Assembly (NCBI RefSeq): GCF_017813245.1
Contig: NZ_JAGIQL010000003.1
Span: 55,409-119,408, forward strand
Direction of reading: 5' to 3'
DNA: 64,000 nt
DNA from: Streptomyces montanisoli
GTDB lineage: Bacteria; Actinomycetota; Actinomycetes; Streptomycetales; Streptomycetaceae
The position numbers and the translations under genes were made by a program. This document shows positions 1 through 64,000 of the stretch, piece after piece (position 1 is the stretch's first letter; each line of letters opens with the position of its first letter). Below the pieces are notes generated by a model. That model was not told where the DNA came from. It was given only the letters and a program-made list of their open reading frames with translations, and made no database searches.

Positions 1-118
1 CGGGGAACGTCAGCGCCTCGGTGCCGCCTTCCGACAGGAGGGAGCGTGCGGCGTCGAGCAGGGCGCCGCGCTGCATGGTCCGGTGCTCGGCCACGGAGGC
101 CGCTCGAATCCTTGGCAC
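1..118 (-). CDS. TetR/AcrR-type regulator, N-terminal fragment (cut by window edge)
   Basis: A minus-strand reading frame opens at a GTG at 118 and runs off the left edge after 39 codons. It reads as the first helices of a TetR-family DNA-binding domain: basic start, then QRGALLDAARSLLSEGG and a T-EALTF segment, the usual beginning of the family HTH. It starts only 9 bases beyond the whiG stop, on the same strand, so it may be co-transcribed with whiG. Ligand and targets cannot be seen. The call rests on N-terminal similarity alone. Confidence 0.6.
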   Translation of the reverse strand, partial: MPRIRAASVAEHRTMQRGALLDAARSLLSEGGTEALTFP

Positions 119-127
119 GGACCCACT

Positions 128-967
128 CTACAAATCCGCCAATTTGGCCCGCAGCTGGAGGACCGACTTCGTGTGGATCTGGCTGACCCTGCTCTCGGTC
201 ACGCCGAGCACGTTGCCGATCTCGGCGAGGGTGAGGCCCTCGTAGTAGTAGAGCGTGACCACGGTCTTCTCCCGGTCGGGCAGGGTGTTGATGGCCCGGG
301 CGAGCAGTCTTCGCTGCTCGCGGTCCTCGGCCACCTCGACGGGGTCGTCGGCGGCCGTGTCCTCCAGCGTGTCCATGAGGCTGAGCCGGTCGCCGCCCTC
401 CCCGCCGACGTGCAGCAGCTCCTCCAGGGCCACGACGTTGGCCAGCGACAACTGGCTGAACACGGCGTGCAGTTCGTCAACGCCGATGCCCATCTCCGCG
501 GCGACCTCGGCCTCCGAGGGCGTGCGCCGCAACTGGGCCTCGAGCGTCGCGTAGGCCCGCTCGGCCGCGCGGGCCTTCTGCCGAACGGAGCGGGGGATCC
601 AGTCCAGGGCGCGCAGTTCGTCGATCATCGCGCCGCGGATGCGGGTGATGGCGTACGTCTCGAACTTGATGGCCCGCTCGATGTCGAACTTCTCGATGGC
701 GTCGATGAGCCCGAAGACTCCGGAGGACACGAAGTCGGCCTGCTCGACGTTGGGCGGCAGCCCGACGCTGACGCGGCCCGCCACGTACTTCACCAGCGGC
801 GAGTAGTGCAGGATCAGCTGCTCGCGCAGCCGTCCGTCGCCCGTCGCCTTGTAGGACCGCCACAGCTCGTCGAGCGACGAGGGTGCGGGCGGCCGGTCGG
901 CGCTCCGGGCGGCGGGGGGCGCCGACCGGGCCGCGGTGCGGTCGGACCCGGAGGTGTGCTGGGGCAT
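128..967 (-). CDS. whiG: RNA polymerase sigma factor WhiG (FliA/SigD class)
   Basis: Encodes a 279-residue sigma-70 family protein that in Streptomyces directs the onset of sporulation in aerial hyphae. Region 2 is visible as [19 protein letters not shown] and [16 protein letters not shown]. Region 3 follows ([20 protein letters not shown]). Region 4 carries the C-terminal HTH ([19 protein letters not shown]). Length and domain order match the motility/sporulation sigma class. It lies 167 bases beyond the dprA stop with nothing recognisable between. The ATG at 967 is the natural start of a P/A-rich N-terminal tail seen in other WhiG proteins. Confidence 0.95.
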
Positions 968-1134
968 GCGGTGCCTTGAGCCGTTCTGCTGTGACGTGGG
1001 GATCTGGCTGAGCGTAGCGTGACCGTGCCGTCGCGGTGCGCGTGCGGAGCGGGGGACGGTACTGCCTTGACCGGTACGGCGGTCAGCGGCGTATGGACGT
1101 CATTCGCCTCACCCTGTCACCCGAATGCCCCAGG

Positions 1135-2301
1135 TCAAGCACCGCCTTGCTGGCCGTCGCCGGTGCCCTGCCGTGGGGCGGCGGGACGCCATGTGTCGCT
1201 GTGTCGTTCGACAAACCCGAGCGAGTGAAGCTCGAAGAGCCTGGCGAGCGCCTCGTCGGTCGTGGCGCCCGCCTCCCGCGCCACCTCCGCCACCCGGTCC
1301 GTCCCTTTCGCGGGTAGCGCTTCGAGTACGCGTGCGCAGTCGGGGCGCAGCAGGTCCCTGGGGATGTCGGGCCCCCGTTTCCCGGGGGCCAGCTCTCCCA
1401 TGGCGCCGACCAGTTCGATCACCTCTTCCGCGTCGGTGACCAGGGCTCCTTCCCCTCTGAGCAGTTCGTGGACGCCGGCGGACAGGCCGCTCGTCACCGG
1501 TCCAGGCACTCCCATCGCGAGGCGGCCGAGGCGCTGGGCGCAGCGCACGGTGGAGAGTGATCCGCTGCGGTACGCGGCCTCCACGACCACGGTGCCCCGG
1601 GTGAGCGCGGCGATGACGCGGTTGCGCTGCACGAAGCGGCTGCGCGTCGGATGGTCGCCCGGCGGCAATTCCCCGACGACGAGACCTTGTTCGGCGATGC
1701 GTGCGATCAACTCGGCATGACCGCGCGGGTACACCGTGTCGACCCCGCAGGCGAGCACCGCCGCCGTGGCCCCGCCCGCGGCGAGGGCTCCGCGGTGCGC
1801 CGCGCCGTCCACCCCGAAGGCCGCCCCGGAGACCACGACCCAGCCGCGCTCCGCGAGCCCGCCGGCGAGCGTGGCGGCCATGTGCGCCCCGTACGGGGTG
1901 CAGGCGCGCGCCCCGACCACGGCGACCGACCGCAGCGCCCAGAGCCTGAGGTCGGGCGCTCCGCGCACCCACAGCCCGATGGGTGCCGCCGGCCCCAGGT
2001 CGGCGAGCTGGGTGGGCCACTCCGCGTCCCCGGGGCAGAGGAACCGGACGCCCGACCGCGCCGCCGCGGCCAGGTCGCTCCCGGGGTCGGCCACCGCCGC
2101 GCGGGCACGGTAGCCGTCGAGCCGGCCGGCGCCGACGCCCGTGAGCGCCGCTTCGGCCACTGCGCGGTCGCCGGTGAGCAGGTCGAGCAGCGCGGTGGCG
2201 CCAAGGCGCCGCAGCCAGACACCCGCGATCTCGTCGCCGGGCTCGAACACGCGCGTGAGCGCGGCCCTGGCCCACCGCTCCCCGGCCGCGGCGGCTGTCA
2301 T
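1135..2301 (-). CDS. dprA: DNA-processing protein DprA/Smf
   Basis: 388-residue DprA: a protein that binds single-stranded DNA and loads RecA during uptake of transforming DNA in naturally competent bacteria; its role in Streptomyces is unclear. The Rossmann-like core is visible as SVAVVGARACTPYG, then SGAAFGVDGAAHRGAL and VVGELPPGDHPTRSRF, with a winged-helix C terminus (VAEVAREAGATTDEALARLF). The start is taken as the ATG at 2301 because it overlaps the yifB stop (ATGA) and gives the family length; the frame stays open further upstream into yifB. The yifB-dprA order is conserved widely, so prophage insertion into yifB may also affect dprA transcription. Confidence 0.93.
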   Translation of the reverse strand: MTAAAAGERWARAALTRVFEPGDEIAGVWLRRLGATALLDLLTGDRAVAEAALTGVGAGRLDGYRARAAVADPGSDLAAAARSGVRFLCPGDAEWPTQLADLGPAAPIGLWVRGAPDLRLWALRSVAVVGARACTPYGAHMAATLAGGLAERGWVVVSGAAFGVDGAAHRGALAAGGATAAVLACGVDTVYPRGHAELIARIAEQGLVVGELPPGDHPTRSRFVQRNRVIAALTRGTVVVEAAYRSGSLSTVRCAQRLGRLAMGVPGPVTSGLSAGVHELLRGEGALVTDAEEVIELVGAMGELAPGKRGPDIPRDLLRPDCARVLEALPAKGTDRVAEVAREAGATTDEALARLFELHSLGFVERHSDTWRPAAPRQGTGDGQQGGA

Positions 2302-2938
2302 GACCTGCCCGCCATCGCCGGGGCACCGCGCGCGACGCCGGTGCGCAGTTCGAGGGCGAGCGCCACATCGTCCTCGGCCGGACGGTCGCGGCCCGCCAGG
2401 TCGGCGATCGTCCAGGCGACCCTCAGGACGCGGTCGAGTCCGCGCGCCGTGAGCAGGCCGCGCTCCAGGTCGCTCTCGGCCGCGGCGAGCGCGCCCGGCG
2501 CCACGGGCCACCTGGTGCGCAGCTCGTGTCCTGGCACCTGGCTGTTGAGCTGCCACGCCATGCCCTCGAAGCGCGCTGCCGCGCGCTCCCTCGCCTGCCG
2601 CACCCGGGCGGCGACCACCGCCGTCGACTCGCCGCGGAGGCCCTCGCCCACCAGGTCGGCACGCTGCACGGGCCGCACCCCCACCCGCAGGTCAACCCGG
2701 TCGAGCAGCGGGCCCGACAGCCGCGCCTGGTAGCGGCGGACGGCCGAGGGCGGGCATTCGCAGGCCGAGCCGCCCACGCCGTGCCTGCCGCACGGGCAGG
2801 GGTTGGCCGCCAGCACCATCAGGAAGCGGGCGGGCAGCCGCACCACGCCCGCGCTGCGCGCCACGACCACGTGTCCCGACTCCAGCGGCTGGCGCAGCGC
2901 CTCCAGCGCCCGCCCGGAGAACTCGGGCGCCTCGTCCA
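2298..2938 (-). pseudogene. yifB: yifB/comM 3' fragment, separated from its 5' part by the prophage
   Basis: About 213 codons of the C-terminal half of the Mg-chelatase-like AAA+ protein YifB/ComM. It begins at the Asp-Glu of Walker B (DEAPEFSGRALEALRQPLES) and continues through LAANPCPCGRHG to the normal stop. Upstream the frame runs into phage DNA (attL). The only nearby start is a TTG at 2939. The 5' part, with Walker A, lies at 41325-42300. The two pieces join without loss if the prophage is removed. In Haemophilus and Vibrio, ComM is a branch-migration helicase for transformation; its Streptomyces role is not known to me. Confidence 0.93.
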
Positions 2939-2964
2939 AGGACAGGGCATGTAAAACAGGTGGC
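2915..2964. other. attL: yifB/prophage junction
   Basis: Host yifB sequence reads up to CTCGTCCA (ending 2938) and phage sequence follows. The phage arm ends in AAAACAGGTGGC (2953-2964), the inverted complement of GCCACCTGTTTT at the right end (41302-41313). The bases common to both junctions around the crossover are TCCA (2935-2938 and 41324-41327). The integrase gene stops 22 bases inside. Such a very short identical core with long inverted phage arms is typical of large serine integrases. Confidence 0.85.
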
Positions 2965-2986
2965 TACGGGAGGTGAGGACGGCGCC

Positions 2987-4612
2987 TTACTTCTCCGTCG
3001 TCTCCCACGGGTCCGGCTCCCACACGGGGTGGATTGTGATCGTGGTCTGACCGCTTCCCTCGACGCCCTTGCGACCCGCGGCGCCCCGCGTGATGGCCAC
3101 GCGCCGAATGAGGGACCGCAGGATGCCGTTCGTTTCGGGCGCACGGAACGTGTCCCACTCTTCGAGCAGACCGACCGCGAGAGGCACCAGCGCGCTACGT
3201 TTCGGCATCGCGGCTTCCGCGGCGAGCCCTTCGAGTGCTTCCGTGACGGCCTCTTTCTGTTTCAAGATCCGTGCCCGGGCGGCCTCGAAGACCCCTTCGG
3301 GGTAGGCATCCGGATTGGTGGCGCGGTCTACGGCCAGATTGGTTAGGGCGTTGGTCAGCCGCGTGTGTTCGCCCTCCATCCGGGCCCGCTCCCTCTGGTC
3401 GCGCTCGGTGTGGTCGTCGCGCTGCGGCGGGATGTATGCGGGCGGCGCAGCGTCGACGCCGGCGGCGACTTCGCGTGCGAGCCACAGTCGCACTTCATCC
3501 TCGACGACGGCGCGCTGCACCCATACGGGGTTGTCGCACAGGCCGCTGCGACTCTGCCCGCACGCGTAGGCGTATCCCAGGATGCGCCCGGACGCTCGGC
3601 GCGCTGAGGTCGCGGCGGCGCCCTCGCGGCATCCCCCGCACCGGACGAGACCGGTGAGTGGGTAGGTCGGGTTGCGGACTCTGGGCGTCATCTGGCGGCG
3701 CTCGGCGACGTGTTCCTCGTACCGCTCCCAGGTCTCCGGGCTGATGATCGCCTCGTGAGCTCCGTCGATGTGTACCCATCTGCCGCAGGTGCCACCGTTG
3801 GCCGTGTAGTCGCATCGGCATTCGGGATCGTGCACGCGGAGTAGGCCGCCGGCGAATCCCGAGAGCATGTAGCGGCGCAGGCTGTCGGCACGCCAGGGGT
3901 TGCCGTGGCCGGTGCGGTAGCCCAGGGGGTTGAGCCACGCTGCGAGGCCGCCGTATCCCTCTGCGTCGGCGAGCTTGCGCGCGAACAGGTCCTCGACGGT
4001 GGCCCGCGCGGCCTCGTCGACCTGGTACCACTCGCGTTGCGTGGCCCACTGTCTCGGGTCGCTGGGGTGCGGAATGCGGCGGGGGTGCCAGATGTAGCCG
4101 AGTCGCTTGCCGCCGGTCGCTGGTAGGCCGTGCGCGCGGCGCCACTGGTGGGTTTCCTTCCACTGCTCGCCGGCGCGGTCCGACTCGAAAACCGCGAGGT
4201 CGAAAAGGATCTTGCGGTTGAAGCGACCGACCGCGGTCCGGGCGTCCACTTCCTCGGTTGCCGATTCGAGCTGCCCGCCCGCATGCTCCAAGCGCGTGAG
4301 GTTCACGGCGATGCCGAGATCGTTGCGGCCGAAGCGAGAGAACTTCCAGACGGCTATTCCGACCGCCTCGCGCTTCTCCACTCGCTCAATGCCGCGCATG
4401 ATCTTGCGTTTGAAGTTGCGGCCGGTCATGTCGAGGTCTTCGATCCAGTCGACGATGCGGCGACCGGTCCGCCGTGCCCATGCCTGGATGGCGGCCTTTT
4501 GAAGGTCCGGGCTGATCTTCTCCTCTTTCCACGTGCTGACGCGGATGTATCCGAGCCAGGGTTCGGGGTCGAGGGCGGCAGCACTTAGGAAGGTGTCGGG
4601 TGGTGGAGTCAT
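2987..4612 (-). CDS. int: Large serine recombinase (phage integrase)
   Basis: 541-residue site-specific recombinase. The resolvase domain opens with WLGYIRVSTW, giving a catalytic Ser near residue 26, and includes the active-site arginines around EDLDMTGRNFKRK and FSRFGRNDLG. A recombinase domain follows (EGYGGLAAWLNPLGYRTGHG), then a zinc ribbon (CGGC ... C ... C) and a C-terminal coiled coil (LTNALTNLAVDRA to EALEGLAAEAA). The frame extends 112 codons upstream, but that stretch is Arg/Pro-rich shadow coding over the next gene; the ATG at 4612 overlaps that gene's stop (ATGA) and starts the domain properly. The gene sits immediately inside attL. The enzyme integrates the phage into yifB. Confidence 0.94.
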   Translation of the reverse strand: MTPPPDTFLSAAALDPEPWLGYIRVSTWKEEKISPDLQKAAIQAWARRTGRRIVDWIEDLDMTGRNFKRKIMRGIERVEKREAVGIAVWKFSRFGRNDLGIAVNLTRLEHAGGQLESATEEVDARTAVGRFNRKILFDLAVFESDRAGEQWKETHQWRRAHGLPATGGKRLGYIWHPRRIPHPSDPRQWATQREWYQVDEAARATVEDLFARKLADAEGYGGLAAWLNPLGYRTGHGNPWRADSLRRYMLSGFAGGLLRVHDPECRCDYTANGGTCGRWVHIDGAHEAIISPETWERYEEHVAERRQMTPRVRNPTYPLTGLVRCGGCREGAAATSARRASGRILGYAYACGQSRSGLCDNPVWVQRAVVEDEVRLWLAREVAAGVDAAPPAYIPPQRDDHTERDQRERARMEGEHTRLTNALTNLAVDRATNPDAYPEGVFEAARARILKQKEAVTEALEGLAAEAAMPKRSALVPLAVGLLEEWDTFRAPETNGILRSLIRRVAITRGAAGRKGVEGSGQTTITIHPVWEPDPWETTEK

Positions 4613-4989
4613 CCGGCGGTCCGTTCTCTGTCGTTGCGGATGGGGCGGAGGTGGCGCACGTTGCCGAGCTGGTCGTCGACGGTGCCGGCGCGGTCTCCGT
4701 CGGTGGGCGCGGTCGGCTGGTCGAGGAGGCCGCGGGCGACCTGGTCGAGGGCGAGGAGGTATCCGGCGCGGTGTGCGTCGGCGAGCTGGCCGTCGCTGAG
4801 ACGGTGGGCGTGCTGGATGTGCCCGACGATCAGGGCGGGCAGGGACAAGATGCCGAGGAGGATGCCGCACCGGGAGAGATCGTCCGAGCTGCCGAGTGCG
4901 CCGATCGCTCCGAGGGCGACAGCGACGAGCAGGCCGGCGTACGCGCACGCGGGCAGGGTGTAGGCGTGCACGGGAAGGGCGCGGCTCAT
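4609..4989 (-). CDS. Small membrane protein between integrase and repressor
   Basis: 126 residues with two hydrophobic segments near the N terminus (AYAGLLVAVALGAIGALG and ILLGILSLPALIVGHI) and a charged C-terminal half with a histidine-rich junction. No family was recognised. The ATG at 4989 is preceded by GGAGG at good spacing. An earlier ATG at 5016 overlaps the repressor stop and is the alternative. Its stop overlaps the integrase start, so it is co-transcribed with repressor and integrase and is expected to be expressed in the lysogen. A superinfection-exclusion or immunity accessory role is possible but unproven. Confidence 0.75.
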   Translation of the reverse strand: MSRALPVHAYTLPACAYAGLLVAVALGAIGALGSSDDLSRCGILLGILSLPALIVGHIQHAHRLSDGQLADAHRAGYLLALDQVARGLLDQPTAPTDGDRAGTVDDQLGNVRHLRPIRNDRERTAG

Positions 4990-5012
4990 GGGGTGGTGCC
5001 TCCGTGGGTAGT

Positions 5013-5459
5013 TCATTGCTCTGCGGTGCGGCCCCCGCTCTCGGTGGGGGGTGGTGTGCGTTGCAGGGTCTCGGTCATGTTCACGAACAGGCGGCGCTTC
5101 TGTTCGTCCTCGATGCCGAGCTCGTCGGCGGCCTGCTCGGGCGTGATGCGTCGCTCGCCGGGCTCGGGGTGGCGGACGTACGCGAGCTCGCGCTCGTCGA
5201 GGATTCCGGCGCGTACGAGCATTTCGCCGAGCGGCACGTGTAGGGCCGCGGCGAGTAGGCCGAGGACGCGTGTGTCGGTGATGTTGTCGCCGCGTAGTAG
5301 CCGGCCGACGGTTGATGGGCTGATGCCGGAGTCGGCGGCGAACGACGACTTTCCGCCGCTACGTGGGCGGCTGAGGTCGTAGCCGCGTCGGGCGAGCTGG
5401 TCGTGTAGCCAGGTGGCGAACGTCTGGGTTGCTGTCTCGTCGCCGTTGCTGTTTTTCAT
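5013..5459 (-). CDS. XRE-family prophage repressor
   Basis: 148 residues. The N-terminal half is a helix-turn-helix of the Cro/C1 type (FAADSGISPSTVGRLLRGDN), followed by a helical region ending in a hydrophilic tail. It is the first gene of the leftward lysogeny operon (repressor, membrane protein, integrase) and is divergent from the early lytic operon, with the spacer holding dyad operators. Position and domain make it the likely immunity repressor. No peptidase (LexA-like) domain is present, so SOS self-cleavage is not expected from the sequence. Confidence 0.85.
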   Translation of the reverse strand: MKNSNGDETATQTFATWLHDQLARRGYDLSRPRSGGKSSFAADSGISPSTVGRLLRGDNITDTRVLGLLAAALHVPLGEMLVRAGILDERELAYVRHPEPGERRITPEQAADELGIEDEQKRRLFVNMTETLQRTPPPTESGGRTAEQ

Positions 5460-5587
5460 GCGAGAAATTTAGCGCGTCGTGACAGATCACGGCGCACCAG
5501 GATTCAGCCATGACATGGCGCATGGTGGCACCCCCCTTTGGCATATGCGGATGCGTGACCTGCATGAATGCCTCGAACGTCTGTACG

Positions 5588-5616
5588 ACGGTAGTCGCGC
5601 GGTCGCACGCCGTCAA
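5588..5616 (-). promoter_or_regulatory. Predicted promoter of the repressor-integrase operon
   Basis: On the minus strand, TTGACG (5611-5616) and TACCGT (5588-5593) are separated by 17 bases. This is a good match to the vegetative HrdB promoter pattern (TTGACA, 16-18, TASVDT). It would start transcription near 5580, leaving about 120 bases of leader before the repressor ATG at 5459. Confidence 0.6.
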
Positions 5617-5643
5617 CGTTGTATAGGGCAGCGAACCCGCAGG

Positions 5644-5709
5644 TAGCTTTCACACCGGAAAGCTATGTGTTAACTTTCTGGCCGGTCAGACAACTGTCCG
5701 GCCAGAAAG
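5644..5709 (+). promoter_or_regulatory. Early lytic promoter with two overlapping operator dyads
   Basis: TTTCAC (5648-5653) and TAACTT (5671-5676), 17 bases apart, form a plausible rightward promoter. Dyad one, TAGCTTTC-6-GAAAGCTA, spans 5644-5665 and covers the -35. Dyad two has arms CTTTCTGGCCGGTCAG and CTGTCCGGCCAGAAAG (5674-5689 and 5694-5709, one mismatched pair) and covers the -10 and start. Each arm of dyad two contains a smaller palindrome: CTGGCCGGTCAG (5678-5689) and CTGTCCGGCCAG (5694-5705). The layout resembles a repressor/Cro switch. Confidence 0.65.
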
Positions 5710-5720
5710 GACCGTTAACC

Positions 5721-5945
5721 GTGTACGACCGCACCGCCCTACGCACCGTCGCTGCCGCAAAGGGTGACGCACGCCCCGTAGACCTCGCAGACCGGTTGAA
5801 GGTTGCACAGGCCACCGCATGGCGCCTCTACCACGGCCACACCGCGCCCTCCGCCCGCGTGGCCGCCGCCGTCGAGCACGCATACGGCCTGCCCGCGTCC
5901 GCCCTGCTCAAGCAGCGCCAGGCCGTCACAGAGGCCGCCGCATGA
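5721..5945 (+). CDS. Cro-like small HTH protein, first early gene
   Basis: 74 residues beginning at GTG 5721, with GAAAGG about ten bases upstream. The sequence DLADRLKVAQATAWRLYHG is a helix-turn-helix and the C-terminal part (VAAAVEHAYGLPASALL) resembles the XRE tail that follows such motifs. The frame is open further upstream (to 5619), but that would read through the operators. First gene of the rightward operon and divergent from the repressor, it is the likely Cro/antirepressor counterpart; a directionality factor is an alternative. Confidence 0.75.
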   Translation: MYDRTALRTVAAAKGDARPVDLADRLKVAQATAWRLYHGHTAPSARVAAAVEHAYGLPASALLKQRQAVTEAAA

Positions 5946-6124
5946 GCGCCCGCGTGATCAGCCGCGAGGAGGCGTTCGCGAACGCGCGCCGCCACCTCGA
6001 CGCCGCCCGGGCCCGCCGCGACGCCGACCGCGCCGCCGGACGCCTCCCCCTCGACGTCGAGGCGATATGCCGCCACCTCGAACGCCAGCAGCGCGCGACC
6101 GTCCCCCACCGCGCCGCGGCCTGA
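5942..6124 (+). CDS. Hypothetical early protein, 60 residues
   Basis: Starts at ATG 5942 overlapping the previous stop (ATGA), so translation is coupled. Highly charged helical peptide (SREEAFANARRHLDAARARR). No family recognised. Small, early and next to the Cro-like gene, it is one of the candidates for the missing recombination directionality factor, but nothing in the sequence proves this. Confidence 0.6.
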   Translation: MSARVISREEAFANARRHLDAARARRDADRAAGRLPLDVEAICRHLERQQRATVPHRAAA

Positions 6125-6194
6125 AACGCCACGGGGCCGCCCGGATGCGACCCGGAACGGCCCCACACGACCCACCACTCGAAAGGCACTGGAC

Positions 6195-6506
6195 GTGTCC
6201 CACGACCCTACCGGCGACGACCGCGCCGACGTGCAGCTCGACGAGCTCGCCCTCGCCTACGCCGCCGACCCCGACACGCTCGGCCGTCTGCTCGCCTCGC
6301 ACGCCGCCCGCGTGCTCCGCCTCGACGTGGCCGCCGTCGACGAGGACGCCACCGGCGCCGAGCGCGCCATGTGCGCCGCGGAGGCCAACGGCACCCGCGA
6401 GGCCCTGCTCGCCGAGATCGCCCCCGCCCGCGACGACGAACAGCCGCTCGCCGTCGTGATCCCCCTCGCCGCCAGCCCCCTCGCCCAGAACGGACGCACC
6501 GCATGA
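6195..6506 (+). CDS. Hypothetical early protein, 103 residues
   Basis: GTG start at 6195 with GAAAGG upstream. The product is acidic (many Asp and Glu) with no membrane segment and no recognised domain. Its stop overlaps the start of the ERF gene (ATGA), so it may act with the recombination genes. It is acidic enough to be a DNA mimic or a nuclease inhibitor, but that is speculation. Confidence 0.65.
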   Translation: MSHDPTGDDRADVQLDELALAYAADPDTLGRLLASHAARVLRLDVAAVDEDATGAERAMCAAEANGTREALLAEIAPARDDEQPLAVVIPLAASPLAQNGRTA

Positions 6507-7561
6507 GCACCCCGACGCCACTCGCCGCCGTCCCCAACCCGGCGCCCCGCCTTGAGACCGCGTACGTGCCCGCGCCCGAGGGCGCGCCGGCCGACGCGCC
6601 GCGCGTGTTCGCGGTCGTCGCCGCCGTGATGGCAGACGCGATGCCTGTCGGGAAGGACCAGCGCAACACGCAGCAGAACTACAACTTCCGCGGTATCGAC
6701 GACGTGATGTCGGCCATGGCAGGCCCGATGCGTAAGCACGGCCTGTTCATCCTGCCGAGCATCGCCGGGCACCGGCAGGAGCGTGACGGGAAGATGACCC
6801 GCACCGTGATCACGATGCGGTACCGCGTGTACGGGCCCGCGGGCGACTGTCTGCTCGCCGACGTGCCGGGCGAGGCGTTCGACTTCGCCGACAAGGCCAC
6901 CAACAAGGCGCAGTCGGCCGCGTTGAAGTACCTCCTCTTCACGTTGTTCATGCTGCCTGTGGACGCCCGCAGTATCGACGACGGCGACCGCCACCACCCG
7001 GAGCCGACCGCCGAGCAGCGAGCCGAGCAGACCCAGCGTCAGCAGCGCCGCGGCGGGCAGCAGCGCGGGCAGCAGCGCCAGCAGGGCGGGCAGCAGCCGC
7101 GCCGCAGCAACCGGGCCGAGCCGGGCCCGTGGGAGCAGGAGCCACCGCAGCAGCAGCGCCAGCAGCGGCCCGACTACCTCGCCGCCGCCCGTAAGGCGGA
7201 CAGCCGCGAGGAGTTCGACAAGATCCGGGCCGCCGCCGTCAAGGCGGGCGCACCGGCCGACTTCCTCGACCAGCTCGACCAGGTCGCCCGCAGCAAGGCC
7301 CAGGCCGCGAGCGCGCCGCCCAAGGGTGAGCGGCAGGCCGGCGGGCGCGCGTCGACCGGGCAGCAGGGCGGCGACCAGGAGCACGCCGCCGCGCTCGGCG
7401 AGATGTTCGACGCCGCCCGCGACGCCGGGATCGCCGACCGCGCCGAGGTCGAGCAGCTGTTCACCTCGCGCCACGGCGTTGCCCCGGCCGACGCCACCCG
7501 CGAGCAGCTGCACGCCATGCGCGACGACCTGCTCGACGCCGTCCAGGGAGCCGCCGCGTGA
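6503..7561 (+). CDS. erf: ERF-family single-strand annealing protein
   Basis: 352 residues. The N-terminal core matches the ERF superfamily: a conserved NFRGIDDVMSAMAGPMRKHG segment, VITMRYRVYGPAGD, and FDFADKATNKAQSAALKYL followed by LLFTLFMLPVD. These proteins anneal complementary strands during phage recombination or genome circularisation. The core is followed by a long Gln/Arg-rich linker (7014-7165) and a C-terminal helical region (YLAAARKADSREEFDKIRAA and a second copy-like LGEMFDAARDAGIADRAEVE). No paired exonuclease is obvious; the next gene is unknown. Confidence 0.88.
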   Translation: MSTPTPLAAVPNPAPRLETAYVPAPEGAPADAPRVFAVVAAVMADAMPVGKDQRNTQQNYNFRGIDDVMSAMAGPMRKHGLFILPSIAGHRQERDGKMTRTVITMRYRVYGPAGDCLLADVPGEAFDFADKATNKAQSAALKYLLFTLFMLPVDARSIDDGDRHHPEPTAEQRAEQTQRQQRRGGQQRGQQRQQGGQQPRRSNRAEPGPWEQEPPQQQRQQRPDYLAAARKADSREEFDKIRAAAVKAGAPADFLDQLDQVARSKAQAASAPPKGERQAGGRASTGQQGGDQEHAAALGEMFDAARDAGIADRAEVEQLFTSRHGVAPADATREQLHAMRDDLLDAVQGAAA

Positions 7562-8169
7562 CCGCCACCGACACCAGCACGCCGAACGCCGAGCAGCCCG
7601 CCGAGTCCCTGCGCGACCTCGCCATCGAAGAGGCCGCCGTCGACCTGCTCGCCGCCCGCGTCGCCGCTGCCAAGAAGGACGTACGGGCCCGTACACAGGC
7701 CGCGCTTGACGCGGCCGCCCGGCGGGATGGAGTCGAGCGCGTCGCCGCCGAGCTCCCCGGCGGGCCAGCGGTCGCGACCATCTCTCTGCGTAAGGGCAGC
7801 GTGGGCCCGGTCGTCACCGACGCCGAGGCGTTCGCCCGTTGGGTCGCCGCACGGTGGCCCGAGCAGCGTCAGGAGTACACGGAGACCCGGCTCGTGCGGA
7901 CCGTCAAGGAGTGGCGCGCGGCCGAGCTGGTCGCCGAAATGGCCGCCCTTGAGTTGTCCCTCGACGGCAAGGGCACGCGCCCCGCCCAGTGGGCCGACCC
8001 GGACACGGGCGAGCTGGTCGAGGTGCCGGGCGTGCTCATCAAACCAACCAGCGCCCGCACGCACTCGCTCACGTGGCGCAAGGGCGGGAAGGACGCGACC
8101 GCCGAGGCGTGGCGCACCGGCACTCTCGCCGCGCAGTTCGCCGCGATCACCGCGGGGGGCGAGAAGTGA
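7558..8169 (+). CDS. Hypothetical protein coupled to ERF recombinase
   Basis: 203 residues, GTG start overlapping the ERF stop. The N-terminal half is helical (AIEEAAVDLLAARVAAAKKD), the rest mixed, with a late segment VPGVLIKPTSARTHSLTW. I do not recognise the family. Tight coupling to the annealing protein suggests a partner role in recombination (nuclease or nuclease inhibitor), but no nuclease motif such as QxxxY or PD-(D/E)xK could be confirmed by eye. Confidence 0.7.
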   Translation: MTATDTSTPNAEQPAESLRDLAIEEAAVDLLAARVAAAKKDVRARTQAALDAAARRDGVERVAAELPGGPAVATISLRKGSVGPVVTDAEAFARWVAARWPEQRQEYTETRLVRTVKEWRAAELVAEMAALELSLDGKGTRPAQWADPDTGELVEVPGVLIKPTSARTHSLTWRKGGKDATAEAWRTGTLAAQFAAITAGGEK

Positions 8170-8315
8170 TCCTCGCCGCTGTCACCGCAGTCGTGACCCT
8201 CGCCGCGCTCGTCGTCGGGGCGTGGGCGATCGAGACCCGCCTCGCCGCCCTGTGGCGCACCGAGCAGCGCCGCCACAACGCCCGCCATCGCCGCAGCCAG
8301 TCGGCCCCGCGGTGA
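8166..8315 (+). CDS. Small single-pass membrane peptide
   Basis: 49 residues from GTG 8166, overlapping the previous stop. One N-terminal hydrophobic helix (VILAAVTAVVTLAALVVGAW) followed by a strongly basic tail rich in Arg and His. Both ends are stop/start coupled to neighbours, which supports translation. Function unknown; it resembles small phage membrane peptides in architecture only. Confidence 0.6.
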   Translation: MILAAVTAVVTLAALVVGAWAIETRLAALWRTEQRRHNARHRRSQSAPR

Positions 8316-8473
8316 CGCGCGCCCTCGACTGGCGCGACCGCCGCCACTGGTCGGCGAAGCGCCGCCCGTGCCGCTACTGCGGACGCCTGACCAACCTCCG
8401 CGACGAGCAGGGCCGACCCGCCATGAAGGTCTGCGCCGAGCAGGCAGAAGCCGACGCCGAGCGCACCCGATGA
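8312..8473 (+). CDS. Small zinc-motif protein, 53 residues
   Basis: GTG start at 8312 overlaps the previous stop. Very basic N terminus, then CRYCG and a single later Cys. The short CxxC unit suggests a partial metal site or a minimal zinc finger. It belongs to a set of small cysteine-motif proteins in this early region. No specific function can be assigned. Confidence 0.55.
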   Translation: MTRALDWRDRRHWSAKRRPCRYCGRLTNLRDEQGRPAMKVCAEQAEADAERTR

Positions 8474-8549
8474 CCGGCCCCGGGGCGAGGACGAGCCACA
8501 CGGCCCCTCGCCCCGGGCGCCCGCACCACCAGAACAGGAGCAACCCCCC

Positions 8550-9488
8550 GTGCCATGGTTCAAGGTCGACGACACCGCGCACAGTCACCCCAAGCTGATC
8601 AAGGCCGGTAACGCCGCCGTCGGCCTGTGGATGCGTGCGGGCGCCTACGTCGCCCAGCACCTCACCGAAGGCGCCGTACCGGGCGTCGTCGCCCAGCTGT
8701 ACGGCACCACCCCGCAGGCCCGAAAGCTGGTCACGGTCGGCCTGTGGCATGCCGCCGGCCACACCTGCCCGCGTTGCCCGCAGCCCGCCACGGGTGACTA
8801 CCAGATCCACGACTACCACCAGTACAACCCGCGCCGGGCGAAGGTCGAGGACGACCGCGCCGCCGCCGCCGAGCGCCAGCAGCGGGCCCGCGAACGTGCC
8901 GCCGAGCAGCGCGCCGCCCGCAAAAACGCCTCCGATTCGTCGACGAATCGCGGTCGAATCGACGACGAATCGTCGACGGAAAATCTCGAAAGCGCTCCGA
9001 ATCAGGGCGCGTTTTGGGAAGGCGCCGCAGGTCAAGAGCACCGGTCACAGCGTGACGGGTACAACCCGTCACGGTCCCCCCGACCCGACCCGACCCCTAG
9101 TACTCCCTACGGGAGTACTACCCCCCAACCCCCCACGGACCGGCCCGGCACCCCAGGACCCGCCGAGCAGCTGCTCGCCCGATGGTGGGAGACCTACGGC
9201 CGCACGACCGCCCAGAGCCGTACGACCGTCGGCCGGGCGATCGCCGACGCGCTCGGCAACGGCCTCGACCCCGCCACCCTGTGGCCCGCCCTCGACCGAC
9301 TCGGCGACCTGTCCAAGCCCGTCACCGGCGGCACGTTGACGTTCGCCCTCGCCGAGCTCAAGCGGCCCGCCCCGGGCGCCGAGGTGATCCCGTTCGACCG
9401 CGCCGCCCGCCCCTCGACGACCGATCAGCGCGTCGCCGCCGGGATGGACCTCGCCGCGCGTCTGCGCGCCCAGGAGGCGGCCCAGTGA
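8550..9488 (+). CDS. Phage replication initiator-like protein
   Basis: 312 residues from GTG 8550. The N-terminal 100 residues (MPWFKVDDTAHSHPKLIKAG ... LWMRAGAYVAQHL) match the winged-helix start of actinophage replication initiation proteins. A cysteine pair (CPRCP) follows, then a basic helix, then a low-complexity linker, and a C-terminal helical domain (ARWWETYGRTTAQSRTTVGR) like the helicase-interacting end of DnaD/replisome organiser proteins. The linker DNA contains the palindromic cluster at 8934-8980, the arrangement seen when the origin lies inside the initiator gene (as in lambda O). The next gene is likely a loader partner. Confidence 0.75.
   Translation: MPWFKVDDTAHSHPKLIKAGNAAVGLWMRAGAYVAQHLTEGAVPGVVAQLYGTTPQARKLVTVGLWHAAGHTCPRCPQPATGDYQIHDYHQYNPRRAKVEDDRAAAAERQQRARERAAEQRAARKNASDSSTNRGRIDDESSTENLESAPNQGAFWEGAAGQEHRSQRDGYNPSRSPRPDPTPSTPYGSTTPQPPTDRPGTPGPAEQLLARWWETYGRTTAQSRTTVGRAIADALGNGLDPATLWPALDRLGDLSKPVTGGTLTFALAELKRPAPGAEVIPFDRAARPSTTDQRVAAGMDLAARLRAQEAAQ
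8934..8980. repeat. Iteron-like palindromic cluster, candidate phage origin
   Basis: A perfect 16-bp palindrome GATTCGTCGACGAATC (8934-8949) is followed by CGACGAATCG again at 8963-8972 and by GTCGAATCGAC and CGTCGACG variants up to 8980. The following 40 bases are unusually A-rich for this genome (AAAATCTCGAAA, GTTTTGGGAA). The cluster encodes only a Ser/Asn/Asp-rich linker of the replication initiator, so its sequence is free to serve as DNA sites. Confidence 0.55.
9098..9120. repeat. Perfect 10-bp hairpin inside the initiator gene
   Basis: TAGTACTCCC and GGGAGTACTA flank a 3-base loop (TAC). The hairpin is followed by a C-rich run. It sits about 120 bases after the iteron-like cluster, in the proline/threonine-rich linker. 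It could be part of the origin or an mRNA structure. It is not followed by a T run, so it is not a classical terminator. Confidence 0.5.
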
Positions 9489-10162
9489 CGCCCGCCGACG
9501 CCGCCGAGCTGTTGACCCTCGCCGCCGCGTTCGACCGCCGCACCGTCGGCGAGGCAGACGCCCGCGCATGGGCCGCCGCCCTACACGCCGTGCCCCTCGA
9601 CGACGACGCCCGCGCCGCCGTCGCCCGCCACTACGCCGAAACCGACCGATGGCTCACCCCCGCCCACGTCGTGCAACAGCGCGCCAAGGTCCGCCGCGAC
9701 CGCCTCGACCACGCCAACGTGCTCTACGACGGCCACCCCGACGAGACCGGCGCCGAGTCCATCGCCCACCGCCGCCGTCTGCTCGCCGCCGTCGCCGACG
9801 GCCGGATCAACCCGCAGACCGCAACGCAGGCCGTCGGCCTCGCCCCGGGCACCGCACCGCCCGCCCTCACCGGCGGACCCGCCCCCGAAGTTGCCGCGCG
9901 CCTCGCCGCCATCGGCCGGCGCATCCCCGACGCCGCCGCCGACCAGCTGCGCGCGCACCGGCCCGTACGCGCCCACCGCGAAGCCCTAGCCGACGCCCAG
10001 CTGCCCGACCCCCTCGACGTGCCGTGCACGTGGTGCCGAGCCGCCCCCGGCCAACCGTGCCGCATGGGCAAGAACCGCGCCCGCCGCATGAGCACCCCGC
10101 ACCCGTGCCGCCTCGACGACGCCACCGCCCACCACCACACCCGACAGGACCAGAGCGCATGA
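9485..10162 (+). CDS. Early protein with C-terminal zinc motif, possible helicase-loader partner
   Basis: 225 residues, GTG start overlapping the initiator stop. The N-terminal half is all-helical (ADAAELLTLAAAFDRRTVGE ... [21 protein letters not shown]), a pattern found beside replication initiators in actinophages. The C terminus carries VPCTWCRAAPGQPCRMG followed by basic residues and a late HPC, a four-ligand zinc motif repeated in the gene at 12111. Coupled translation with the initiator supports a replication role; the exact activity is unproven. Confidence 0.65.
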   Translation: MTPADAAELLTLAAAFDRRTVGEADARAWAAALHAVPLDDDARAAVARHYAETDRWLTPAHVVQQRAKVRRDRLDHANVLYDGHPDETGAESIAHRRRLLAAVADGRINPQTATQAVGLAPGTAPPALTGGPAPEVAARLAAIGRRIPDAAADQLRAHRPVRAHREALADAQLPDPLDVPCTWCRAAPGQPCRMGKNRARRMSTPHPCRLDDATAHHHTRQDQSA

Positions 10163-10701
10163 ACCACCACCGCAAGCACCCCGACCGCCCGTTCCGCCGC
10201 CGCGCCATCCCCGGCGACCACACGCCCAACAGCAGCGGGTACCGCGTCACCGCATCGTGGGACGCCCGCCCCGACCGGCCCGCGATCCGCTCGACGCCGG
10301 ACCGGAAGAAGGCCGCCCGCCTCGCCCGCGAGTACGCCGACCAGGGCGCGTACGTGCTCTTTGAGCAGCACCGCGGACACAACCGGTGGCGCACCCTCGC
10401 CGAGCTCGACGGCCGCGCCCTGCTCGCCGAGCGCCGCGCCGAGCAGCAGCTCGCCGCCGAGCAGCACCCCGCCACACCGGCCGCCTACCGGCCCGGGGAA
10501 CCCGACCGGCACCGAACGTGGCTCGACTGGATGCGCGCCAAGGCCGAAGCCGACCAGCGCGCCCGCGCCGACGCCGACCGCCGGCGCCGCCGCCTCGCCG
10601 CCGAAGCCACCACCCACGCCCGCGCCCTCATGACGCCGCCCGACACCGTGCGACCCGACGCGCAGCGCCGCGCCCGCCACGTCACCGGCGCGCAGCGATG
10701 A
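10159..10701 (+). CDS. Hypothetical basic protein, 180 residues
   Basis: ATG start overlaps the previous stop. It is rich in Arg, His and Ala with long charged helices (ARLAREYADQGAYVLFEQH, AKAEADQRARADADRRRRR). The central YVLFEQHRGHNRWRTLAEL suggests a small folded unit. No family recognised. Confidence 0.6.
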   Translation: MNHHRKHPDRPFRRRAIPGDHTPNSSGYRVTASWDARPDRPAIRSTPDRKKAARLAREYADQGAYVLFEQHRGHNRWRTLAELDGRALLAERRAEQQLAAEQHPATPAAYRPGEPDRHRTWLDWMRAKAEADQRARADADRRRRRLAAEATTHARALMTPPDTVRPDAQRRARHVTGAQR

Positions 10702-10889
10702 CCCCGGCCGCCGTCGCCGTGATCCGCGCGACCCTCGAAGACGCCACCACGGCCGAGCTGATCAGCCACCCCGCGCACGCCGCCGCGCGCGTCGCTCGCG
10801 CCCTCGAAACCGCCGGGTGGACCCTCGCGCCCGCCGAGCCCGCCAACGGCCCGCAGACGGCCACACACGCGATCATCACGAACCGATAA
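10698..10889 (+). CDS. Hypothetical protein, 63 residues
   Basis: ATG 10698 overlaps the preceding stop and the gene ends the first early operon. It is mostly helical (VAVIRATLEDATTAELISH) and ends THAIITNR. No recognised domain. Confidence 0.6.
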   Translation: MTPAAVAVIRATLEDATTAELISHPAHAAARVARALETAGWTLAPAEPANGPQTATHAIITNR

Positions 10890-10942
10890 CGACCCGCAGG
10901 GGGGTGCCCTCCCGCACGCCATCACACCCCCCTGCGCGCTAC

Positions 10943-10959
10943 CTTTCTGTCCTGACAGA
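10943..10959. promoter_or_regulatory. Third repressor/Cro-type operator before the HNH-ssb genes
   Basis: CTTTCTGTCCTGACAGA (10943-10959) matches 14 of 17 positions of the first arm of the early operator (5674-5690) and contains CTGTCCTGACAG, a third copy of the 12-bp dyad CTGKCCKGNCAG. It lies in the 123-base gap between the first early operon and the HNH gene, just before TAACAA, a possible -10. This suggests a second promoter under the same regulator. Confidence 0.6.
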
Positions 10960-11012
10960 TAACAAACCTGCCCACGAAGAACACTCACCCCGAACGTCCC
11001 GGAGGACTCCCG

Positions 11013-11549
11013 ATGCCGCGACCGGCCGCCGCCGAACGGTTCGCCGCCAAGGTGAACACCGCAGGCCCCGTGAGCCTCTACCGCGACGCCCCCGGCCCGT
11101 GCCACCTGTGGACCGGCGGCGCCCGCAGCAAGCGCCAGCACGACGCCGGCGAACACGGCGAGTTCTACGGCACCTTTCGCGACGGTGACCGCACCATCCG
11201 CGCCCACCGCTACGCCTACGAGCTCGCATACGGGCCCCTGCCCGAGCCCGTCGACGACGACGAACCGCGCCCCGAGCTCGACCACAAGTGCCGCCGCCGC
11301 AACTGCGTCAACCCCGCACACCTAGAGCTCACCGACCACCGCACCAACACCCTGCGCAGCACCGCGCCGACCGCCGCGAACGCCCGCAAGACGCGCTGCG
11401 ACAAGGGCCACCCGTTCGACGACGCCAACACCTACCGCGACCGCCACGGACACCGCCGCTGCCGCACATGCCGCCGCCACTCCCGCGCACGAGCCCGCGC
11501 CGTCGTCACCACCCTCCCCGCCCCGACCCTCGAAAGGCAGGCCGCCTAG
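11013..11549 (+). CDS. HNH endonuclease
   Basis: 178 residues with GGAGG before the ATG. The HNH core is visible as LDHKCRRRNCVNPAHLELTD (His, Asn and His ligands) with the following THRTNTLRS-like tail of phage HNH proteins. A preceding segment, CHLWTGG ... YGTF ... AHRYAYELAYG, is the usual partner domain, and a second CxxC pair lies near the C terminus (RCRTCRR). Such enzymes can be homing nucleases or accessory nicking enzymes. It lies directly before ssb, away from the terminase, so a packaging role is less likely than in phages with the HNH beside the terminase. Confidence 0.88.
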   Translation: MPRPAAAERFAAKVNTAGPVSLYRDAPGPCHLWTGGARSKRQHDAGEHGEFYGTFRDGDRTIRAHRYAYELAYGPLPEPVDDDEPRPELDHKCRRRNCVNPAHLELTDHRTNTLRSTAPTAANARKTRCDKGHPFDDANTYRDRHGHRRCRTCRRHSRARARAVVTTLPAPTLERQAA

Positions 11550-12029
11550 ATGGCAGGCGAGACCGTAATCACCGTCGTTGGCAACCTCGTCGACGACCCC
11601 GAGCTCAAGTTCACCCCCTCCGGCGCCGCCGTCGCGAAGTTCCGCATCGCGTCGACGCCCCGCACGTTCGACCGCCAGACCAACGAGTGGAAGGACGGCG
11701 AAAGCCTGTTCCTGACCTGCTCCATATGGCGCCAGGCCGCCGAGAACGTCGCCGAATCCCTGCAACGCGGCACGCGCGTCATCGTCCAAGGCCGACTCAA
11801 GCAGCGGTCGTACGAGGACCGCGAGGGCGTCAAGCGCACGGTGTACGAGCTCGACGCCGACGAGGTCGGCCCGTCCCTGCGCAACGCCACCGCCGCCATC
11901 ACCAAGACCACCGGCCAGCGCAACCGCAACGGCCAGCAGGCCGGCGGATGGGGACAACAGCAGCCCACCGACGACCCATGGGCCCGACACAACACCGCCC
12001 AGGGATACAGCGACGAGCCCCCGTTCTAA
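11550..12029 (+). CDS. ssb: Single-stranded DNA-binding protein
   Basis: 159 residues of OB-fold [23 protein letters not shown], the AKFRIAST strand and the [20 protein letters not shown] loop. A Gly/Gln-rich linker follows and the typical acidic tip ends DEPPF, the peptide that recruits partner proteins. It begins right after the HNH stop. It protects phage single strands during replication and ERF-mediated recombination. Confidence 0.95.
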
Positions 12030-12074
12030 CCCGCCCGCCGCGCCGAGTCCGGACGCGGCCCGCCCCGCGCGCGC

Positions 12075-12338
12075 GACCCCCTCGACTCCACCGAGACAGG
12101 AGCACCACCCATGCCCGAGACCGAGTACACGCCCGAGACCGTGCCCGCCCTGAACCTGCCCGCGATCAACGTTCCGTGCGACGCGTGCGGAGCCAAGGAG
12201 GGCGCGCCGTGCACCTCGCACAGCGGGACCCGCGTGCGGAAGCACGACGTGCACCGCGCCCGCTCGCTCGCCCGGCAGCACGCCGACGCCCAGGCCGCCC
12301 AGACCGCCATCGTCTGACCCCCTCGACTCCACCGAGAC
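12075..12338 (+). repeat. 23-bp direct repeat used as gene leader (two copies)
   Basis: The same 23 bases occur at 12075-12097 and 12316-12338, each followed by CAGGAGCA and a start codon 10-15 bases later (12111 and 12356). The repeat starts GACCCCCTCG and ends CACCGAGAC, and CTCG/CGAG can pair. It is a duplicated leader in front of two consecutive genes. Confidence 0.7.
12111..12317 (+). CDS. Phage zinc-motif protein, 68 residues
   Basis: Contains VPCDACGAKEGAPCTSHSG followed by a basic helix and HRAR. The spacing C-x2-C-x7-C matches the motif at the end of the protein encoded at 9485-10162. The fold is probably a small treble-clef-like zinc site binding nucleic acid. It lies downstream of ssb with a strong CAGGAG ribosome site in a duplicated leader. 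Confidence 0.65.
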   Translation: MPETEYTPETVPALNLPAINVPCDACGAKEGAPCTSHSGTRVRKHDVHRARSLARQHADAQAAQTAIV

Positions 12339-12355
12339 CACAGGAGCAGCACCCC

Positions 12356-13087
12356 ATGACCCGTGTTCCCGACGCCGTCACCGTCGCCTCGCTCGACACC
12401 CACCGCCTGATCGTCACCGTGCCGAACGACGGCCCGGCCGACGTGTCGTCCTCCCTGCCACGCGCCACCGCGGCCGACGTACTGCGCCAGATCGCCGACC
12501 AGCTCGCACGCGAGCCGCGCAGCTGCGGGCGCGCCCGTTCGACCGGCCAGCCGTGCCCGATCCACGACCGGCCGACACCGGCCCGCCCCGACCACCTCGA
12601 CCAGCAGCCCGCCGACGACAGCGACCGCACCGCCGCCGCGCACGCTCTCACCCGCCACGCCGACCACCTCGACGAGATCACCCGCCGCGACCGCGCGCAC
12701 TGCCCCGACGCCCTGCCGCACGGCGCGTACCGCAAGGGTCTGCGTGTCGCCGCGCACCTCGCCCGCCGACAGGCCGCCGACGAGCCCGTCGACCCCGCGC
12801 ACGCCAGCGAGCCGGAGCTCGGCGAACTGTTCGCCGCGTTCGGCCGGAAGCTGCGCTCCGCCGTCGAGGAGGACGCCGCCGAGCAGGCCGCGCCCGCCGT
12901 CGACACTGCCCAGGTGCGCGCCGCCGCGTTCGAGGAGGCCGCCACCATCGCCGAGCAGGTCGCCGCCGAGATGCGCGAGTGTGACGGCACGTGGCCCGAG
13001 GAATGGTCGAGCCGGGACGTTCGCGACGCCGTGGAGTCCGCGGCCGGCCGTATCCGGTCCGCCGCCAAGACCGGGGACCCGCAGTGA
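12356..13087 (+). CDS. Hypothetical protein, 243 residues
   Basis: The N terminus has a beta-like stretch (VTVASLDTHRLIVTVPNDGP), then a Cys-containing insert (SCGRARSTGQPCPIH), long charged helices and a C-terminal part (FEEAATIAEQVAAEMRECDG). Its stop overlaps the next start. Not recognised; conserved-looking phage accessory gene in the region between ssb and the coiled-coil gene. Confidence 0.6.
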   Translation: MTRVPDAVTVASLDTHRLIVTVPNDGPADVSSSLPRATAADVLRQIADQLAREPRSCGRARSTGQPCPIHDRPTPARPDHLDQQPADDSDRTAAAHALTRHADHLDEITRRDRAHCPDALPHGAYRKGLRVAAHLARRQAADEPVDPAHASEPELGELFAAFGRKLRSAVEEDAAEQAAPAVDTAQVRAAAFEEAATIAEQVAAEMRECDGTWPEEWSSRDVRDAVESAAGRIRSAAKTGDPQ

Positions 13088-13293
13088 CCCCCGTCGACGA
13101 GCCGCCCGTCGTCAAGTGCGCCCACGGGTACGGCCTCATGCGCGACTCGTGCCCCGGGTGCGACGCCGAGCAGGAGCGCCCCCACGAAGCCGACCCCGTG
13201 ACGGCCCGGGCCCGATGGGCCAAGCGCGACATGCGCCGTTGCCGTCGCTGCTCCCTGGTTCCCTCGCACCGCATCCACCGGCGCGCCGCGTGA
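13084..13293 (+). CDS. Small zinc-ribbon-like protein, 69 residues
   Basis: GTG start at 13084 overlaps the previous stop. Has two cysteine pairs, CAHG ... CPGCD and CRRCS, in a basic background, consistent with one zinc site. The stop overlaps the following start. Function unknown. Confidence 0.55.
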   Translation: MTPVDEPPVVKCAHGYGLMRDSCPGCDAEQERPHEADPVTARARWAKRDMRRCRRCSLVPSHRIHRRAA

Positions 13294-13391
13294 AGCGCCT
13301 CGCCCGCGTCCGTGCCGCCCTCGCTCGTAGGGCGGCACGGCGCCGCACCGACAAGCACCTCGCCCGCCTCGCCCGGAAGGACCGGCCCTGA
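13290..13391 (+). CDS. Very short basic peptide, 33 residues
   Basis: GTG start at 13290 overlaps the previous stop, and its stop TGA (13389-13391) overlaps the next ATG by one base. The product is almost entirely Arg, Ala and Lys (KRLARVRAALARRAARRR). Stop/start coupling on both sides is the main support; it could instead be a translational bridge rather than a functional protein. Confidence 0.4.
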   Translation: MKRLARVRAALARRAARRRTDKHLARLARKDRP

Positions 13392-13867
13392 TGGCCCGCA
13401 ACATCGCAGCCGACGGCGGGCCCGTATACCGGGCCGTCCTCACCAGCACGCCGCCCGGCAAGCCCCGCGCCACATGGCGCGAAGGCCCGTACGCCACGCA
13501 CGGCGCCGCCCGCGCCCGCGTCACGTTCTGGACCAACCACCTGCGCGACGCCGACACCGGCGCGCCGTACGCGTCCGGGTACGTCGAGCGCGCCGAGAGC
13601 ACGTGGCGCCCCGTCGACGACGACCAACCCCCCGCCGAGCAGTACCGCACCGACCCCGACGGTCGGCCGACGTGGCACGGCACCGACGTTGACGGCGACC
13701 GCTTGCTCGCGTCCGTCGCCGTGATCCCCGAGCAGGGGCCGGGCGTGTACTTCCGCACCGACCCGAGCGGTTCATCGGTCCCCCTCGACCAGCTCGACGC
13801 GTTCATCGCACGACTGCACACGATCGCCGACGCCGCCCGCGCCGCCACGAAGGAGCCCCGCAAGTGA
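13391..13867 (+). CDS. Hypothetical protein, 158 residues
   Basis: ATG at 13391. Begins with a likely small beta domain (PVYRAVLTSTPPGKPRATWR) with Trp/Tyr-rich segments, then a second part ending in a helix (LDQLDAFIARLHTIADAARA). No family recognised. Its stop overlaps the start of the long coiled-coil gene. Confidence 0.6.
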   Translation: MARNIAADGGPVYRAVLTSTPPGKPRATWREGPYATHGAARARVTFWTNHLRDADTGAPYASGYVERAESTWRPVDDDQPPAEQYRTDPDGRPTWHGTDVDGDRLLASVAVIPEQGPGVYFRTDPSGSSVPLDQLDAFIARLHTIADAARAATKEPRK

Positions 13868-15450
13868 GCAGCACCCGCCGCGCCCCACGCTCCCAACGCC
13901 TCACCCGCCGCGCCGAAACCGACCAGCTCCGCACCGCCCGCCGCGACGCCCTGCTCGTCCTGCTCGCCCGCGCACAGCGCCGCGTACTCAGCCCCGACGA
14001 GGCCGGCCTCTTGCGTACGCACGTCGACACGGAGCTCGCCGAGGGCGACCACGCGCGCGCGTCCGAGCGTGGCCAGCAGCGCGCCATGGACCGGCAGCGG
14101 CAGCGCGTCGAGGCCGCCGAGGTGGCGATCGTCGAGGCCGAGCAGCGCGCCGAGCAGGCCGAGCGCCAGGTCGCCATCCTGTATGCCGTCGACGAGGGCC
14201 GCGCCCACGGCGCCCAGCGCATCACGACCGAGCGCGACGAGTGGCAGCAGCGCGCCGAGCCGGCCGAGCAACGCGTCGCCCGCATCCGCGACATGGCCGA
14301 CGCGTGGAAACGTCGACTCCCCGCCGTCGTCCGCACGGCCACGGCCGCCGATGCCGTCCGCCTCGCCGCCGACGGGGATTACCGGCCCGTCATGTTCCCT
14401 GTCGCCACGACGGCCGGCGCCGGAACCGTCGAATTCGCCGAGCAGGAACGCGCCCGCATGGAACGGCTCTACACCCGCGAGTCGAGCCGCGCCGACCAGG
14501 CCGAGCGCGAGCGGGACGAACTGCACGCCGCCCTCGGCCTCGCACCCGGGCAGCTTCACAGCGCCGCGCTTAGCGCGATCCATGGCCGGGCCGCCAACAT
14601 CCGCGAACTCATTGATCGGGCCAAGCAGGCCGAGGCCGACGCCGAGCGCTACAAGGCCGACGCCCTCGGCGCATGCCGGACCATCGCCGACATGCACGAG
14701 GCCGCCACCGGCCGCACAGGACAGGGCCCGATCCGGGGCGTCGTCGAGGACGTGGCCGACGTACGCGCCCGCGCCGAGCAGGCCGAGCGCCGTATCCGCA
14801 TCCTTGAAGCCGTCGACGAAGGGCGCGCCCATGGCGCGCAGCGGATCACCAAGGAGCGCGACGCCTACGGCCACCCCGTCGAGTGGTCCATCTACAACGC
14901 CATGCACGTACGCGCCATCAAGGCCGAGGCCGCCCTCGACCGCATCGAGAAGTCGAGCAGCATTCCCCACCTGCGCGCCGGGTACGAGCAGCAGAAGGAG
15001 CGCGCCGCCATCTACCGGACCGCCTGGCACTCCGCCCGCGACCGCGCCCGCAAGCGCACCGACGACACCCGCGCGAACGGCGCCGGCTGCCGAGCCGAGC
15101 ACGAGCGCGCCCGCCGTGCCGAGCAGGCCCTCGACCGCGTGCGCCAGGCCGACACGCTCGGCGCCGCCCTCGCCGCCGTCGCCGAACACGACGGCATCAC
15201 TCCGGCCGCCGCACAGGCCGCCGCCGCGTTCGCCGACGCCGCCGACTCGACCGAGGCGCGCCTCGCCGAGCAGGCCCGCGAGCAAGCCGTCACCCTCGCC
15301 CACGCCGACCGCCGCGTCCGCACCTACGCGGCCCGCCTCGACCGCGTACGCCACCTCGCCCGCCGGATGCGCGCCGGATCACCGCAGGGCGCCGCCGCCA
15401 TCTACGCCGACCGCATCGAGCAGGCCCTCGCCGACGACCCCGACGCCTGA
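13864..15450 (+). CDS. Long coiled-coil protein with an internal duplication
   Basis: 528 residues, GTG start overlapping the previous stop. Mostly Ala/Glu/Arg heptad-like helices (EQRAEQAERQVAILYAVDEG). A block of about 30 residues is duplicated: RAEQAERQVAILYAVDEGRA near residue 100 and RAEQAERRIRILEAVDEGRA near residue 305, each followed by HGAQRIT-KERD-like sequence. A cysteine-containing turn lies near the C-terminal third (GAGCRAEHERA). No catalytic motif seen. It could be a structural or filamentous phage protein that scaffolds replication, but its role is unknown. Confidence 0.65.
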   Translation: MSSTRRAPRSQRLTRRAETDQLRTARRDALLVLLARAQRRVLSPDEAGLLRTHVDTELAEGDHARASERGQQRAMDRQRQRVEAAEVAIVEAEQRAEQAERQVAILYAVDEGRAHGAQRITTERDEWQQRAEPAEQRVARIRDMADAWKRRLPAVVRTATAADAVRLAADGDYRPVMFPVATTAGAGTVEFAEQERARMERLYTRESSRADQAERERDELHAALGLAPGQLHSAALSAIHGRAANIRELIDRAKQAEADAERYKADALGACRTIADMHEAATGRTGQGPIRGVVEDVADVRARAEQAERRIRILEAVDEGRAHGAQRITKERDAYGHPVEWSIYNAMHVRAIKAEAALDRIEKSSSIPHLRAGYEQQKERAAIYRTAWHSARDRARKRTDDTRANGAGCRAEHERARRAEQALDRVRQADTLGAALAAVAEHDGITPAAAQAAAAFADAADSTEARLAEQAREQAVTLAHADRRVRTYAARLDRVRHLARRMRAGSPQGAAAIYADRIEQALADDPDA

Positions 15451-15530
15451 CCAACCCCGGGCGCCCCGCACCTCGACCGGGGCGCCCGCCCGACGACCAC
15501 CGCACACCGCCCGCAAGGAGCGCCGCCCCC

Positions 15531-16385
15531 GTGCACACGCCCGCCCTCGACGCCGCCGCCGTCACCACCCTGCACGCCATCACCACCGCCACCGCCGACC
15601 TGCGCGCCGTGCGCGAGCAGTGGGGCGACCTGCTCGCCGCCATCGAACGCCCCCCGGCCGCCGAGTGGCCCCCGCGCGAAACCCGCTCGTTCCTCGACCG
15701 GAGCGCCGCTGGCGACCGCCACGCCGACGACGACCTCGACACTGCCCGCGTCGGCCGCATCCCGCTCACCGTCCGCGAGCACCCCGCACCACTCAACCTC
15801 GACGCCCTCGACGCCGCCCTCGCCGTCGAGCGCGACCTGTTCGACCTCGCCGACCAGCTCGCCGAGCAGATACAGCGCCCCGTCCGGTACTGGATCGGCC
15901 TACGCGGCAACCTCACCCGCGACGAGGCCGACGCCGTCAACCCCGCACGCTGGCACCTCCCAACGCACAGTGCATCCGTCACCGGCCGCGCCGCCCGCCC
16001 CGGCTCGCGCGCGTACGGCCTGCACTGGGCCGCCGTGTGGATCGAGGGCCGCGTGTGCGGCGAAGACCTCGACGGCGACCTGTTCACGTCGCTGCCGCCG
16101 CGCCTGCTCGACCACGCCGCCACGACCGCGGCCCGCGCGCGTCGCACCGTCGAGCGGGCCCTTGAGCGCGACGGCCGCACGGTGCGCCTCGACGATCCGT
16201 GCCCGTGGTGCGGCGGGCAGATGGTCGGCCGCACCCGCCCGGGTGGTGAGCCCGCGGTGACGTGCTCGACGGGCGCAGGGTGCGGGGCGCCCGCGCTGCT
16301 CGAACGCGGCCGGCGCACGTGGCAGGGCGCCGAGCTGGTCGGCCTGTTCGGTGCGCTCGACGCGGCCCGGCACCGCAAGGAGTAG
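15531..16385 (+). CDS. Hypothetical protein with zinc ribbon, 284 residues
   Basis: GTG start at 15531 with AAGGAG upstream. Helical N-terminal half (AITTATADLRAVREQWGDLL), a middle region with AEQIQRPVRYWIGLRGNL, and a C-terminal zinc ribbon (CPWCGGQM ... TCSTGAGCG). The position in the early operon and the ribbon suggest nucleic-acid binding. Family not recognised. Confidence 0.6.
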   Translation: MHTPALDAAAVTTLHAITTATADLRAVREQWGDLLAAIERPPAAEWPPRETRSFLDRSAAGDRHADDDLDTARVGRIPLTVREHPAPLNLDALDAALAVERDLFDLADQLAEQIQRPVRYWIGLRGNLTRDEADAVNPARWHLPTHSASVTGRAARPGSRAYGLHWAAVWIEGRVCGEDLDGDLFTSLPPRLLDHAATTAARARRTVERALERDGRTVRLDDPCPWCGGQMVGRTRPGGEPAVTCSTGAGCGAPALLERGRRTWQGAELVGLFGALDAARHRKE

Positions 16386-16448
16386 CGGCCCGAACGGGGA
16401 GCAGGGGGCGCCGAGTTCGTGGGCGTCCCCTTTCTCCGACCCGCTTGT

Positions 16449-16471
16449 GTAATGGCTACACATGCCGTTAC
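16449..16471. promoter_or_regulatory. Dyad in the leader of the 16548 gene
   Basis: GTAATGGC and GCCGTTAC (seven of eight pairs) flank TACACAT, and a second small dyad, TGTGTA-ATGGC-TACACA, overlaps it. The element is in a 160-base gap with lower GC than its surroundings, so it is a candidate internal promoter/operator. It is not related to the CTGKCCKGNCAG sites. Confidence 0.4.
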
Positions 16472-16547
16472 AGTCAGAGACCTGCCGTACTCCACACGGC
16501 ACCGCCGGACTCCACCCGGCACACAACGACACAGGGAGCAACCCCCA

Positions 16548-17084
16548 ATGGTCACCATCCCCGGCGCCCTCGCCGACTACATCACCGCCAGCAACCCCAC
16601 CGACCGCGCGCTCGCCGCCACCCTCGACGCCGCCCACCGCGGCCGCGGCCGAACCCTCGTCATCGAGCCCACCACCACCGACGTACTGCACACCATCAGC
16701 GCGTACGCCGAGGCGATCCTCATCAACCGCGCGCTTCACACACCCGCCGAGCGCCGCGCCGCCCGCGCGTGGATCGACCGCGCCGGCCACGCTCCCGCCC
16801 CGTACTGCGCCTTCCATGGCGCCCGCTGCGACGGCGACCCGCGCCACCCGCACCACTTCCCCGACGTGCAGCTCGCGCCCGCCGCGCCGACCATCTGCCC
16901 CGACTTCGTCACCCTCGACCCCGCCGACCTGATCGCCGACGAGCTGCGCACCGCCGCCCAACTGGTCACCGAGGCCGAGGCCACCGAGGGCACGTGGCGC
17001 GGCGAGTGGATCGGCGAGCAGCCCACCGACGGCCTGTTCGCCGTCGACCTCGACGCCGACCAGGGCGCCCTCTTCCGCGACTGA
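16548..17084 (+). CDS. Hypothetical protein, 178 residues
   Basis: ATG at 16548 after ACAGGGAGCAACCCCC, the recurrent early leader. Features a helical N-terminal half (YAEAILINRALHTPAERRAA), a His/Cys cluster in the middle (YCAFHGARCDGDPRHPHHF) that could bind a metal, and an acidic C terminus. No family recognised. Confidence 0.6.
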   Translation: MVTIPGALADYITASNPTDRALAATLDAAHRGRGRTLVIEPTTTDVLHTISAYAEAILINRALHTPAERRAARAWIDRAGHAPAPYCAFHGARCDGDPRHPHHFPDVQLAPAAPTICPDFVTLDPADLIADELRTAAQLVTEAEATEGTWRGEWIGEQPTDGLFAVDLDADQGALFRD

Positions 17085-17147
17085 CCAACCCACGGCCCGC
17101 CCTCACCCCGACGGCGGGCCCGACCCGTACCGACAGGAGCAACAGAG

Positions 17148-17636
17148 ATGAACGACAGGCAGCCACGCCGCGCAGCCGTCCGCGTCGCAGGGCCCTCCCT
17201 CGCCGAGTTCCGCGAGCACCTGCTCGACACTGCGCCACAGAGCCCAGCACTGGAAAACTTCATGCTGCGGGCCGTCGTCAAGGTGATTGACAGCTACAGC
17301 GCCGACCACGCCGCCGTTGAGGCCCCCCGGAGCTCCGTGCCCGGCGGCGACACCCTCGGCCGCATGAACCTGCAACCCCTCGCCCGCACGTACCGCAACG
17401 CCCAGCGCTCCCAGAGCGGGCGCCTTGACCCGCTACTCGACAAGCTCGCCGCCGACTTCGAGCTCGCCGACATTCGCACCCTGCGCCTTGCTGCCGAGGC
17501 CGCCGTCGCCGCCACCCCGCGCGCCATCAAGGCCGCCCGCGCCCGCGGCATGAAGGCGCCGCAGATCGCCGACGAGCTCGGCCTCACGCCGTCCCGCGTC
17601 TACCAGGTGTTGCGCGAGCTCGACGCCGACAAGTAG
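17148..17636 (+). CDS. HTH protein, sigma-region-4-like
   Basis: 162 residues with a C-terminal helix-turn-helix (GMKAPQIADELGLTPSRVYQ) of the type found in sigma region 4. Preceded by ACAGGAGCAAC. Near the end of the early region, it may regulate the late genes, whose terminase begins 1.2 kb downstream. That role is inferred from position only. Confidence 0.65.
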   Translation: MNDRQPRRAAVRVAGPSLAEFREHLLDTAPQSPALENFMLRAVVKVIDSYSADHAAVEAPRSSVPGGDTLGRMNLQPLARTYRNAQRSQSGRLDPLLDKLAADFELADIRTLRLAAEAAVAATPRAIKAARARGMKAPQIADELGLTPSRVYQVLRELDADK

Positions 17637-17718
17637 CCCCAGACAGCAGCGCGGGCCCGTACGCGGCGACTCCACCGCCGGACGGACCCGACTAACCACG
17701 ATCGGAGCAACCCCGACC

Positions 17719-18072
17719 ATGACCACCGCCAAGCCTACCCAGCCGCCGAAGGCCGGCGCCCGCCCCTCGATCCGCGTCGACGACCAGCTCGCCGCCGACC
17801 TCGCCGTCCTCATGTCGACCGGCGCGAACCTGTCCGACGCGATCCGTACCGCCGTCGGACAGGCCGCCGACATGTACCGCACAGCATGGGCGCAGGGCGT
17901 GTGCCCGCCCGCCACCGCGCCCGTCCTGCTCGCCTACCAGATGCAGCAGCAGCCGACAGGCAACCGGCCCGCGAGCAGCGGGTATGACCGGCCGTCCGAC
18001 GCTCGACCGACACCCCGCGGCATGGGCCGCCGTCTGCCCGCCCCGCCCGTCGGCCGCATCCTGCACCCGTAG
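17719..18072 (+). CDS. Ribbon-helix-helix-like DNA-binding protein
   Basis: 117 residues. The segment ARPSIRVDDQLAADLAVLMS followed by NLSDAIRTAVGQAADMY fits the strand-helix-helix pattern of CopG/Arc regulators. The C-terminal half is proline- and arginine-rich and unstructured. Last gene before the first of two twin terminators, so the end of the early transcript. Confidence 0.6.
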   Translation: MTTAKPTQPPKAGARPSIRVDDQLAADLAVLMSTGANLSDAIRTAVGQAADMYRTAWAQGVCPPATAPVLLAYQMQQQPTGNRPASSGYDRPSDARPTPRGMGRRLPAPPVGRILHP

Positions 18073-18228
18073 CCGACACCGCGCCCCGCCCGTCCGACGA
18101 GCGGGGCGCCGCCGTCCGACAGGCCGCCGCGAGCGTGCCCGGACGCACGGCCGCCCGTGCCCGCGCGAGTTGCGCCGTGATCGTTCCGTGACCTAATGTG
18201 GGCCGCGTCTTCGGCGTGCCCGGAAACG

Positions 18229-18263
18229 AACGCCCCGCCAGCGCACCGCGCCTGCGGGGCGTT
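18229..18263 (+). terminator. Terminator ending the early region
   Basis: AACGCCCCGC (18229-18238) and GCGGGGCGTT (18254-18263) form a perfect 10-bp stem with a 15-base loop followed by TTC. Its stem is the same as that of the second terminator at 18758-18792. The pair frames the lipoprotein gene. Confidence 0.75.
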
Positions 18264-18340
18264 TCATATCCACCCGGAACTATCACACCCGTTTCACACG
18301 TCCCCCTTATGAGCCACTTACTCAACCGTGGGGGGACCAC

Positions 18341-18736
18341 ATGAAGCACCGCGCCACCGCCGCAGCACTCGCCGCCGTCGCCGCCCTGGCAGCGCTCACC
18401 GCATGCAGCAGCAGCAGCGACGACAGCAAGCCCGCCGCCAACGTTCCCGCGTACAAGATCACGCACCAGGACACGAGCGGCAATCAGCGGACCGTCACCG
18501 TCGAGGTCACCTCGACCAAGGACCTGCGCGCCGTGTTCGACGACGTGACCGGCAAGCTCACCGACGACGCCGGGTGGTTCGTGGAGATCAACTGTGCGAC
18601 TGGGGCCACGAAGGGCGCCGACAACCGCCTCGCCAACGGGCGTAAGGCCGTCGGCAGCATCGGCGCCGCCGCAACGGGCCTCGATGACGGTAAGACCGCA
18701 TACGAGGCCAACAAGGGCCGCACCTGCCCCGCGTAG
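18341..18736 (+). CDS. Prophage lipoprotein (moron-type gene)
   Basis: 131 residues. Signal peptide with basic start and hydrophobic core (AALAAVAALAALTAC) and a lipobox LTAC, so the Cys at about residue 24 would be lipidated and the protein anchored outside the membrane. The mature part has a Ser/Asp linker and a small domain (AYKITHQDTSGNQRTVTVEV ... FVEINCATGATKGADN) with two later Cys that could form a disulfide. It stands alone between twin terminators, preceded by GGGGGG at the ribosome site. This fits a lysogenic-conversion or superinfection-exclusion gene expressed from the prophage; the activity itself is inferred. Confidence 0.85.
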   Translation: MKHRATAAALAAVAALAALTACSSSSDDSKPAANVPAYKITHQDTSGNQRTVTVEVTSTKDLRAVFDDVTGKLTDDAGWFVEINCATGATKGADNRLANGRKAVGSIGAAATGLDDGKTAYEANKGRTCPA

Positions 18737-18757
18737 CGCCGCCCCCACCGACCATCC

Positions 18758-18792
18758 GAACGCCCCGCCGGCGCATCCGCCGCGGGGCGTTC
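18758..18792 (+). terminator. Terminator after the lipoprotein gene, twin of 18229-18263
   Basis: GAACGCCCCGC (18758-18768) pairs perfectly with GCGGGGCGTTC (18782-18792) around a 13-base loop. The stem sequence is the same as the terminator before the lipoprotein gene, so the two may be a duplication that came with this gene. The terminase small subunit gene starts 22 bases later. Confidence 0.75.
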
Positions 18793-18813
18793 CGTATGCC
18801 CGGAGGTGACGCC

Positions 18814-19332
18814 GTGCCGCGCCCGATCACTGACCAGGACCGCGAGCAGGTGCGCACCCTTCACGCGCAGGGCAAGAGCCGCAACGAGATTGCCCGCGAG
18901 CTCAAGCGGTCCCCCTCGACCGTGTCGAAGATCGCCCGCGCCCTCGACCTCACCTTTGACCGCGCGGGCGAGGTCGCCGTCGCCACCGAGGTACGCCGCG
19001 CCGACCTCGCCGCCCGCCGCGCCACGCTCGCGCTCGGTCTACAGGGCGACGCCGAGCAGCTGCGCGCGCAGCTATTCGCCCCGTGCACCGTCGGCGAGTT
19101 CGCCGGCCGCGAGGGCGACTGGCACACGGCTGACCTCGACCGGCCCAGGTTCGGCGACCAACGGCAGATCATCGGTTCCGTACAGACCGCCGTGTCCACC
19201 TCCCTGCGCCTCGCGCCCGCCGAGGGCGGCGAAGGCGCCGAGCAGGTCCGCAGCATGCTCGGAGCGCTCGGCGAGGCACTGACGCAGGCCGCCGCCGACG
19301 ACCCCGACGACGGAGGCGCCGACGGGGGGTGA
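18814..19332 (+). CDS. terS: Terminase small subunit
   Basis: 172 residues from GTG 18814 with GGAGGTG just upstream. The N-terminal HTH (RTLHAQGKSRNEIARELKRS then STVSKIARAL) is typical of DNA-recognition subunits of packaging motors. A helical oligomerisation region follows and the acidic C terminus ends DDPDDGGADGG. Four bases after its stop comes the large subunit, which fixes the role. Confidence 0.85.
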   Translation: MPRPITDQDREQVRTLHAQGKSRNEIARELKRSPSTVSKIARALDLTFDRAGEVAVATEVRRADLAARRATLALGLQGDAEQLRAQLFAPCTVGEFAGREGDWHTADLDRPRFGDQRQIIGSVQTAVSTSLRLAPAEGGEGAEQVRSMLGALGEALTQAAADDPDDGGADGG

Positions 19333-19335
19333 GCA

Positions 19336-20625
19336 GTGCTCAACCTCGATGCCCTGCCCCTGTCACGCAAGCAGCTGCGATCGGTCGGCCAGGCCACCGC
19401 GCGCGTGAACCTGTGGCACGGGTCGGTCCGGTCCGGCAAGACGATCGCCTCGCTACTGGCGTTCGTGATCGCCGTCGCGACCGCGGGCCCATCCGGACTG
19501 ATCATCATCTGTGGCAGGTCGCTACAAACGATCGAGCGGAACGTGTTCGAACCGCTCACCGACGCCGCACTGTTCGGGCCCCTCGCCCGGCACGTGCACC
19601 ACACCCGCGGCGCCACCACGGCAACGATCCTTGGCCGCACCGTGCACCTGATCGGCGCTGCCGACACCCGCGCCGAAGGACGGTTGCGCGGCCTCACGGC
19701 GCAGCTCGCGTACGTCGACGAGGCAACCCTCGTACCCGAGGGATTCTGGACGCAGCTACTCGCCCGACTCAGCGTGCCGGGCGCGCGCCTGTTCGCCACC
19801 ACGAACCCCGACAGCCCCCGGCATTGGCTGAAAGTCGGGTACCTCGACCGCGCGGGCGAGCTGAACCTCCGCGCCTGGCACTTCCGCCTCGCCGACAATC
19901 CGAGCCTGTCGCCCGAGTACATCGCCGACCTCACGGCCGAGTACGTCGGCCTGTGGCGCCGCCGCATGATCGATGGCGCGTGGGTCGTCGCCGAGGGCGC
20001 CATCTACGACATGTGGGATGAGGGCGCGCACGTCGTCGACGAGCTGCCGGACATGCGCCGGCACTGGCTCGGTATCGACTACGGCACCACGAACCCCTTT
20101 GCCGCGGTCCTGCTCGGCGAGGGCATCGACGGCCGCCTGTACGTGTGCGGCGAGTGGCGGCACGAGGCGCGCACCACGCACCGCAGCATGACCGACGCGC
20201 AGTACTCCGCGGCCGTGCGCGCGTGGCTCGCCGCCTACCAGCCCCCGGGCGCCAGCCCGGCCGTACCCGCGGGCGTGGCGCCCGAGTGGACGTTCGTTGA
20301 CCCGTCGGCCGCGTCGTTCAGTACGCAGCTGTGGGCGGACGGACACGCCGGGATCGCCCGTGCCACCAACGACGTTGCCGACGGCATCCGCAGCGTTTCC
20401 AGCATGCTCGCCGCCGGCCGCCTACTCGTACACCGCAGCTGCGAGGGACTGCTCACCGAGCTCCCCGGCTACAGCTGGGACCCCAAGGCCACCGACCGCG
20501 GCGAAGACGCGCCACTCAAGGTCGACGACCACTCGGCCGACGCCCTGCGCTACGTCGTGCACTCGACCGCGCACGAGTGGCGGCACCTGCTCACCCCGTC
20601 GCGCCCGGAGGAGGACACAGAATGA
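19336..20625 (+). CDS. terL: Terminase large subunit (Terminase_3 / PBSX type)
   Basis: 429 residues, GTG start. Walker A is GSVRSGKT (residues 29-36) and Walker B is LAYVDEA (about 124-130), forming the ATPase that drives DNA translocation. The RNase H-like nuclease domain shows WLGIDYG (Asp near 248) and the final acidic cluster DDHSADALRY. Length and motif spacing fit the PBSX/SPP1 group. Its stop overlaps the portal start. Confidence 0.95.
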   Translation: MLNLDALPLSRKQLRSVGQATARVNLWHGSVRSGKTIASLLAFVIAVATAGPSGLIIICGRSLQTIERNVFEPLTDAALFGPLARHVHHTRGATTATILGRTVHLIGAADTRAEGRLRGLTAQLAYVDEATLVPEGFWTQLLARLSVPGARLFATTNPDSPRHWLKVGYLDRAGELNLRAWHFRLADNPSLSPEYIADLTAEYVGLWRRRMIDGAWVVAEGAIYDMWDEGAHVVDELPDMRRHWLGIDYGTTNPFAAVLLGEGIDGRLYVCGEWRHEARTTHRSMTDAQYSAAVRAWLAAYQPPGASPAVPAGVAPEWTFVDPSAASFSTQLWADGHAGIARATNDVADGIRSVSSMLAAGRLLVHRSCEGLLTELPGYSWDPKATDRGEDAPLKVDDHSADALRYVVHSTAHEWRHLLTPSRPEEDTE

Positions 20626-22103
20626 GCCTGCCCACCGATGGCGCCCAGTGGCCGCCGCCGAGCTGGTCGCGCACCTACCGCGAGATGCGCCTCGACGACG
20701 CGTGGTACAGCGGCGACCGGCACCGCCTCGCCCGCATCTACGGCCACCACACGGAGGCCCGCGAGCGCCGGAAGCTCTGGGGACGCCGCTCCGAGCACCA
20801 CCACCGCAAGCGGGAACCGCGCCTGCACGTTCCACTGCCGGGCGACATCGCCCGCACGTCGGCCGATCTCCTGTTCGCCGACATGCCCACAATCCGCGTC
20901 GAGGACACGACGACGCAGACTCGCCTAGAGCAGCTGCTCGACGAGGGCATGGCGCAAGAGATGCTGCTCGGCGCGGCGGAGCAGGCCGCTGCCCTGTCGG
21001 GCGTGTTCCTACGCGTCACCTACGACCGCGACCTCGTATCGCGTGCGCTGCTTACCGTCATGCAGCCCGACGCCGCCCTGCCGGAATTCCGTTTCGGCAT
21101 GCTGCGCGCCGTCAACTTCTGGCGCGAGCTCGACGGCTCGACGGATCACACCGTGTGGCGGCACATCGAACGCCACGAGCCCGGCCGCGTCGTGCACGCC
21201 CTGTACGAGGGCACCCCGGACAACATCGGCCGGCGCGTGCCACTCACCGAGCACCCCGACACCGCCGACCTCGCCAAGCAGGTCACCCGCGCGGACGACG
21301 GCGAGTCGGTCATCGCTACCGGTATCACGCAGCTCACGGCCGCGTACGTGCCGAACATGCTCCCGAACCGGCTGCACCGATCCAGCCCCGTCGGCCGCTC
21401 CGACTACCAGGGCGTACACGACCTGTTCGACGCGCTCGACGAGACGTGGACCAGTTGGATGCGCGATATCCGCCTCGCCCGCGCGCGGCTGATAGTGCCC
21501 GACGGCTACCTGCGCAGTGACGGCCCCGGCAACGGCGCATCATTTGACGAGGACCGCGAGGTCTGGTCAGCGCTCAAGATCCCGCCAACCGAGGGCGCCG
21601 GTATCACGCTCGCTCAGTTCGCTATCCGCGTCGCCGAGCACCAGAGCACCGCGGAAGCGATCACCCGCGAGGCCGTGCAGACCGCCGGGTACGACGCGCA
21701 GGCATTCGGCCTCGACGGCGACGGCCAGCCCGTCACCGCGACCGAGGTAGACGCCCGCACCGCGCGCAGCATGGTCACACGCAAGAAGAAGGCCGGGTAC
21801 TGGAGGCGCGCCCTCGCCGACATGCTGCACGTCCTGTTGCTGGTCGACAGTGCGCAGTTCACACCCGGACTCAAGCCGGAGCGTCCGCGCGTCGAGTTCG
21901 GCAACGGCGTGGCCGACAGCGAGCAGCAGACGGCAACCACGCTCGACCTACTCAACCGGGCGGGCGCCGTCAGCACCGCGACGAAGGTCAAGACCCTGCA
22001 CCCGGATTGGGACGACACCGCCACACAAGCGGAGGTCGCCGCCATCCTCGCCGAGACCGGCGCAGGCGCGCCGGCCGATCCCGTCGGCACGTTCCCCATG
22101 TGA
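20622..22103 (+). CDS. Portal protein
   Basis: 493 residues, ATG overlapping the terL stop. Sequence features of SPP1/gp6-like portals: YREMRLDDAWYSGDRHRLAR at the start, the clip/stem region (ADLLFADMPTIRVED), and a C-terminal part with TATEVDARTARSMVTRKKKA before HVLLLVDSAQF. Forms the dodecameric vertex ring through which DNA is packaged. Position between terminase and MuF-like gene is standard. Confidence 0.92.
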   Translation: MSLPTDGAQWPPPSWSRTYREMRLDDAWYSGDRHRLARIYGHHTEARERRKLWGRRSEHHHRKREPRLHVPLPGDIARTSADLLFADMPTIRVEDTTTQTRLEQLLDEGMAQEMLLGAAEQAAALSGVFLRVTYDRDLVSRALLTVMQPDAALPEFRFGMLRAVNFWRELDGSTDHTVWRHIERHEPGRVVHALYEGTPDNIGRRVPLTEHPDTADLAKQVTRADDGESVIATGITQLTAAYVPNMLPNRLHRSSPVGRSDYQGVHDLFDALDETWTSWMRDIRLARARLIVPDGYLRSDGPGNGASFDEDREVWSALKIPPTEGAGITLAQFAIRVAEHQSTAEAITREAVQTAGYDAQAFGLDGDGQPVTATEVDARTARSMVTRKKKAGYWRRALADMLHVLLLVDSAQFTPGLKPERPRVEFGNGVADSEQQTATTLDLLNRAGAVSTATKVKTLHPDWDDTATQAEVAAILAETGAGAPADPVGTFPM

Positions 22104-22124
22104 CGCAAGGCGAGGGGGTGACCC

Positions 22125-24338
22125 GTGCCGATCCACCCGGGCATGGTCGAACCCCTCGCCGAGCGCACCCGCGACCTGTACGCCGCCGCCGAGCAGCGCC
22201 TGTTGGGCATCATCGCCCGGCAGCTCGCCGACGGCCTCGACGCCCCCGGGTGGGCCGAGCGCAAGCTCGCAGCCATACAGCCGCTCAGGCGCGCCTCACA
22301 GGCCGTCGTCGACGAGCTCGGCAAGACCGTCACGACCGAGGTACACGACGCGGTCGCCGACGCGTACAACACCGGGCACCGCGCCGCGGTCGCCGAGCTC
22401 GGCGCCCTGCCCGACAGTGCCCGCGCCCTGGTCGACGACACCACGCCGAACGCGCAGGCCGCCGACCGCCTCGCCGAGCAGGCCGTAAACGTCGTGACCT
22501 CGACACACAGCGCGATCCTGCGAACGGTCGTCGACAAGTTCCGGCAAGTCGTCGCCGAGGTGACCGCTACGCCGCTACTCGGCATTGGCACCCGCCGCCA
22601 GGCCACACAAGACGCCATGCGCCGCTTCGCCGACCAGGGCATTACCAGCTTCCGCGACAAGGCCGGCCGACGCTGGCAACTCACCTCGTACGCCGAGATG
22701 GCCGTACGAACGAGCGTCGCCCGAGCCGCCACGGAGGCGCACGCGCGCACGTTGACCGACGCCGGGGTCGACCTGGTCGTCGTGTCCAACGCACCCCGCG
22801 AGTGCCCCCTCTGCCGCCCGTGGGAAGGCCGCGTATTGACCCTCACGGGACCCGCCGGCGCCCGCACGTTCGAGGTGGAGCACGCCACTGACGACGGCCG
22901 CATGATCCCCGTGCGCGTCGCGGGCAGCCTCGACGAGGCCCGCCTCGCAGGGCTGCAACACCCCAACTGCCGGCACTCGACGAGCGCGTACACACCCGGC
23001 ATTACCCGTATCGAGCAGGCCAAGCCCGACCCCGTCGGGTACGAGGCAGGGCAGCGGCAGCGCGCCATCGAGCGGAACATCAGGAAGTACAAGCGCCGTT
23101 CCGCCGCCGCAGTCGACCCCGCAGCGAGGAAGGCCGCGAACGCAAAGGTGCGCCAGTGGCAGAAGGCGCAGCGCGACCACCTCGCCGCGCACCCCGACCT
23201 ACGGCGCAACCCGGCCCGCGAGCAGCCGGGCGCCTCCAACCTCCCGGCACCGCGCCGCGAGGCCACGCCCGAGCAGGTCGAGCAGGCCCGCGTATGGTCC
23301 GGCGACGCGCAGAGCGTTCGGGAGATGAGCGACGACCAGCTCGCCGCCGCCCTACGAACCCCGCTCGACGACCGGGCCCGCGCCCGCATCGAGGGCGAGG
23401 CCGACCGCCGCGACCTCGCGCAGCTACTCGACCGCGCCGCGCCGGGTGGGCACCTCACCGATGACCTCGCGACCCTCAGCGACAGCGAGCTCGGCCGCGT
23501 GCTCGGCCACGTCGACGACCATGACGCCCTACGCATCGCCGCCGAGCTCGACCGCCGCGACCTCGCCGCCCGGCTCCCGGGCGTGCGCGGGGACCTGGTC
23601 GGACTGTCCGACGACGAGCTCGCCGCTCGTGTCCGGCACGCCATCACGCACGGCCTCGACGACGTGCCGGAGCTCGCCGCCGAGGCGAACCGCCGCGACA
23701 TGCTCGCCCGCCTCTTCCCGGGCGGACAGCTCGCCGTGGACCTCACGGCCGCGAGCGAGGACGAGCTCGCATGGTGCATGCAGTACGCCGACGGCGACGA
23801 GATGGCCCGTATCGGCGCCGAGCTCGACCGACGCGAGCCCGTCGACATGCCTACGCCCGCCAGCAGCGGCGACACCGTCGACGATCTGCTCGCCGACCGT
23901 GACGCCCTCGCCGAGGCCATGCAGCCCGCCCCGGACCCGGAAGGATGGGGCGCCCTCGCCGACGACGAGCAGTTCGCCGCCGAGGCCGCCCGCCTCGCCC
24001 GGACCGAAGGCGAGGAACCCGAGGAGCGCCGCATCACGCGCGCCGAGGCCCGCGCCCTGTACGACGAGTACGTGTACCGGCAGTACCTCGCCGCCGAGGA
24101 CGACCTACGCGGCGTGCTACTCAACAAGAAGGCGCAGACCGCCGGGCATGATCCGGTAAGCCTGTTCAGTGGCCCGGCGCGTATCGCGCACGCGCGCGCA
24201 TCGGACGAGCTGAAAGAGTGGTGGCAGGAGCACGGGCGCATGACGCAGGCCGAGTTCATCGAGAAGGCGACCGGCCGCGAGCAGCGATGGGCCGCCGGCG
24301 CCCGCAAGAACGAGTCGGACCAACAGAACAAGAGGTGA
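22125..24338 (+). CDS. MuF-like minor head protein with four C-terminal repeats
   Basis: 737 residues, GTG start after GAGGGGGTG. The N-terminal 400 residues fit the phage minor capsid / SPP1 gp7-MuF family: helical start, YAEMAVRTSVARAATEAHAR, CPLCRPWEGRV and the late HPNCRHSTSAYTPG zinc-like cluster. Beyond it lie four related units of about 45 residues, each with SDDELxxxL then DRRDLAARL-like sequence, starting near residues 401, 451, 494 and 541. A helical tail follows and ends in charged residues. Typical members are 300-500 residues, so the repeat array is an extension. It is probably carried in the virion and may be delivered with DNA; no enzymatic motif was seen in the repeats. Confidence 0.85.
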   Translation: MPIHPGMVEPLAERTRDLYAAAEQRLLGIIARQLADGLDAPGWAERKLAAIQPLRRASQAVVDELGKTVTTEVHDAVADAYNTGHRAAVAELGALPDSARALVDDTTPNAQAADRLAEQAVNVVTSTHSAILRTVVDKFRQVVAEVTATPLLGIGTRRQATQDAMRRFADQGITSFRDKAGRRWQLTSYAEMAVRTSVARAATEAHARTLTDAGVDLVVVSNAPRECPLCRPWEGRVLTLTGPAGARTFEVEHATDDGRMIPVRVAGSLDEARLAGLQHPNCRHSTSAYTPGITRIEQAKPDPVGYEAGQRQRAIERNIRKYKRRSAAAVDPAARKAANAKVRQWQKAQRDHLAAHPDLRRNPAREQPGASNLPAPRREATPEQVEQARVWSGDAQSVREMSDDQLAAALRTPLDDRARARIEGEADRRDLAQLLDRAAPGGHLTDDLATLSDSELGRVLGHVDDHDALRIAAELDRRDLAARLPGVRGDLVGLSDDELAARVRHAITHGLDDVPELAAEANRRDMLARLFPGGQLAVDLTAASEDELAWCMQYADGDEMARIGAELDRREPVDMPTPASSGDTVDDLLADRDALAEAMQPAPDPEGWGALADDEQFAAEAARLARTEGEEPEERRITRAEARALYDEYVYRQYLAAEDDLRGVLLNKKAQTAGHDPVSLFSGPARIAHARASDELKEWWQEHGRMTQAEFIEKATGREQRWAAGARKNESDQQNKR

Positions 24339-24342
24339 CCGG

Positions 24343-24513
24343 GTGGGCACACGCGAAGAGATCGTCAAGGCAGTCACAGCCGGCCGCGAGGCCGGCGACC
24401 GAGGCGACCCGCCGACTGCCTGCCCCTACCCAGGCAGCTCGACCCTGCGTACCGCGTGGATTAAAGGGTATGCCGAGCGGCGCCCCCTGGTAGAGGAGAG
24501 AGGGCGGGACTGA
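24343..24513 (+). CDS. RMF/CrpP-like small protein, 56 residues
   Basis: GTG at 24343, four bases after the MuF-like gene. The sequence has GREAGDRGDPPTACPYPG then STLRTAWIKGYAERR, the CPY ... LR-AW-KGY pattern of the ribosome modulation factor / CrpP family. In enterobacteria RMF dimerises ribosomes in stationary phase; actinobacteria generally lack it, though phages often carry such small homologues. It lies in the late operon, so it could act on host ribosomes or on another target during infection. The function is inferred from the motif only. Its stop lies within a hairpin. Confidence 0.6.
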   Translation: MGTREEIVKAVTAGREAGDRGDPPTACPYPGSSTLRTAWIKGYAERRPLVEERGRD

Positions 24514-24529
24514 TCACTCAGCCCCGCCC
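24502..24529. terminator. Two-way hairpin between convergent small genes
   Basis: GGGCGGG (24502-24508) pairs with CCCGCCC (24523-24529); after one mismatch, CTGA pairs with TCAG, leaving a TCAC loop. It overlaps the end of the RMF-like gene and faces the end of the minus-strand gene at 24533-24649, so it could terminate both transcripts. Confidence 0.5.
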
Positions 24530-24532
24530 CCG

Positions 24533-24649
24533 TTAGACGCCCGTTGACTGCCTCCGGTTGGCCCGGCGACCGTCCACGAACCTCCACACCGCAAGCGTGA
24601 TGTTGACCAACTGACCAACAACACCCAGAGCGGTTTCCAGCGTGTCCAT
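24533..24649 (-). CDS. Candidate minus-strand membrane peptide, 38 residues
   Basis: Reads MDTLETALGVVGQLVNITLA then VWRFVDGRRANRRQ: one hydrophobic helix with a basic end. It is the only leftward gene in the late operon and lies in a patch of lower GC. Longer versions starting at 24700 or 24787 are in frame. No clear ribosome site was found, so the start is uncertain. The convergent hairpin at its 3' end and the 316-base gap upstream suggest an independent unit. Confidence 0.35.
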   Translation of the reverse strand: MDTLETALGVVGQLVNITLAVWRFVDGRRANRRQSTGV

Positions 24650-24965
24650 GTGAGTGATCCATCTGTGGCGGGGACAGCCCACACCCTTGTGGTGTGGAGC
24701 CATGACCGCACACTTGGCTCGCTTCACATTCACAGAGTGATCACATGAGACGCTGAAATGATATGCGGCTTGCCTGATCTGCCGCATGAGAACGAGTCAA
24801 TTCGCAAACATCTGGTGGGCCCGCCCCGGCGGGCCCTTTCGCATGCCCGCACAACGGCCGCCAGGCGCGGCCCGCAGGCGTGCAGGGCGCCGCCTGGAGC
24901 GGCCCCGACCCGTACGACCCACGCCCGCCAGGAGCGGGCCCCAACAGCCCCAGGAGGGCGCACCC
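24650..24965. other. 316-base non-coding gap of lower GC before the scaffold gene
   Basis: No convincing plus-strand gene is seen here. It holds a 7-bp inverted repeat (ATGCGGC at 24763-24769 and GCCGCAT at 24781-24787), a GGGCCCGCC hairpin, and AT-richer sequence than its neighbours. The most likely content is the promoter and leader of the small minus-strand gene and a re-start site for late transcription. Confidence 0.5.
24817..24836 (+). terminator. GC hairpin followed by TTT
   Basis: GGGCCCGCC and GGCGGGCCC form a perfect 9-bp stem around two C residues, followed by TTTC. It would terminate or attenuate transcription coming from the packaging genes before the scaffold and capsid genes. 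A partial terminator here could set relative expression of head proteins. Confidence 0.6.
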
Positions 24966-25733
24966 ATGAGCGAGGGCAACAGCAACAGCGGCGGCACCGG
25001 TGACAGCCAGCAGGGCGGCGACCCTGGCACCGGGCAGCAGACAGGACAGCAGGGCGGGCAGGACCCGACCGGCACCACGCCGAGCCCCGCAGCACCGCCG
25101 ACCGGGCAGCAGCCCACCGGCCAGCCCCAGAACGGCGACCAGGACACCGGCGGGCAGGACCCGACGGCGACCATCGCCCGGCTTGAGGCCGAGCTCTCCG
25201 CGGCCCGCCAGGAAGCGGGCAAGAACCGCACGACCGCGAAGCAGCGCGCCGCCGACGACGCCCGCTCGGAGCTCACGGCGCAGCTGCTCGGCATTCTCGA
25301 CCCGTCCAAGGCGGGCCAGCAGGCCACGCCCGAGCAGCTGACGCAGCAGCTCACCACCGCGCAGGCGCAGGCCCGGCAGACCGCCGTCGAGCTCGCCGTG
25401 TACCGCACCGCGCCGACCGCGGGCGCCGATCCCGACGCCTTGCTCGATTCCCGCGCGTTCGCCGATTCCGTCGCCCAGCTCGACCCGACCGACACGGACG
25501 GCATCAAGGCCGCCGTGACGGCCGCCGTCCAGGCGAACCCGCGGCTCGCCGCCCAGCAGGCGCAGGCGCAGCAGCAGGCCCTCGCAGGACCCGCGCGCAG
25601 TGGCGCCGAGTTCGGCAACGGCGGGGGCGCCGCGGAAGTCACCGCCGCCCAGTTCGCCGCCATGAATTACGCGCAGCGCGCCCAGCTCATGCAGTCCGAC
25701 CCCGACACGTACCGGCGCCTCGCCGGAGCGTGA
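24966..25733 (+). CDS. Capsid scaffolding protein
   Basis: 255 residues with the standard plan of scaffold proteins: a Gly/Gln/Thr-rich disordered start, a long charged helix (TIARLEAELSAARQEAGKNR then AKQRAADDARSEL), a second helical part and a basic/polar C-terminal tail that contacts capsid (NYAQRAQLMQSDPDTYRRLA). Placed directly before the capsid gene, as is usual. Confidence 0.85.
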   Translation: MSEGNSNSGGTGDSQQGGDPGTGQQTGQQGGQDPTGTTPSPAAPPTGQQPTGQPQNGDQDTGGQDPTATIARLEAELSAARQEAGKNRTTAKQRAADDARSELTAQLLGILDPSKAGQQATPEQLTQQLTTAQAQARQTAVELAVYRTAPTAGADPDALLDSRAFADSVAQLDPTDTDGIKAAVTAAVQANPRLAAQQAQAQQQALAGPARSGAEFGNGGGAAEVTAAQFAAMNYAQRAQLMQSDPDTYRRLAGA

Positions 25734-25802
25734 CGCCCGGCGCCCGCCGGGCAATCCCACCTGCCCGGCACCGCGCCGGCACATCCGTAAGGAGGGCCCA
25801 CC

Positions 25803-26669
25803 GTGGCCGACACCACCGCTGCCGATCTGATCGTTCCCGAGGTCTGGGGCGACATGGCGCAGGCGCGCTTCACCGGCGCCGCCCGCGTGCTCAACTCCGG
25901 CGCCGTGCAGTCCGACGACACGCTCGTCGGTCAGCCGGGCGACACGATCAACTTCCCGAAGTGGGGGGCGCTCGGCGAGCTCGACGACCTCACCGAGGGC
26001 GAGGCCATGGGCACCACGGCCATGACCCAGAGCTCCAGCTCGGCCACGATCAAGGAGGCCGGTAAGGCCGTCGAGATCACCGACAAGGCCCTGCTTACGG
26101 GTCTCGGCGACCCGCGCGACGAGGCGCAGCGTCAGTTCGGCATCCTCGCCGCGCGCAAGGTCGACGCGGCGCTCATCGCGCAGGCGCAGTCCGACGAGTC
26201 CGCGCAGGGTGGCGGCACCCCGTACACCGTGACCGTCGCCGGCGCGTCGGGCGTCACGGCCAAGCTCGGATGGGTGAACGCGATCGTTCCCGCCCTCGCC
26301 ACGTTCGGCGACGACTTCGACCCGGCCGAGTTCGCGGGCCTGTTCATCAACTCGGCGCAGCTCGCCGAGGTGTTCGCCGACGACCAGTTCATCAACGCCG
26401 CGTCGCTCGGCAACGCGACCCCGGTCACCACCGGGCAGGTTGGCGCGATCGCGGGTATGCCCGTCGTCGTCACCGACCGGATCACGGCCGGAAAGTTCCT
26501 GGTCATGAAGAACAACGCGCTCGGCGCCCTGTACAAGCGGCGCCCGCTGGTCGAGACCGACCGCGACATCCTACGGCGCACCACCGTGATCACGACCAAC
26601 GTGCACTACGCGGTGAAGCGCCTCGACGACAAGGCCGTGTGCGTCGGCTCCCTCACGGCCGGCGCCTGA
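25803..26669 (+). CDS. Major capsid protein (HK97 fold)
   Basis: 288 residues, GTG start with AAGGAGGG upstream. Contains TIKEAGKAVEITDKALLTGL, DEAQRQFGILAARKVDAALI and a C-terminal LVETDRDILRRTTVITTNVH, a pattern of HK97-fold capsids in actinophages and of the N4-gp56-like group. It has no N-terminal delta domain, which agrees with the separate scaffold gene. Confidence 0.9.
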   Translation: MADTTAADLIVPEVWGDMAQARFTGAARVLNSGAVQSDDTLVGQPGDTINFPKWGALGELDDLTEGEAMGTTAMTQSSSSATIKEAGKAVEITDKALLTGLGDPRDEAQRQFGILAARKVDAALIAQAQSDESAQGGGTPYTVTVAGASGVTAKLGWVNAIVPALATFGDDFDPAEFAGLFINSAQLAEVFADDQFINAASLGNATPVTTGQVGAIAGMPVVVTDRITAGKFLVMKNNALGALYKRRPLVETDRDILRRTTVITTNVHYAVKRLDDKAVCVGSLTAGA

Positions 26670-26689
26670 TCAGGAAGGAGGGCGCCGCC

Positions 26690-26842
26690 GTGTTGCTGCG
26701 CCGCTACCACAACCCACCGCCGGACGAGGGCGACCCGGACGGCACCGCGCCGGACGGCGAGCAGACGACCGGCACCGACGACGCCCCGCAGACCGAAAAG
26801 CCCGCGGGGCGTTCGCGTACCCGCAAGACGAAGGAGGGGTGA
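26690..26842 (+). CDS. Small acidic-to-basic head protein, 50 residues
   Basis: GTG 26690 after AAGGAGGGC. The first half has a short basic start and an acidic proline-rich stretch, the end is RSRTRKTKEG. Such small proteins between capsid and connector genes are common in siphoviruses, but the function is unknown. Confidence 0.55.
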   Translation: MLLRRYHNPPPDEGDPDGTAPDGEQTTGTDDAPQTEKPAGRSRTRKTKEG

Positions 26843-26845
26843 CCG

Positions 26846-27235
26846 GTGGCCCGTGTCTACGCAACGCCTGAACAGCTCACCGCGTGGACCGGGCAACCGG
26901 CCCCGGCCGACGCCGACCGGCTACTCATGCGCGCGTCGGAGGATGTCGACGACGCCCTCACGGCCGCCGTGTACTGCACCGATACCGCAGGCATGCCGAC
27001 CGATCCGGCGATCGTGCAGGCGCTCGCCGACGCCGCGTGCGCACAGGTCGAGTACCAGCAGGCGACCGGCGACGACGGCACCGGCGCGGCCGGCCGATGG
27101 GACAGCGTGTCCATCGGCCCCGTGTCCCTGTCTGGGCGCAAGGACGGGCCCGCGGATGCGGGCGACGTGGACCTCGCCCCGCGGGCCCACCGCGCCCTAC
27201 GGCGCGCCGGACTCCTGCCCGGGGTGATCTGGTGA
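26846..27235 (+). CDS. Head-tail connector protein (gp6-like)
   Basis: 129 residues: YATPEQLTAWTGQPAPADAD, then RASEDVDDALTAAVY and a middle helix (VQALADAACAQVEYQQATGD). This is the helical adaptor type that binds below the portal. Position directly after capsid and its stop/start overlap with the next gene support it. Confidence 0.8.
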   Translation: MARVYATPEQLTAWTGQPAPADADRLLMRASEDVDDALTAAVYCTDTAGMPTDPAIVQALADAACAQVEYQQATGDDGTGAAGRWDSVSIGPVSLSGRKDGPADAGDVDLAPRAHRALRRAGLLPGVIW

Positions 27236-27549
27236 ACGTCCCCGGATGGTTGCTGCCGCACCGAATCACGGTCGAGGCGTACGCCGGCGACAGCGCGTAC
27301 GGACCGACCTACCGGGCACCGGTCGCGGACGTTCCGGCGATGGTCGCCGCGACCGTGCGCACCGTGCGGGACCCGGAGGGACGCGAGGTCACCGCCACCG
27401 CGCAGGTCATCACTGCATCGGGCCTCGACTGCCCGGCAGAGTCCCGCATCACGCTGCCCGACGGCCGCACCACGCGTGCCCTGACAGTGTCCGCGCACAC
27501 CGCGCCGGGCCTGCCCGTACCGCAATCGGTGGAGGTGGTGTGCGAATGA
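27232..27549 (+). CDS. Head closure (stopper-type) protein
   Basis: 105 residues, GTG overlapping the previous stop. Starts with LLPHRITVEAYAGDSAYGPT and has a compact beta-rich pattern (VITASGLDCPAESRITLPDG) typical of SPP1 gp16/head-completion proteins. Order adaptor-stopper-tail completion is the standard. Confidence 0.75.
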   Translation: MNVPGWLLPHRITVEAYAGDSAYGPTYRAPVADVPAMVAATVRTVRDPEGREVTATAQVITASGLDCPAESRITLPDGRTTRALTVSAHTAPGLPVPQSVEVVCE

Positions 27550-27899
27550 CGCAGCGCTACCGCCTACGCCTGCATACGGGCGCCGTTCTCGGGGCGCTAC
27601 GGGCCGCCGAGGTACGCGGCCTGCGCCTCGCCGCCGAGCACGTCCTACAGGTGTCCAACGAGCGCGTACCGATCGAAGAGGGCACCCTCGAACGATCAGG
27701 CGTCGCCACCGTCGACGAGGCGTCGCTCACGGCAGCCGTGTCCTACGAGACCCCGTACGCCGTGCGCCAGCACGAAGACTTGACCGCGAGGCACGACCCG
27801 GGGCGCCGCTCGAAGTACCTCGAATCCGCGGCGACCGACGAGGCCGACTCCGCGGCGCAGATCCTCGCGGCGCAGGTGCGGAGGGCGCTTCGTGGCTGA
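27546..27899 (+). CDS. Tail completion protein (HK97 gp10-like)
   Basis: 117 residues. EHVLQVSNERVPIEEGTLER and YETPYAVRQHEDLTARHDPG followed by RRSKYLESA match the HK97 gp10/minor capsid family that finishes the neck. ATG overlaps the previous stop. Confidence 0.85.
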   Translation: MTQRYRLRLHTGAVLGALRAAEVRGLRLAAEHVLQVSNERVPIEEGTLERSGVATVDEASLTAAVSYETPYAVRQHEDLTARHDPGRRSKYLESAATDEADSAAQILAAQVRRALRG

Positions 27900-28323
27900 C
27901 GTTCTCGACGGCCTCGCACGATGGCTGCACGCCGCGGGAATGGCCACGTACGACCCAACCGGCACCACGGGCGACCTGTTCGTCGAGGCCATGCCCTCGA
28001 CGCCCGACGCGGCTGTATCCCTCGGCCTGTACGACGGAGCGGCCCCCGACTCCCGCGACGACACCGACGCCCCGCGCCTACAGATCCGCGTACGGGGCGG
28101 CCCGGACCCGCGGGTCTCTCGTCGCCGCTGTACGGCCCTGTACCGCGCCTTGCACGGCCTCGCGGGCGTACGCCTCGACGACGGCACGTGGCTGGTCCTG
28201 GCGACCGCCCGCGCCACCCCGGCCCCGATGGGCCCCGACAGCAACGGCCGACACGAGCACGTCGTGAACCTCGACCTACAGCTCGCCGGCGACGACACGC
28301 AGGAAGGAAACGCCGATGAGTAG
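27892..28323 (+). CDS. Tail terminator protein
   Basis: 143 residues from GTG 27892, overlapping the previous gene by 8 bases. Domain-like stretch LQIRVRGGPDPRVSRRRCTA then LYRALHGLAG and a C-terminal beta strand (HVVNLDLQLAG) match the phage minor tail/tail terminator group that caps the tube. It precedes the tube protein, as in most siphoviruses. Confidence 0.75.
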   Translation: MADVLDGLARWLHAAGMATYDPTGTTGDLFVEAMPSTPDAAVSLGLYDGAAPDSRDDTDAPRLQIRVRGGPDPRVSRRRCTALYRALHGLAGVRLDDGTWLVLATARATPAPMGPDSNGRHEHVVNLDLQLAGDDTQEGNADE

Positions 28324-28858
28324 CACCAGCAGGCCGATTGACGCCCGCGGCTGGATTTTCGAGGTCCAGGACCAGAGCGCCGACACCGAAACGTGGCTCC
28401 CCGTCATGGGCGTGACGACGTTCACGCACGCCCCGGGCGAGAACGAGGAGACCGCAGACATTACGGCTTTCGAGGACGAGGGCCAGTACAACCAAGACGT
28501 GATGCAGCGCGGCGCGACGCTCACGATCGAGGGCCAGTACCGCATCGACAAGACCACGAAGACGCAGGACGCCGGGCAGGCGTACATCGATCAGGACTGG
28601 TCGAACCGTCTCGGTATCGACTCGCACAACGCGGTCAGGTGGCGCCACAACTCGCAGACGGAATGGGTTGTGTGGGACGCAACGGTCACCCCGGGCGAGC
28701 AGGGCGGCGGCAACAACGACAAGACGAGTTGGTCGGCCACCATCACGAAGTGCGGGGCCGCCTCGACCGCCGATGTCGTCGAGGGCGCCACGCTCCAGGC
28801 CACCGCCAAGACGGCCAGCACCACCACGGCCGGCACCACGAAGGCGGCCGCGGCGTGA
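28316..28858 (+). CDS. Major tail tube protein
   Basis: 180 residues with a beta-rich core (EVQDQSADTETWLPVMGVTT, TADITAFEDEGQYNQDVMQR, GATLTIEGQYRIDK) and a Thr/Ala-rich C-terminal tail. The T-A-F-DEGQY pattern fits actinophage tail tube proteins. Followed by chaperones and tape measure, confirming identity. No tail sheath gene is nearby, so the tail is non-contractile. Confidence 0.88.
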   Translation: MSSTSRPIDARGWIFEVQDQSADTETWLPVMGVTTFTHAPGENEETADITAFEDEGQYNQDVMQRGATLTIEGQYRIDKTTKTQDAGQAYIDQDWSNRLGIDSHNAVRWRHNSQTEWVVWDATVTPGEQGGGNNDKTSWSATITKCGAASTADVVEGATLQATAKTASTTTAGTTKAAAA

Positions 28859-29331
28859 ACGACGACCTCGACCTCGAAGAGGACACCCCGGGCGGCGCGC
28901 AGCTCGCCGCGGACTTTGACGCGTTCTTCGCGGAAGAGGCCACCACCCGGGACCGCGCCCGCATCACTCTGTACGGCGTCGAGTACGTGCTCCCGGAGTC
29001 CCTGCCGCTGATGTTCACGCTCCAGATGGAGCGCGTCCAGAACAGCAGCGACCCCGACGACGTGCGCCGGATGCTCGCCATCCTGTACGGCGCCGATGTC
29101 CTCGACACGTGGGCCGAGCACGGCATGACCGACCGGCAGCTCGGCGTCGTGCTGATCTACTCCGCGGCGAACGTGCGCCGCCCGGGCGCCATGACGATGC
29201 AGCGCGCCGCCGAGCTGTACGAGCAGCAGGAAGCGGGAAAAGCGCCGGCGCCGACGAACAGGGCGGCGCGCCGCGCGACGAAGAAGCCGGCGAAGAAGAA
29301 GACGACCGCGCGTTCTGGCGCGCGGTCCTGA
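28855..29331 (+). CDS. Tail assembly chaperone G-type (unshifted product)
   Basis: 158 residues from GTG 28855, overlapping the tube stop. DAFFAEEATTRDRARITLYG starts the domain, and the basic tail (RRATKKPAKKKTTARSG) is the normal zero-frame end. The slippery site at 29235-29241 lets some ribosomes enter the -1 frame and produce the longer G-T product. Confidence 0.85.
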   Translation: MNDDLDLEEDTPGGAQLAADFDAFFAEEATTRDRARITLYGVEYVLPESLPLMFTLQMERVQNSSDPDDVRRMLAILYGADVLDTWAEHGMTDRQLGVVLIYSAANVRRPGAMTMQRAAELYEQQEAGKAPAPTNRAARRATKKPAKKKTTARSGARS

Positions 29332-29537
29332 CCCACTGGGCCGCGGTCGAGGGCGACCTCGCCCGCGCCTACGGCACGACCGCGGCCGACCTCGCGGCCC
29401 TGTCGACGCGCCGTTTCCTCGTGCTCGTCTCCGGCCTCGACAGCGAGGCCAGGTTCGCGCGCGCCTGGGCGCGCACCCCCCGCACTGTCACCGACCCCGC
29501 AGAGATCGCCGCGATTACCGGCATACCTCCGCGCTGA
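28855..29537 (+). CDS. Tail assembly chaperone G-T (programmed -1 frameshift product)
   Basis: Joined as 28855-29241 and 29241-29537, giving 227 residues. After the slip the new frame reads SAGADEQGGAPRDEEAGEEE then RAFWRAVLTHWAAVEGDLAR and ends ITGIPPR. The second frame has no start codon or ribosome site of its own at the right place. The G and G-T proteins wrap the tape measure during tail assembly in lambda-like phages, and their ratio depends on the shift. Confidence 0.85.
29235..29241 (+). other. -1 ribosomal slippery heptamer GGGAAAA
   Basis: In the zero frame it reads G GGA AAA, exactly the X XXY YYZ pattern. A slip back by one base converts GGA-AAA to GGG-AAA and continues at AGC in the open frame that ends at 29537. 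The following GC-rich sequence could give a stimulatory structure, which was not resolved by eye. Confidence 0.85.
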
Positions 29538-29561
29538 ACCACCCGACAGGAGGTGACCGTC

Positions 29562-31973
29562 GTGTCCCTCACCGTCGGCGAGCTCATGGCGACCGTCGCC
29601 ATTGACGACAGCGAGGCCCGCGCGGGCCTGAACCGCACGGAATCGGCGGTGCGGTCCACCGGCGACGCGATCGCCAGCGACGCCGAGCAGAGCGGGCAGC
29701 GCGCCGGGCAGGCCATCGGCGACGGCATCGGCGACGGCGCAGCGCAGGGCGGCGCCGAGGCGCCCAAGGTCATACAGGACCTGCTCGAAAAGTTCGGGTG
29801 GGCCGCCGTCGGCGCCGGAGTCGGCGCGGCGCTCATGGCGGGCGTTACGGGCGCCATGGAGCAGGAGGCCGGTAACGACCTGCTCGCCGCGCAGCTCGGC
29901 GTGAACGCGGACCAGGCCGCCGCGCTCGGCAAGGCCGCCGGCGACCTGTACGCCAAGGGCTACACAGACAGCGTCGAGGAGGCCAACGACGCCCTTAAGG
30001 GCCTGTGGCAGCAGGGACTTGTACCCGCGGACGCCACGTCCAAGGAGATCGAGGGCATCGGCGGGCGCCTGACGCAGGTGGCCGCGATCCTCGGCGAGGA
30101 TGTCGGCCCTACGTCCGTCGCGGTCGGCCAGATGATCAAAACGGGCATGGCGAAGAACGCGAACGACGCGTTCGACATTCTCGTCAAGGGCTCACAGCTC
30201 GGCGCGAACAAAGCCGAGGATTTGCTCGACACGTTCAACGAGTATCCGGTCGCCTTCAAAAACCTGGGCCTTGACGGTAAGGCCGCAATGGGCCTCATCC
30301 GGCAGGGCCTACAGGGCGGCGCGCGCGACTCCGACCAGGTCGCCGACGCGCTGAAAGAGTTCTCGCTCGTTGCCGGGCAGGGCGGAACGGCCGTTGAGCA
30401 GGTTTTCGACAGTATCGGCCTGAGTGGAAAGCAGATCACGAAGGACGTTGCCGCCGGGGGCGACAGTGCGAAGCAGGCTCTAGGCAAGGTGCTTACCGCG
30501 CTGGAAGCCATGCCCGCCTCGACGAAACGCGCGAGCGCGGTGCAACAGCTGTTCGGCGGGCCCGGCGAGGACTTGGGCGCGGCCCTCTTCTCACTGAACG
30601 TCGACAAGGCCGCATCGTCTCTCGGCAAGGTGGGCGGCGCCGCGAAGAAGGCGGGCGACACGATGCGCGACAACGCATCGACGGAGCTCACAGAATTCAC
30701 GCGCTCACTCAAGCAGGGACTTGTGACCGTGCTCGGTGGCGCGGTCGTGCCCGCGCTGGTGACCGCGGGCGGCTGGCTCGACAACTTTGGCCAAGCCATG
30801 GCGAGCGCCGCCGGGTTCGTCAGCGAGCACGGCACCGCGTTTTCCGTCGTCGCCGGGATCATCACGGCCGTGATGCTGCCCACCCTGATCACGCTGGGGA
30901 CCACCGCGGCGACGACCACGGCCGAGGTGGTGGGCGGCTGGATCGCCCAAGGCACGGCCGCAGCAACAGGCGCGGCCGAGACCATCGCCGCGAACGTCGC
31001 GATCATCGCCGGTTGGGTCGCGCAGGGCGCCGCCGCAGTGGCGCAGGGCGCGCGCGTGGTGGCCACTTGGGTACTCATGGGCGCGCAGAGCCTCATTCAG
31101 GGCGCGCGCATGGCCGCCGCGTGGCTGCTCGCCATGGGCCCTATTCCGCTCATCATCGCCGCCGTGGTGGCGCTGGTTGCGCTGATCGTCGCCAACTGGG
31201 ACACGATCTCATCGAAAACGACCGAGGTATGGAATTGGGTATGGTCGAAAATCAAGGCCATCGGGCAATTCATCCTGGACTTTTTCACGAAGTGGACCAT
31301 TGTTGGCATTGTCATATCTCATTGGGATGAGATATGGAGCAAGACCAAGTCGGTGTGGAATTCCATCGTCAATTGGGTGGAAGGACTGCCGGGCAAGATT
31401 CTCGGGTTCTTCCAAAAGTGGACCATTGTGGGGGTGATCGTCTCCCACTGGGACCAGATTAAAACGGGCACCATTCGGAAAGCTAGCGACCTGCTCGCAT
31501 GGGTGCGCGGGCTCCCTGGGCGAATCACTTCCGCCCTGGGAAGCCTGAACAATCTTTTGTACAACAAGGGCACCGACATTGTGCGCGGCCTGCTTAACGG
31601 CATCAAATCCATGGGCGGATGGCTGCGCGGAAAGGTGATGTCTTTCGCCCGCGACATGATCCCCGGCCCGGTCGCTAAGGCGCTCGGTATCGGCTCACCG
31701 TCCAAAGTTATGGCGCGCGAGGTGGGCCGCTGGATTCCCGCCGGCGTCGTCAAGGGCGTACTCGCGGGCAAGGGCCAGCTCGACAAGGTCATGTCGAACC
31801 TGGTCAGCACACCGTCCGTGCCCGCGTTCGGCCCGATGCCCGGGCAAGCCGGGTTCGCGATGGCCGGAGGGGGCGGCGCGACCGTGCAGATTGAGCACTG
31901 GCACGCCGCCGAGAACGGATCACCCGAAGACAACGCCCGCGAGCTCGCGTGGCTGGCCAAGGCGAGGGGGTGA
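29562..31973 (+). CDS. Tail tape measure protein
   Basis: 803 residues. GTG 29562 is chosen over the GTG at 29553 because AGGAGG lies just before it. N-terminal coiled regions, a phage tail tape measure domain (AAGDLYAKGYTDSVEEANDA ... LTQVAAILGEDVGPTS) and central transmembrane-like stretches (GIITAVMLPTLITLGTT, PIPLIIAAVVALVALIV) are followed by two WTIVGIVISHWDEIWSK-like repeats and an end region (GPVAKALGIGSPSKVM) typical of these proteins. It sets tail length. The patch around 31190-31570 is AT-richer than the rest. Confidence 0.92.
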   Translation: MSLTVGELMATVAIDDSEARAGLNRTESAVRSTGDAIASDAEQSGQRAGQAIGDGIGDGAAQGGAEAPKVIQDLLEKFGWAAVGAGVGAALMAGVTGAMEQEAGNDLLAAQLGVNADQAAALGKAAGDLYAKGYTDSVEEANDALKGLWQQGLVPADATSKEIEGIGGRLTQVAAILGEDVGPTSVAVGQMIKTGMAKNANDAFDILVKGSQLGANKAEDLLDTFNEYPVAFKNLGLDGKAAMGLIRQGLQGGARDSDQVADALKEFSLVAGQGGTAVEQVFDSIGLSGKQITKDVAAGGDSAKQALGKVLTALEAMPASTKRASAVQQLFGGPGEDLGAALFSLNVDKAASSLGKVGGAAKKAGDTMRDNASTELTEFTRSLKQGLVTVLGGAVVPALVTAGGWLDNFGQAMASAAGFVSEHGTAFSVVAGIITAVMLPTLITLGTTAATTTAEVVGGWIAQGTAAATGAAETIAANVAIIAGWVAQGAAAVAQGARVVATWVLMGAQSLIQGARMAAAWLLAMGPIPLIIAAVVALVALIVANWDTISSKTTEVWNWVWSKIKAIGQFILDFFTKWTIVGIVISHWDEIWSKTKSVWNSIVNWVEGLPGKILGFFQKWTIVGVIVSHWDQIKTGTIRKASDLLAWVRGLPGRITSALGSLNNLLYNKGTDIVRGLLNGIKSMGGWLRGKVMSFARDMIPGPVAKALGIGSPSKVMAREVGRWIPAGVVKGVLAGKGQLDKVMSNLVSTPSVPAFGPMPGQAGFAMAGGGGATVQIEHWHAAENGSPEDNARELAWLAKARG

Positions 31974-31976
31974 GCC

Positions 31977-32858
31977 GTGGCGATCGGCGACCGGGTGACC
32001 AGGCCCGGGCACGTGCAGTACGGCGAGCTGTTGCTCGGCCCGGGCACCCCGTACCGGTGGCAGTCCATCACGGGGTGGGAGGAACTGCCCGCGCTCGACT
32101 CCGGCACGGTGCCGCGCGCGGGCGCGCACGGCGCGTTCCCGGGCCTGCTGCTCGCGCAGTCCCGCACGATCGGCCTTGACGGGCTGATCGTGCGGGCGCC
32201 GCGGGCGACAATCGGCGCGGTCGTTGGCGCGTTGAACGCGGGCACGGTTCCGGTGGTCGACGAGCTGCCGTTCGTCGCGTGGCTCGACGAGCGGGGGCCG
32301 CTGCTCGCGTACGCCCGCGCGGTGAAGCGAGCGATCCCCGTGGGCAAGGCGTACCGGGTCGGCGTCATCGTGGGCGGCGCGGTCCAGTGGGAGGCGACCG
32401 ACCCGCGCCGGTATGAGCTCACGGAACGGACCGCCACGGCGGGCCTGCCGACGGACGAGCAGGGCCTCGCCTGGCCGCTCGCCTGGCCGCTCGCGTTCGG
32501 CACGCCCGGCAGCACGGGCAACCTCGTCGCGACACCCACGGGCGACGCCCTCACCCATCCCGTGATCGAGTTCCGCGGGCCCGTGACACGCCCGTCCCTG
32601 ACCAACGTGACCACGGGCGACGTTCTCGAATACGACGTGCCGCTCGCCCGCGGTGACGTACTCACGGTCGACACGCGCGCCGGCACCGTCACGCTCAACG
32701 GCACCGCCTCGCGCCTGTTCACCGCAACCAGCCGCAGCGTGCCCGAGCAGACGTTCACACTCCCACCCGGCAGCACGCCCCTGATCTTCCGCGCTGCTCC
32801 CGGTAGCAGCGATCCGAGCGCATCCGTCGTCGTGCGCTACCGCTCGGCCTACTGGTAA
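31977..32858 (+). CDS. Distal tail protein (Dit-like)
   Basis: 293 residues from GTG 31977, three bases after the tape measure stop. DRVTRPGHVQYGELLLGPGT and the later YRVGVIVGGAVQWEATDPRR pattern fit siphovirus distal tail proteins that join tube and baseplate. Position right after the tape measure is diagnostic. Confidence 0.8.
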   Translation: MAIGDRVTRPGHVQYGELLLGPGTPYRWQSITGWEELPALDSGTVPRAGAHGAFPGLLLAQSRTIGLDGLIVRAPRATIGAVVGALNAGTVPVVDELPFVAWLDERGPLLAYARAVKRAIPVGKAYRVGVIVGGAVQWEATDPRRYELTERTATAGLPTDEQGLAWPLAWPLAFGTPGSTGNLVATPTGDALTHPVIEFRGPVTRPSLTNVTTGDVLEYDVPLARGDVLTVDTRAGTVTLNGTASRLFTATSRSVPEQTFTLPPGSTPLIFRAAPGSSDPSASVVVRYRSAYW

Positions 32859-32872
32859 GGAGACTCCCCACC

Positions 32873-33883
32873 ATGACCGTGCGCTCTGCATGGCTGCTGC
32901 CCGGCGGCACCGACTCGCCCGGGCAGACCAGGGAAGACACCCGCCTCGCGCCCGTCGGCACGATGCTGCCCGACGGCGAGCTCGGCACCCGCCCGGGCGT
33001 CATCCCCGGCGGCGACCCGTTCGCCGCGACCGGCGCCGGCGCCATGTCTCTACAGGTCGCGACCGGCCGCGCGCAGGTGCAGGGCACCGCGGCACAGGGG
33101 GCGTACCCGGTGTGCCTCGACGCGCCGGAGGTGGTCACGTTCGCCGACGGCGACGCCCAATTCGACCGCATCGACACCGTGTGCCTGCACGTGTACGACG
33201 CCTTGTTCGACACCGCCGGACAGAACCTCGCGGCCGTCGAGGTCATCGTCGGAAGCGCCACCGACACACCGACCGCGCCGACACTCGACCCCGCCTGTCT
33301 GCCCTTGTGGGACGTGCGCGTGCCCGCGGGCGCGTCCGCGGGCGTGGGAGGCATCGACTGGACAAGCGCCCTCACCGACCGTCGCCGCTACACGGCCGCC
33401 GTTGGCGGCATCGTGCCCCGCGGCGCGCTGTCCGACGTGGGCGCCTACGACGGCCAGTACGCAGACGTAGAGGGCCTCCTCTACCGCTGGTCGACCGCCG
33501 ACGACGAGTGGCAGCTGTACCGGGCCCCCGAGCTCCCTGTCGAGACGATCACGGACGGCGCAGACACCGCCACCGGATGGACCCTGAACAGTTTCGACGC
33601 ACGCCGCCACGGCCGCGTCGTGCAGATACTCGGTTACTGGGTGCGCTCTGGGGAGACCCTGACCACCAACCCGAACATCGCCGACACCCTGATCGCCACC
33701 TTGCCCACCGGGTGGCGCCCTGTCGTACTGGTCGAAGCCATCGCGTCGAACGGCTATGGATTCGGCGCCGTCGCCATCGGTACCGACGGCAAGTTGACCG
33801 TACGGTCGTGGGCCGGCGGCGAGAAGGCTAACGCGCTTGAGAAGGACACGAACGTACGCGTCGCCGCGACGTTCGTGCAGTAG
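32873..33883 (+). CDS. Minor tail/baseplate protein, 336 residues
   Basis: ATG 32873 after AAGGAG. The N-terminal half (RLAPVGTMLPDGELGTRPGV ... GAMSLQVATGRAQVQG) is the pattern of actinophage minor tail proteins with a beta jelly roll. It continues with RRRYTAAVGGIVPRG and a WTL ... GRVVQILGYWV C-terminal part, possibly carbohydrate binding. Exact role unknown. Confidence 0.7.
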   Translation: MTVRSAWLLPGGTDSPGQTREDTRLAPVGTMLPDGELGTRPGVIPGGDPFAATGAGAMSLQVATGRAQVQGTAAQGAYPVCLDAPEVVTFADGDAQFDRIDTVCLHVYDALFDTAGQNLAAVEVIVGSATDTPTAPTLDPACLPLWDVRVPAGASAGVGGIDWTSALTDRRRYTAAVGGIVPRGALSDVGAYDGQYADVEGLLYRWSTADDEWQLYRAPELPVETITDGADTATGWTLNSFDARRHGRVVQILGYWVRSGETLTTNPNIADTLIATLPTGWRPVVLVEAIASNGYGFGAVAIGTDGKLTVRSWAGGEKANALEKDTNVRVAATFVQ

Positions 33884-33892
33884 GGGGCGGCT

Positions 33893-34990
33893 GTGGCTAC
33901 CGCGCCGTATCGGATGGTGTTCGTCGACCTGCGGTCCGACACCGTGCTCGATGCCCTGCCCGTGCAGGGCGTCGCCCTCGACGACTACATCGGCAAAACG
34001 GGCAGCATGCGCGGCACGGTCCCGATCCCGAACGCGGAGCTCGCCGCGCGGGCCCGCCGCGCGCTGCTGCCCGGCCGTACGGGCGTGTGGGTCGAGCGGG
34101 GGCGCGAGGTGTGGTGGGGCGGCATCCTGTGGACGCTCAGCCTCGCCAGCGACGCCCGCGGGTTCCTGACCGCGCAGGTGCAGTGCGGCGGATGGGAAAG
34201 CTACCTGTACCGGCGCCTGCTCGAAGACACGGCCGTCGCCGAGCAGGTCGACCAGTTCGACATCGTGCGGCAGCTCGTCGACTACGTGCAGAACAGCCGC
34301 GGCGGGAACCTGGGGATCACGTACGACACGCACACGTCAGGCGTGCTCCGCGACCGCACGTTCCTGCGCTACGACCTGCCCACGATCGGCGACCTCCTCG
34401 ACCAGCTCGCCGGCGACGAGGACGGGTTCGAGTGGCGCATCGCGTCGTACCGCGACGGCGACGGCCGCCGCGTCAAACGGTTGCGCCTAGGCCATCCGAT
34501 CATCCGCGCCGGCGCGGCCGAGATCGTGCTCGACCACCCGGGCCCGGTCCTGTCCTACACGTGGCCGACCGACGCCACGAAGAAGGCGAACGCGTGGCAG
34601 TCCCGCGGCGCGTCCGTCAACGCCAACCAGGCCGCCGACTCGTACCCGCTCATGAGTACGCAGCTGGTCGACGACGCCAACCTCGACGCCGGGTGGCCGC
34701 GCCTCGACGGCACCAGCGACTACACCACCGTCACGGACCCGGCCACCCTCGACGCGCACGCCCGCGCCGACTGGACCGCCGCCCGCGACCCCGTGCAGAT
34801 ACCGGAAGTCGAGGTACTGCTCGGCGGGAACGTTACGCCCACCCTGCTCGGCGCCACGGTGCGACTCCGCATCCGCGACCTGTGGCACCCCGTCACCCTC
34901 GACGCCCGATACCGCGTCGTCGGCCTGTCCATCTCCCCACCGGAACGCGGCCGACCCGAAACCGCGAAGCTCTACTTGGAGGTTCCGTAG
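33893..34990 (+). CDS. Tail/baseplate hub protein (Tal-like)
   Basis: 365 residues from GTG 33893. [20 protein letters not shown] then [20 protein letters not shown] matches the start of many actinophage minor tail proteins that form the hub; [20 protein letters not shown] and [19 protein letters not shown] are also typical. No peptidase motif was recognised. Its stop overlaps the next start. Confidence 0.72.
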
Positions 34991-35778
34991 TGCCGTACGT
35001 GCCACAGGACGTACTCGACCGGATCGCCTCCCTTGAGCGCGAGATACGGGAGCTGCGCGGCCGCTCACAGATCCGGCCCGCCCTCGACCAGATCCTGCAC
35101 GGCAAAGTGACCATCGGCGAGGGCGGCAGCCTCGACGTACGGGCCCCCAACGGCGCGCAGATTCTCGGCGTCGGCCAGTTCGCAAACGGGCGCTACGGCA
35201 TCGCGTCGGCCCGCGAGGACGGTACCGGCATCGCGTTGCAGATCGGCGGCAACAGCACCGACCTCCGCCAGATGATCCGCGTCTATCCGCGCGGTGGGTA
35301 TCCCAACGGACCGATCCTCATGGACGATGCCTATGCGGACGGCTACCTCGGCCGCCCATGGATGCCGATACAGCTGCACCCCACCGCACGGCAGGGCGGG
35401 TACACCGGCACCGCGTACGACTTCGCATGGGTCGGCATCTCCCCAGTGCACAACGCGGTCCTGTATCTGCACACCAGTACGTATGCCAACACGGGTGGCG
35501 CGCAAGCGCGGGTCGTGCTCACGCACGGCGATGACGAGACCACCCTCGACGAGTGGGATTGCGCGGCGAACGGGTGGACCGACCGCAACATCGTGCACCC
35601 CCTCGATGGCGTGCCGTTTCTGGACTTCGTCAACGTACAAATCGAGCACCGCAACAAGACGAGCGGGCAGAACTGCGAAACGCGCGTCTTCTCCGCGTAC
35701 ACGCGCAACACGCTGACGGCCGACGAGACACCCGACGCGCCGTTCTCCGCCGCATCGACCACCGAGAAGGGAGCGTAA
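34990..35778 (+). CDS. Minor tail protein with short coiled coil
   Basis: 262 residues, GTG 34990 overlapping the previous stop. Starts with a short coiled coil (RIASLEREIRELRGRSQI) that could trimerise, followed by GKVTIGEGGSLDVRAPNG, a sequence common in trimeric actinophage tail proteins, and a beta-rich end. It probably attaches fibres to the baseplate. Confidence 0.7.
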   Translation: MPYVPQDVLDRIASLEREIRELRGRSQIRPALDQILHGKVTIGEGGSLDVRAPNGAQILGVGQFANGRYGIASAREDGTGIALQIGGNSTDLRQMIRVYPRGGYPNGPILMDDAYADGYLGRPWMPIQLHPTARQGGYTGTAYDFAWVGISPVHNAVLYLHTSTYANTGGAQARVVLTHGDDETTLDEWDCAANGWTDRNIVHPLDGVPFLDFVNVQIEHRNKTSGQNCETRVFSAYTRNTLTADETPDAPFSAASTTEKGA

Positions 35779-37277
35779 TGCTGCCCGAGGGCATCCCCAC
35801 CGTGACCGTCACCGGCCGCTACCTGTTCCCCGACGGCCGGCCCCTGTCCGGGCAGGTCGTGTTCAGGGCGCCCGCGCTGCTCACGTTCGCCGACGACGAC
35901 GTGATCCTCGGCGGGCCCGTCACCGCCTCGCTCGACGAACAGGGCGCGTTCAAGGTCACCTTGCCCGCGACCGACGCGCCCGGCATGAACCCGGGCGGCT
36001 GGTCGTATGCGGTCGCCGAGCAGTTCGCCAGCGTGGCGCAGAACCGCACCTATCAGATCCTCCTGCCCGCCGAGTCGCCCGCGGTCGATATCGCCGACCT
36101 CGCGCCGACCGACCCGACGACGCCCAACTACGTGGCCGTACGCGGCGACTCCGCGTACGAGGTCGCGGTCGCGCAGGGGTTCGTCGGCACCGTCGAGCAA
36201 TGGCTCGCCTCCCTGGTCGGCCCGCAGGGCGAGCAGGGCCTCACGGGCGAGCAGGGCCCGCAGGGCGTACAGGGGCCGCAGGGTGACACGGGCCCGCAGG
36301 GTCCGCCGGGCGTCGTGCAGTCCGTCAACGGGCAGGCCGTCGCCGAGGTGGAACTCGGCGCGGTCGACGTACACGCCGTGCCGGATACCGCGCCGGGCGC
36401 CGCGGGCGGCGTGGCGCAGCTCGGCGACGACGGGAAGGTACCGGCCGCGCAGCTGCCCACCCTCGGCGCCGTCGAGTCCGTCAACGAGCAGACGGGCGCG
36501 GTCGTCCTCGACGCGGCCGACGTGCAGGCGATCCCGGCCGCGGAGAAAGGCGCCGACAACGGGGTCGCGCCGCTGAACGAGTTCGGGAACGTGCCCACCG
36601 CGAACCTGCCGGACCTGTCCGGCTCGTACGTCGCGGTATCGACGCGTGGCGCTGCGGGCGGCGTGGCCACCCTCGACAGCGCGGGCATCGTCCCCGCTGC
36701 GCAGCTGCCGCCACCGTCGAACGAGTTCAGGCCGGCCGACCTCGCACTCAAGGCGTGGGCGTTCGACCCCGGACTCGGTCAGTCGGAGGTGAAGTACCCG
36801 AGTAGCGGATCGTTGCGCGTGACGGCCGTGCAGCTGCACAACACCGAGACCGTGTCATCCATCGTGTGGCACCTGTTCGGCTACAACGCGGGCATCACGG
36901 CTGGCGACGCGGGCATTTTCGACTCGTCCGGCGCGCGCCTACGCACGACCGGCGACCTGTCCGTCTCGGGCAAGGTTCCCCAGGAGCACGGCGTAGGCGG
37001 GCACACGTACGCCATCCCGCTCACGTCGAGTGTCACTCTGGCCCCGGGGATCTACTACCTCGCGTTTTGGATGACGTACACCAGCGGCAACGGTCCCGGC
37101 ATGCTCGTTTCGGAGTCGAACGGCAACTTCATTCCGACGTTCTACGGCCTGAACAACACGATCCGATTCGGCGTGGACCTGTCCGCCACTGGCCTACCGT
37201 CCTCGCTCAATCTGTCGTCGTTCGGCAAGGACGAGAACACCACGTCGCCCAACAAGTTCTGGCAGGGCCTCGCGTAA
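35778..37277 (+). CDS. Tail fibre / receptor-binding protein with collagen-like repeats
   Basis: 499 residues. N-terminal domain ([20 protein letters not shown]) attaches to the tail. At about residues 150-175 is a collagen-like G-x-x run ([20 protein letters not shown]) that forms a triple helix. Two repeated linker units follow ([20 protein letters not shown] and a preceding similar copy), then a C-terminal beta domain that is the likely receptor binder. It determines host range by inference. Confidence 0.8.
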
Positions 37278-37350
37278 CCGCGCCGACCCTCACCACGCAC
37301 GCCCGCCGGTATCGCGCCGCGGGCGTTTCTCATGTCAGGAGTACTTCCCC

Positions 37351-38430
37351 ATGGCACGTATGCCCGGCGCCACGTGGCGCCCCGTCAAGAACTACACGAA
37401 CGGCGGCCAGCAGTCCGTACGAGGCGTCGTCATCCACATCATGGATGGCACCCTGGCCGGTACCGAGAGCTGGTTCAACAACTCGGACGCGCAGGCGTCC
37501 AGCCACTTCGGGACCGGCAAGGGCGGCGAGCTGCGGCAGTGGGTCGACACCTCCGACCGCGCGTGGGCGCAGGCCGCGGGCAACCGCGACTGGCTCAGCG
37601 TCGAGAACGAGGGCAAGGGCGGCGACGCCCTCACCGACGCCCAGCTCGACCGCTGCGCCGATGTCCTGCGCTGGGCCCACAAGACGTACGGCGTGCCGCT
37701 CCAGGTCGCGTCAAGCCCGTCCGGCAAGGGTCTCGGGTACCACGCGATGGGCGGGGCCGCGTGGGGCGGGCACACGTCGTGCCCGGGGTCCCGGATCGTG
37801 GCGCAGCTCGGCGAGATCGTGAAGCGCGCCGGCGGCTCTGGCTCGTCGGCCGGGGGCGGTTCCTCATCGGGCGTGGCCCGGTACGAGGTGACCATCGGCG
37901 GCCTCGCGTACGGGTACGGCGCGCACGGCGACCAGGTGACCCGCGTCGGTAAGGCGCTCGTCGCGAAGGGCTTCGGGAAGCACTACAGCGTGGGGCCCGG
38001 CCCGACGTGGACCGATGCGGACACCGAGAACTATGCGGACTATCAGCGCTCGCTCGGCTACCACGGCGCGGACGCCGACGGCATCCCCGGGGAGACCAGC
38101 CTCCGCAAGCTGCTCGGCACCCTGCCCGGCAAAACCGGACACGTCGTCGACCTGTCCAACGTGATCGCCGCCGCCCGCAAGGACCCGGGCGCCGCGCAGG
38201 GTCACCAGACGCACGCCGCAGACGTGCGAGTCGTCGAGGCCGCGCTCAAGGCCGAGGGCCTGCTCTCCGCCACGTACGCGAGCGACGGATCGTTCGGCAC
38301 CACCACGGTCACCGCGTACGCCGCGTGGCAGCGCCACCTCGGCTACCACGGCGCCGACGCTGACGGCATCCCCGGCAAGGCGTCCCTCGCCAAGCTCGGC
38401 AAGGCGCACGGCTTCACCGTCAAGGCGTAG
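37351..38430 (+). CDS. Endolysin: N-acetylmuramoyl-L-alanine amidase with two peptidoglycan-binding repeats
   Basis: 359 residues. Amidase_2 domain with VVIHIMDGT (His 29) and GHTSCPG (His 141, Cys 145) as likely zinc ligands. A Gly/Ser linker (GGSGSSAGGGSSSG) leads to two repeats, each containing YGADAD-like LGYHGADADGIPG, of the peptidoglycan-binding type found in Streptomyces phage lysins. It cuts the cell wall at lysis; release depends on the holin encoded next. Confidence 0.93.
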   Translation: MARMPGATWRPVKNYTNGGQQSVRGVVIHIMDGTLAGTESWFNNSDAQASSHFGTGKGGELRQWVDTSDRAWAQAAGNRDWLSVENEGKGGDALTDAQLDRCADVLRWAHKTYGVPLQVASSPSGKGLGYHAMGGAAWGGHTSCPGSRIVAQLGEIVKRAGGSGSSAGGGSSSGVARYEVTIGGLAYGYGAHGDQVTRVGKALVAKGFGKHYSVGPGPTWTDADTENYADYQRSLGYHGADADGIPGETSLRKLLGTLPGKTGHVVDLSNVIAAARKDPGAAQGHQTHAADVRVVEAALKAEGLLSATYASDGSFGTTTVTAYAAWQRHLGYHGADADGIPGKASLAKLGKAHGFTVKA

Positions 38431-38514
38431 CCCGCGCCGCACCTGCCCGCCCCGTCGGCCACCGCGCCGCGGGGCGGGCCCCTGCCACCCTCCACGATGG
38501 GAGACCCCTACCTC

Positions 38515-38799
38515 ATGAGTGACAAGACCAAGCGGGCCATACGCACCGCGATACAGACCCTGCTCGCCGTCGCTGCGGTCCTGCCCGCCCTCGCCGCCGT
38601 CCTCGCCGACAGCGAGCTCGCGGTCGCCGCGCCGTGGCTGATCGCCGCCGCCGGATCGGCCGCCGCGGTCGCGGGCGTCGTCGCCCGCGTCATGGCCTCG
38701 CCCGTCGTCGAGCGCGTGCTCGCACGGCTCGGAATCGGCCTCACGGACACCGCGCCAGCCGCGCTCGCCCAGACCACGGAGGGCGACGCGCTGCGATGA
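38515..38799 (+). CDS. Holin, two membrane helices
   Basis: 94 residues from ATG 38515, with GGGAG 11 bases upstream. Helices at TAIQTLLAVAAVLPALAAVL and APWLIAAAGSAAAVAGVVAR with a charged end. Its place after the lysin and before another membrane protein is the usual lysis cassette. A longer version from 38497 is in frame but lacks ribosome-site support. Confidence 0.8.
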   Translation: MSDKTKRAIRTAIQTLLAVAAVLPALAAVLADSELAVAAPWLIAAAGSAAAVAGVVARVMASPVVERVLARLGIGLTDTAPAALAQTTEGDALR

Positions 38800-39128
38800 C
38801 CGAGCCGACCGACACGGCCGCTATCGCGGTCGCCCTCGCCGAGCTGCGCGGCACCATGGCCGAAGGGTTCGCCACCGTCAACGGGTCGTTGAACCTGGTC
38901 ACGCAGCGACATGACCAGACCGAGCGCAGCCTGTCGGCCCACGGCGACCAGCTCGACGCCCTCGAAGCGCGCCTTGACACCGTGGAGCGGGGCGACACCG
39001 AGCGGCAGAAGCGCGACGCTAGCCGCCTAGCGGCCCTTGAGGCGCGCCGGTGGCCGCTCGGAACCGTGTCGGCCATCGTCGCCATCGCCGCCCTTATCGT
39101 CGCCGTGTGGCAGGGAACTGCCCAGTGA
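38796..39128 (+). CDS. Coiled-coil protein with C-terminal membrane anchor (lysis accessory)
   Basis: 110 residues, ATG overlapping the holin stop. Long coiled coil (RSLSAHGDQLDALEARLDTV) followed by one C-terminal hydrophobic helix (GTVSAIVAIAALIVAVW). This plan is seen in DUF2746-type phage proteins beside holins. Possibly a second holin or a spanin-like part; not proven. Confidence 0.65.
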   Translation: MTEPTDTAAIAVALAELRGTMAEGFATVNGSLNLVTQRHDQTERSLSAHGDQLDALEARLDTVERGDTERQKRDASRLAALEARRWPLGTVSAIVAIAALIVAVWQGTAQ

Positions 39129-39216
39129 CCGCGCCTCGCCCCCGTTCGGCCTACGGGCCGGGCGGGGGCGTTCCGTCGTCCCGCGGCCGTAGGCTCAAGC
39201 CAGCACGCGAACACGC

Positions 39217-39251
39217 AGCGGCCCGCCCCGAATGCCGCGGGGCGGGCCGCT
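39217..39251. terminator. Strong bidirectional terminator after the lysis genes
   Basis: AGCGGCCCGCCCCG and CGGGGCGGGCCGCT form a perfect 14-bp stem around a 7-base loop. It lies between the convergent late operon and the DUF397-XRE pair and would separate the two. Confidence 0.85.
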
Positions 39252-39267
39252 GTTGCTTGCTCCTGCG

Positions 39268-39483
39268 CTACGCGACGAATCGGCCCTCGCGAGCCGCGGA
39301 CACGAAGCCGACGGCCTGCTCGCGCGTCAGCAGAAGCGCCGGCCCCGTCGGGTTCTTGCTGTCCCGCACCGCGACCGACTGATCGTCGACGACCCCGAAC
39401 TCAACACAGTCGGATTGGGTGCCAGACGCCGAAGACTTCCACCAGGCAACGGCGAGAGTCGACGCGTCTTCGATGTGGTTCAT
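39268..39483 (-). CDS. DUF397 protein
   Basis: 71 residues with the DUF397 signature: WWKSSASGTQSDCVEFGVVD, VAVRDSKNPTGPALLLT and a final FVSAAREGRF. The ATG at 39483 overlaps the stop of the XRE gene (ATGA), and AAGGAAG precedes it. In Streptomyces, DUF397 proteins pair with XRE-DUF5753 regulators (for example beside whiJ) and may act as their partner or as a target. Here the pair is in the prophage. Confidence 0.92.
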   Translation of the reverse strand: MNHIEDASTLAVAWWKSSASGTQSDCVEFGVVDDQSVAVRDSKNPTGPALLLTREQAVGFVSAAREGRFVA

Positions 39484-40337
39484 GCGAATTTCTTCCTTAT
39501 CTCTGTGATGCAATCTGCGGACGCCTCGACCGGCAGCGCCGCTGCGCACAACCGCTCGAACGCGTCCCTGTAGACGCCGACCTGTTCCCGGTCCTCGACG
39601 TACAGGGCTGAGGTCAGGCTCTCGACGTGCACAACGTCGAGGTCCGCGTGCGTCTCGAACCCGAGAATCGAGTATGAACCCATCTGGCCCACGTGCGGCG
39701 GGGCATCAGCGGGCAACACCTGAATGGTCACGTTGGGCCGCTTACTCAAGGCGAGCAGCCGCGCGAGCTGGTCGCGCATCACGCCTTCACCGTTGCACCG
39801 CGTGCGTAGCGCCTGCTCGCCGACGATCGCCCACAGGCCGAGCGGCTGCTCACGCGTCAACACGGCCTGCCGCGCGAGGCGTACCTCGACCAAAGCGTCG
39901 ACCTTCTCCTCGACTGCGGCCGACATGCCGATCGAGGTCATGAACTCGCGCGCGTACTCGCCTGTTTGCAGCAGGCCCGGAATTACGCCCATCTGCCACG
40001 TGCGCACCGTGGTTGCTTCCGATTCGAGGCTGATCAAGTCCTCGTACACGGGCGACAGGACGCCGCGGTAAGACTGCCACCACCCGCGTTGGCTGCCCTC
40101 CCGGGTGAGGGCGAGCAGGGCGGCCCGTAGCTCTCCGTCCTCGACGCCGTACAGGTCGAGCAGGGCCTCAACGTCTGCCGATTTGGCCGCAGTCTTGGCG
40201 ATCTCCAACCGCGACAGCTTGGCAACGGTGATCTTGCCGGACTTCTCGGCTACGTCTTCAAGGGTGAGCGAGAGGTCATCGCGCAGGGCGCGCAACTTCG
40301 CGCCGAGCCTGCGCCGGCGCACGGTAGGCGTGCTCAC
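39480..40337 (-). CDS. XRE-family regulator with DUF5753 domain (WhiJ-like)
   Basis: 285 residues from GTG 40337, preceded by GGAGGG. N-terminal HTH (LSLTLEDVAEKSGKITVAKL then SRLE) followed by the DUF5753 sensor-like domain (GVIPGLLQTGEYAREFMTSI, VQVLPADAPPHVG-type core and QVGVYRDAFERL). The family includes WhiJ of Streptomyces coelicolor, a regulator of sporulation. The frame is open further upstream, but the family length and ribosome site support 40337. It is coupled to DUF397 and divergent from an ATPase gene, the classical triad. Confidence 0.9.
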   Translation of the reverse strand: MSTPTVRRRRLGAKLRALRDDLSLTLEDVAEKSGKITVAKLSRLEIAKTAAKSADVEALLDLYGVEDGELRAALLALTREGSQRGWWQSYRGVLSPVYEDLISLESEATTVRTWQMGVIPGLLQTGEYAREFMTSIGMSAAVEEKVDALVEVRLARQAVLTREQPLGLWAIVGEQALRTRCNGEGVMRDQLARLLALSKRPNVTIQVLPADAPPHVGQMGSYSILGFETHADLDVVHVESLTSALYVEDREQVGVYRDAFERLCAAALPVEASADCITEIRKKFA

Positions 40338-40578
40338 GGCCCCCTCCTTCACTTCCGCGTCTTGCTCGACAGTCTGCCGTGTGTCCTCATGCCGTGTCAC
40401 CTGCGATCCCCTCACTTCACGAACCTTCCTCGTGGGCATATGCGAATTCTCATCAGTACTTGCGAACAGGTTGTGCATGCAAGCGCAGGGGAGCACTCTT
40501 GCCTACGAAACGTGCCCGTGACGTTACTGGCGTGACGAAATTCGTGTCGGGCATCACCCAAGCCTGAGGGGACTTCGC
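40338..40578. promoter_or_regulatory. Divergent regulatory gap between XRE and ATPase genes
   Basis: 241 bases without a convincing gene. Two TGCGAA sites (40441-40446 and 40461-40466) are exactly 20 bases apart, and CGTGACG occurs twice near 40517 and 40530, all in sequence of lower GC than the flanking genes. These are candidate half-sites for the XRE regulator or promoter elements. Confidence 0.4.
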
Positions 40579-41040
40579 ATGGTGGCCATGCAGGATCAAC
40601 CGACGACGACCGATCCGCCCTGCTGCCCACCACCCGACGGCCCGCCCCCAACTGCCCTGTTCGCAGCTGACCCGGAGTCCGCGCGGGCCGCGCGCGTGTT
40701 CGCGCGCGAGGTGGTCGAGAACCGGGCGCCCGGCGCCCCCGCCGACTCCGTCAGCGACGTACAGCTCGTCGTGTCCGAGCTGGTGACGAACGCGATCCGG
40801 TACGGCACTGAACCGGGTGATTCGCTCGCGCTCATCGTTGACGCCACACCGCAGCGCGTCCGCGTCGAGGTGCACGACCCGCGGCGCCGGCGCCCGGCCA
40901 TGCGGGCAGAGTCCCCGGATCGGCAGCGGGGGCGCGGTCTGTTCATCGTCGACACGCTCGCCCAGTGGGGAATCGACGACCGACCGTTCGGAAAGATCGT
41001 TTGGGCTGAGCTCACCTGGACGAACGGGGAGGCGCCATGA
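40579..41040 (+). CDS. Histidine-kinase-like ATPase (anti-sigma-factor-type HATPase)
   Basis: 153 residues. The GHKL ATPase boxes are seen as VVSELVTNAIRYGT (N box), VEVHDP (G1-like) and QRGRGLFIVDTLAQWGI (G2). There is no kinase dimerisation domain, so this is the small AbaA-orf/RsbW-like type common beside XRE-DUF397 pairs in Streptomyces. ATG 40579 with GAGGGG upstream; the ATG at 40588 is an alternative. Divergent from the XRE gene. Confidence 0.85.
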   Translation: MVAMQDQPTTTDPPCCPPPDGPPPTALFAADPESARAARVFAREVVENRAPGAPADSVSDVQLVVSELVTNAIRYGTEPGDSLALIVDATPQRVRVEVHDPRRRRPAMRAESPDRQRGRGLFIVDTLAQWGIDDRPFGKIVWAELTWTNGEAP

Positions 41041-41213
41041 CGCAGTGCTACAAGGGCGGGCACGACTTCCCCATCGAGGACGAGTACGGCGCGTACTGCG
41101 AGCAGCACGGGGTCGAGCTCATCCGCCGGCGGCCTCACCCCATGCCGCCGCCGCACCCGCTGATGCCGCGACGCACCGACGATGGCGACGAGCAGGCGCC
41201 GCGCTCCACCTGA
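41037..41213 (+). CDS. Small protein coupled to the ATPase, 58 residues
   Basis: ATG overlaps the ATPase stop (ATGA). Begins MTQCYKGGHDFPIEDEYGAY then CEQHG, with paired Cys and His that could bind a metal, and a Pro/Arg-rich tail. It is the last gene of the prophage. Its coding support is the coupling and good codon use; no family was recognised. Confidence 0.6.
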   Translation: MTQCYKGGHDFPIEDEYGAYCEQHGVELIRRRPHPMPPPHPLMPRRTDDGDEQAPRST

Positions 41214-41227
41214 CCGCAGAACAGACC

Positions 41228-41264
41228 AGAGGGCCCGCCCCGGATGAACTGGGGCGGGCCCTCT
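41228..41264. terminator. Terminator at the right end of the prophage
   Basis: AGAGGGCCCGCCCC and GGGGCGGGCCCTCT form a perfect 14-bp stem with a 9-base loop. It closes the ATPase operon and insulates the prophage from the antisense direction of host yifB. Confidence 0.85.
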
Positions 41265-41301
41265 GACGTGCGTTGATCACCGAGGCCCACCGGTATCGCA
41301 T

Positions 41302-41345
41302 GCCACCTGTTTTGCACGCTCTATCCAGAAACAGCACTCCTCGAT
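41302..41345. other. attR: prophage/yifB junction
   Basis: Phage sequence ends with GCCACCTGTTTT (41302-41313) then GCACGCTCTATCCA; from 41328 the sequence is host yifB (GAAACAGCACTCC). Joined with the left arm, the phage arms form an imperfect inverted repeat of about 25 bases per half: the first 12 bases identical, about 20 of 25 matching overall. This is the expected form of a serine-integrase attP. Confidence 0.85.
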
Positions 41346-42300
41346 GGGCGAGGGACACGGCGCCCGGCCGGGGCAGGCCGTTGCCCCCGCCGATGAGCGA
41401 CTGCATCGTCGCCGAGTGGTGCGGGGCGCAGTAGGGCGCGGCGCGCACCAGCGGCTCCCCGGGCGGCAGGACGCCCGCGACCGAGTGCACGGCCGTGACT
41501 TCGAGGGACTCCTGCCCTGTCAGCGGCGGCAGGATGCCGGACAGCCGCTCGGCCAGCATGGTCTTGCCCGCGCCAGGCGGCCCCGAGAGCAGCAGGTGGT
41601 GCCCGCCCGCCGCGGCCACCTCGAGGGCGCTGCGCGCCGTGTCCTGGCCGGCCACCTCGGCGAGGTCCGGCCCCCCGGCGGCGCCCGTCGCGATGCCCGT
41701 GCCCACCCCGGCCCCTGGCATCGTGAGCCCGGCGAGCATCGGGTCGGGGCGCCCACGCAGGTCCTCGCGCGGCTCGTCGGGCACCGGCTCGTCGGCGAGC
41801 ACCGCGATCAGCTGGGCGAGGCTGCGCACGCCCAGCACGGACACGCCCGGCACGAGGGACGCCTCACCCGCGGTCTGCTCGGGGACGACCACCTGCCGGT
41901 AGCCGGCCTCGGCCGCCGCGAGTACCGCGGGCAGCACGCCGCGCACGGGCCTGACCCGGCCGTCGAGTCCCAGCTCTCCGATGAGCACCAGGTCGGCGAT
42001 CGACCTGGGGTCGACGCGCTCCGCCGCGCCGAGCACCGCCACCGCGACAGCCAGGTCGAAACCGCTGCCGCTCTTGGGCACGAAGGCCGGGCTGAGGCCG
42101 ACCGTGAGCTTCTTCTGCGGCCATTCCGCGCCGGCGTTGACCACCGCGGCCCTTACCCGGTCCTTGCTCTCCACCAGGCTCTTGTCGGGCAGCCCGACCA
42201 GCGTGAAGGCGGCCACTCCCGGCTCGAGATCGGCCTGGACCTCCACCACCACGCCCTCGACGCCCACCAGCGCCACCGAACACGCGCGCGCGAACCCCAT
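41325..42300 (-). pseudogene. yifB: yifB/comM 5' fragment, interrupted in Walker B
   Basis: About 326 codons from ATG 42300, including the N-terminal Lon-like S5 domain (DLAVAVAVLGAAERV) and AAA+ Walker A (GPPGAGKT, residues 240-247). The last native residues are RGVLFLD, where the normal sequence would continue EAPEFSG. Instead the frame reads into phage DNA (RACKTGGM) and stops at 41119. A truncated product would have Walker A but no Walker B glutamate or sensor motifs and should be inactive as an ATPase. ATG follows directly on the yraN stop. Confidence 0.93.
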
Positions 42301-42678
42301 TCAGGCCACCCCCCGCACGTGCTCGACGACCGGTGCGCCCCTGGCGGGCAGCACCACACCGACGAGATCGATGCGCACGCCGCCCGCGGGCGGGCTCTCG
42401 CACCGCTCGGTGCCGCACCGCTCGACCCAGCAGCCCGCGAGCCGTCTCAGCCGGTCCGCCTTGGCCGGTGTGATCGCCTCCATCGGGTGCTGGAATCCGC
42501 CGGCCCTGCGGGTCTTGACCTCGCAGACCACCAGCACGTCCGCGTCCACCGCCACGATGTCGATCTCGCCGGTCCTGCCGCACCGCCAGTTCCGCGCGAG
42601 CACGGTCATGCCCGCCGCGGCGAGCCGTCGCGCCGCGAGATCCTCTCCGTACCGCCCCAGTGCCCCCGTCGCGTTCAT
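42301..42678 (-). CDS. yraN: UPF0102 protein YraN, nuclease-fold
   Basis: 125 residues. The restriction-endonuclease-like core is seen in [20 protein letters not shown], then [20 protein letters not shown] and KTRR. The D and EVK residues form the expected metal site, though activity is unproven for the family. It lies between DUF2469 and yifB, the conserved actinobacterial order. Confidence 0.93.
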
Positions 42679-42794
42679 CTCGGCACCACCTCCGTCACCG
42701 ACTGTGACGCATGGCGGAGGCCGATGTGGATCTTGGTCGGCGATCGGTGGACAACTCCGGAATTGTGGAAAACCCGCTCACCCGACCGGGTGGA

Positions 42795-43106
42795 TCAGCC
42801 GCTGGGGAGCTCCAGGTCGTCGTTCTTGTTGAGCTCCTCGATGTTCACGTCTTTGAACGTCAGGACGCGTACCTGCTTGACGAACCTGGCCGGCCTGTAC
42901 ATGTCCCAGACCCAGGCGTCCGCCATCGTGACTTCGAAGAAGACCTCACCCTGGACGGAGTGCACCTGCATCTCGTAGTCGTTGGTGAGGTAGAAACGAC
43001 GCTCGGTCTCGATCACGTATTTGAACAGGCCGACGACGTCTCGGTACTCCCGGTAGAGCTTCAGCTCCATCTCGGTCTCGTACTTCTCGAGGTCCTCGGC
43101 GCTCAT
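42795..43106 (-). CDS. DUF2469 family protein
   Basis: 103 residues: MSAEDLEKYETEMELKLYRE then YRDVVGLFKYVIETERRFYL. A highly conserved actinobacterial protein of unknown function, always near rnhB/yraN/sip genes. The ATG at 43106 is the family start; ten upstream codons are open but not conserved. Confidence 0.92.
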   Translation of the reverse strand: MSAEDLEKYETEMELKLYREYRDVVGLFKYVIETERRFYLTNDYEMQVHSVQGEVFFEVTMADAWVWDMYRPARFVKQVRVLTFKDVNIEELNKNDDLELPSG

Positions 43107-43158
43107 GGCATCCCCTTCAGCCGTTCGTCCCCCCATTGTGCTCCGGCAGGGAGGACCG

Positions 43159-43647
43159 CTAGGCGATTTCCGTGTCGAGCGTCACCGGAGTACCCGGGGG
43201 ACCCTCGTCGAGCAGCCTGCGCAGCAGCCCGGCGAGCCTGGTCGGATACACCGTCTCACGCGTCGCCTCCAGCTCCGCGCAGGTCCACCAGCGCAGCCCT
43301 CCGACGCTGCGCAGCTCCAGCTCGGTGAGGCCGGCCGGCACGGCCGCGGTCTGCTCGGTACGGCCGAGGAAGTACCACTCGTCCTGGTCCCAGCGCCGCC
43401 CGTCGAAGGGGAACGAGCAGATCCGGCGCCACAGCACCGGCCCAAGTTCCACCCGTGTGATCCCCGTCTCCTCCGCGAGTTCGCGGCGCGCGGCCTCCTC
43501 GCGGCTCTCGGCGCCCTCGAGACCGCCGCCCGGCGTGAACCACCAGGTGACCGCGGGGTCGTCCGGTTCGTGCCCGTGCATCAGCAGGACGCGGTCATCG
43601 GGGTCGAGCAGCACCACCCGGGCCACCCGGCGCAGGTCAGCGGGCAC
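43159..43647 (-). CDS. NUDIX hydrolase
   Basis: 162 residues. The Nudix box is intact: GGGLEGAESREEAARREL then AEETGI, following the GX5EX7REUXEEXGU pattern. It hydrolyses nucleoside diphosphate derivatives; the substrate is not evident. GTG 43647 is preferred (GGGAGA upstream, 11-base overlap with sipZ), with ATG 43692 as alternative. It is downstream of sipZ, as in other Streptomyces. Confidence 0.9.
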   Translation of the reverse strand: MPADLRRVARVVLLDPDDRVLLMHGHEPDDPAVTWWFTPGGGLEGAESREEAARRELAEETGITRVELGPVLWRRICSFPFDGRRWDQDEWYFLGRTEQTAAVPAGLTELELRSVGGLRWWTCAELEATRETVYPTRLAGLLRRLLDEGPPGTPVTLDTEIA

Positions 43648-44395
43648 CGGCGGTCTCTCCCGTGTGCGCCCTCGCCTGCCGCGGCCTCTCACGGCGGGCC
43701 AGCAGCGGGCCGAGCGCGGCGCCCACGAAGATCAGCACCGCACCGGCGACCACCGCCACGAGCATCAGCCGCAGCGGCCCCGGGCTCGACACGCCGCCCG
43801 GCAGGGCCGCGAAGGCGTGCGGGCGGGCGATCATGCTCGCGGGCGGCCAGGCGACCGCGTCGACCCTGGCCCGTACCTCGGAGCGCGGGACCGCGCCCTT
43901 CTGCTTGTCCTGGAGGTGGACGCGGGAGTCGAGCGACGTGGTGCGCTCGTCACCCAGCATGAAGAGCTCCCCGGAGGGGACCTTGGCGGAGAAGTCGCCG
44001 GTGGAGGCGCGTCCGCCGGGGGCCTTGTCGATGTAGGGCTCGGCCAGCGGCTTCCCGTCGACACTCAGCCTGCCCTGCTTGTCGCAGCAGGCGACGGTGT
44101 CCCCGCCGACGGCCACGACGCGCTTGACCATCGGCAGGTCGCCCCACTCGGGGTCCTTGAAGACCACCACGTCGCCGCGGTGCACGTCGGTGCCGGATAT
44201 GCGCTGGGCGAGCACCTTGTCGCCGGCGTGGACCGTCGGGGTCATGGACCCGGTCGGCACCGTGTAGGGCTGGTACTCGATGGCGCCCCACACGAACCCG
44301 CCGAGGAAGAGCACACATCCGACGGCCACGAGCAGTCCCGACAGCCTGCTGCCGAGGCGGCCACGGCCGTCCTTCGTCCGTCCTGCGCGGCTCAT
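43637..44395 (-). CDS. sipZ: Type I signal peptidase, SipZ-like
   Basis: 252 residues. One N-terminal membrane helix (LSGLLVAVGCVLFLGGFVWG), catalytic Ser in YTVPTGSMTPTVHAGD, catalytic Lys in MVKRVVAVGGDT, and the box GELFMLGDERTTSLDSR. A second C-terminal membrane helix (RLMLVAVVAGAVLIFVGAAL) anchors the other end. Last of the four tandem peptidase genes and probably the first of a separate transcript with NUDIX and DUF2469, since a 54-base gap precedes it. Confidence 0.9.
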   Translation of the reverse strand: MSRAGRTKDGRGRLGSRLSGLLVAVGCVLFLGGFVWGAIEYQPYTVPTGSMTPTVHAGDKVLAQRISGTDVHRGDVVVFKDPEWGDLPMVKRVVAVGGDTVACCDKQGRLSVDGKPLAEPYIDKAPGGRASTGDFSAKVPSGELFMLGDERTTSLDSRVHLQDKQKGAVPRSEVRARVDAVAWPPASMIARPHAFAALPGGVSSPGPLRLMLVAVVAGAVLIFVGAALGPLLARRERPRQARAHTGETAGAR

Positions 44396-44449
44396 CCGGG
44401 CACGCCTCCGATCGGGGATGATCCCCGGCCCTCGGGGATCGGGAGCACC

Positions 44450-45382
44450 CTACCCGGCGGTACGGGAGCGGGTGCGGCGCCTCCTGCGCCACAGCACGAG
44501 CGGTACGGCCCCCGCGAGACCGGCGGCGGCAGGCGCGCCCGAGGTGGCAGCCGCGGCGAGTCCCTGCTGGTCGAAGGTGCTGGGGACACCGAGGAAGTCC
44601 CAGCGGTTGACCGGCCAGGCCACCGAGAACGCGCGCCCGACGACCTCGTTTGTGGAGACGGTGCCGTTTCCGGGGAGGTTCTGGTGGTAGCGGGAGTCGC
44701 TGGAGTCCTGGCGGTGGTCGCCCATGACCCAGATACGGCCCTTCGGGATCTTGATCGGCCCGAACGGCATGTCGTCGCAGGGTGTGTTGCCGGGGTAGAT
44801 GTAGTTCTTCTCGTTCAGCGCGTGGCCGTTGACCATGACCTTGCCGCCCTTCTTGCACGACACGGTGTCACCGCCCACGGCGATGACGCGCTTGATCAGG
44901 TCCTTCTCCTCGGCCGACGGCATGAGTCCGATGAAGCTCAGGCCCTTCTGCAGCACGTTCTGCTGCGGGGTCGGCTCGCCTTCGAGCCAGCCGCCCGGGT
45001 CGTGGAAGACGACGACCTCGCCGCGCTGGGGCTCCGCGCCGAACCACGGCGTGAGCTTGTCCACCAGCACACGGTCGCCGACCTGCAGGGTGTCCTGCAT
45101 CGACTGCGAAGGGATCGAGAACGCCTGGACGAGGAACGTCTTGATCACCAGGGCGAGTGCGAGAGCGATGATGACCAGCAGCGGCAGCTCCTTCCAGAAG
45201 GAGCGCTGCTGCTTGGGCTGCCGGCTTTTCGCCCTGCGGCCCCCGTGACTGTGCTTCTCACCGTCGTCCATCACTTCACCTGGCACTTCGTCGGTCACGG
45301 CTTCGGACGACGCGGCGATCTGCTCGCGGCCCTCCTCGGGACCCTCGTGCCCGGACCGTGCGCCGAACGCCACATCCCCCAC
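44450..45382 (-). CDS. sipY: Type I signal peptidase, SipY-like
   Basis: 310 residues if GTG 45382 is used. That GTG has AAGGAG at ideal spacing and gives an acidic N-terminal tail (VGDVAFGARSGHEGPEEGRE). Membrane helix ELPLLVIIALALALVIKTFL; Ser in IPSQSMQDTLQVGDR; Lys in DLIKRVIAVGGDT; box VMGDHRQDSSDSRYH. The last part has a membrane segment and an Arg-rich tip. The chosen start overlaps sipX by 88 bases. GTG 45298 (GTGA overlap) and ATG 45271 are alternatives. Confidence 0.88.
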   Translation of the reverse strand: MGDVAFGARSGHEGPEEGREQIAASSEAVTDEVPGEVMDDGEKHSHGGRRAKSRQPKQQRSFWKELPLLVIIALALALVIKTFLVQAFSIPSQSMQDTLQVGDRVLVDKLTPWFGAEPQRGEVVVFHDPGGWLEGEPTPQQNVLQKGLSFIGLMPSAEEKDLIKRVIAVGGDTVSCKKGGKVMVNGHALNEKNYIYPGNTPCDDMPFGPIKIPKGRIWVMGDHRQDSSDSRYHQNLPGNGTVSTNEVVGRAFSVAWPVNRWDFLGVPSTFDQQGLAAAATSGAPAAAGLAGAVPLVLWRRRRRTRSRTAG

Positions 45383-46392
45383 ATCCACTCCTTCACCTCG
45401 TGCGAATCCGTCGGATCCGAATTCACCGTGTATGGGCCCACTGGGCGCGAGTCCACTCCGTGCGGGCGCCTGTCCCACGGTCGGGACAGCGCCACCACTC
45501 CCATAACGAGCGGAAGTTCCGCAGGACCCGGGGGCGCGGGCAATCCGTTGCGGTCCCGGTAAGCCACAGTAGGGGACTCGCCTGTGGCGAGAGCGTGAGT
45601 GCCGCCGGGGCCGGGAACCCCTCGGAACGTCGCCGGTTCGTCGAGTTTCCGCCAGTGCCCCACGGGCCACGCGATCACGACGGCACGGCCGACGACGTCG
45701 GAGAGCGGCACCGTTCCGCGGAATTCCTCGTGGAGATGGAATCGGGAGTCGGCGGAAACGGCCCGGTGGTCACCGAGGAAAAAGAGCCGCCCCTTGGGCA
45801 CTTTCACCTCGAACGGCATCGTCGAGGGAGCGTTGCCCGGGTAAAGATACGGTTCGTCGAGCGGCTTTCCGTTGACGGTGACTTTGCCGTCCTTGTTGCA
45901 ACATTTGACGGTGTCACCGCCGACACCGACGACCCGCTTGATCAGATCCCGGTCGTCCGCGGACGGCAGCAGGCCGATGAAGGTCAGCGCCTCCTTGATC
46001 TGCTTGACCACGGGTGGCGAGGTGTCGGGCGCCTGCTTCTCCCCCGCCAGCCAGTCGTTCGGGTCCTTGAAGACGACGACGTCGCCGCGGGACGGCTCGG
46101 CCCCGAACCAGGGGGTGAGCTTGTCGACGAGCACCCGGTCGCCGATGCGGATCGTGTTCTCCATCGAGCCCGACGGGATCACGAACGCCTGGACGAGGAA
46201 CGTCTTCAGGAGGAGCGCGATCACCAGCGCCACGAGGATCAGCAGGGGTATCTCCGTCACCGCGGACCGGCGCCTGCGCCGTTTCACCCTGCGCGCGAGC
46301 CGGCGCCGGTCGGCGCGGCCGCGGAGCGCGTACGTGCCGTCCCCCGCCGCTCCCGCGCCGCCGTGGCCAGGCGGCCTGCCGCGTCTACCCAT
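45295..46392 (-). CDS. sipX: Type I signal peptidase, SipX-like
   Basis: 365 residues from ATG 46392, overlapping the sipW stop. Basic N terminus, membrane helix (EIPLLILVALVIALLLKTFL), Ser in VIPSGSMENTIRIGDR, Lys in DLIKRVVGVGGDT, and box FFLGDHRAVSADSRFH. The final 60 residues are an Arg/Pro-rich tail that overlaps the start of sipY; this makes it longer than usual and the tail may be unimportant. Confidence 0.88.
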   Translation of the reverse strand: MGRRGRPPGHGGAGAAGDGTYALRGRADRRRLARRVKRRRRRSAVTEIPLLILVALVIALLLKTFLVQAFVIPSGSMENTIRIGDRVLVDKLTPWFGAEPSRGDVVVFKDPNDWLAGEKQAPDTSPPVVKQIKEALTFIGLLPSADDRDLIKRVVGVGGDTVKCCNKDGKVTVNGKPLDEPYLYPGNAPSTMPFEVKVPKGRLFFLGDHRAVSADSRFHLHEEFRGTVPLSDVVGRAVVIAWPVGHWRKLDEPATFRGVPGPGGTHALATGESPTVAYRDRNGLPAPPGPAELPLVMGVVALSRPWDRRPHGVDSRPVGPYTVNSDPTDSHEVKEWMWGMWRSAHGPGTRVPRRAASRSPRRPKP

Positions 46393-47155
46393 GCGGGCCG
46401 CCGGCTGCCGGCACGCCCGCGAAGGCGCCTTCCGCGCCGCGTACGGCGGACCAGTCGCGGATCGGCCAGCCGATCCACCGCGCCTTGCCGATGACCTTGT
46501 CCACGGGGACCATGCCGCCGCCGGGGTCACCGAGGTGGCCGCGTGAGTCGCGCGAGTCTGCCCGGTGGTCGCCGAGGACGAACAGCGTGCCGTCGGGCAC
46601 CACGATGTCGAACGGGACGCTCGATGGCTTGTTGCCCGGATACACGTACCGCTCCGTCACGGGCCGCCCGTTCACCTCGATCCTGCCCTTCTTGCCGCAG
46701 CAGACCACGTGGTCGCCTCCCACGCCCACGACGCGTTTGACGTAGTCCGTGTCCGGCGGCGCGGCGAGACCGAGGGCCGCGGCCACGCCGTGCAGCAGCC
46801 CGGTGACGGGATTCGTGCTCGGGGGCTCCTGCACGAACGACCCGGTGCCGTCGAACACCACGACGTCGCCCCGGCGCGGTTCGTCGCCGAAGCGGTATGC
46901 CAACTTGTCGACGAGGAGACGGTCGCCGATCTTGAGCGTCGGCTCCATCGAGCCGCTCGGAATGAGGAACGGCTGCATCACGAAGTGGCTGAGCAGCAGG
47001 ACGACCACGACGCAGGCCGCTCCCGTCCAGAGGACGCCGCGCCAGGTGAGGATCCGCTCGGCCGCGGAACGCACCGAGCGCGGCCCCTCTTCCGCGTCCC
47101 CCGTGCGGGGGGAGGAAGAAGGGCCGCGCTCGGTGTCGTACGCGTCGCTGTCCAT
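46385..47155 (-). CDS. sipW: Type I signal peptidase, SipW-like
   Basis: 256 residues. Membrane helix VLWTGAACVVVVLLLSHFVM; catalytic Ser in LIPSGSMEPTLKIGDR; Lys in DYVKRVVGVGGDH; box VLGDHRADSRDSRGH. First of the four peptidase genes, 40 bases after the L19 stop, so probably read with rplS. The four enzymes cleave signal peptides of secreted proteins; Streptomyces is known to keep four such genes in a row. Confidence 0.9.
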   Translation of the reverse strand: MDSDAYDTERGPSSSPRTGDAEEGPRSVRSAAERILTWRGVLWTGAACVVVVLLLSHFVMQPFLIPSGSMEPTLKIGDRLLVDKLAYRFGDEPRRGDVVVFDGTGSFVQEPPSTNPVTGLLHGVAAALGLAAPPDTDYVKRVVGVGGDHVVCCGKKGRIEVNGRPVTERYVYPGNKPSSVPFDIVVPDGTLFVLGDHRADSRDSRGHLGDPGGGMVPVDKVIGKARWIGWPIRDWSAVRGAEGAFAGVPAAGGPHG

Positions 47156-47195
47156 CGGGCCCTGAGTTTATCGGGCCCTGCTGTGGACCCCGACG

Positions 47196-47546
47196 TCAGT
47201 TGTCCCGCTTCTCCTTGATCTTCGCGGCCTTGCCGCGCAGCTCACGCAGGTAGTAGAGCTTGGCGCGGCGGACGTCGCCGCGGCTGACCAGCTCGATCTT
47301 CTCGAAGATCGGGCTGTGCACGGGGAAGGTGCGCTCGACGCCGACCGAGAAGGACACCTTGCGTACGGTGAAGGTCTCGCGGACACCCGAGCCCTGGCGA
47401 CGGATGACGACGCCCTTGAACTGCTGGATGCGGGAGCGGTTGCCCTCGATGACACGGACGTGGACGTTGACCGTGTCACCCGGCCGGAAGGCGGGGAGGT
47501 CGGTCCGCAGCGAAGCGGAGTCGACGCTGTCGAGCAGGCTGGACAT
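47196..47546 (-). CDS. rplS: 50S ribosomal protein L19
   Basis: 116 residues ([20 protein letters not shown] ... [20 protein letters not shown] ... [20 protein letters not shown]). ATG 47546 gives the family start, with AGGAAG upstream; ten in-frame codons further upstream are not part of L19. It lies between trmD and the sip genes. Confidence 0.97.
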
Positions 47547-47681
47547 GGAGTTCTGCTTCCTCGCCGATGCCACAGGTCATCAGCGGAATGTCGTGGTACG
47601 GATCGTGTGAGTGCGCCGATCGCGTCGGGCGGGCGTCGTTCCCCCTGTGGCAGGGGCGCGCGCCGGACGTACGGCAGCGGC

Positions 47682-48503
47682 CTATTGTTCCACGGCCGGT
47701 GGCCTGCGCCAAAATCGCCCACCGGGCTCGGGGGCCCAGCCCAGGATGGAGAGCGTCTCCCGATCCTTCTTGTCGAAGGCGGTGGCGTCGCAGCGCTCGA
47801 TCAGATCGGGCCGGTTGCGGGCGGTCCTGTGCAGCGCCTCGTCCCTGCGCCACCGGGAGACCTTGCCGTGGTGGCCGCTCAGCAGCACGTCGGGCACGCC
47901 TCTGCCGCGCCATTCCGGCGGCTTGGTGAAGACGGGCCCCTCCAGCAGGTCGGCCATGGCGCCGGGGGCGAAGGAGTCGTCGCGGTGCGACTGAGCGTTG
48001 CCGAGGACGCCGGGCAGCAGCCTGGCGACCGCCTCCGTGATCACGAGGACCGCCGCCTCGCCACCGGCCAGGACGTAGTCGCCGATGGACACCTCGTGGA
48101 CCGGCATCCGTGTCGCGTACTCGGCGGCGACGCGCCCGTCGATGCCCTCGTAGCGGGCGGGCGTGAAGATCAGCCACCGACGTTCCGACAGCTCGACCGC
48201 GAGTTCCTGGGTGAACGGCCGGCCGCTGGGCGTCGGCACCACGAGTACGGGGTCGTGGGCGCCCTCCTCGTAGCCGCGCGCCAGGACGTCGTCGAGCGCC
48301 TCGCCCCACGGCCCCGTCTTCATCACCATGCCGGGTCCGCCGCCGTACGGGGTGTCGTCGACGGTGTTGTGGCGGTCGTACGCCCACCGGCGCAGGTCGT
48401 GCACCCCCACGGAGAGCAGGCCGCTCGCGCGGGCCTTGCCGACGAGCGAGACGTGCAGCGGTTCGAGGTACTCGGGGAAGATCGTGACGACGTCGAGCCT
48501 CAT
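47682..48503 (-). CDS. trmD: tRNA (guanine37-N1)-methyltransferase
   Basis: 273 residues. SPOUT knot features: [20 protein letters not shown] at the start, [20 protein letters not shown] and [18 protein letters not shown]. Methylates G37 of tRNAs next to the anticodon to stop frameshifting. The ATG overlaps the rimM stop, so both are coupled. Confidence 0.97.
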
Positions 48504-49096
48504 CGGGCGCCGTCCTCGCGGTCCGGTTCCGGCGCGGCGGTGCGCTCGCCGTGCGCCTCGTCGCCGGCCGCGGCCGTCTCGGCCTCAGCGGGGTCGAGCA
48601 GTCCTGCGGGCGGTTCGACGACGGCCCGCTGCTCCTCCAGGTCGATCTTGGTGACGATCTCGCCGACGAACGGGATCATGACCTCGCTGCCGTCGGGCCG
48701 CTCCACGATGAACAGGTCCTGCGAGGGCAGGTGGGAGATCTCCGTGATGCGGCCGATCTCCGTGCCGTCGGCGAGGACGACGTCCAGGTCCATCAGCTGA
48801 TGGTCGTAGTACTCGTCCGGGTCGTCGGGCAGTTCCTCGGGATCGACCTCGGCGATCAGCAGGACGTTGCGCAGCGCCTCGGCGCCGCCGCGGTCCGCGA
48901 CGCCCTCGAAGCGCAGCATCAGCCTGCCGCTGTGCACCCGCCCGGTCGCGATGGTCAGCGGTCCTGCGGTGACGGGGTCCGTGGCGAGGACGGCGCCGGG
49001 GCCGAGCCTGAGCTCCGGCTCGTCCGTCCGCACCTCGACGGTGACCTCACCGCGTACGCCGTGCGCGCGGCCGATCCGGGCAACTACCAACTGCAC
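48500..49096 (-). CDS. rimM: Ribosome maturation factor RimM
   Basis: 198 residues from GTG 49096. N-terminal RimM domain ([20 protein letters not shown]) and PRC-barrel ([20 protein letters not shown] ... [14 protein letters not shown]). Assists 30S head maturation. A 40-residue C-terminal tail rich in Ala/Glu/Arg is an actinobacterial extra. Confidence 0.95.
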
Positions 49097-49174
49097 TGCG
49101 TGTGCCTCTCCTGATGAAACGGCACGGACCGGGGAGGACTCTGCCTCCCCGGTCCGTGCCGGTGTTCCACTGCG

Positions 49175-49414
49175 TCAGCGCACCTGGTCCACGTCGACGA
49201 GGTCGACGCGGATGCCGCGGCCGCCGATGGCGCCCACGACCGTGCGCAGCGCACGCGCGGTGCGGCCGTTGCGGCCGATCACCTTGCCGAGGTCGTCGGG
49301 GTGCACCCGCACCTCGAGCACGCGCCCGCGGCGCAGGTTGCGTGACGCGACGCGCACGTCGTCCGGATTGTCGACGATGCCCTTCACGAGGTGCTCGAGA
49401 GCCTCCTCGAGCAT
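49175..49414 (-). CDS. khpA: KH-domain RNA-binding protein KhpA
   Basis: 79 residues. MLEEALEHLVKGIVDNPDDV then RVHPDDLGKVIGRNGRTARA shows the KH GxxG loop (GRNG). It binds RNA broadly and is coupled with rpsP in many Gram-positive bacteria. It begins 2 bases after the rpsP stop. Confidence 0.95.
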   Translation of the reverse strand: MLEEALEHLVKGIVDNPDDVRVASRNLRRGRVLEVRVHPDDLGKVIGRNGRTARALRTVVGAIGGRGIRVDLVDVDQVR

Positions 49415-49416
49415 GC

Positions 49417-49857
49417 TCAGGCCTCGGTCGACTCGGCGGCGGCCGAGGACTCGGCGTCGTCGGCCTTCTTCTCGGCCTTCTTCGACTTCTGGGTGATCGC
49501 CTCGCCCTTGGGCTCGTCACCGGCAGCCTTGGCGGCGGCCTCGAACAGGCCACTGCGGTCGGCCTTCGGCTCCGGCTGCTTCAGCGGCTCGGGGGCGGGG
49601 AGGCCCTTGTGCGCCTGCCAGTCGCCGGTCAGCTTGAGGATGGCCATGACCGGCTCGGTGGGCTGGGCGCCCACGGAGAGCCAGTACCGCGCGCGCTCCG
49701 AGTTCACCTGGATGCGCGAGGGGTTCTCGATCGGGTGGTACAGGCCGATCTCCTCGATGGCCCGGCCGTCACGGCGGGTACGGGAGTCGGCGACGATGAT
49801 GCGGTAGTGAGGCGCACGGATCTTGCCCAGACGCTTCAGCTTGATCTTGACTGCCAC
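49417..49857 (-). CDS. rpsP: 30S ribosomal protein S16
   Basis: 146 residues from GTG 49857: [38 protein letters not shown], and a long C-terminal tail rich in Ala/Lys/Glu typical of actinobacterial S16. It is the first gene of the rpsP-khpA-rimM-trmD-rplS series. The 220 bases upstream hold its promoter, but no clear box was identified. Confidence 0.96.
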
Positions 49858-50077
49858 GGGAGTGGTGTCTCCTGGTCTTGACGTGGTGGGCCACAGCGGG
49901 ATGCCACGTGGGGTTGTGGTACCCGATCTGCCCGATGGACGCGTCAGCCGGAGGAGAGAGGGGTCCTGTGCGACTGTCGAGTACAGCCAGCCATTGTGCC
50001 ACACGTACGGAGCAGGCCGCGCCGCGGGGCCCGCGGCCACGGGCCCCGCGGCCGGGGCCCGGCGGTCGCGGCCGATG

Positions 50078-50677
50078 TCAGCTCGCGGCCGCCACGATCT
50101 CCTGCTCCGGGATCCTGAACGGCTTGCCGCAGCCGCCGCAGACGATCGGCGCCTGGGCCAGGACCGAAGGCACCACGCGTACGTTGCGCCCGCAGTCGCA
50201 GACGGCCTTGACGCGCACGCCACCGCCGGAGGAGCCGTGCCGCGCGGCCGGCCCGCGGAAACTTCGCTTGGTGTCCGCGGCGGTCGCCACGGTGTGCGCC
50301 TTCAGGGCGCGCTGCAACCGCTCCATGGTGGGCCGGTAGCGCCGCTTCGCCTCGGGACTGAGCTCGACCAGCGAGAAGCCGCTGCTCGCGTGCGGCTCGT
50401 CCGGGTGGTCGAGGCCCATCTCCTCCGCGATCGCGAGGAAACGGCGGTTGTGGTACCGGCCGGCACGCGAGGTGTCACGCACTCCTCGCGCGGCGGCGAT
50501 GCCGTGGACCGCTTCGTGAAGCAGCCGTTCGAAGGAGAGCTCGGCGCCGCAGGCGGACGAGGACTCTCCGATCAGGGACTCTGGCGCGGCGAGATCCGGC
50601 AGCTCGGGGTGGTACCGCTGAATGTCGGCCCACGCCTGCGCCAGCTCTGCGGCGAGAACAGTTGGTGTCGTGCTCAC
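50078..50677 (-). CDS. SprT-like zinc protein with HExxH motif
   Basis: 199 residues. A helical start ([20 protein letters not shown]) leads to [15 protein letters not shown], an HExxH metal site, then [18 protein letters not shown] where the third ligand may be. The C-terminal part is a zinc ribbon ([14 protein letters not shown] ... CGGCGKPF). This plan fits SprT-like metalloproteins. Substrate unknown. Confidence 0.75.
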
Positions 50678-50819
50678 GTCGTGTACAACGATCAGAATCG
50701 CCGCCGGGTTCCATTACGGGGCATCCCAATTAATTTGCCCGTACCCGTCAGTTGCGATTGATGCGCCCCGACGAGGGCAGGTGCGTCGAACTGTGGATAA
50801 CTCTCACAGCTCACACCAA

Positions 50820-50872
50820 GGTGGTACGTAGCGCCCTGTACGCAACTGCGCGTAGTCGATCTACGTACCACC
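50820..50872. repeat. 12-bp inverted repeat between proS and the SprT-like gene
   Basis: GGTGGTACGTAG (50820-50831) and CTACGTACCACC (50861-50872) are perfect complements separated by 29 bases that contain another small inverted pair. It lies between two same-strand genes: after the proS stop and in front of the SprT-like gene. It could be a terminator for proS or an operator; there is no T run. Confidence 0.5.
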
Positions 50873-50900
50873 CCGGAAACACGCCGCTGACCTCGGAAGC

Positions 50901-52313
50901 TCAGTAGGCGCGCGCGACGAGCGCGACGGTGCCGGGCGCGTCCTCGGACTCGGGCACCGTTCCGTCCTCGGCGACCAGGCAGCGTACGGTCACGCCCTGC
51001 TCGGCCAGCTTCGCCTCGCCCGCGTCCCCGAGAGCCGCCCAGGGGATGCGTCCCCAGCCGGTCGCGGCCGCCTCGACCGCCTCGTCGACCGACGTGACGT
51101 CCGCCGTGCGCGACTCGCGGCGCTCCCTGGACTCGCGCAGCAGCAGCGCCTGGTCCTCCTCCAGGATCCCGGGCACCACCCCGGGCAGCGCGTCGAGGGC
51201 CACAGGCTCCTTGCCGCCGGCGATCCTGCGGGCCAGCACCGCCGTGCCCGCGGCCACGTCACGCGGGCCGATCTCGACGCGCAGCGGCACACCCTTGAGC
51301 TCCCAGTCGACCGCGCGGCGGCCGAACGGGGTGTCCGTGCGGTCGTCGACCTGCACGCGCACGCCGGCTTCCTTGAGGCGGGCGGCCAGCTTCCGCGCGG
51401 CGTCGAGAGCGGCTTCGTCCTCCTTGATGACGACCACGACGACCTGCGTGGCGGCGAGCCGGGGCGGCACGCGCAGGCCGTTGTCGTCGCCGTGCATCAT
51501 CACGAGGGCGCCGATCATGCGGGTCGTCGAGCCCCAGGACGTCTGCCAGACGTACTCCTGGGTGCTGTCCTTGGACAGGTACTGGGTGTGGAAGGCCTTG
51601 GCGAAGTTCTGGCCGAGCTCGTGGCTCGTGGCCACCTGGAGGGCCTTCCCGTCGCCCATCATGGCTTCGAGGGTGAGCGTGTTGAGGGCTCCGGCGAAAC
51701 GCTCACGGGCCGTCTTGCGGCCGGGGACGGTGTCCATGGCGAGCACGTTCTCCATGAACTCGTCGTAGACGTTCCGGTGGATGTGCGCGGCGAAGTCCCT
51801 GGCGTCCTCGTACGTGGCGTGCGCCGTGTGGCCCTCCTGCCAGAGGAACTCGGTGGTGCGCAGGAAGACGCGGGGCCGCAGCTCCCAGCGCACGACGTTG
51901 GCCCACTGGTTGATCAGCAGCGGCAGGTCGCGGTAGCTCTGCACCCACTTCGAGAAGTACTCGTTGATGATCGTCTCCGAGGTGGGGCGGACGACGACCG
52001 GTTCCTCGAGCTCCTTGCCGCCGCCGTGGGTGACGACGGCCAGTTCGGGCGCGAAGCCCTCGACGTGCTCCGCCTCCCTCGTCAGATAGGACTGGGGGAT
52101 GAAGAGCGGGAAGTAGGCGTTGGAGACGCCCGCGTCCTTGATGCGCGCGTCCATCTCGGACTGCATGCGCTCCCAGAGGCCGTACCCGTATGGCCTAATC
52201 ACCATCGTGCCGCGCACGGGGCCGTTGTCGGCCAGCTCGGCCTTGTTGATCAGATCCTGGTACCAGCGGGGAAAATCGTCCGCCCGCGGCGTGAGTACGG
52301 GTGCCTTTGCCAT
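50901..52313 (-). CDS. proS: Prolyl-tRNA synthetase, short (archaeal/eukaryote-like, type 3) form
   Basis: 470 residues. Class II features: FPRWYQDLINKAELADNGPV, GYGLWERMQSEMDARIKDAG, VVRPTSETIINEYFSKWVQS, and VRWELRPRVFLRTTEFLWQE-like motif 2 and WGSTTRMIGALVMMHGDDNG-like motif 3. It lacks the editing insertion of the bacterial form and has the C-terminal extension of the archaeal/eukaryal type. It attaches proline to tRNA. It could be a second ProRS in this genome. ATG 52313 (MAKAPVL) is preferred to 52322. Confidence 0.92.
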   Translation of the reverse strand: MAKAPVLTPRADDFPRWYQDLINKAELADNGPVRGTMVIRPYGYGLWERMQSEMDARIKDAGVSNAYFPLFIPQSYLTREAEHVEGFAPELAVVTHGGGKELEEPVVVRPTSETIINEYFSKWVQSYRDLPLLINQWANVVRWELRPRVFLRTTEFLWQEGHTAHATYEDARDFAAHIHRNVYDEFMENVLAMDTVPGRKTARERFAGALNTLTLEAMMGDGKALQVATSHELGQNFAKAFHTQYLSKDSTQEYVWQTSWGSTTRMIGALVMMHGDDNGLRVPPRLAATQVVVVVIKEDEAALDAARKLAARLKEAGVRVQVDDRTDTPFGRRAVDWELKGVPLRVEIGPRDVAAGTAVLARRIAGGKEPVALDALPGVVPGILEEDQALLLRESRERRESRTADVTSVDEAVEAAATGWGRIPWAALGDAGEAKLAEQGVTVRCLVAEDGTVPESEDAPGTVALVARAY

Positions 52314-52533
52314 GGCGGGCATCGTACGGCGGAGGCGTGACGAAGCGGGAATCGGGCCGACGACGGCCCGCGGCCCAGGGAGAACGCCGCGAACACGAAC
52401 AGTTTACGTGCCCCCCACTGGACGCGGCGGACGATGCGCAGTTCCCTGGCATACGGGGGATGTGGGTGCGCAGGCACACAGAGCGTTGCCCGGCAGGGCA
52501 CTACCGACCTCTCGGCGGATTGGGGCGCTATCC

Positions 52534-53421
52534 ATGACACGCACGCTCGTCGACGACCACAGGCTGCACCGGGACGAGACCGGGAGAAGGGCCCCCGCCG
52601 CCTCCGCGGTGAAGGACGTGAGCCCGCGCGCCAGGGACTGGGCGGAGATCCAGGAACGGATGCTCGTGCCCCTCTACGAGGCGGTCTACGAGCGGCTGGA
52701 GATCCGTGAGGGCACGAGGCTGCTCGCCCTCGGCTGCGGCTCGGGGCTCTCGCTGCTCATGGCGGCGACGCTGGGCGCCCAGGTGACAGGGGTCGACTCG
52801 GATCAAGAGCTGCTGGCGCTCGCGGACGAGCGGCTGCACGCGGAACCGGTCCCCGCGGGAAGGGGCGAGGCGGCAGGGCCGGGAACGCTCCTGCCCGCCG
52901 ACCGCATGGGCGACGCCTCGGGTCCCGGCCGCGCGCCGTACGACGTCATCACCGCCTTCCGGCCGATCGGGCCGGTCGCGGGGAACACCAGGAGCCCCGC
53001 GCCCGCGCTGCGCGGAGCGGTACCGCTGGCGAGGCGCGGCGCGCCCGTCGTGCTGGCGGGCTGGGGCCCGCCGGAGCGCTGTGCCAGCGCGGGGGTGATG
53101 GGCGTGGCGGGGCGGCTGACGGACCGGCTGCGCAAGGGGACGTGGCGGCCCGCGCACCGGGACGATCTGGAGGACGTGGCGGCACGTGCCGGCCTGCGTC
53201 CCGACGGCTCGGGCAGGGTGGCGTGCCCGTTCGGCTACGCGGACATGGCGAGCGCGGTGCGCGGGATGCTCTCGACCGGGGTGTTCGACGGCGCGGTGCG
53301 GGCCACGGACAGGCGGCAGGTGGAGAAGGAGGTAGGGGAGGCGCTCCATCCCCACCTGCGCAAGGACGGCACGGTCTGGATGCCCAACGTCTTCCGGTAC
53401 CTGATCGCGCGGGTGCCCTGA
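52534..53421 (+). CDS. Class I SAM-dependent methyltransferase
   Basis: 295 residues. Motif I LLALGCGSGLSLLMAATLGA and motif II region VTGVDSDQELLALADERL bind S-adenosylmethionine. Then PYDVITAFRPIGPVAG and VVLAGWGPPERC fit the family, and the C-terminal part is less typical. The substrate is unknown; related proteins stand alone in Streptomyces genomes. It precedes the yhf-like cluster on the same strand but 117 bases from it, with a separate promoter. Confidence 0.8.
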   Translation: MTRTLVDDHRLHRDETGRRAPAASAVKDVSPRARDWAEIQERMLVPLYEAVYERLEIREGTRLLALGCGSGLSLLMAATLGAQVTGVDSDQELLALADERLHAEPVPAGRGEAAGPGTLLPADRMGDASGPGRAPYDVITAFRPIGPVAGNTRSPAPALRGAVPLARRGAPVVLAGWGPPERCASAGVMGVAGRLTDRLRKGTWRPAHRDDLEDVAARAGLRPDGSGRVACPFGYADMASAVRGMLSTGVFDGAVRATDRRQVEKEVGEALHPHLRKDGTVWMPNVFRYLIARVP

Positions 53422-53503
53422 GCGGGCCGGCCCGGGCGCGGGTGCTCTGAGCCCGGGCCCTCCGAACCGCCCAGACCCTTCGAACGTTCCCTCGAAAGAG
53501 TTC

Positions 53504-53532
53504 TTGTCAGTATCCGGGATTCTGGTTATTGT
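53504..53532 (+). promoter_or_regulatory. Leaderless promoter of yhfZ with dyad in its spacer
   Basis: TTGTCA (53504-53509) and TATTGT (53527-53532) are 17 bases apart. The start of transcription would be at about 53539, where the GTG of yhfZ lies, so the mRNA would be leaderless. CAGTATCC (53508-53515) and GGATTCTG (53517-53524), seven of eight pairs, form a dyad within the spacer. A related sequence (18 of 27 bases the same) lies at 54542, before yhfY. Confidence 0.6.
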
Positions 53533-53538
53533 TCCAGT

Positions 53539-54477
53539 GTGACCGGACTTGACGAGCGTTTCCTGACGCGCAACGGCCTCGCGGCGCGCCGGCTCGCGGT
53601 TCTCCTGCTGAACCACGAGCCGGACACGAGGCTGCCGCGCGTGCGCGATTTCGCCGAGGAACTGGGCGTGGGAAACGGCACCGTGCAGGCCGCGTTGCAG
53701 CTGCTCGAACACGCCGAGGCCATCGAGACCACGGCCCGCGGCCACCTGGGCACGTTCCTCGTGCGCTCGGACCGGTCGATACTGTGGCGCCTTTCCGGCC
53801 TCGGCACCCTGCTCGCCGCGATGCCGCTGCCCTACTCGCGCCGCTACGAGGGGCTCGCGACCGGGTTGCGCAGTGCCTTCGAGAAGGCGGGCGCGCCGTT
53901 CGCGATCACCTTCATGCGCGGCGCGGGGGCGCGGACCACCGCGCTGCTCGACGGCAAGGTCGACCTGGTGGTGCTGTCCCGGTTCGCGGCCGACCGGCTG
54001 GTCGAGGAGCACCCGGTGGAGCTGGTCGCCGATCTGGGGCCCGCCACGTACGTCGGGGCGCACGGCCTGCTGCTGCGGCACGGCCTCGACGCCGACATGT
54101 CGGGGCTCAGGGTGGCCGTCGACCACGCGTCGGAGGACCAGCGCCTGCTGGCCGAGCGGGTGTTCGGCGACCGCGCCGACATCACCTGGGTCGAGGCTTC
54201 GTACATGCAGCTGGGCGAGTTGTTCCAGCACGGCGGGGCCGACGCCACGGTGTGGAATCTGGACGAGGCGCTGGACAGGCTCGGCCCGGGGGTCGATGTA
54301 CTGCCGCTCGGCGACGAGGTCACGCGCGACCTCGCGCTGCGCAACTCCAGTGCCGCGCTCATAGGAAGGACGGACGGGGCGAAGGCGATGTCCGCGGTGC
54401 GGGAGGCCCTCGACCTCGCGGTGATCACCAACTGCCAGACCGAAGTGCTCAACGGCGAACGGGCACCCTGGTACTGA
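53539..54477 (+). CDS. yhfZ: YhfZ-like GntR-type transcriptional regulator
   Basis: 312 residues from GTG 53539. Winged-helix start (LPRVRDFAEELGVGNGTVQA) of the GntR sort, then a C-terminal periplasmic-binding-like ligand domain (GLATGLRSAFEKAGAPFAIT, KVDLVVLSRFAADRLVEEHP). This two-domain plan is that of E. coli YhfZ. No ribosome site is visible, in line with a leaderless message. As first gene of an eight-gene cluster, it likely controls the cluster. Confidence 0.85.
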   Translation: MTGLDERFLTRNGLAARRLAVLLLNHEPDTRLPRVRDFAEELGVGNGTVQAALQLLEHAEAIETTARGHLGTFLVRSDRSILWRLSGLGTLLAAMPLPYSRRYEGLATGLRSAFEKAGAPFAITFMRGAGARTTALLDGKVDLVVLSRFAADRLVEEHPVELVADLGPATYVGAHGLLLRHGLDADMSGLRVAVDHASEDQRLLAERVFGDRADITWVEASYMQLGELFQHGGADATVWNLDEALDRLGPGVDVLPLGDEVTRDLALRNSSAALIGRTDGAKAMSAVREALDLAVITNCQTEVLNGERAPWY

Positions 54478-54541
54478 CGGGCGGGTGCCGCACCCACGCG
54501 GGCTGCCCGGTACCACGGGCCGCCCGGGCCGACCACAGGAT

Positions 54542-54565
54542 CAGAATACAAAATACTGGTTACTG
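54542..54565 (+). promoter_or_regulatory. Second YhfZ-type operator-like site, before yhfY
   Basis: CAGAATAC-A-AAATACTG followed by GTTACTG resembles the dyad in the yhfZ promoter (18 of 27 aligned bases the same). The region 54541-54580 is much richer in A and T than the flanking genes. It lies in the 110-base gap between yhfZ and yhfY, suggesting a second, regulated promoter for the metabolic genes. Confidence 0.5.
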
Positions 54566-54587
54566 ATTATTGCCGAGGAGGAACTCC

Positions 54588-54962
54588 ATGGACGACCAGC
54601 TCGCCCTCCGCATCAAGCTGTTCCGCGAGAGCGGACAGGTGCGTCCCGAGGTCGCCGCCTTCGTCTCGGACGAACTCGCGGCCCTGTCGGAGCAGGGGCA
54701 CACCGTCACCGAGGACACGGCGGGCATGCTCACGAGCCATCTGATGTTGGCGCTCACCCGCCTGCTGGACGGCGAGCCGATCGCCGTCTTCACCACCGAC
54801 GACCAGGTCGCGGCCGAGCTGGCCGGCCATCCCGAGGCCGTGGCCAGGGCCCGGGAGGTCGCCGGACGCGCGGAGCGCGCGCTTGGCGCCGCCCTGCCCG
54901 ACTCCGAAGTCAACTTCCTCGCGCTGCATCTGGCGGTGCTCGCCCAGCACTCCCCCGCCTGA
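54588..54962 (+). CDS. yhfY: YhfY-like PRD-domain protein
   Basis: 124 residues from ATG 54588, with GAGGAGG upstream. Fits a single PTS-regulation domain: ALRIKLFRESGQVRPEVAAF, TSHLMLALTRLLDGEPI and EVNFLALHLAVLAQH, with a conserved His in the last part. Like YhfY of E. coli it lacks a DNA-binding domain. Probably a sensor or a regulator partner. Confidence 0.85.
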   Translation: MDDQLALRIKLFRESGQVRPEVAAFVSDELAALSEQGHTVTEDTAGMLTSHLMLALTRLLDGEPIAVFTTDDQVAAELAGHPEAVARAREVAGRAERALGAALPDSEVNFLALHLAVLAQHSPA

Positions 54963-55028
54963 TCCGCCTGGCGGCCCGCCCGTCCCGTTGTTCTCCACCA
55001 CTCACGCGACCAGAGAAGGAATCCAGCC

Positions 55029-55385
55029 ATGACGAAGATCCTCACCGGCGGCGTCGGCAAGACCGAGGTCGCGAAGACCATCTCGGACCTCGGCATCGAC
55101 ACCCTGACCGTCACGGTCTCCAGCGACATGGACGCCGCGATGAAGCTGCGCGGCCGCCAGGCCGACTACTACCTCGGTACGTGCCACACCGGCGCGGGCG
55201 CCTCACTCGGCGTCCTCGTCGGCCTGGTGGGCGCGGTGAAGTGCCACACGTTCGGCCGCTCCGTACCGACCGAGGACGAGGTCTGCGCGCTGCTCGCCGA
55301 AGGCAAGACCGTCTTCGGCTTCGCCATCGACCAGATCGACGTCATCGCCCCGGTCATGGCCCGCGCCATCGCGGCGCGGGGCTGA
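55029..55385 (+). CDS. yhfU: YhfU-like DUF2620 protein
   Basis: 118 residues: TKILTGGVGKTEVAKTISDL, VSSDMDAAMKLRGRQADYYL and GTCHTGAGASLGVLVGLVGA. It resembles the small DUF2620 protein that always stands next to YhfT. The G-C-TGAGASLG stretch is reminiscent of phosphate-binding loops such as those of PTS IIB-like proteins. It may be a soluble partner of the transporter. Confidence 0.85.
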   Translation: MTKILTGGVGKTEVAKTISDLGIDTLTVTVSSDMDAAMKLRGRQADYYLGTCHTGAGASLGVLVGLVGAVKCHTFGRSVPTEDEVCALLAEGKTVFGFAIDQIDVIAPVMARAIAARG

Positions 55386-55422
55386 CCGCCCAGGACACGA
55401 CCGGGCCCAAAGGAGTCACCCC

Positions 55423-56856
55423 GTGAGCACAGTGCTCGCAGCGAGCGCCCATCTGGACTTCTCGCTGACCCAGAAACTGACCGTCATCGTGCTGGCCGCG
55501 CTCACCGCGCTCGTCTCGCACATGGCCCTGGCCGTCTTCAACGACGGCACCCGCCCGTTCATGCTGGAGTTCATCCAGGGGCGCGCCACGCGCGCCGCGA
55601 CCGCGGCGGTGGCCTTCGGGCTCTCGGCGGGGTTCATCTTCGGACTGGGCGCTCCGATGGCCCTGTCGTCCGGTGTGCTCAACCCGTGGCTGCTCTTCCT
55701 GCCCACCGACATCCTGGGCATCCTCGCGGTCCGCAAATGGCTCGCGGTGGTGCTCGGCGGCGCCTGGGGCGCGCTGGTGGTCTTCGGGCTGAACGGCGCC
55801 AACGACGTGGCCCACAAGCTGCCCGTGGACTTCCTGACCGCGATGCAGCAGATGTCCACGCCGATCCTGTTCCTCTTCACGCTCTTCCCCGTGCTCGCGG
55901 TGGCCAAGCAGTTCGGCAAGGCACGCGGCGCCATCACGGGCGTCGTGGAACTGGCCCTGGTCATCATGACGATGAAGCTGTGGCCGAACATCTTCGCCGG
56001 GTCGCTCGCCATGGCGGCGGGCGTGCTGATGCTGATCGGCTTCGCCGTACGCAAGGACCTGCTGCAGCGCAGGACCGACCGCGAGGCCGAGGCGGAGGCA
56101 ACGGCGGCGGCAGGCCCCGCGACGGACGGCCCCGGCGGCGGACCGGGCGGCGACGGCAGCGCACTCGCGCAGACGGGCGCCGGCGGCACGGACGTGCCCG
56201 AAGAGGTACTCGAGGACCCGATGGCGTCCCTGTTCAGCGCCAGCGCGGCCAGGCTGCGCAAGCACCTGCCGCTGTTCATGCTGCTGGGCGCCGGGGTCTG
56301 CCTGATCGCGCAGATGCACATATTCGGCGGCGGCGAGGCCACCAGCTTCCTCATCGCCAAGGGACACATCAGCGAGGCGGCCCAGGTCGACTTCTACCGG
56401 GTCTTCGGGTTCATCCCCCTGATCGCGACGACGGCGCTGGCGTCTGGCACCTACGGGATCGCCGGACTGACGCTCGTCTACCCCATCGGATACCTGATGC
56501 CGAACCCGATCCTGGCGGCCGTGGCCGGCGCCGTGGTGATGGCCCTCGAGATCCTCGGCCTCTCGTCCATCGGCAAGGTACTCGGCAAGCTGCCGAGCGT
56601 CCGCGACTCCTCCGAGCACCTGCGCAGCGCCATCACGGACACGCTGCAACTGGCCATCCTGTTCGGCTCGCTGCTCGCCGCGAACGTGATGGGCGGCGGG
56701 CTCGGCATCCTCATCGTCGGCGGGCTCTACCTCGTCAACGAGGCGATGGGCCGCCCCGTGGTGCGGATGGCGGCGGCGCCCGCGGCGGTCATCGTCGGCG
56801 GCATCCTCCTCAACGTCCTCTACTGGCTCGACCTGTTCACCCCGGTGAAGGGCTGA
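55423..56856 (+). CDS. yhfT: YhfT-like multi-pass membrane protein (putative transporter)
   Basis: 477 residues from GTG 55423 with about ten or more hydrophobic segments, for example TVIVLAALTALVSHMALAVF, FGLSAGFIFGLGAPMAL, AMAAGVLMLIGFAV, and SLLAANVMGGGLGILIVGGL. A cytosolic insert near residues 215-275 is Gly/Ala-rich. Matches YhfT, a predicted permease of the E. coli operon. Its substrate is unknown; the neighbours suggest an amino or sugar-phosphate-related compound. Confidence 0.85.
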   Translation: MSTVLAASAHLDFSLTQKLTVIVLAALTALVSHMALAVFNDGTRPFMLEFIQGRATRAATAAVAFGLSAGFIFGLGAPMALSSGVLNPWLLFLPTDILGILAVRKWLAVVLGGAWGALVVFGLNGANDVAHKLPVDFLTAMQQMSTPILFLFTLFPVLAVAKQFGKARGAITGVVELALVIMTMKLWPNIFAGSLAMAAGVLMLIGFAVRKDLLQRRTDREAEAEATAAAGPATDGPGGGPGGDGSALAQTGAGGTDVPEEVLEDPMASLFSASAARLRKHLPLFMLLGAGVCLIAQMHIFGGGEATSFLIAKGHISEAAQVDFYRVFGFIPLIATTALASGTYGIAGLTLVYPIGYLMPNPILAAVAGAVVMALEILGLSSIGKVLGKLPSVRDSSEHLRSAITDTLQLAILFGSLLAANVMGGGLGILIVGGLYLVNEAMGRPVVRMAAAPAAVIVGGILLNVLYWLDLFTPVKG

Positions 56857-56906
56857 CCCGTCCCCGTGATCGAGAGGGCCCCACGGCCCGGAAAGGCACC
56901 CGCGCC

Positions 56907-57851
56907 ATGCACCACCATCTGCGCACCGTCGCCGGGCCGCTGGACGTCTCGGGGATCCGGGGGCCGCTGCTCGCCCATGAGCACCTGGTCCTCGACCTCG
57001 ACCACGCGGGCGACCGGGCGGCCGTGCTCGACCCGGTCGCGCACGCGCCCGCCGTCACCGAGGAGCTGTCCGCGCTGCGCGCCGCCTTCGGCCTCAGCGC
57101 CGTCGTCGAGCTGACGTGCCGGGGCATGGGCCGCGATCCGCGCGCGCTGGCGCGGATCGCGGCGGACTCCGGCGTGCCGGTCGTCGCGGCGACCGGCTGG
57201 TACTACGAGCCGTTCCATCCGGCGGAGGTCGGCGCATCAGGCACCGCCGGGCTCACGGACACCCTCGTCCGGGAGATCGAGCACGGCATCGGCACCACCG
57301 GTGTCCTGCCCGGTGTCATCGGCGAGGTCGGCAGCCACGGCGACGTGCCGAGCCCCGAGGAGGCACGGGTGCTCACCGCGTCCGCACGGGCGGCCACCGC
57401 CACCGGCCTGTCGCTGGCCACCCATGCCCAGCTCGGCCGGGGCGGCCCGGCCCAGCTGGACATCCTCACCGCGGCCGGTCTGCCGCCGCACCGCATCTCG
57501 ATCGGCCACCAGGACCTGCTGGACGACCCGGCCACGCACCGGGCGCTCGCCGCGCAGGGCGCGTACGTCGCGTTCGACACCGTCGGCAAGTCGGGCTACC
57601 AGAGCGACGACACCCGGCTGCGGCTGCTGCTCGACCTGCTGGACGCGGGCCACGCCGACCGGGCGCTGCTCAGCTGCGACATCTCGCGCCACGGCTATCT
57701 GGCGTCCGAGGGCGGGCAGGGCTACGGGCACCTGTTCGGCTCCTTCCTGCCCAAGGCGCGCGCGGCAGGTCTGGACGACGACCTCGTGGACCTCATCACG
57801 CGCCGCAACCCCCTGCGCTTCCTCACCGGCGCAGACGTCGAGGAGATCTGA
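56907..57851 (+). CDS. php: Phosphotriesterase homology protein (Php/YhfV)
   Basis: 314 residues. Amidohydrolase-type metal centre: His 24 and His 26 in LLAHEHLVLD, Glu 140 in GVIGEVGSHG as bridging residue (Lys in true phosphotriesterases, Glu in Php), His 173 in LATHAQLG, His 201 in IGHQD, Asp 258 in LLSCDISRHG. All are present, so it should be an active hydrolase, probably a lactonase- or ester-cleaving enzyme. The E. coli homologue has no known substrate. Confidence 0.9.
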   Translation: MHHHLRTVAGPLDVSGIRGPLLAHEHLVLDLDHAGDRAAVLDPVAHAPAVTEELSALRAAFGLSAVVELTCRGMGRDPRALARIAADSGVPVVAATGWYYEPFHPAEVGASGTAGLTDTLVREIEHGIGTTGVLPGVIGEVGSHGDVPSPEEARVLTASARAATATGLSLATHAQLGRGGPAQLDILTAAGLPPHRISIGHQDLLDDPATHRALAAQGAYVAFDTVGKSGYQSDDTRLRLLLDLLDAGHADRALLSCDISRHGYLASEGGQGYGHLFGSFLPKARAAGLDDDLVDLITRRNPLRFLTGADVEEI

Positions 57852-59021
57852 ATGCCGCACGGCACACCCCCCACACCTCCCAAGCCCCCTACGCCCGCCG
57901 CACCGGGCACCGCCGAGACCCGCGTGCGGCTGCCGGGGACCCACCCGCTGCCGACGGTGGCGCTGCGGGACGCGCTCCGCACCCAGTTCCGGCTGCTGGA
58001 GCGGACCGCGGCCCACTTCGAGGGGCCGCAACTGTTCGAGGCGGACGCCGGCGTGGTGCCGGGGCTCGGCAGGCCGCGGACGACGGCGCGCGTCGAGGCC
58101 GTCCTGGCCGAGTTCCTCGGCGCCGAGGACGCGGCGCTCGTGCAGGGCGCCGGCACCGGCGCCATCCGGGCCGCCCTGCAGGCCGCCGCCGGCCCGGGCG
58201 AGCCGCTGCTCATCCACCGGGCGCCCGTCTACCGCACCACCGCCGTCACGCTGCGCGGGCTCGGCGTCCGCACCGTCGAGGTCGACTTCAACGACGCGGC
58301 GGCGCTCGAAGCCGCCCTGGCGACGGGCGAGTTCCGCTGGGCCTACGTGCAGCACAGCCGCCAGCGCCTGACGGACGCGTACGACCCGGCGGCGGTGCTC
58401 GCCGCCTGCTCCGCCGCCGGGGTGCGGACGATCGTGGACGACAACTACGCCGTACTGCGCGTGCCCGCGTCGGGAGTCGAGCTGGGAGCGGAGGCGTCCT
58501 GCTTCTCGCTGTTCAAGCTGCACGGCCCGGAAGGGGTCGGCGCCGTCGTCGGCTCGCGCGAGCTGATCGGCCGGATCCGCGCCGACAACTACTCGGGGGG
58601 CGGGCAGGTCCAGGGCCACCAGGCGCTCGACGCCCTGCGCGCCCTCACCCACGTGCCGGTCATGTGGGCCGTGCAGTCGGAGGTCGGCGCCGAGGTCGCC
58701 GAACGGCTCGCGGCCGGCGAGGTCCCCGGCGTCGCGGACGTCCGCCTCGCCAACGTCCAGGACCGCTGCCTGATCGTCCTGCTCGACCGACCGGTCGCAC
58801 GTGAACTGCCCGCCGTCGCGGCCCGGCACGGGGCCGCCCCCTACCCCGTCGGCTCGAACTCGCGCTACGAGATCGCGCCGCTCGTCTACCGCATGTCCAG
58901 CTCGTCCCTCGACGACGCTCCCGAACTCGCCGACTGGGCCGTACGGATCAACCCGATGAGGGCCGGCGCGGACCTCGTGATCGAGATCGTCCGCCGCTCC
59001 CTGCACGACCTGAAGGGCTGA
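57852..59021 (+). CDS. yhfS: YhfS-like PLP-dependent enzyme, fold type I
   Basis: 389 residues, ATG directly at the php stop. Cofactor motifs: VQGAGTGAIRAALQAAAG (phosphate-binding), IVDDNYAVLRVP (Asp for the pyridine nitrogen), and FSLFKLHGPEGVGAVVG with the likely Schiff-base Lys 222. Related to cystathionine/aminotransferase enzymes, the same as E. coli YhfS. Substrate unknown. Confidence 0.88.
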   Translation: MPHGTPPTPPKPPTPAAPGTAETRVRLPGTHPLPTVALRDALRTQFRLLERTAAHFEGPQLFEADAGVVPGLGRPRTTARVEAVLAEFLGAEDAALVQGAGTGAIRAALQAAAGPGEPLLIHRAPVYRTTAVTLRGLGVRTVEVDFNDAAALEAALATGEFRWAYVQHSRQRLTDAYDPAAVLAACSAAGVRTIVDDNYAVLRVPASGVELGAEASCFSLFKLHGPEGVGAVVGSRELIGRIRADNYSGGGQVQGHQALDALRALTHVPVMWAVQSEVGAEVAERLAAGEVPGVADVRLANVQDRCLIVLLDRPVARELPAVAARHGAAPYPVGSNSRYEIAPLVYRMSSSSLDDAPELADWAVRINPMRAGADLVIEIVRRSLHDLKG

Positions 59022-59023
59022 CC

Positions 59024-60211
59024 GTGTTCCTCGACACCGTCCTCACCCGCAACCCCGGTCTCGTCGAGACCGCCGCCGCGCTGCACGGCTCGGGCGCCAT
59101 CCCGCCCGACACCTATGTGCTGGACGCCGACGCGGTCGAGGCCAACGCCTCGCTGCTCGCGGCCGAGGCCGACCGGCTCGGCCTGACGCTCTGGTTCGTC
59201 GTCAAGCAACTCGGCCGCAACCCCGAGCTGATCCGGGCCGTCTCGCGCCACATCCCCGCCTTCGCCGCGATCGATCCGGCGGAGGCGCGGCTCCTGCACG
59301 CCACGGGCGCCCGGCCCGGCAACCTCGGCCACCTGGTGCAGATCCCGCACCGCGACCTGCCCGAGATGCTCGGCTGGCGGCCGGAGGCCGTGACGGTCTT
59401 CGACCTGGCCAACGCCCGCGCCGTGTCGGACGCCGCCGCCGGCCTCGGCCGGGTGCAGGACGTCCTCGTGCGCCTGGAAGGCGCCTCCGGTACGGTCTAT
59501 CCGGGCCAGGAGGGCGGTGTCCCCCTGGAGCAGCTCGACGCGTTCGCCGCCGAGGCCGAACGGCTGCCCGGGATCCGGATCGCGGGCGTCACCGCGTTCC
59601 CGTGCGTGCTGTGCGATCCGGCGACCGGCGTGCCCGCCCCGACACCCACGTTCGAGCTGGCCGTCAAGGCGAAGGCGCTGCTCGCCTCGCGCGGCCACCG
59701 CGACCTGAAGCTGAGCGCCCCCAGCGCCACGTCGATGGCCACGCTGCCGCTGCTCGCGGAGCTCGGGGCGACGCACGGCGAGCCGGGGCACTCCCTCACG
59801 GGCACCACCCCGCTGCACGCCGTCGACGCGCACCAGCCGGAACAGCCCGCGTACGTGTACGTGACCGAGGTCGCACACACCCTGGCGGACGGGCGCCCCG
59901 CCGTGTACGGCGGCGGTTTCTACGCGCGCGCGGGCATCCGCGGCGCACTCCTGACGCGCAGCGGTGTCCGGCTCCCCGTCCAGCCGGCCCCCGCGGAGAA
60001 CATCGACTACTACCGGTTGCTCGGCGCGCCCGAGCGGGCCGGAGAGGCGCGCGCGGGCGACACGGCCGTGCTCGCCTTCCGCACGCAGATCTTCGTCACC
60101 CGCTCGTCGGTCGCGATCGTCTCCGGCCTGTCCACCGGCTCGCCCCGGCTCACCGGCCTGTACGACTCCCGGGGCCGGGCCCTGGAGCGGCCCGAGAGGA
60201 GCACGCCGTGA
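59024..60211 (+). CDS. yhfX: YhfX-like PLP-dependent enzyme (alanine racemase fold)
   Basis: 395 residues from GTG 59024. Alanine-racemase-like barrel with the expected Lys near residue 61 (WFVVKQLGRNPE), IAGVTAFPCVL, and a late Cys; C-terminal domain with EVAHTLADGRPAVYGGGFYA. Matches YhfX, a racemase-like protein. It could racemise or decarboxylate an amino acid. Its stop overlaps the yhfW start. Confidence 0.88.
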   Translation: MFLDTVLTRNPGLVETAAALHGSGAIPPDTYVLDADAVEANASLLAAEADRLGLTLWFVVKQLGRNPELIRAVSRHIPAFAAIDPAEARLLHATGARPGNLGHLVQIPHRDLPEMLGWRPEAVTVFDLANARAVSDAAAGLGRVQDVLVRLEGASGTVYPGQEGGVPLEQLDAFAAEAERLPGIRIAGVTAFPCVLCDPATGVPAPTPTFELAVKAKALLASRGHRDLKLSAPSATSMATLPLLAELGATHGEPGHSLTGTTPLHAVDAHQPEQPAYVYVTEVAHTLADGRPAVYGGGFYARAGIRGALLTRSGVRLPVQPAPAENIDYYRLLGAPERAGEARAGDTAVLAFRTQIFVTRSSVAIVSGLSTGSPRLTGLYDSRGRALERPERSTP

Positions 60212-61425
60212 GCAGGACCGTCATCGTCGTCATCGACGGCTTCGGTGTGGGCGCCATGCCCGACGCGGGCGCCCTGCGCCCCGGCGACGCCGCGGCCGAC
60301 ACCTGCGGCCATGTGCTCGACGGCTGCCGCGAGCTGCTGGGCCGCCCGCTGAGGCTGCCCGCCCTCGGGGCGCTGGGGCTCGGCGTCGTCCATCCGCACC
60401 GCGACCTGGCGGCGGCCACGCCGCTGCCGGTCGCGGCCGGCAGGGCCGCGCTCGGCTATCCGGGCGCGGACACCTTCGCCGGCCACCAGACCATGATGGG
60501 CGCAGACTTCAGCCGCGTCACCGTCGCGAGGCTGGCGGAGCACCTGTCGGACGTCACGGCCGCGCTCAAGGCCGCCGGGCACACGGTGTCGCTGCTCGAC
60601 GGCAGGCCACTGCTCGTCGTCGACGACGCGGTGCTGGTGCACGACAACCTGGAGGCAGACCCGGGGATCAACTGGAACGCGTCGGCCCGCCTGGCGGACA
60701 TGTCCTTCGAGGGAACGCTCGCGGTCGCCCGCACGGTACGCACGGTCGCCCCGGTGGCGCGCGTCATCGCCGTGGGCGGCAACGCGGACGGTCCGCTGCG
60801 GGAGTTCGTCCGCGACGGCGACGGCGGCACGGTCGGTCTGGACACGCCGGCGACGGGTTTCTACCGCAACGGCGGCCTTCAGGTGCGGCACCTGGGGGCG
60901 GAACTCGACCACACGCGGCAGCTCCCCGATCTCGCCGCGCGCTCCGGCATCCCGGTCACGCTCGTCGGCAAGGCGGCGGACATCCTCGCGTGCGACGCGG
61001 CCGAGCGCCGTCCCGCCGTGGCGACGGCCGAGGTCGCCGGGCACACGCTGGACGCCGTGCGGGCGTCGGGGCACGACGCGCTGGTCGTGGCCAACGTCCA
61101 GGAGTCCGACCTGGCGGGGCACCAGCAGGACACCGCGCGCTACGGGCGGGTCCTTGAGGAGGCCGACACGGGGCTGTTCGAGCTGATCGGGCTCCTCGAC
61201 CGGCCGGACGACCGGCTGATCGTGACGGGCGACCACGGCAACGACCCCACCATCGGGCACGCGTACCACACCCGCGAGTTCGTGCCCGTGCTGATCCACG
61301 CGCCCGGCACGGACGGCACGGAGATACTTCCCGACGCCCCGACCCTCGCGGACGTCGGCGCCCGCGCCGCGGCCTTCCTCGGCCTGCCGGCGGGGGCGCT
61401 GGCCAACGGCTCGGTCCGGCGCTGA
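60208..61425 (+). CDS. yhfW: YhfW-like phosphopentomutase-family enzyme
   Basis: 405 residues from GTG 60208 (GTGA overlap). Alkaline-phosphatase superfamily: TVIVVIDGFGVGAMPDAGAL, AGHQTMMGADFS (nucleophile Thr), VVANVQESDLAGHQQDTARY, and VTGDHGNDPTIGHAYHTREF with metal-binding Asp/His. Length and motifs follow DeoB phosphopentomutase, as YhfW does in E. coli. It would act on a phosphosugar. Last gene of the cluster before a terminator. Confidence 0.88.
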   Translation: MSRTVIVVIDGFGVGAMPDAGALRPGDAAADTCGHVLDGCRELLGRPLRLPALGALGLGVVHPHRDLAAATPLPVAAGRAALGYPGADTFAGHQTMMGADFSRVTVARLAEHLSDVTAALKAAGHTVSLLDGRPLLVVDDAVLVHDNLEADPGINWNASARLADMSFEGTLAVARTVRTVAPVARVIAVGGNADGPLREFVRDGDGGTVGLDTPATGFYRNGGLQVRHLGAELDHTRQLPDLAARSGIPVTLVGKAADILACDAAERRPAVATAEVAGHTLDAVRASGHDALVVANVQESDLAGHQQDTARYGRVLEEADTGLFELIGLLDRPDDRLIVTGDHGNDPTIGHAYHTREFVPVLIHAPGTDGTEILPDAPTLADVGARAAAFLGLPAGALANGSVRR

Positions 61426-61444
61426 CCTGACGCGCCGCACCGTG

Positions 61445-61472
61445 GGCCCGGCCTCCCGGCGGAGGCCGGGCC
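61445..61472. terminator. Terminator between yhfW and ffh
   Basis: GGCCCGGCCTCC and GGAGGCCGGGCC form a perfect 12-bp stem around CGGC. Serves the convergent yhf-like cluster and ffh. Confidence 0.8.
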
Positions 61473-61536
61473 GGGCGGACCCGCGCCGGGCGGACCCGCG
61501 CCGGGTCAGCCCGTCAGCCCGTCAGCCCGTCAGCCC
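61473..61536. repeat. Two tandem repeat tracts overlapping the ffh stop
   Basis: GGGCGGACCCGCGCC occurs twice (61473-61487, 61488-61502), then GTCAGCCC four times (61505-61536). The last 8-mer overlaps the ffh stop codon. Each 8-mer carries TGA on the minus strand. Slippage here could change copy number without affecting ffh. Confidence 0.75.
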
Positions 61537-63068
61537 ATGAACTTCTTGAACTCGTCGGGCAGTTCGAACTGGTTGTCCTGCTCCTGCGCCGGCGCACCGC
61601 CCAGCGCCGCCTGCTCCTTGCGGGCCAGCGCCGCCTGCTCCTCGGCCTTGCGCTTCATCGGGTTGCCGGAGCGCTGCTTGCCCTTGGCCTGCTTCTGCTT
61701 CTTCTTCTGCCGCCCGGGGCCGCCGCCCATGCCCGGCATCCCGGGCATCCCCGGCATGCCGCCGCCCTGCGCCATCCGCGACATCATCTTGCGGGCCTCG
61801 AAGAACCGCTCCACGAGGTTCTTCACCGCGCCGACCTCGACGCCTGAGCCCCGTGCGATACGGGCGCGGCGCGAGCCGTTGATGATCGTCGGCTCGGCGC
61901 GCTCCCCCGGCGTCATGGACTTGATGATGGCGGCCGTGCGGTCGACGTCACGCTCGTCCAGGTTGTTGATCTGGTCCTTCATCTGCCCCATGCCCGGCAG
62001 CATGCCGAGCAGCTTGGACAGCGAGCCCATCTTCCTTACCTGCTCCATCTGGGACAGGAAGTCGTCGAGCGTGAACTCCTTCGGGCCCTTGGCGAGCTTC
62101 GAGGCCATCTTCTCGGCCTCGGCCTGGCTGAAGGTCTGCTCGGCCTTCTCGATCAGGCTGAGCAGGTCGCCCATGTCGAGGATGCGGGACGCCATGCGGT
62201 CCGGGTGGAACGCGTCGAACTCGTCCAGCTTCTCGCCGTTGGAGGCGAACATGATCTGCTTGCCGGTCACGTGGGCCACGGAGAGCGCGGCGCCGCCGCG
62301 CGCGTCGCCGTCGAGCTTGGACAGCACGACGCCGTCGAAGCCGACGCCGTCGCGGAAGGCCTCGGCGGTGTTGACCGCGTCCTGGCCGATCATCGCGTCC
62401 ACGACGAAGAGGACCTCGTCGGGCGAGACCGCGTCGCGGATGTCGGCGGCCTGCCGCATCAGCTCCTGGTCGATGCCGAGGCGGCCCGCAGTGTCGACGA
62501 TCACGACGTCGTGGACCTTGTCCTTGGCGTACGTGACGGAGTCCTCGGCGACCTTGACCGGGTCGCCCACGCCGTTGCCCGGCTCCGGCGCGTACACGGC
62601 GACGCCGGCGCGCTCGGCCACGACGGAGAGCTGGGTGACGGCGTTGGGCCGCTGGAGGTCGCACGCGACGAGCAGCGGCGAGTGGCCCTGGTTCTTCAGC
62701 CAGAGGCCGAGCTTGCCCGCGAGGGTGGTCTTGCCCGCGCCCTGGAGGCCCGCCAGCATGATCACGGTCGGCGGCTGCTTCGCGAAGCGCAGGCGCCGCG
62801 TCTCGCCGCCGAGGATGCCGACGAGCTCCTCGTTGACGATCTTGACGACCTGCTGCGCCGGGTTCAGCGCACGGGAGACCTCCTCGCCCGCGGCGCGCTC
62901 CTTGATGTGCTTGATGAAGTCGCGCACGACGGGCAGCGCCACGTCGGCTTCCAGCAGGGCGATGCGGATCTCGCGTGCCGTGGCGTCGATGTCCTCCGGG
63001 CTGAGGCGCCCTTTGCCCCGGAGGCTCTTGAAGGTGGCTGCGAGGCGGTCGGAGAGAGTGTCGAACAC
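61530..63068 (-). CDS. ffh: Signal recognition particle protein Ffh (SRP54)
   Basis: 512 residues. GTPase domain: GLQGAGKTTLAGKLG (P loop), DTAGRLG and SKLDGDARGG. The methionine-rich M domain (MMSRMAQGGGMPGMPGMPG) binds SRP RNA and signal peptides. Targets membrane and secreted proteins, in keeping with the nearby signal peptidase genes. ATG 63068 is at the normal family start. Confidence 0.97.
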   Translation of the reverse strand: MFDTLSDRLAATFKSLRGKGRLSPEDIDATAREIRIALLEADVALPVVRDFIKHIKERAAGEEVSRALNPAQQVVKIVNEELVGILGGETRRLRFAKQPPTVIMLAGLQGAGKTTLAGKLGLWLKNQGHSPLLVACDLQRPNAVTQLSVVAERAGVAVYAPEPGNGVGDPVKVAEDSVTYAKDKVHDVVIVDTAGRLGIDQELMRQAADIRDAVSPDEVLFVVDAMIGQDAVNTAEAFRDGVGFDGVVLSKLDGDARGGAALSVAHVTGKQIMFASNGEKLDEFDAFHPDRMASRILDMGDLLSLIEKAEQTFSQAEAEKMASKLAKGPKEFTLDDFLSQMEQVRKMGSLSKLLGMLPGMGQMKDQINNLDERDVDRTAAIIKSMTPGERAEPTIINGSRRARIARGSGVEVGAVKNLVERFFEARKMMSRMAQGGGMPGMPGMPGMGGGPGRQKKKQKQAKGKQRSGNPMKRKAEEQAALARKEQAALGGAPAQEQDNQFELPDEFKKFMG

Positions 63069-63208
63069 GGTGGTCGCGGATCCTCGGCTAGGGGACGGGC
63101 GGACGGGCTGCCCTCCAGGGTATCCGGACCGGCGGGCATCCCGGCCCCTGCCCGGCGTGATCGCCGTCCGCGAACGGCCGTGCCCTGCCTCGCCGCCGGT
63201 CCGCGGGC

Positions 63209-63260
63209 GAGGACGTCACGTGAGGACGTCACGTCAGGACGTCACGTGAGCACGTCACGC
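63209..63260. repeat. Four tandem 13-bp repeats at the glnD stop
   Basis: GAGGACGTCACGT at 63209-63221 and 63222-63234, CAGGACGTCACGT at 63235-63247 and GAGCACGTCACGC at 63248-63260. The unit includes the palindrome GACGTC. The last unit overlaps the glnD stop codon. The 186-base gap between ffh and glnD otherwise shows nothing coding. Confidence 0.8.
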
Positions 63261-64000
63261 CGGCAGGGCCTCCGCCACCCGCTTCGCCGTCGTCTCCGCC
63301 TCCTCGGCCGTGAGCGGGGCCCCGTCGGGACGCGTCACGTACACGGTGTCCACCGCGTCGGCGCCGAGCGTCGAGACGTGGGCGCTGCGCACCCGCACGT
63401 CCGCCGCCTCCAGCGCGTGCCCGACGCGGTACAGCAGGCCGGGGGCGTCCCGGGCGCGCACCTCGATGACCGTCGCCTCGCGGGACGCGTCCCCCGCGAC
63501 GCTCACGCGCGGCGGCGGCGCCCCCGCGCCCCTGCGGCGCGGGTAGGCGGCATCGCGCTCCGCGAGCCGCGCGGCGATGTCGAGCGTGCCGTCCAGGGCG
63601 CGTACGAGGTCGGCGCGCAGCCGCGCCGGCGCCGGCAGCGGCCCGAACTGGGCCGCGACCCGCCAGCTCAGCAGCAGAACATTGGCGGTGGGGCCGGGGC
63701 CGCCGGTCCCGGACGGCAGCTCCACCGCCCGCAGGTCGGCGGAACGCACGGCGAGCCGGTGCAGGGCGAGCACGCCCGCGGCGGCGGGCAGCACGCCCGG
63801 CCGCTCCGGCACGGCGATGTGCAGTTCCACGCCGACGGGCTCGGGCGCGGGCTCCCCGTCCGTCACCGCCGCGCCCCCGGAGCCGCTCGGGTCCGCGTCC
63901 CCGGGCGCGTGGTCGGTGCTCAGGGTGAGTACCGGGCCGCCGGTGCGCAGCGCCTCGGCGGCGAGCCTCCGCTGCCGCCGCCAGGGATCGGATGAGCACT
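63255..64000 (-). CDS. glnD: Protein-PII uridylyltransferase GlnD, C-terminal part (cut by window edge)
   Basis: About 248 codons of the end of the protein. Two ACT domains are seen: VELHIAVPERPGVLPAAAGV and, after a linker, VIEVRARDAPGLLYRVGHAL then VRVRSAHVSTLGADAVDTVY. These sense glutamine. In Streptomyces GlnD is an adenylyltransferase of GlnK and glnD lies next to ffh, which supports the call. The frame is open to the window edge, so the start lies outside. Confidence 0.88.
   Translation of the reverse strand, partial: CSSDPWRRQRRLAAEALRTGGPVLTLSTDHAPGDADPSGSGGAAVTDGEPAPEPVGVELHIAVPERPGVLPAAAGVLALHRLAVRSADLRAVELPSGTGGPGPTANVLLLSWRVAAQFGPLPAPARLRADLVRALDGTLDIAARLAERDAAYPRRRGAGAPPPRVSVAGDASREATVIEVRARDAPGLLYRVGHALEAADVRVRSAHVSTLGADAVDTVYVTRPDGAPLTAEEAETTAKRVAEALPA

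What the first reader, a model, noticed from the sequence alone, without database searches (positions are those of the whole stretch)
53504..61425. A complete yhf-like eight-gene operon of unknown function, in reordered form
Eight consecutive plus-strand genes correspond by domain and length to YhfZ, YhfY, YhfU, YhfT, Php, YhfS, YhfX and YhfW of E. coli: regulator, PRD protein, DUF2620, permease, metal hydrolase, two PLP enzymes of different folds, and a phosphopentomutase-like enzyme. The set is complete but the order differs from the E. coli one. All key residues read by eye in Php (H24, H26, E140, H173, H201, D258), the PLP lysines and the phosphomutase motifs are present. That the same eight parts stay together in an actinobacterium argues for one pathway: uptake of an unknown compound, hydrolysis, two PLP steps and a phosphosugar step. 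The pathway is inferred.
Basis: partly seen in the sequence, partly recalled or inferred. Interest (0 to 1): 0.78.

Follow-up and report, generated by a model that had tools for sequence, protein, structure and literature searches.

The report
E. coli-type yhf operon in Streptomyces
A Streptomyces chromosome carries the same eight-gene yhf set that E. coli has and whose job is unknown, preceded by a DNA palindrome conserved across relatives; it is likely an inducible pathway that takes up and breaks down an amino-acid-containing compound, predicted to be switched by the set's own regulator.

Summary
Confirmed: 53539-61425 holds eight plus-strand genes matching the YhfZ, YhfY, YhfU, YhfT, Php, YhfS, YhfX and YhfW families, with active-site residues intact. 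Corrections: the order Z-Y-U-T-V-S-X-W is no oddity; the 80 Streptomyces/Actinomadura loci read keep it (gene losses, one extra YhfT and contig ends apart), as does a Fusobacterium. The eight are not inseparable: a Streptomyces clade of eight lacks the phosphomutase-like YhfW genome-wide, seven of these also YhfZ, and a Vibrio plasmid cluster lacks YhfS. New: a palindrome overlapping a promoter ends 7 nt before yhfZ, with a second copy before yhfY. It occurs in 9 of 9 genomes tested with the operon, 0 of 8 without, and mostly decays where YhfZ is lost: the predicted YhfZ operator. New lead: outside yhf, YhfX sits with sugar-type importers, usually an M20 deacylase, and in 20 of 28 loci a glucosamine-6-phosphate-deaminase-like gene, pointing to amino-sugar/amino-acid conjugates. 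Substrate and all reactions are inferred. Known kind, new lineage data, function open but testable.

The parts
53504..53532 (+). predicted sigma-70-like promoter TTGTCA-17-TATTGT of yhfZ, ending 6 nt before the GTG (leaderless transcript predicted)
   Evidence: only promoter-like site found in 53380-61560, both strands, 0.1 expected
53508..53531 (.). palindromic predicted YhfZ operator CAGTATCCGGGATTCTGGTTATTG, lying inside the promoter
   Evidence: only match in the window, 0 expected in shuffles; motif upstream of yhfZ in 60 of 68 loci; found only at the operon in 9 of 9 genomes that have it, 0 of 8 that lack it
53539..54477 (+). yhfZ: HTH + YhfZ_C, predicted ligand-responsive repressor
   Evidence: NF041241 over its cut-off; PF14503 3e-58
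54542..54565 (+). second, less symmetric copy of the motif before yhfY
   Evidence: 4 mismatches to the consensus; upstream of yhfY in 45 of 76 loci at up to 5 mismatches
54588..54962 (+). yhfY: single PRD domain protein
   Evidence: PF00874 1e-6; His51 near-invariant in 80 members
55029..55385 (+). yhfU: DUF2620, small Cys-loop protein, perhaps distantly RpiB/LacAB-like
   Evidence: PF10941 5e-40; hhalign to RpiB E 3e-5, probability 72%; weak LacAB_rpiB hits in 30 of 69 members, not in the window's own protein
55423..56856 (+). yhfT: permease-like membrane protein, 11 hydrophobic stretches
   Evidence: PF10797 7e-152; hydropathy
56907..57851 (+). php (yhfV): phosphotriesterase-family metallohydrolase
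   Evidence: PF02126 4e-59; ligand residues conserved
57852..59021 (+). yhfS: fold-type-I PLP enzyme
   Evidence: PF22475 1e-40; 48% to E. coli YhfS; K222
59024..60211 (+). yhfX: alanine-racemase-fold PLP enzyme
   Evidence: PF21279 and PF01168; E. coli YhfX 4kbx E 6e-80; K61
60208..61425 (+). yhfW: phosphopentomutase-like enzyme
   Evidence: NF009049 over its cut-off; Thr and metal-ligand regions align to phosphopentomutase 3m8w

Best explanation
This is the Streptomyces yhf operon, likely an inducible catabolic pathway in which YhfT/YhfU would import an N-acylated or otherwise amide- or lactone-masked amino compound, Php would hydrolyse it, and the two PLP enzymes YhfX and YhfS would process the amino acid set free. 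YhfZ is predicted to repress its own leaderless gene and the rest by binding the palindrome CAGTATCCAG-AATC-CTGGTTACTG that overlaps the promoter, and to let go when it binds the substrate or a product through its C-terminal domain. YhfY (PRD) would tie the system to the phosphotransferase system. YhfW would act on a sugar phosphate but is optional. From the company that YhfX relatives keep, the substrate class is most likely an amino-sugar/amino-acid conjugate. Shown: gene families, conserved residues, order, conserved palindrome, loss pattern, YhfX neighbourhoods. Inferred: transport, every reaction, the repressor role and the substrate.
For: Families and residues. Tight spacing from T to W, gaps 50, 0, 2, -4 nt. 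Palindrome at the operon only, in 9 of 9 genomes with and 0 of 8 without it; 1 stray site in 1.54 Mb of loci; before yhfY it is kept within 6 mismatches in 54 of 68 loci with YhfZ and in 1 of 8 without. Outside yhf, of 28 YhfX loci with a transporter, 22 have an M20 deacylase (4 of the 6 misses are contig ends) and 20 a NagB-type gene (family models run on two M20 and four NagB-type proteins), so importer + amide hydrolase + YhfX recurs with unrelated proteins. A mammalian member of the Php superfamily, PTER, cleaves N-acetyltaurine, with H26, H28 and E169 placed at the metal in a model (PMC11374699: passages only), so amide cleavage is a known activity of the family. Cetobacterium has a gene annotated as amidase inside the operon.
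Against: No biochemical or expression data. NagB and M20 were not seen in the yhf operons read, and the yhf YhfX proteins form their own group (99/92), so the substrate class may not carry over. 8 of 28 YhfX loci with a transporter lack NagB, many of the 20 are close kin, and three further YhfX genes sit beside other enzymes. The four NagB-type and two M20 proteins run against NCBIfam score below the cut-offs of their best models. The Cetobacterium 'amidase' matches Pfam Amidase below its cut-off. The motif consensus was derived from the loci in which it was counted.
Confidence: 0.45

Rival explanations
1. A divergent phosphotransferase-type pathway: YhfU (Cys-loop, EIIB-like) and YhfT (EIIC-like) would phosphorylate a sugar derivative on entry, sensed by the PRD protein YhfY; Php would then be a phospho-lactonase and YhfW would move the phosphate.
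For: PRD protein in 76 of 77 loci whose upstream side is held; YhfU has an invariant Cys in a CxTGxG loop; Vibrio halioticoli has PTS EIIC and EIIA genes beside its cluster.
Against: No PTS family among the 25 families shown (of 27) for 69 YhfU members, nor for four YhfT proteins, at E up to 10; YhfU leans to RpiB/LacAB instead; no EIIA in the operon; YhfW lost without the rest.
Confidence: 0.15
2. A sugar-phosphate or aldonolactone pathway: Php is a lactonase, YhfU an RpiB-like isomerase, YhfW a mutase, and the PLP enzymes act on an amino sugar acid such as glucosaminate.
For: YhfU similarity to RpiB/LacAB; weak phospho-furanose lactonase match of Php, 34 bits against a cut-off of 630; YhfW keeps the phosphopentomutase Thr and metal-ligand regions.
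Against: In the YhfU/RpiB alignment the shared feature is the Cys loop; the N-terminal Asp-His region of RpiB falls at a gap. YhfW, the phosphate enzyme, is what a whole clade lost.
Confidence: 0.2
3. A detoxification or damage-repair system (removal of D-amino acid or N-acyl metabolites made by the cell) rather than a nutrient pathway.
For: One YhfX relative outside yhf lies beside a RidA-family gene; patchy distribution, 8 of 60 other same-genus genomes.
Against: A dedicated permease-like protein and a local regulator point to uptake; the predicted operator is confined to this operon.
Confidence: 0.12

Closest known systems
Escherichia coli K-12 yhfZYXW-php-yhfUTS (3504935-3512344 of NC_000913.3)
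   Same: all eight families, adjacent, one strand; 34-48% identity for seven of them
   Different: order Z Y X W V U T S; E. coli YhfY lacks the second PRD His seen here (read by eye translations); the Streptomyces palindrome is not seen by eye upstream of E. coli yhfZ
Cetobacterium somerae plasmid yhf cluster (NZ_CP092520.1)
   Same: same order Z Y U T .. V S X W in another phylum
   Different: an extra 343-aa gene annotated as amidase between T and V
YhfX-ABC operons: ROK regulator, M20, RbsB, RbsC, YhfX, RbsA, often NagB
   Same: importer + hydrolase + YhfX layout
   Different: ABC importer instead of YhfT/U (amino-acid permease in Embleya), M20 instead of Php, no YhfS/YhfW seen, NagB-type gene in 20 of 28 loci; YhfX of a separate group
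Phosphopentomutase DeoB
   Same: Thr and metal-ligand regions of YhfW align
   Different: scores below the DeoB cut-off (120.8 against 341.2 bits) but over the YhfW-type model NF009049

Membership tests
yhf operon (E. coli type) | all eight gene families present, adjacent and on one strand | tested here: met
yhf operon (E. coli type) | same gene order as E. coli | tested here: not met
   Z Y U T V S X W against Z Y X W V U T S; order is not treated as defining because Cetobacterium shares the Streptomyces order
yhf operon (E. coli type) | YhfX belongs to the yhf-operon group | tested here: met
   branch support 99/92, 21 yhf rows on one side of 44 (rows L084 and L111 too short and dropped)
Php (phosphotriesterase family with Glu bridging ligand) | HxH, Glu, His, His, Asp metal ligands | tested here: met
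   H24, H26, E140, H173, H201, D258; ligand roles recalled
Php (phosphotriesterase family with Glu bridging ligand) | hydrolytic activity and substrate | not testable with these tools
   needs protein
Phosphopentomutase DeoB | score over the DeoB cut-offs | tested here: not met
   TIGR01696 120.8 of 341.2 bits; NF003766 132.5 of 256
RpiB/LacAB isomerase | Pfam LacAB_rpiB over its cut-off | tested here: not met
   window YhfU: no hit; best relative E 0.012
RpiB/LacAB isomerase | shared fold and Cys loop | tested here: inconclusive
PTS EIIB/EIIC | match to a PTS family | tested here: not met
   none among the families shown at E up to 10 (25 of 27 shown)
YhfZ regulator with local operator | palindrome conserved at the operon and confined to it | tested here: met
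YhfZ regulator with local operator | YhfZ binds it | not testable with these tools
   needs gel shift or footprint

The most novel reading that the evidence does not exclude
YhfX-family enzymes define an undescribed class of pathways that dismantle amino-sugar/amino-acid conjugates, built twice: once around an ABC importer, an M20 deacylase and a glucosamine-6-phosphate deaminase, and once as the yhf operon around YhfT/YhfU, Php and YhfS, run by a single-target YhfZ palindrome. The orphan yhf operon of E. coli K-12 would then be a conjugate-scavenging pathway whose minimal Streptomyces form has six genes.
Probability: 0.3. Interest if true: 0.75.

Novelty: new member of a known kind. Interest (0 to 1): 0.48.

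Why it matters
The yhf operon is an orphan of E. coli K-12: structures of three of its enzymes are in the PDB, but in eight library searches aimed at these genes neither the listings nor the passages I read gave a function. A Streptomyces version with the likelier ancestral order, a naturally reduced six-gene form, a predicted operator and a recurring amino-sugar neighbourhood of YhfX give concrete handles: a reporter to screen inducers, a minimal gene set, and a short list of substrate classes.

Tried and rejected
YhfU as a PTS EIIB protein (Cys-loop resemblance by eye): no PTS family shown in Pfam scans at E up to 10. RpiB/LacAB was the commonest non-self family, 30 of 69 members, best E 0.012, next DUF7907 12 and PBP_like 10; members are related and the hits weak. 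YhfU as SFCGS family (PF14272): single weak hits (Cetobacterium 0.09; one of 69 members); the two genomes ringing for PF14272 were below its cut-off and one hit is an RpiB gene; dropped. A recalled link to D-glucosaminate (Dga) clusters was not pursued for want of sequences. Viral contigs with YhfT: none. Metagenomes and Firmicutes yhf contexts were not surveyed; the one genome-contig scan returned only Streptomyces and Actinomadura among the best 80 of 204 confirmed stretches. In one search the distance to ffh was computed wrongly (an identity was taken as a coordinate) and a methyltransferase query was out of frame; one search replaces the ffh part. Independent losses of YhfW, which the 44-row YhfX tree seemed to allow, were withdrawn after the 72-row tree gave one loss. 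An L036 locus without YhfZ and YhfY proved not to be a YhfZ loss: its genome has YhfZ on another contig. The Cetobacterium extra gene as amidase is weakly supported.
Full report
What is there. Eight plus-strand genes run from 53539 to 61425. Profile searches name them YhfZ, a PRD protein in the YhfY place, YhfU (DUF2620), YhfT, a phosphotriesterase-family protein (Php), YhfS, YhfX and YhfW. YhfZ and YhfW pass the curated NCBIfam cut-offs of their models. Against the eight E. coli K-12 proteins, seven of eight pair with their namesake at 34-48% identity; YhfY did not reach E 0.01 and rests on its PRD domain, position and a shared His51. The nearest named relative seen is Streptomyces sp. NRRL F-5126 (YhfT 97%). 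Gaps between T, Php, S, X and W are 50, 0, 2 and -4 nt, so these are likely one transcript; there are no transcript data.

Residues. Php H24, H26, E140, H173, H201 and D258 are at least 98% conserved among 81 aligned members that include E. coli, Vibrio and Cetobacterium; so are YhfX K61 (69 members) and YhfS K222 (77 members, no Vibrio) (short rows and rows with stops left out). In YhfW (69 members), T89, D301, H305, D342, H343 and H354 are conserved and lie where phosphopentomutase 3m8w aligns; that these are nucleophile and metal ligands is recalled. E. coli YhfX, YhfS and Php have solved structures (4kbx, 4j8l, 4lef/1bf6).

Distribution and order. Among 100 genomes near the window, own included, DUF2620 is found in 9: the own genome, 8 of 60 others of the genus, 0 of 39 outside it. 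One scan of the species-level genome collection gave 204 confirmed YhfT stretches; the best 80 (76 Streptomyces, 4 Actinomadura) were kept and read. Their relative order is always Z Y U T V S X W: 60 show exactly these eight, one has an extra YhfT copy after Z, one a broken W at a contig end, and 18 are cut by contig ends or lack genes. E. coli has Z Y X W V U T S. Cetobacterium somerae, a Fusobacterium, has the Streptomyces order with one extra gene. A Vibrio halioticoli plasmid has Z Y V U T X W; no YhfS is on the stretch and that plasmid gave no YhfS match (its chromosome was not searched). In a YhfX tree of 44 rows the 21 yhf-operon proteins lie on one side of a branch (99/92), with Cetobacterium beside E. 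coli and Vibrio. An order shared by actinobacteria and a Fusobacterium is the likelier ancestral one, so 'reordered' fits E. coli better.

What can be lost. YhfW is decidable in 71 loci and absent in 8. Whole-genome searches found no YhfW match in these eight genomes (seven, the eighth, L074, where 4 of 4 positive controls rang). YhfZ is missing beside the operon in 9 of 77 loci whose upstream side is held; eight of the nine genomes have no YhfZ match at all (seven, L068), while the ninth, L036, has it on another contig; 4 of 4 positive controls rang. Seven genomes lack both; L074 lacks only YhfW; L068 is cut before the place of YhfW. YhfY is present in 76 of 77. On a 72-row tree of joined T, V, S and X proteins the eight W-less loci form one group (SH-aLRT 99, quick method without bootstrap), so one loss explains them. 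Y U T V S X persist there.

A predicted operator. Just before yhfZ stands TTGTCA-17 nt-TATTGT, the only promoter-like site in 8.2 kb (0.1 expected), ending 6 nt before the GTG, which predicts a leaderless message. Inside it lies a 24-bp palindrome; 20 of 24 consensus positions are self-complementary. The consensus, read from these loci, is found within 5 mismatches before yhfZ in 60 of 68 loci and before yhfY in 45 of 76, at one other place in 1.54 Mb, and nowhere in Markov shuffles of 40 loci. In 17 whole genomes, with up to 3 mismatches to a degenerate pattern, it occurs in 9 of 9 with the operon and 0 of 8 without (the 8 picked by me from the 52 same-genus genomes that lack DUF2620); all 11 sites lie within 2 kb of yhfU; the reversed control pattern gave 1 hit, in G005. 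Before yhfY the best site is within 6 mismatches in 54 of 68 loci with YhfZ and in 1 of 8 without; L078 keeps one half. The window has copies at 53508-53531 and 54542-54565; only the first meets the stricter pattern. That YhfZ binds it is predicted, not shown. By eye the motif is not upstream of yhfZ in E. coli, Vibrio or Cetobacterium; an Actinomadura keeps the right half.

Company of YhfX elsewhere. YhfX relatives on plasmids and in other Actinomycetota sit in a different, conserved layout: ROK regulator, M20 deacylase, RbsB, RbsC, YhfX, RbsA, sometimes a ROK kinase, often a NagB-type gene. I read 12 of the 19 plasmid records and 16 of the 18 matches. Of 28 such loci with a transporter, 20 have a glucosamine-6-phosphate-deaminase-like gene and 22 the M20 gene (4 of 6 misses are contig ends); 8 lack NagB. 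A 29th (L111) was left out because its contig ends inside YhfX. Family models were run on four of the NagB-type proteins (one NagB-I, three NagB-II; all below NCBIfam cut-offs) and two M20 proteins (one over the Pfam M20 cut-off); the others were assigned by tblastn to these. The 20 come from about eight genera. Three further YhfX genes sit beside a RidA-family protein and an IlvD dehydratase, a creatininase- and an isochorismatase-family protein, or an iron alcohol dehydrogenase, and one is broken. This suggests, without proving, that YhfX works on the amino-acid side of amino-sugar conjugates, and that importer plus amide hydrolase plus YhfX is the logic shared with yhf, where Php would stand in for M20. 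PTER, a mammalian phosphotriesterase-related protein, is an N-acetyltaurine hydrolase (PMC11374699, passages read).

YhfU. Its commonest non-self Pfam match is LacAB_rpiB (30 of 69 members, best E 0.012; the window's own protein has none), and comparison with a profile of 17 RpiB proteins (16 parsed of 30 loci, plus E. coli) gives E 3e-5, probability 72%, aligning the Cys loop. The rest of the RpiB site is not evident.

Literature. Eight searches aimed at these genes and two on side questions used the held open-access library. What I saw were listings with the start of abstracts, and passages of PMC7513527, PMC12147183, PMC5293155, PMC4448311 and PMC3423039, where the genes appear in lists, in a knockout screen (YhfZ) or as a gap-filling guess (YhfW, E 0.47); none assigns a function. 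Subscription journals and preprints are not held, so prior work may exist; I recall structural-genomics interest in this operon but read nothing of it.

Verdict. A real, complete yhf operon: a new lineage account of a known orphan, with a new predicted operator, a documented reduced form and a substrate-class lead.

Noticed in passing
L038 (Streptomyces varsoviensis) 7681-9060: A second YhfT copy, 52% identical to the window's, stands between yhfZ and yhfY.
   Followed up: partly
L110, L190-L202, L204, L109, L185, L095, L098, L096: Conserved operon ROK regulator-M20-RbsBC-YhfX-RbsA-NagB-type gene (amino-acid permease instead of ABC in Embleya, L096); I saw no description of it, but did not search the literature for it.
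   Followed up: partly
L097 1961-4523 (Vibrio halioticoli plasmid): PTS EIIC, PTS EIIA and a DUF7916 protein lie next to the yhf cluster.
   Followed up: no
P0243: An E. coli protein record of 186 aa carries both a phosphotriesterase-family and a DUF2620 match, as if php ran into yhfU.
   Followed up: no
window 61530-63068 and the 80 loci: In 37 of 80 loci ffh lies convergently downstream of the operon, 50 to 2519 nt away; in others with room it was not found there.
   Followed up: partly
L122 (G262): The Pfam model Gly_rich_SFCGS hits an RpiB gene at E 6e-4, below its cut-off, hinting that SFCGS proteins and RpiB are related.
   Followed up: no
L186-L188 (G643): One genome holds three YhfX-like genes in three contexts, one of them with two in-frame stops.
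   Followed up: no
L036 (Streptomyces sp. col6): The operon starts at yhfU; yhfZ lies on another contig of the genome, so the set is split there or the assembly is.
   Followed up: partly
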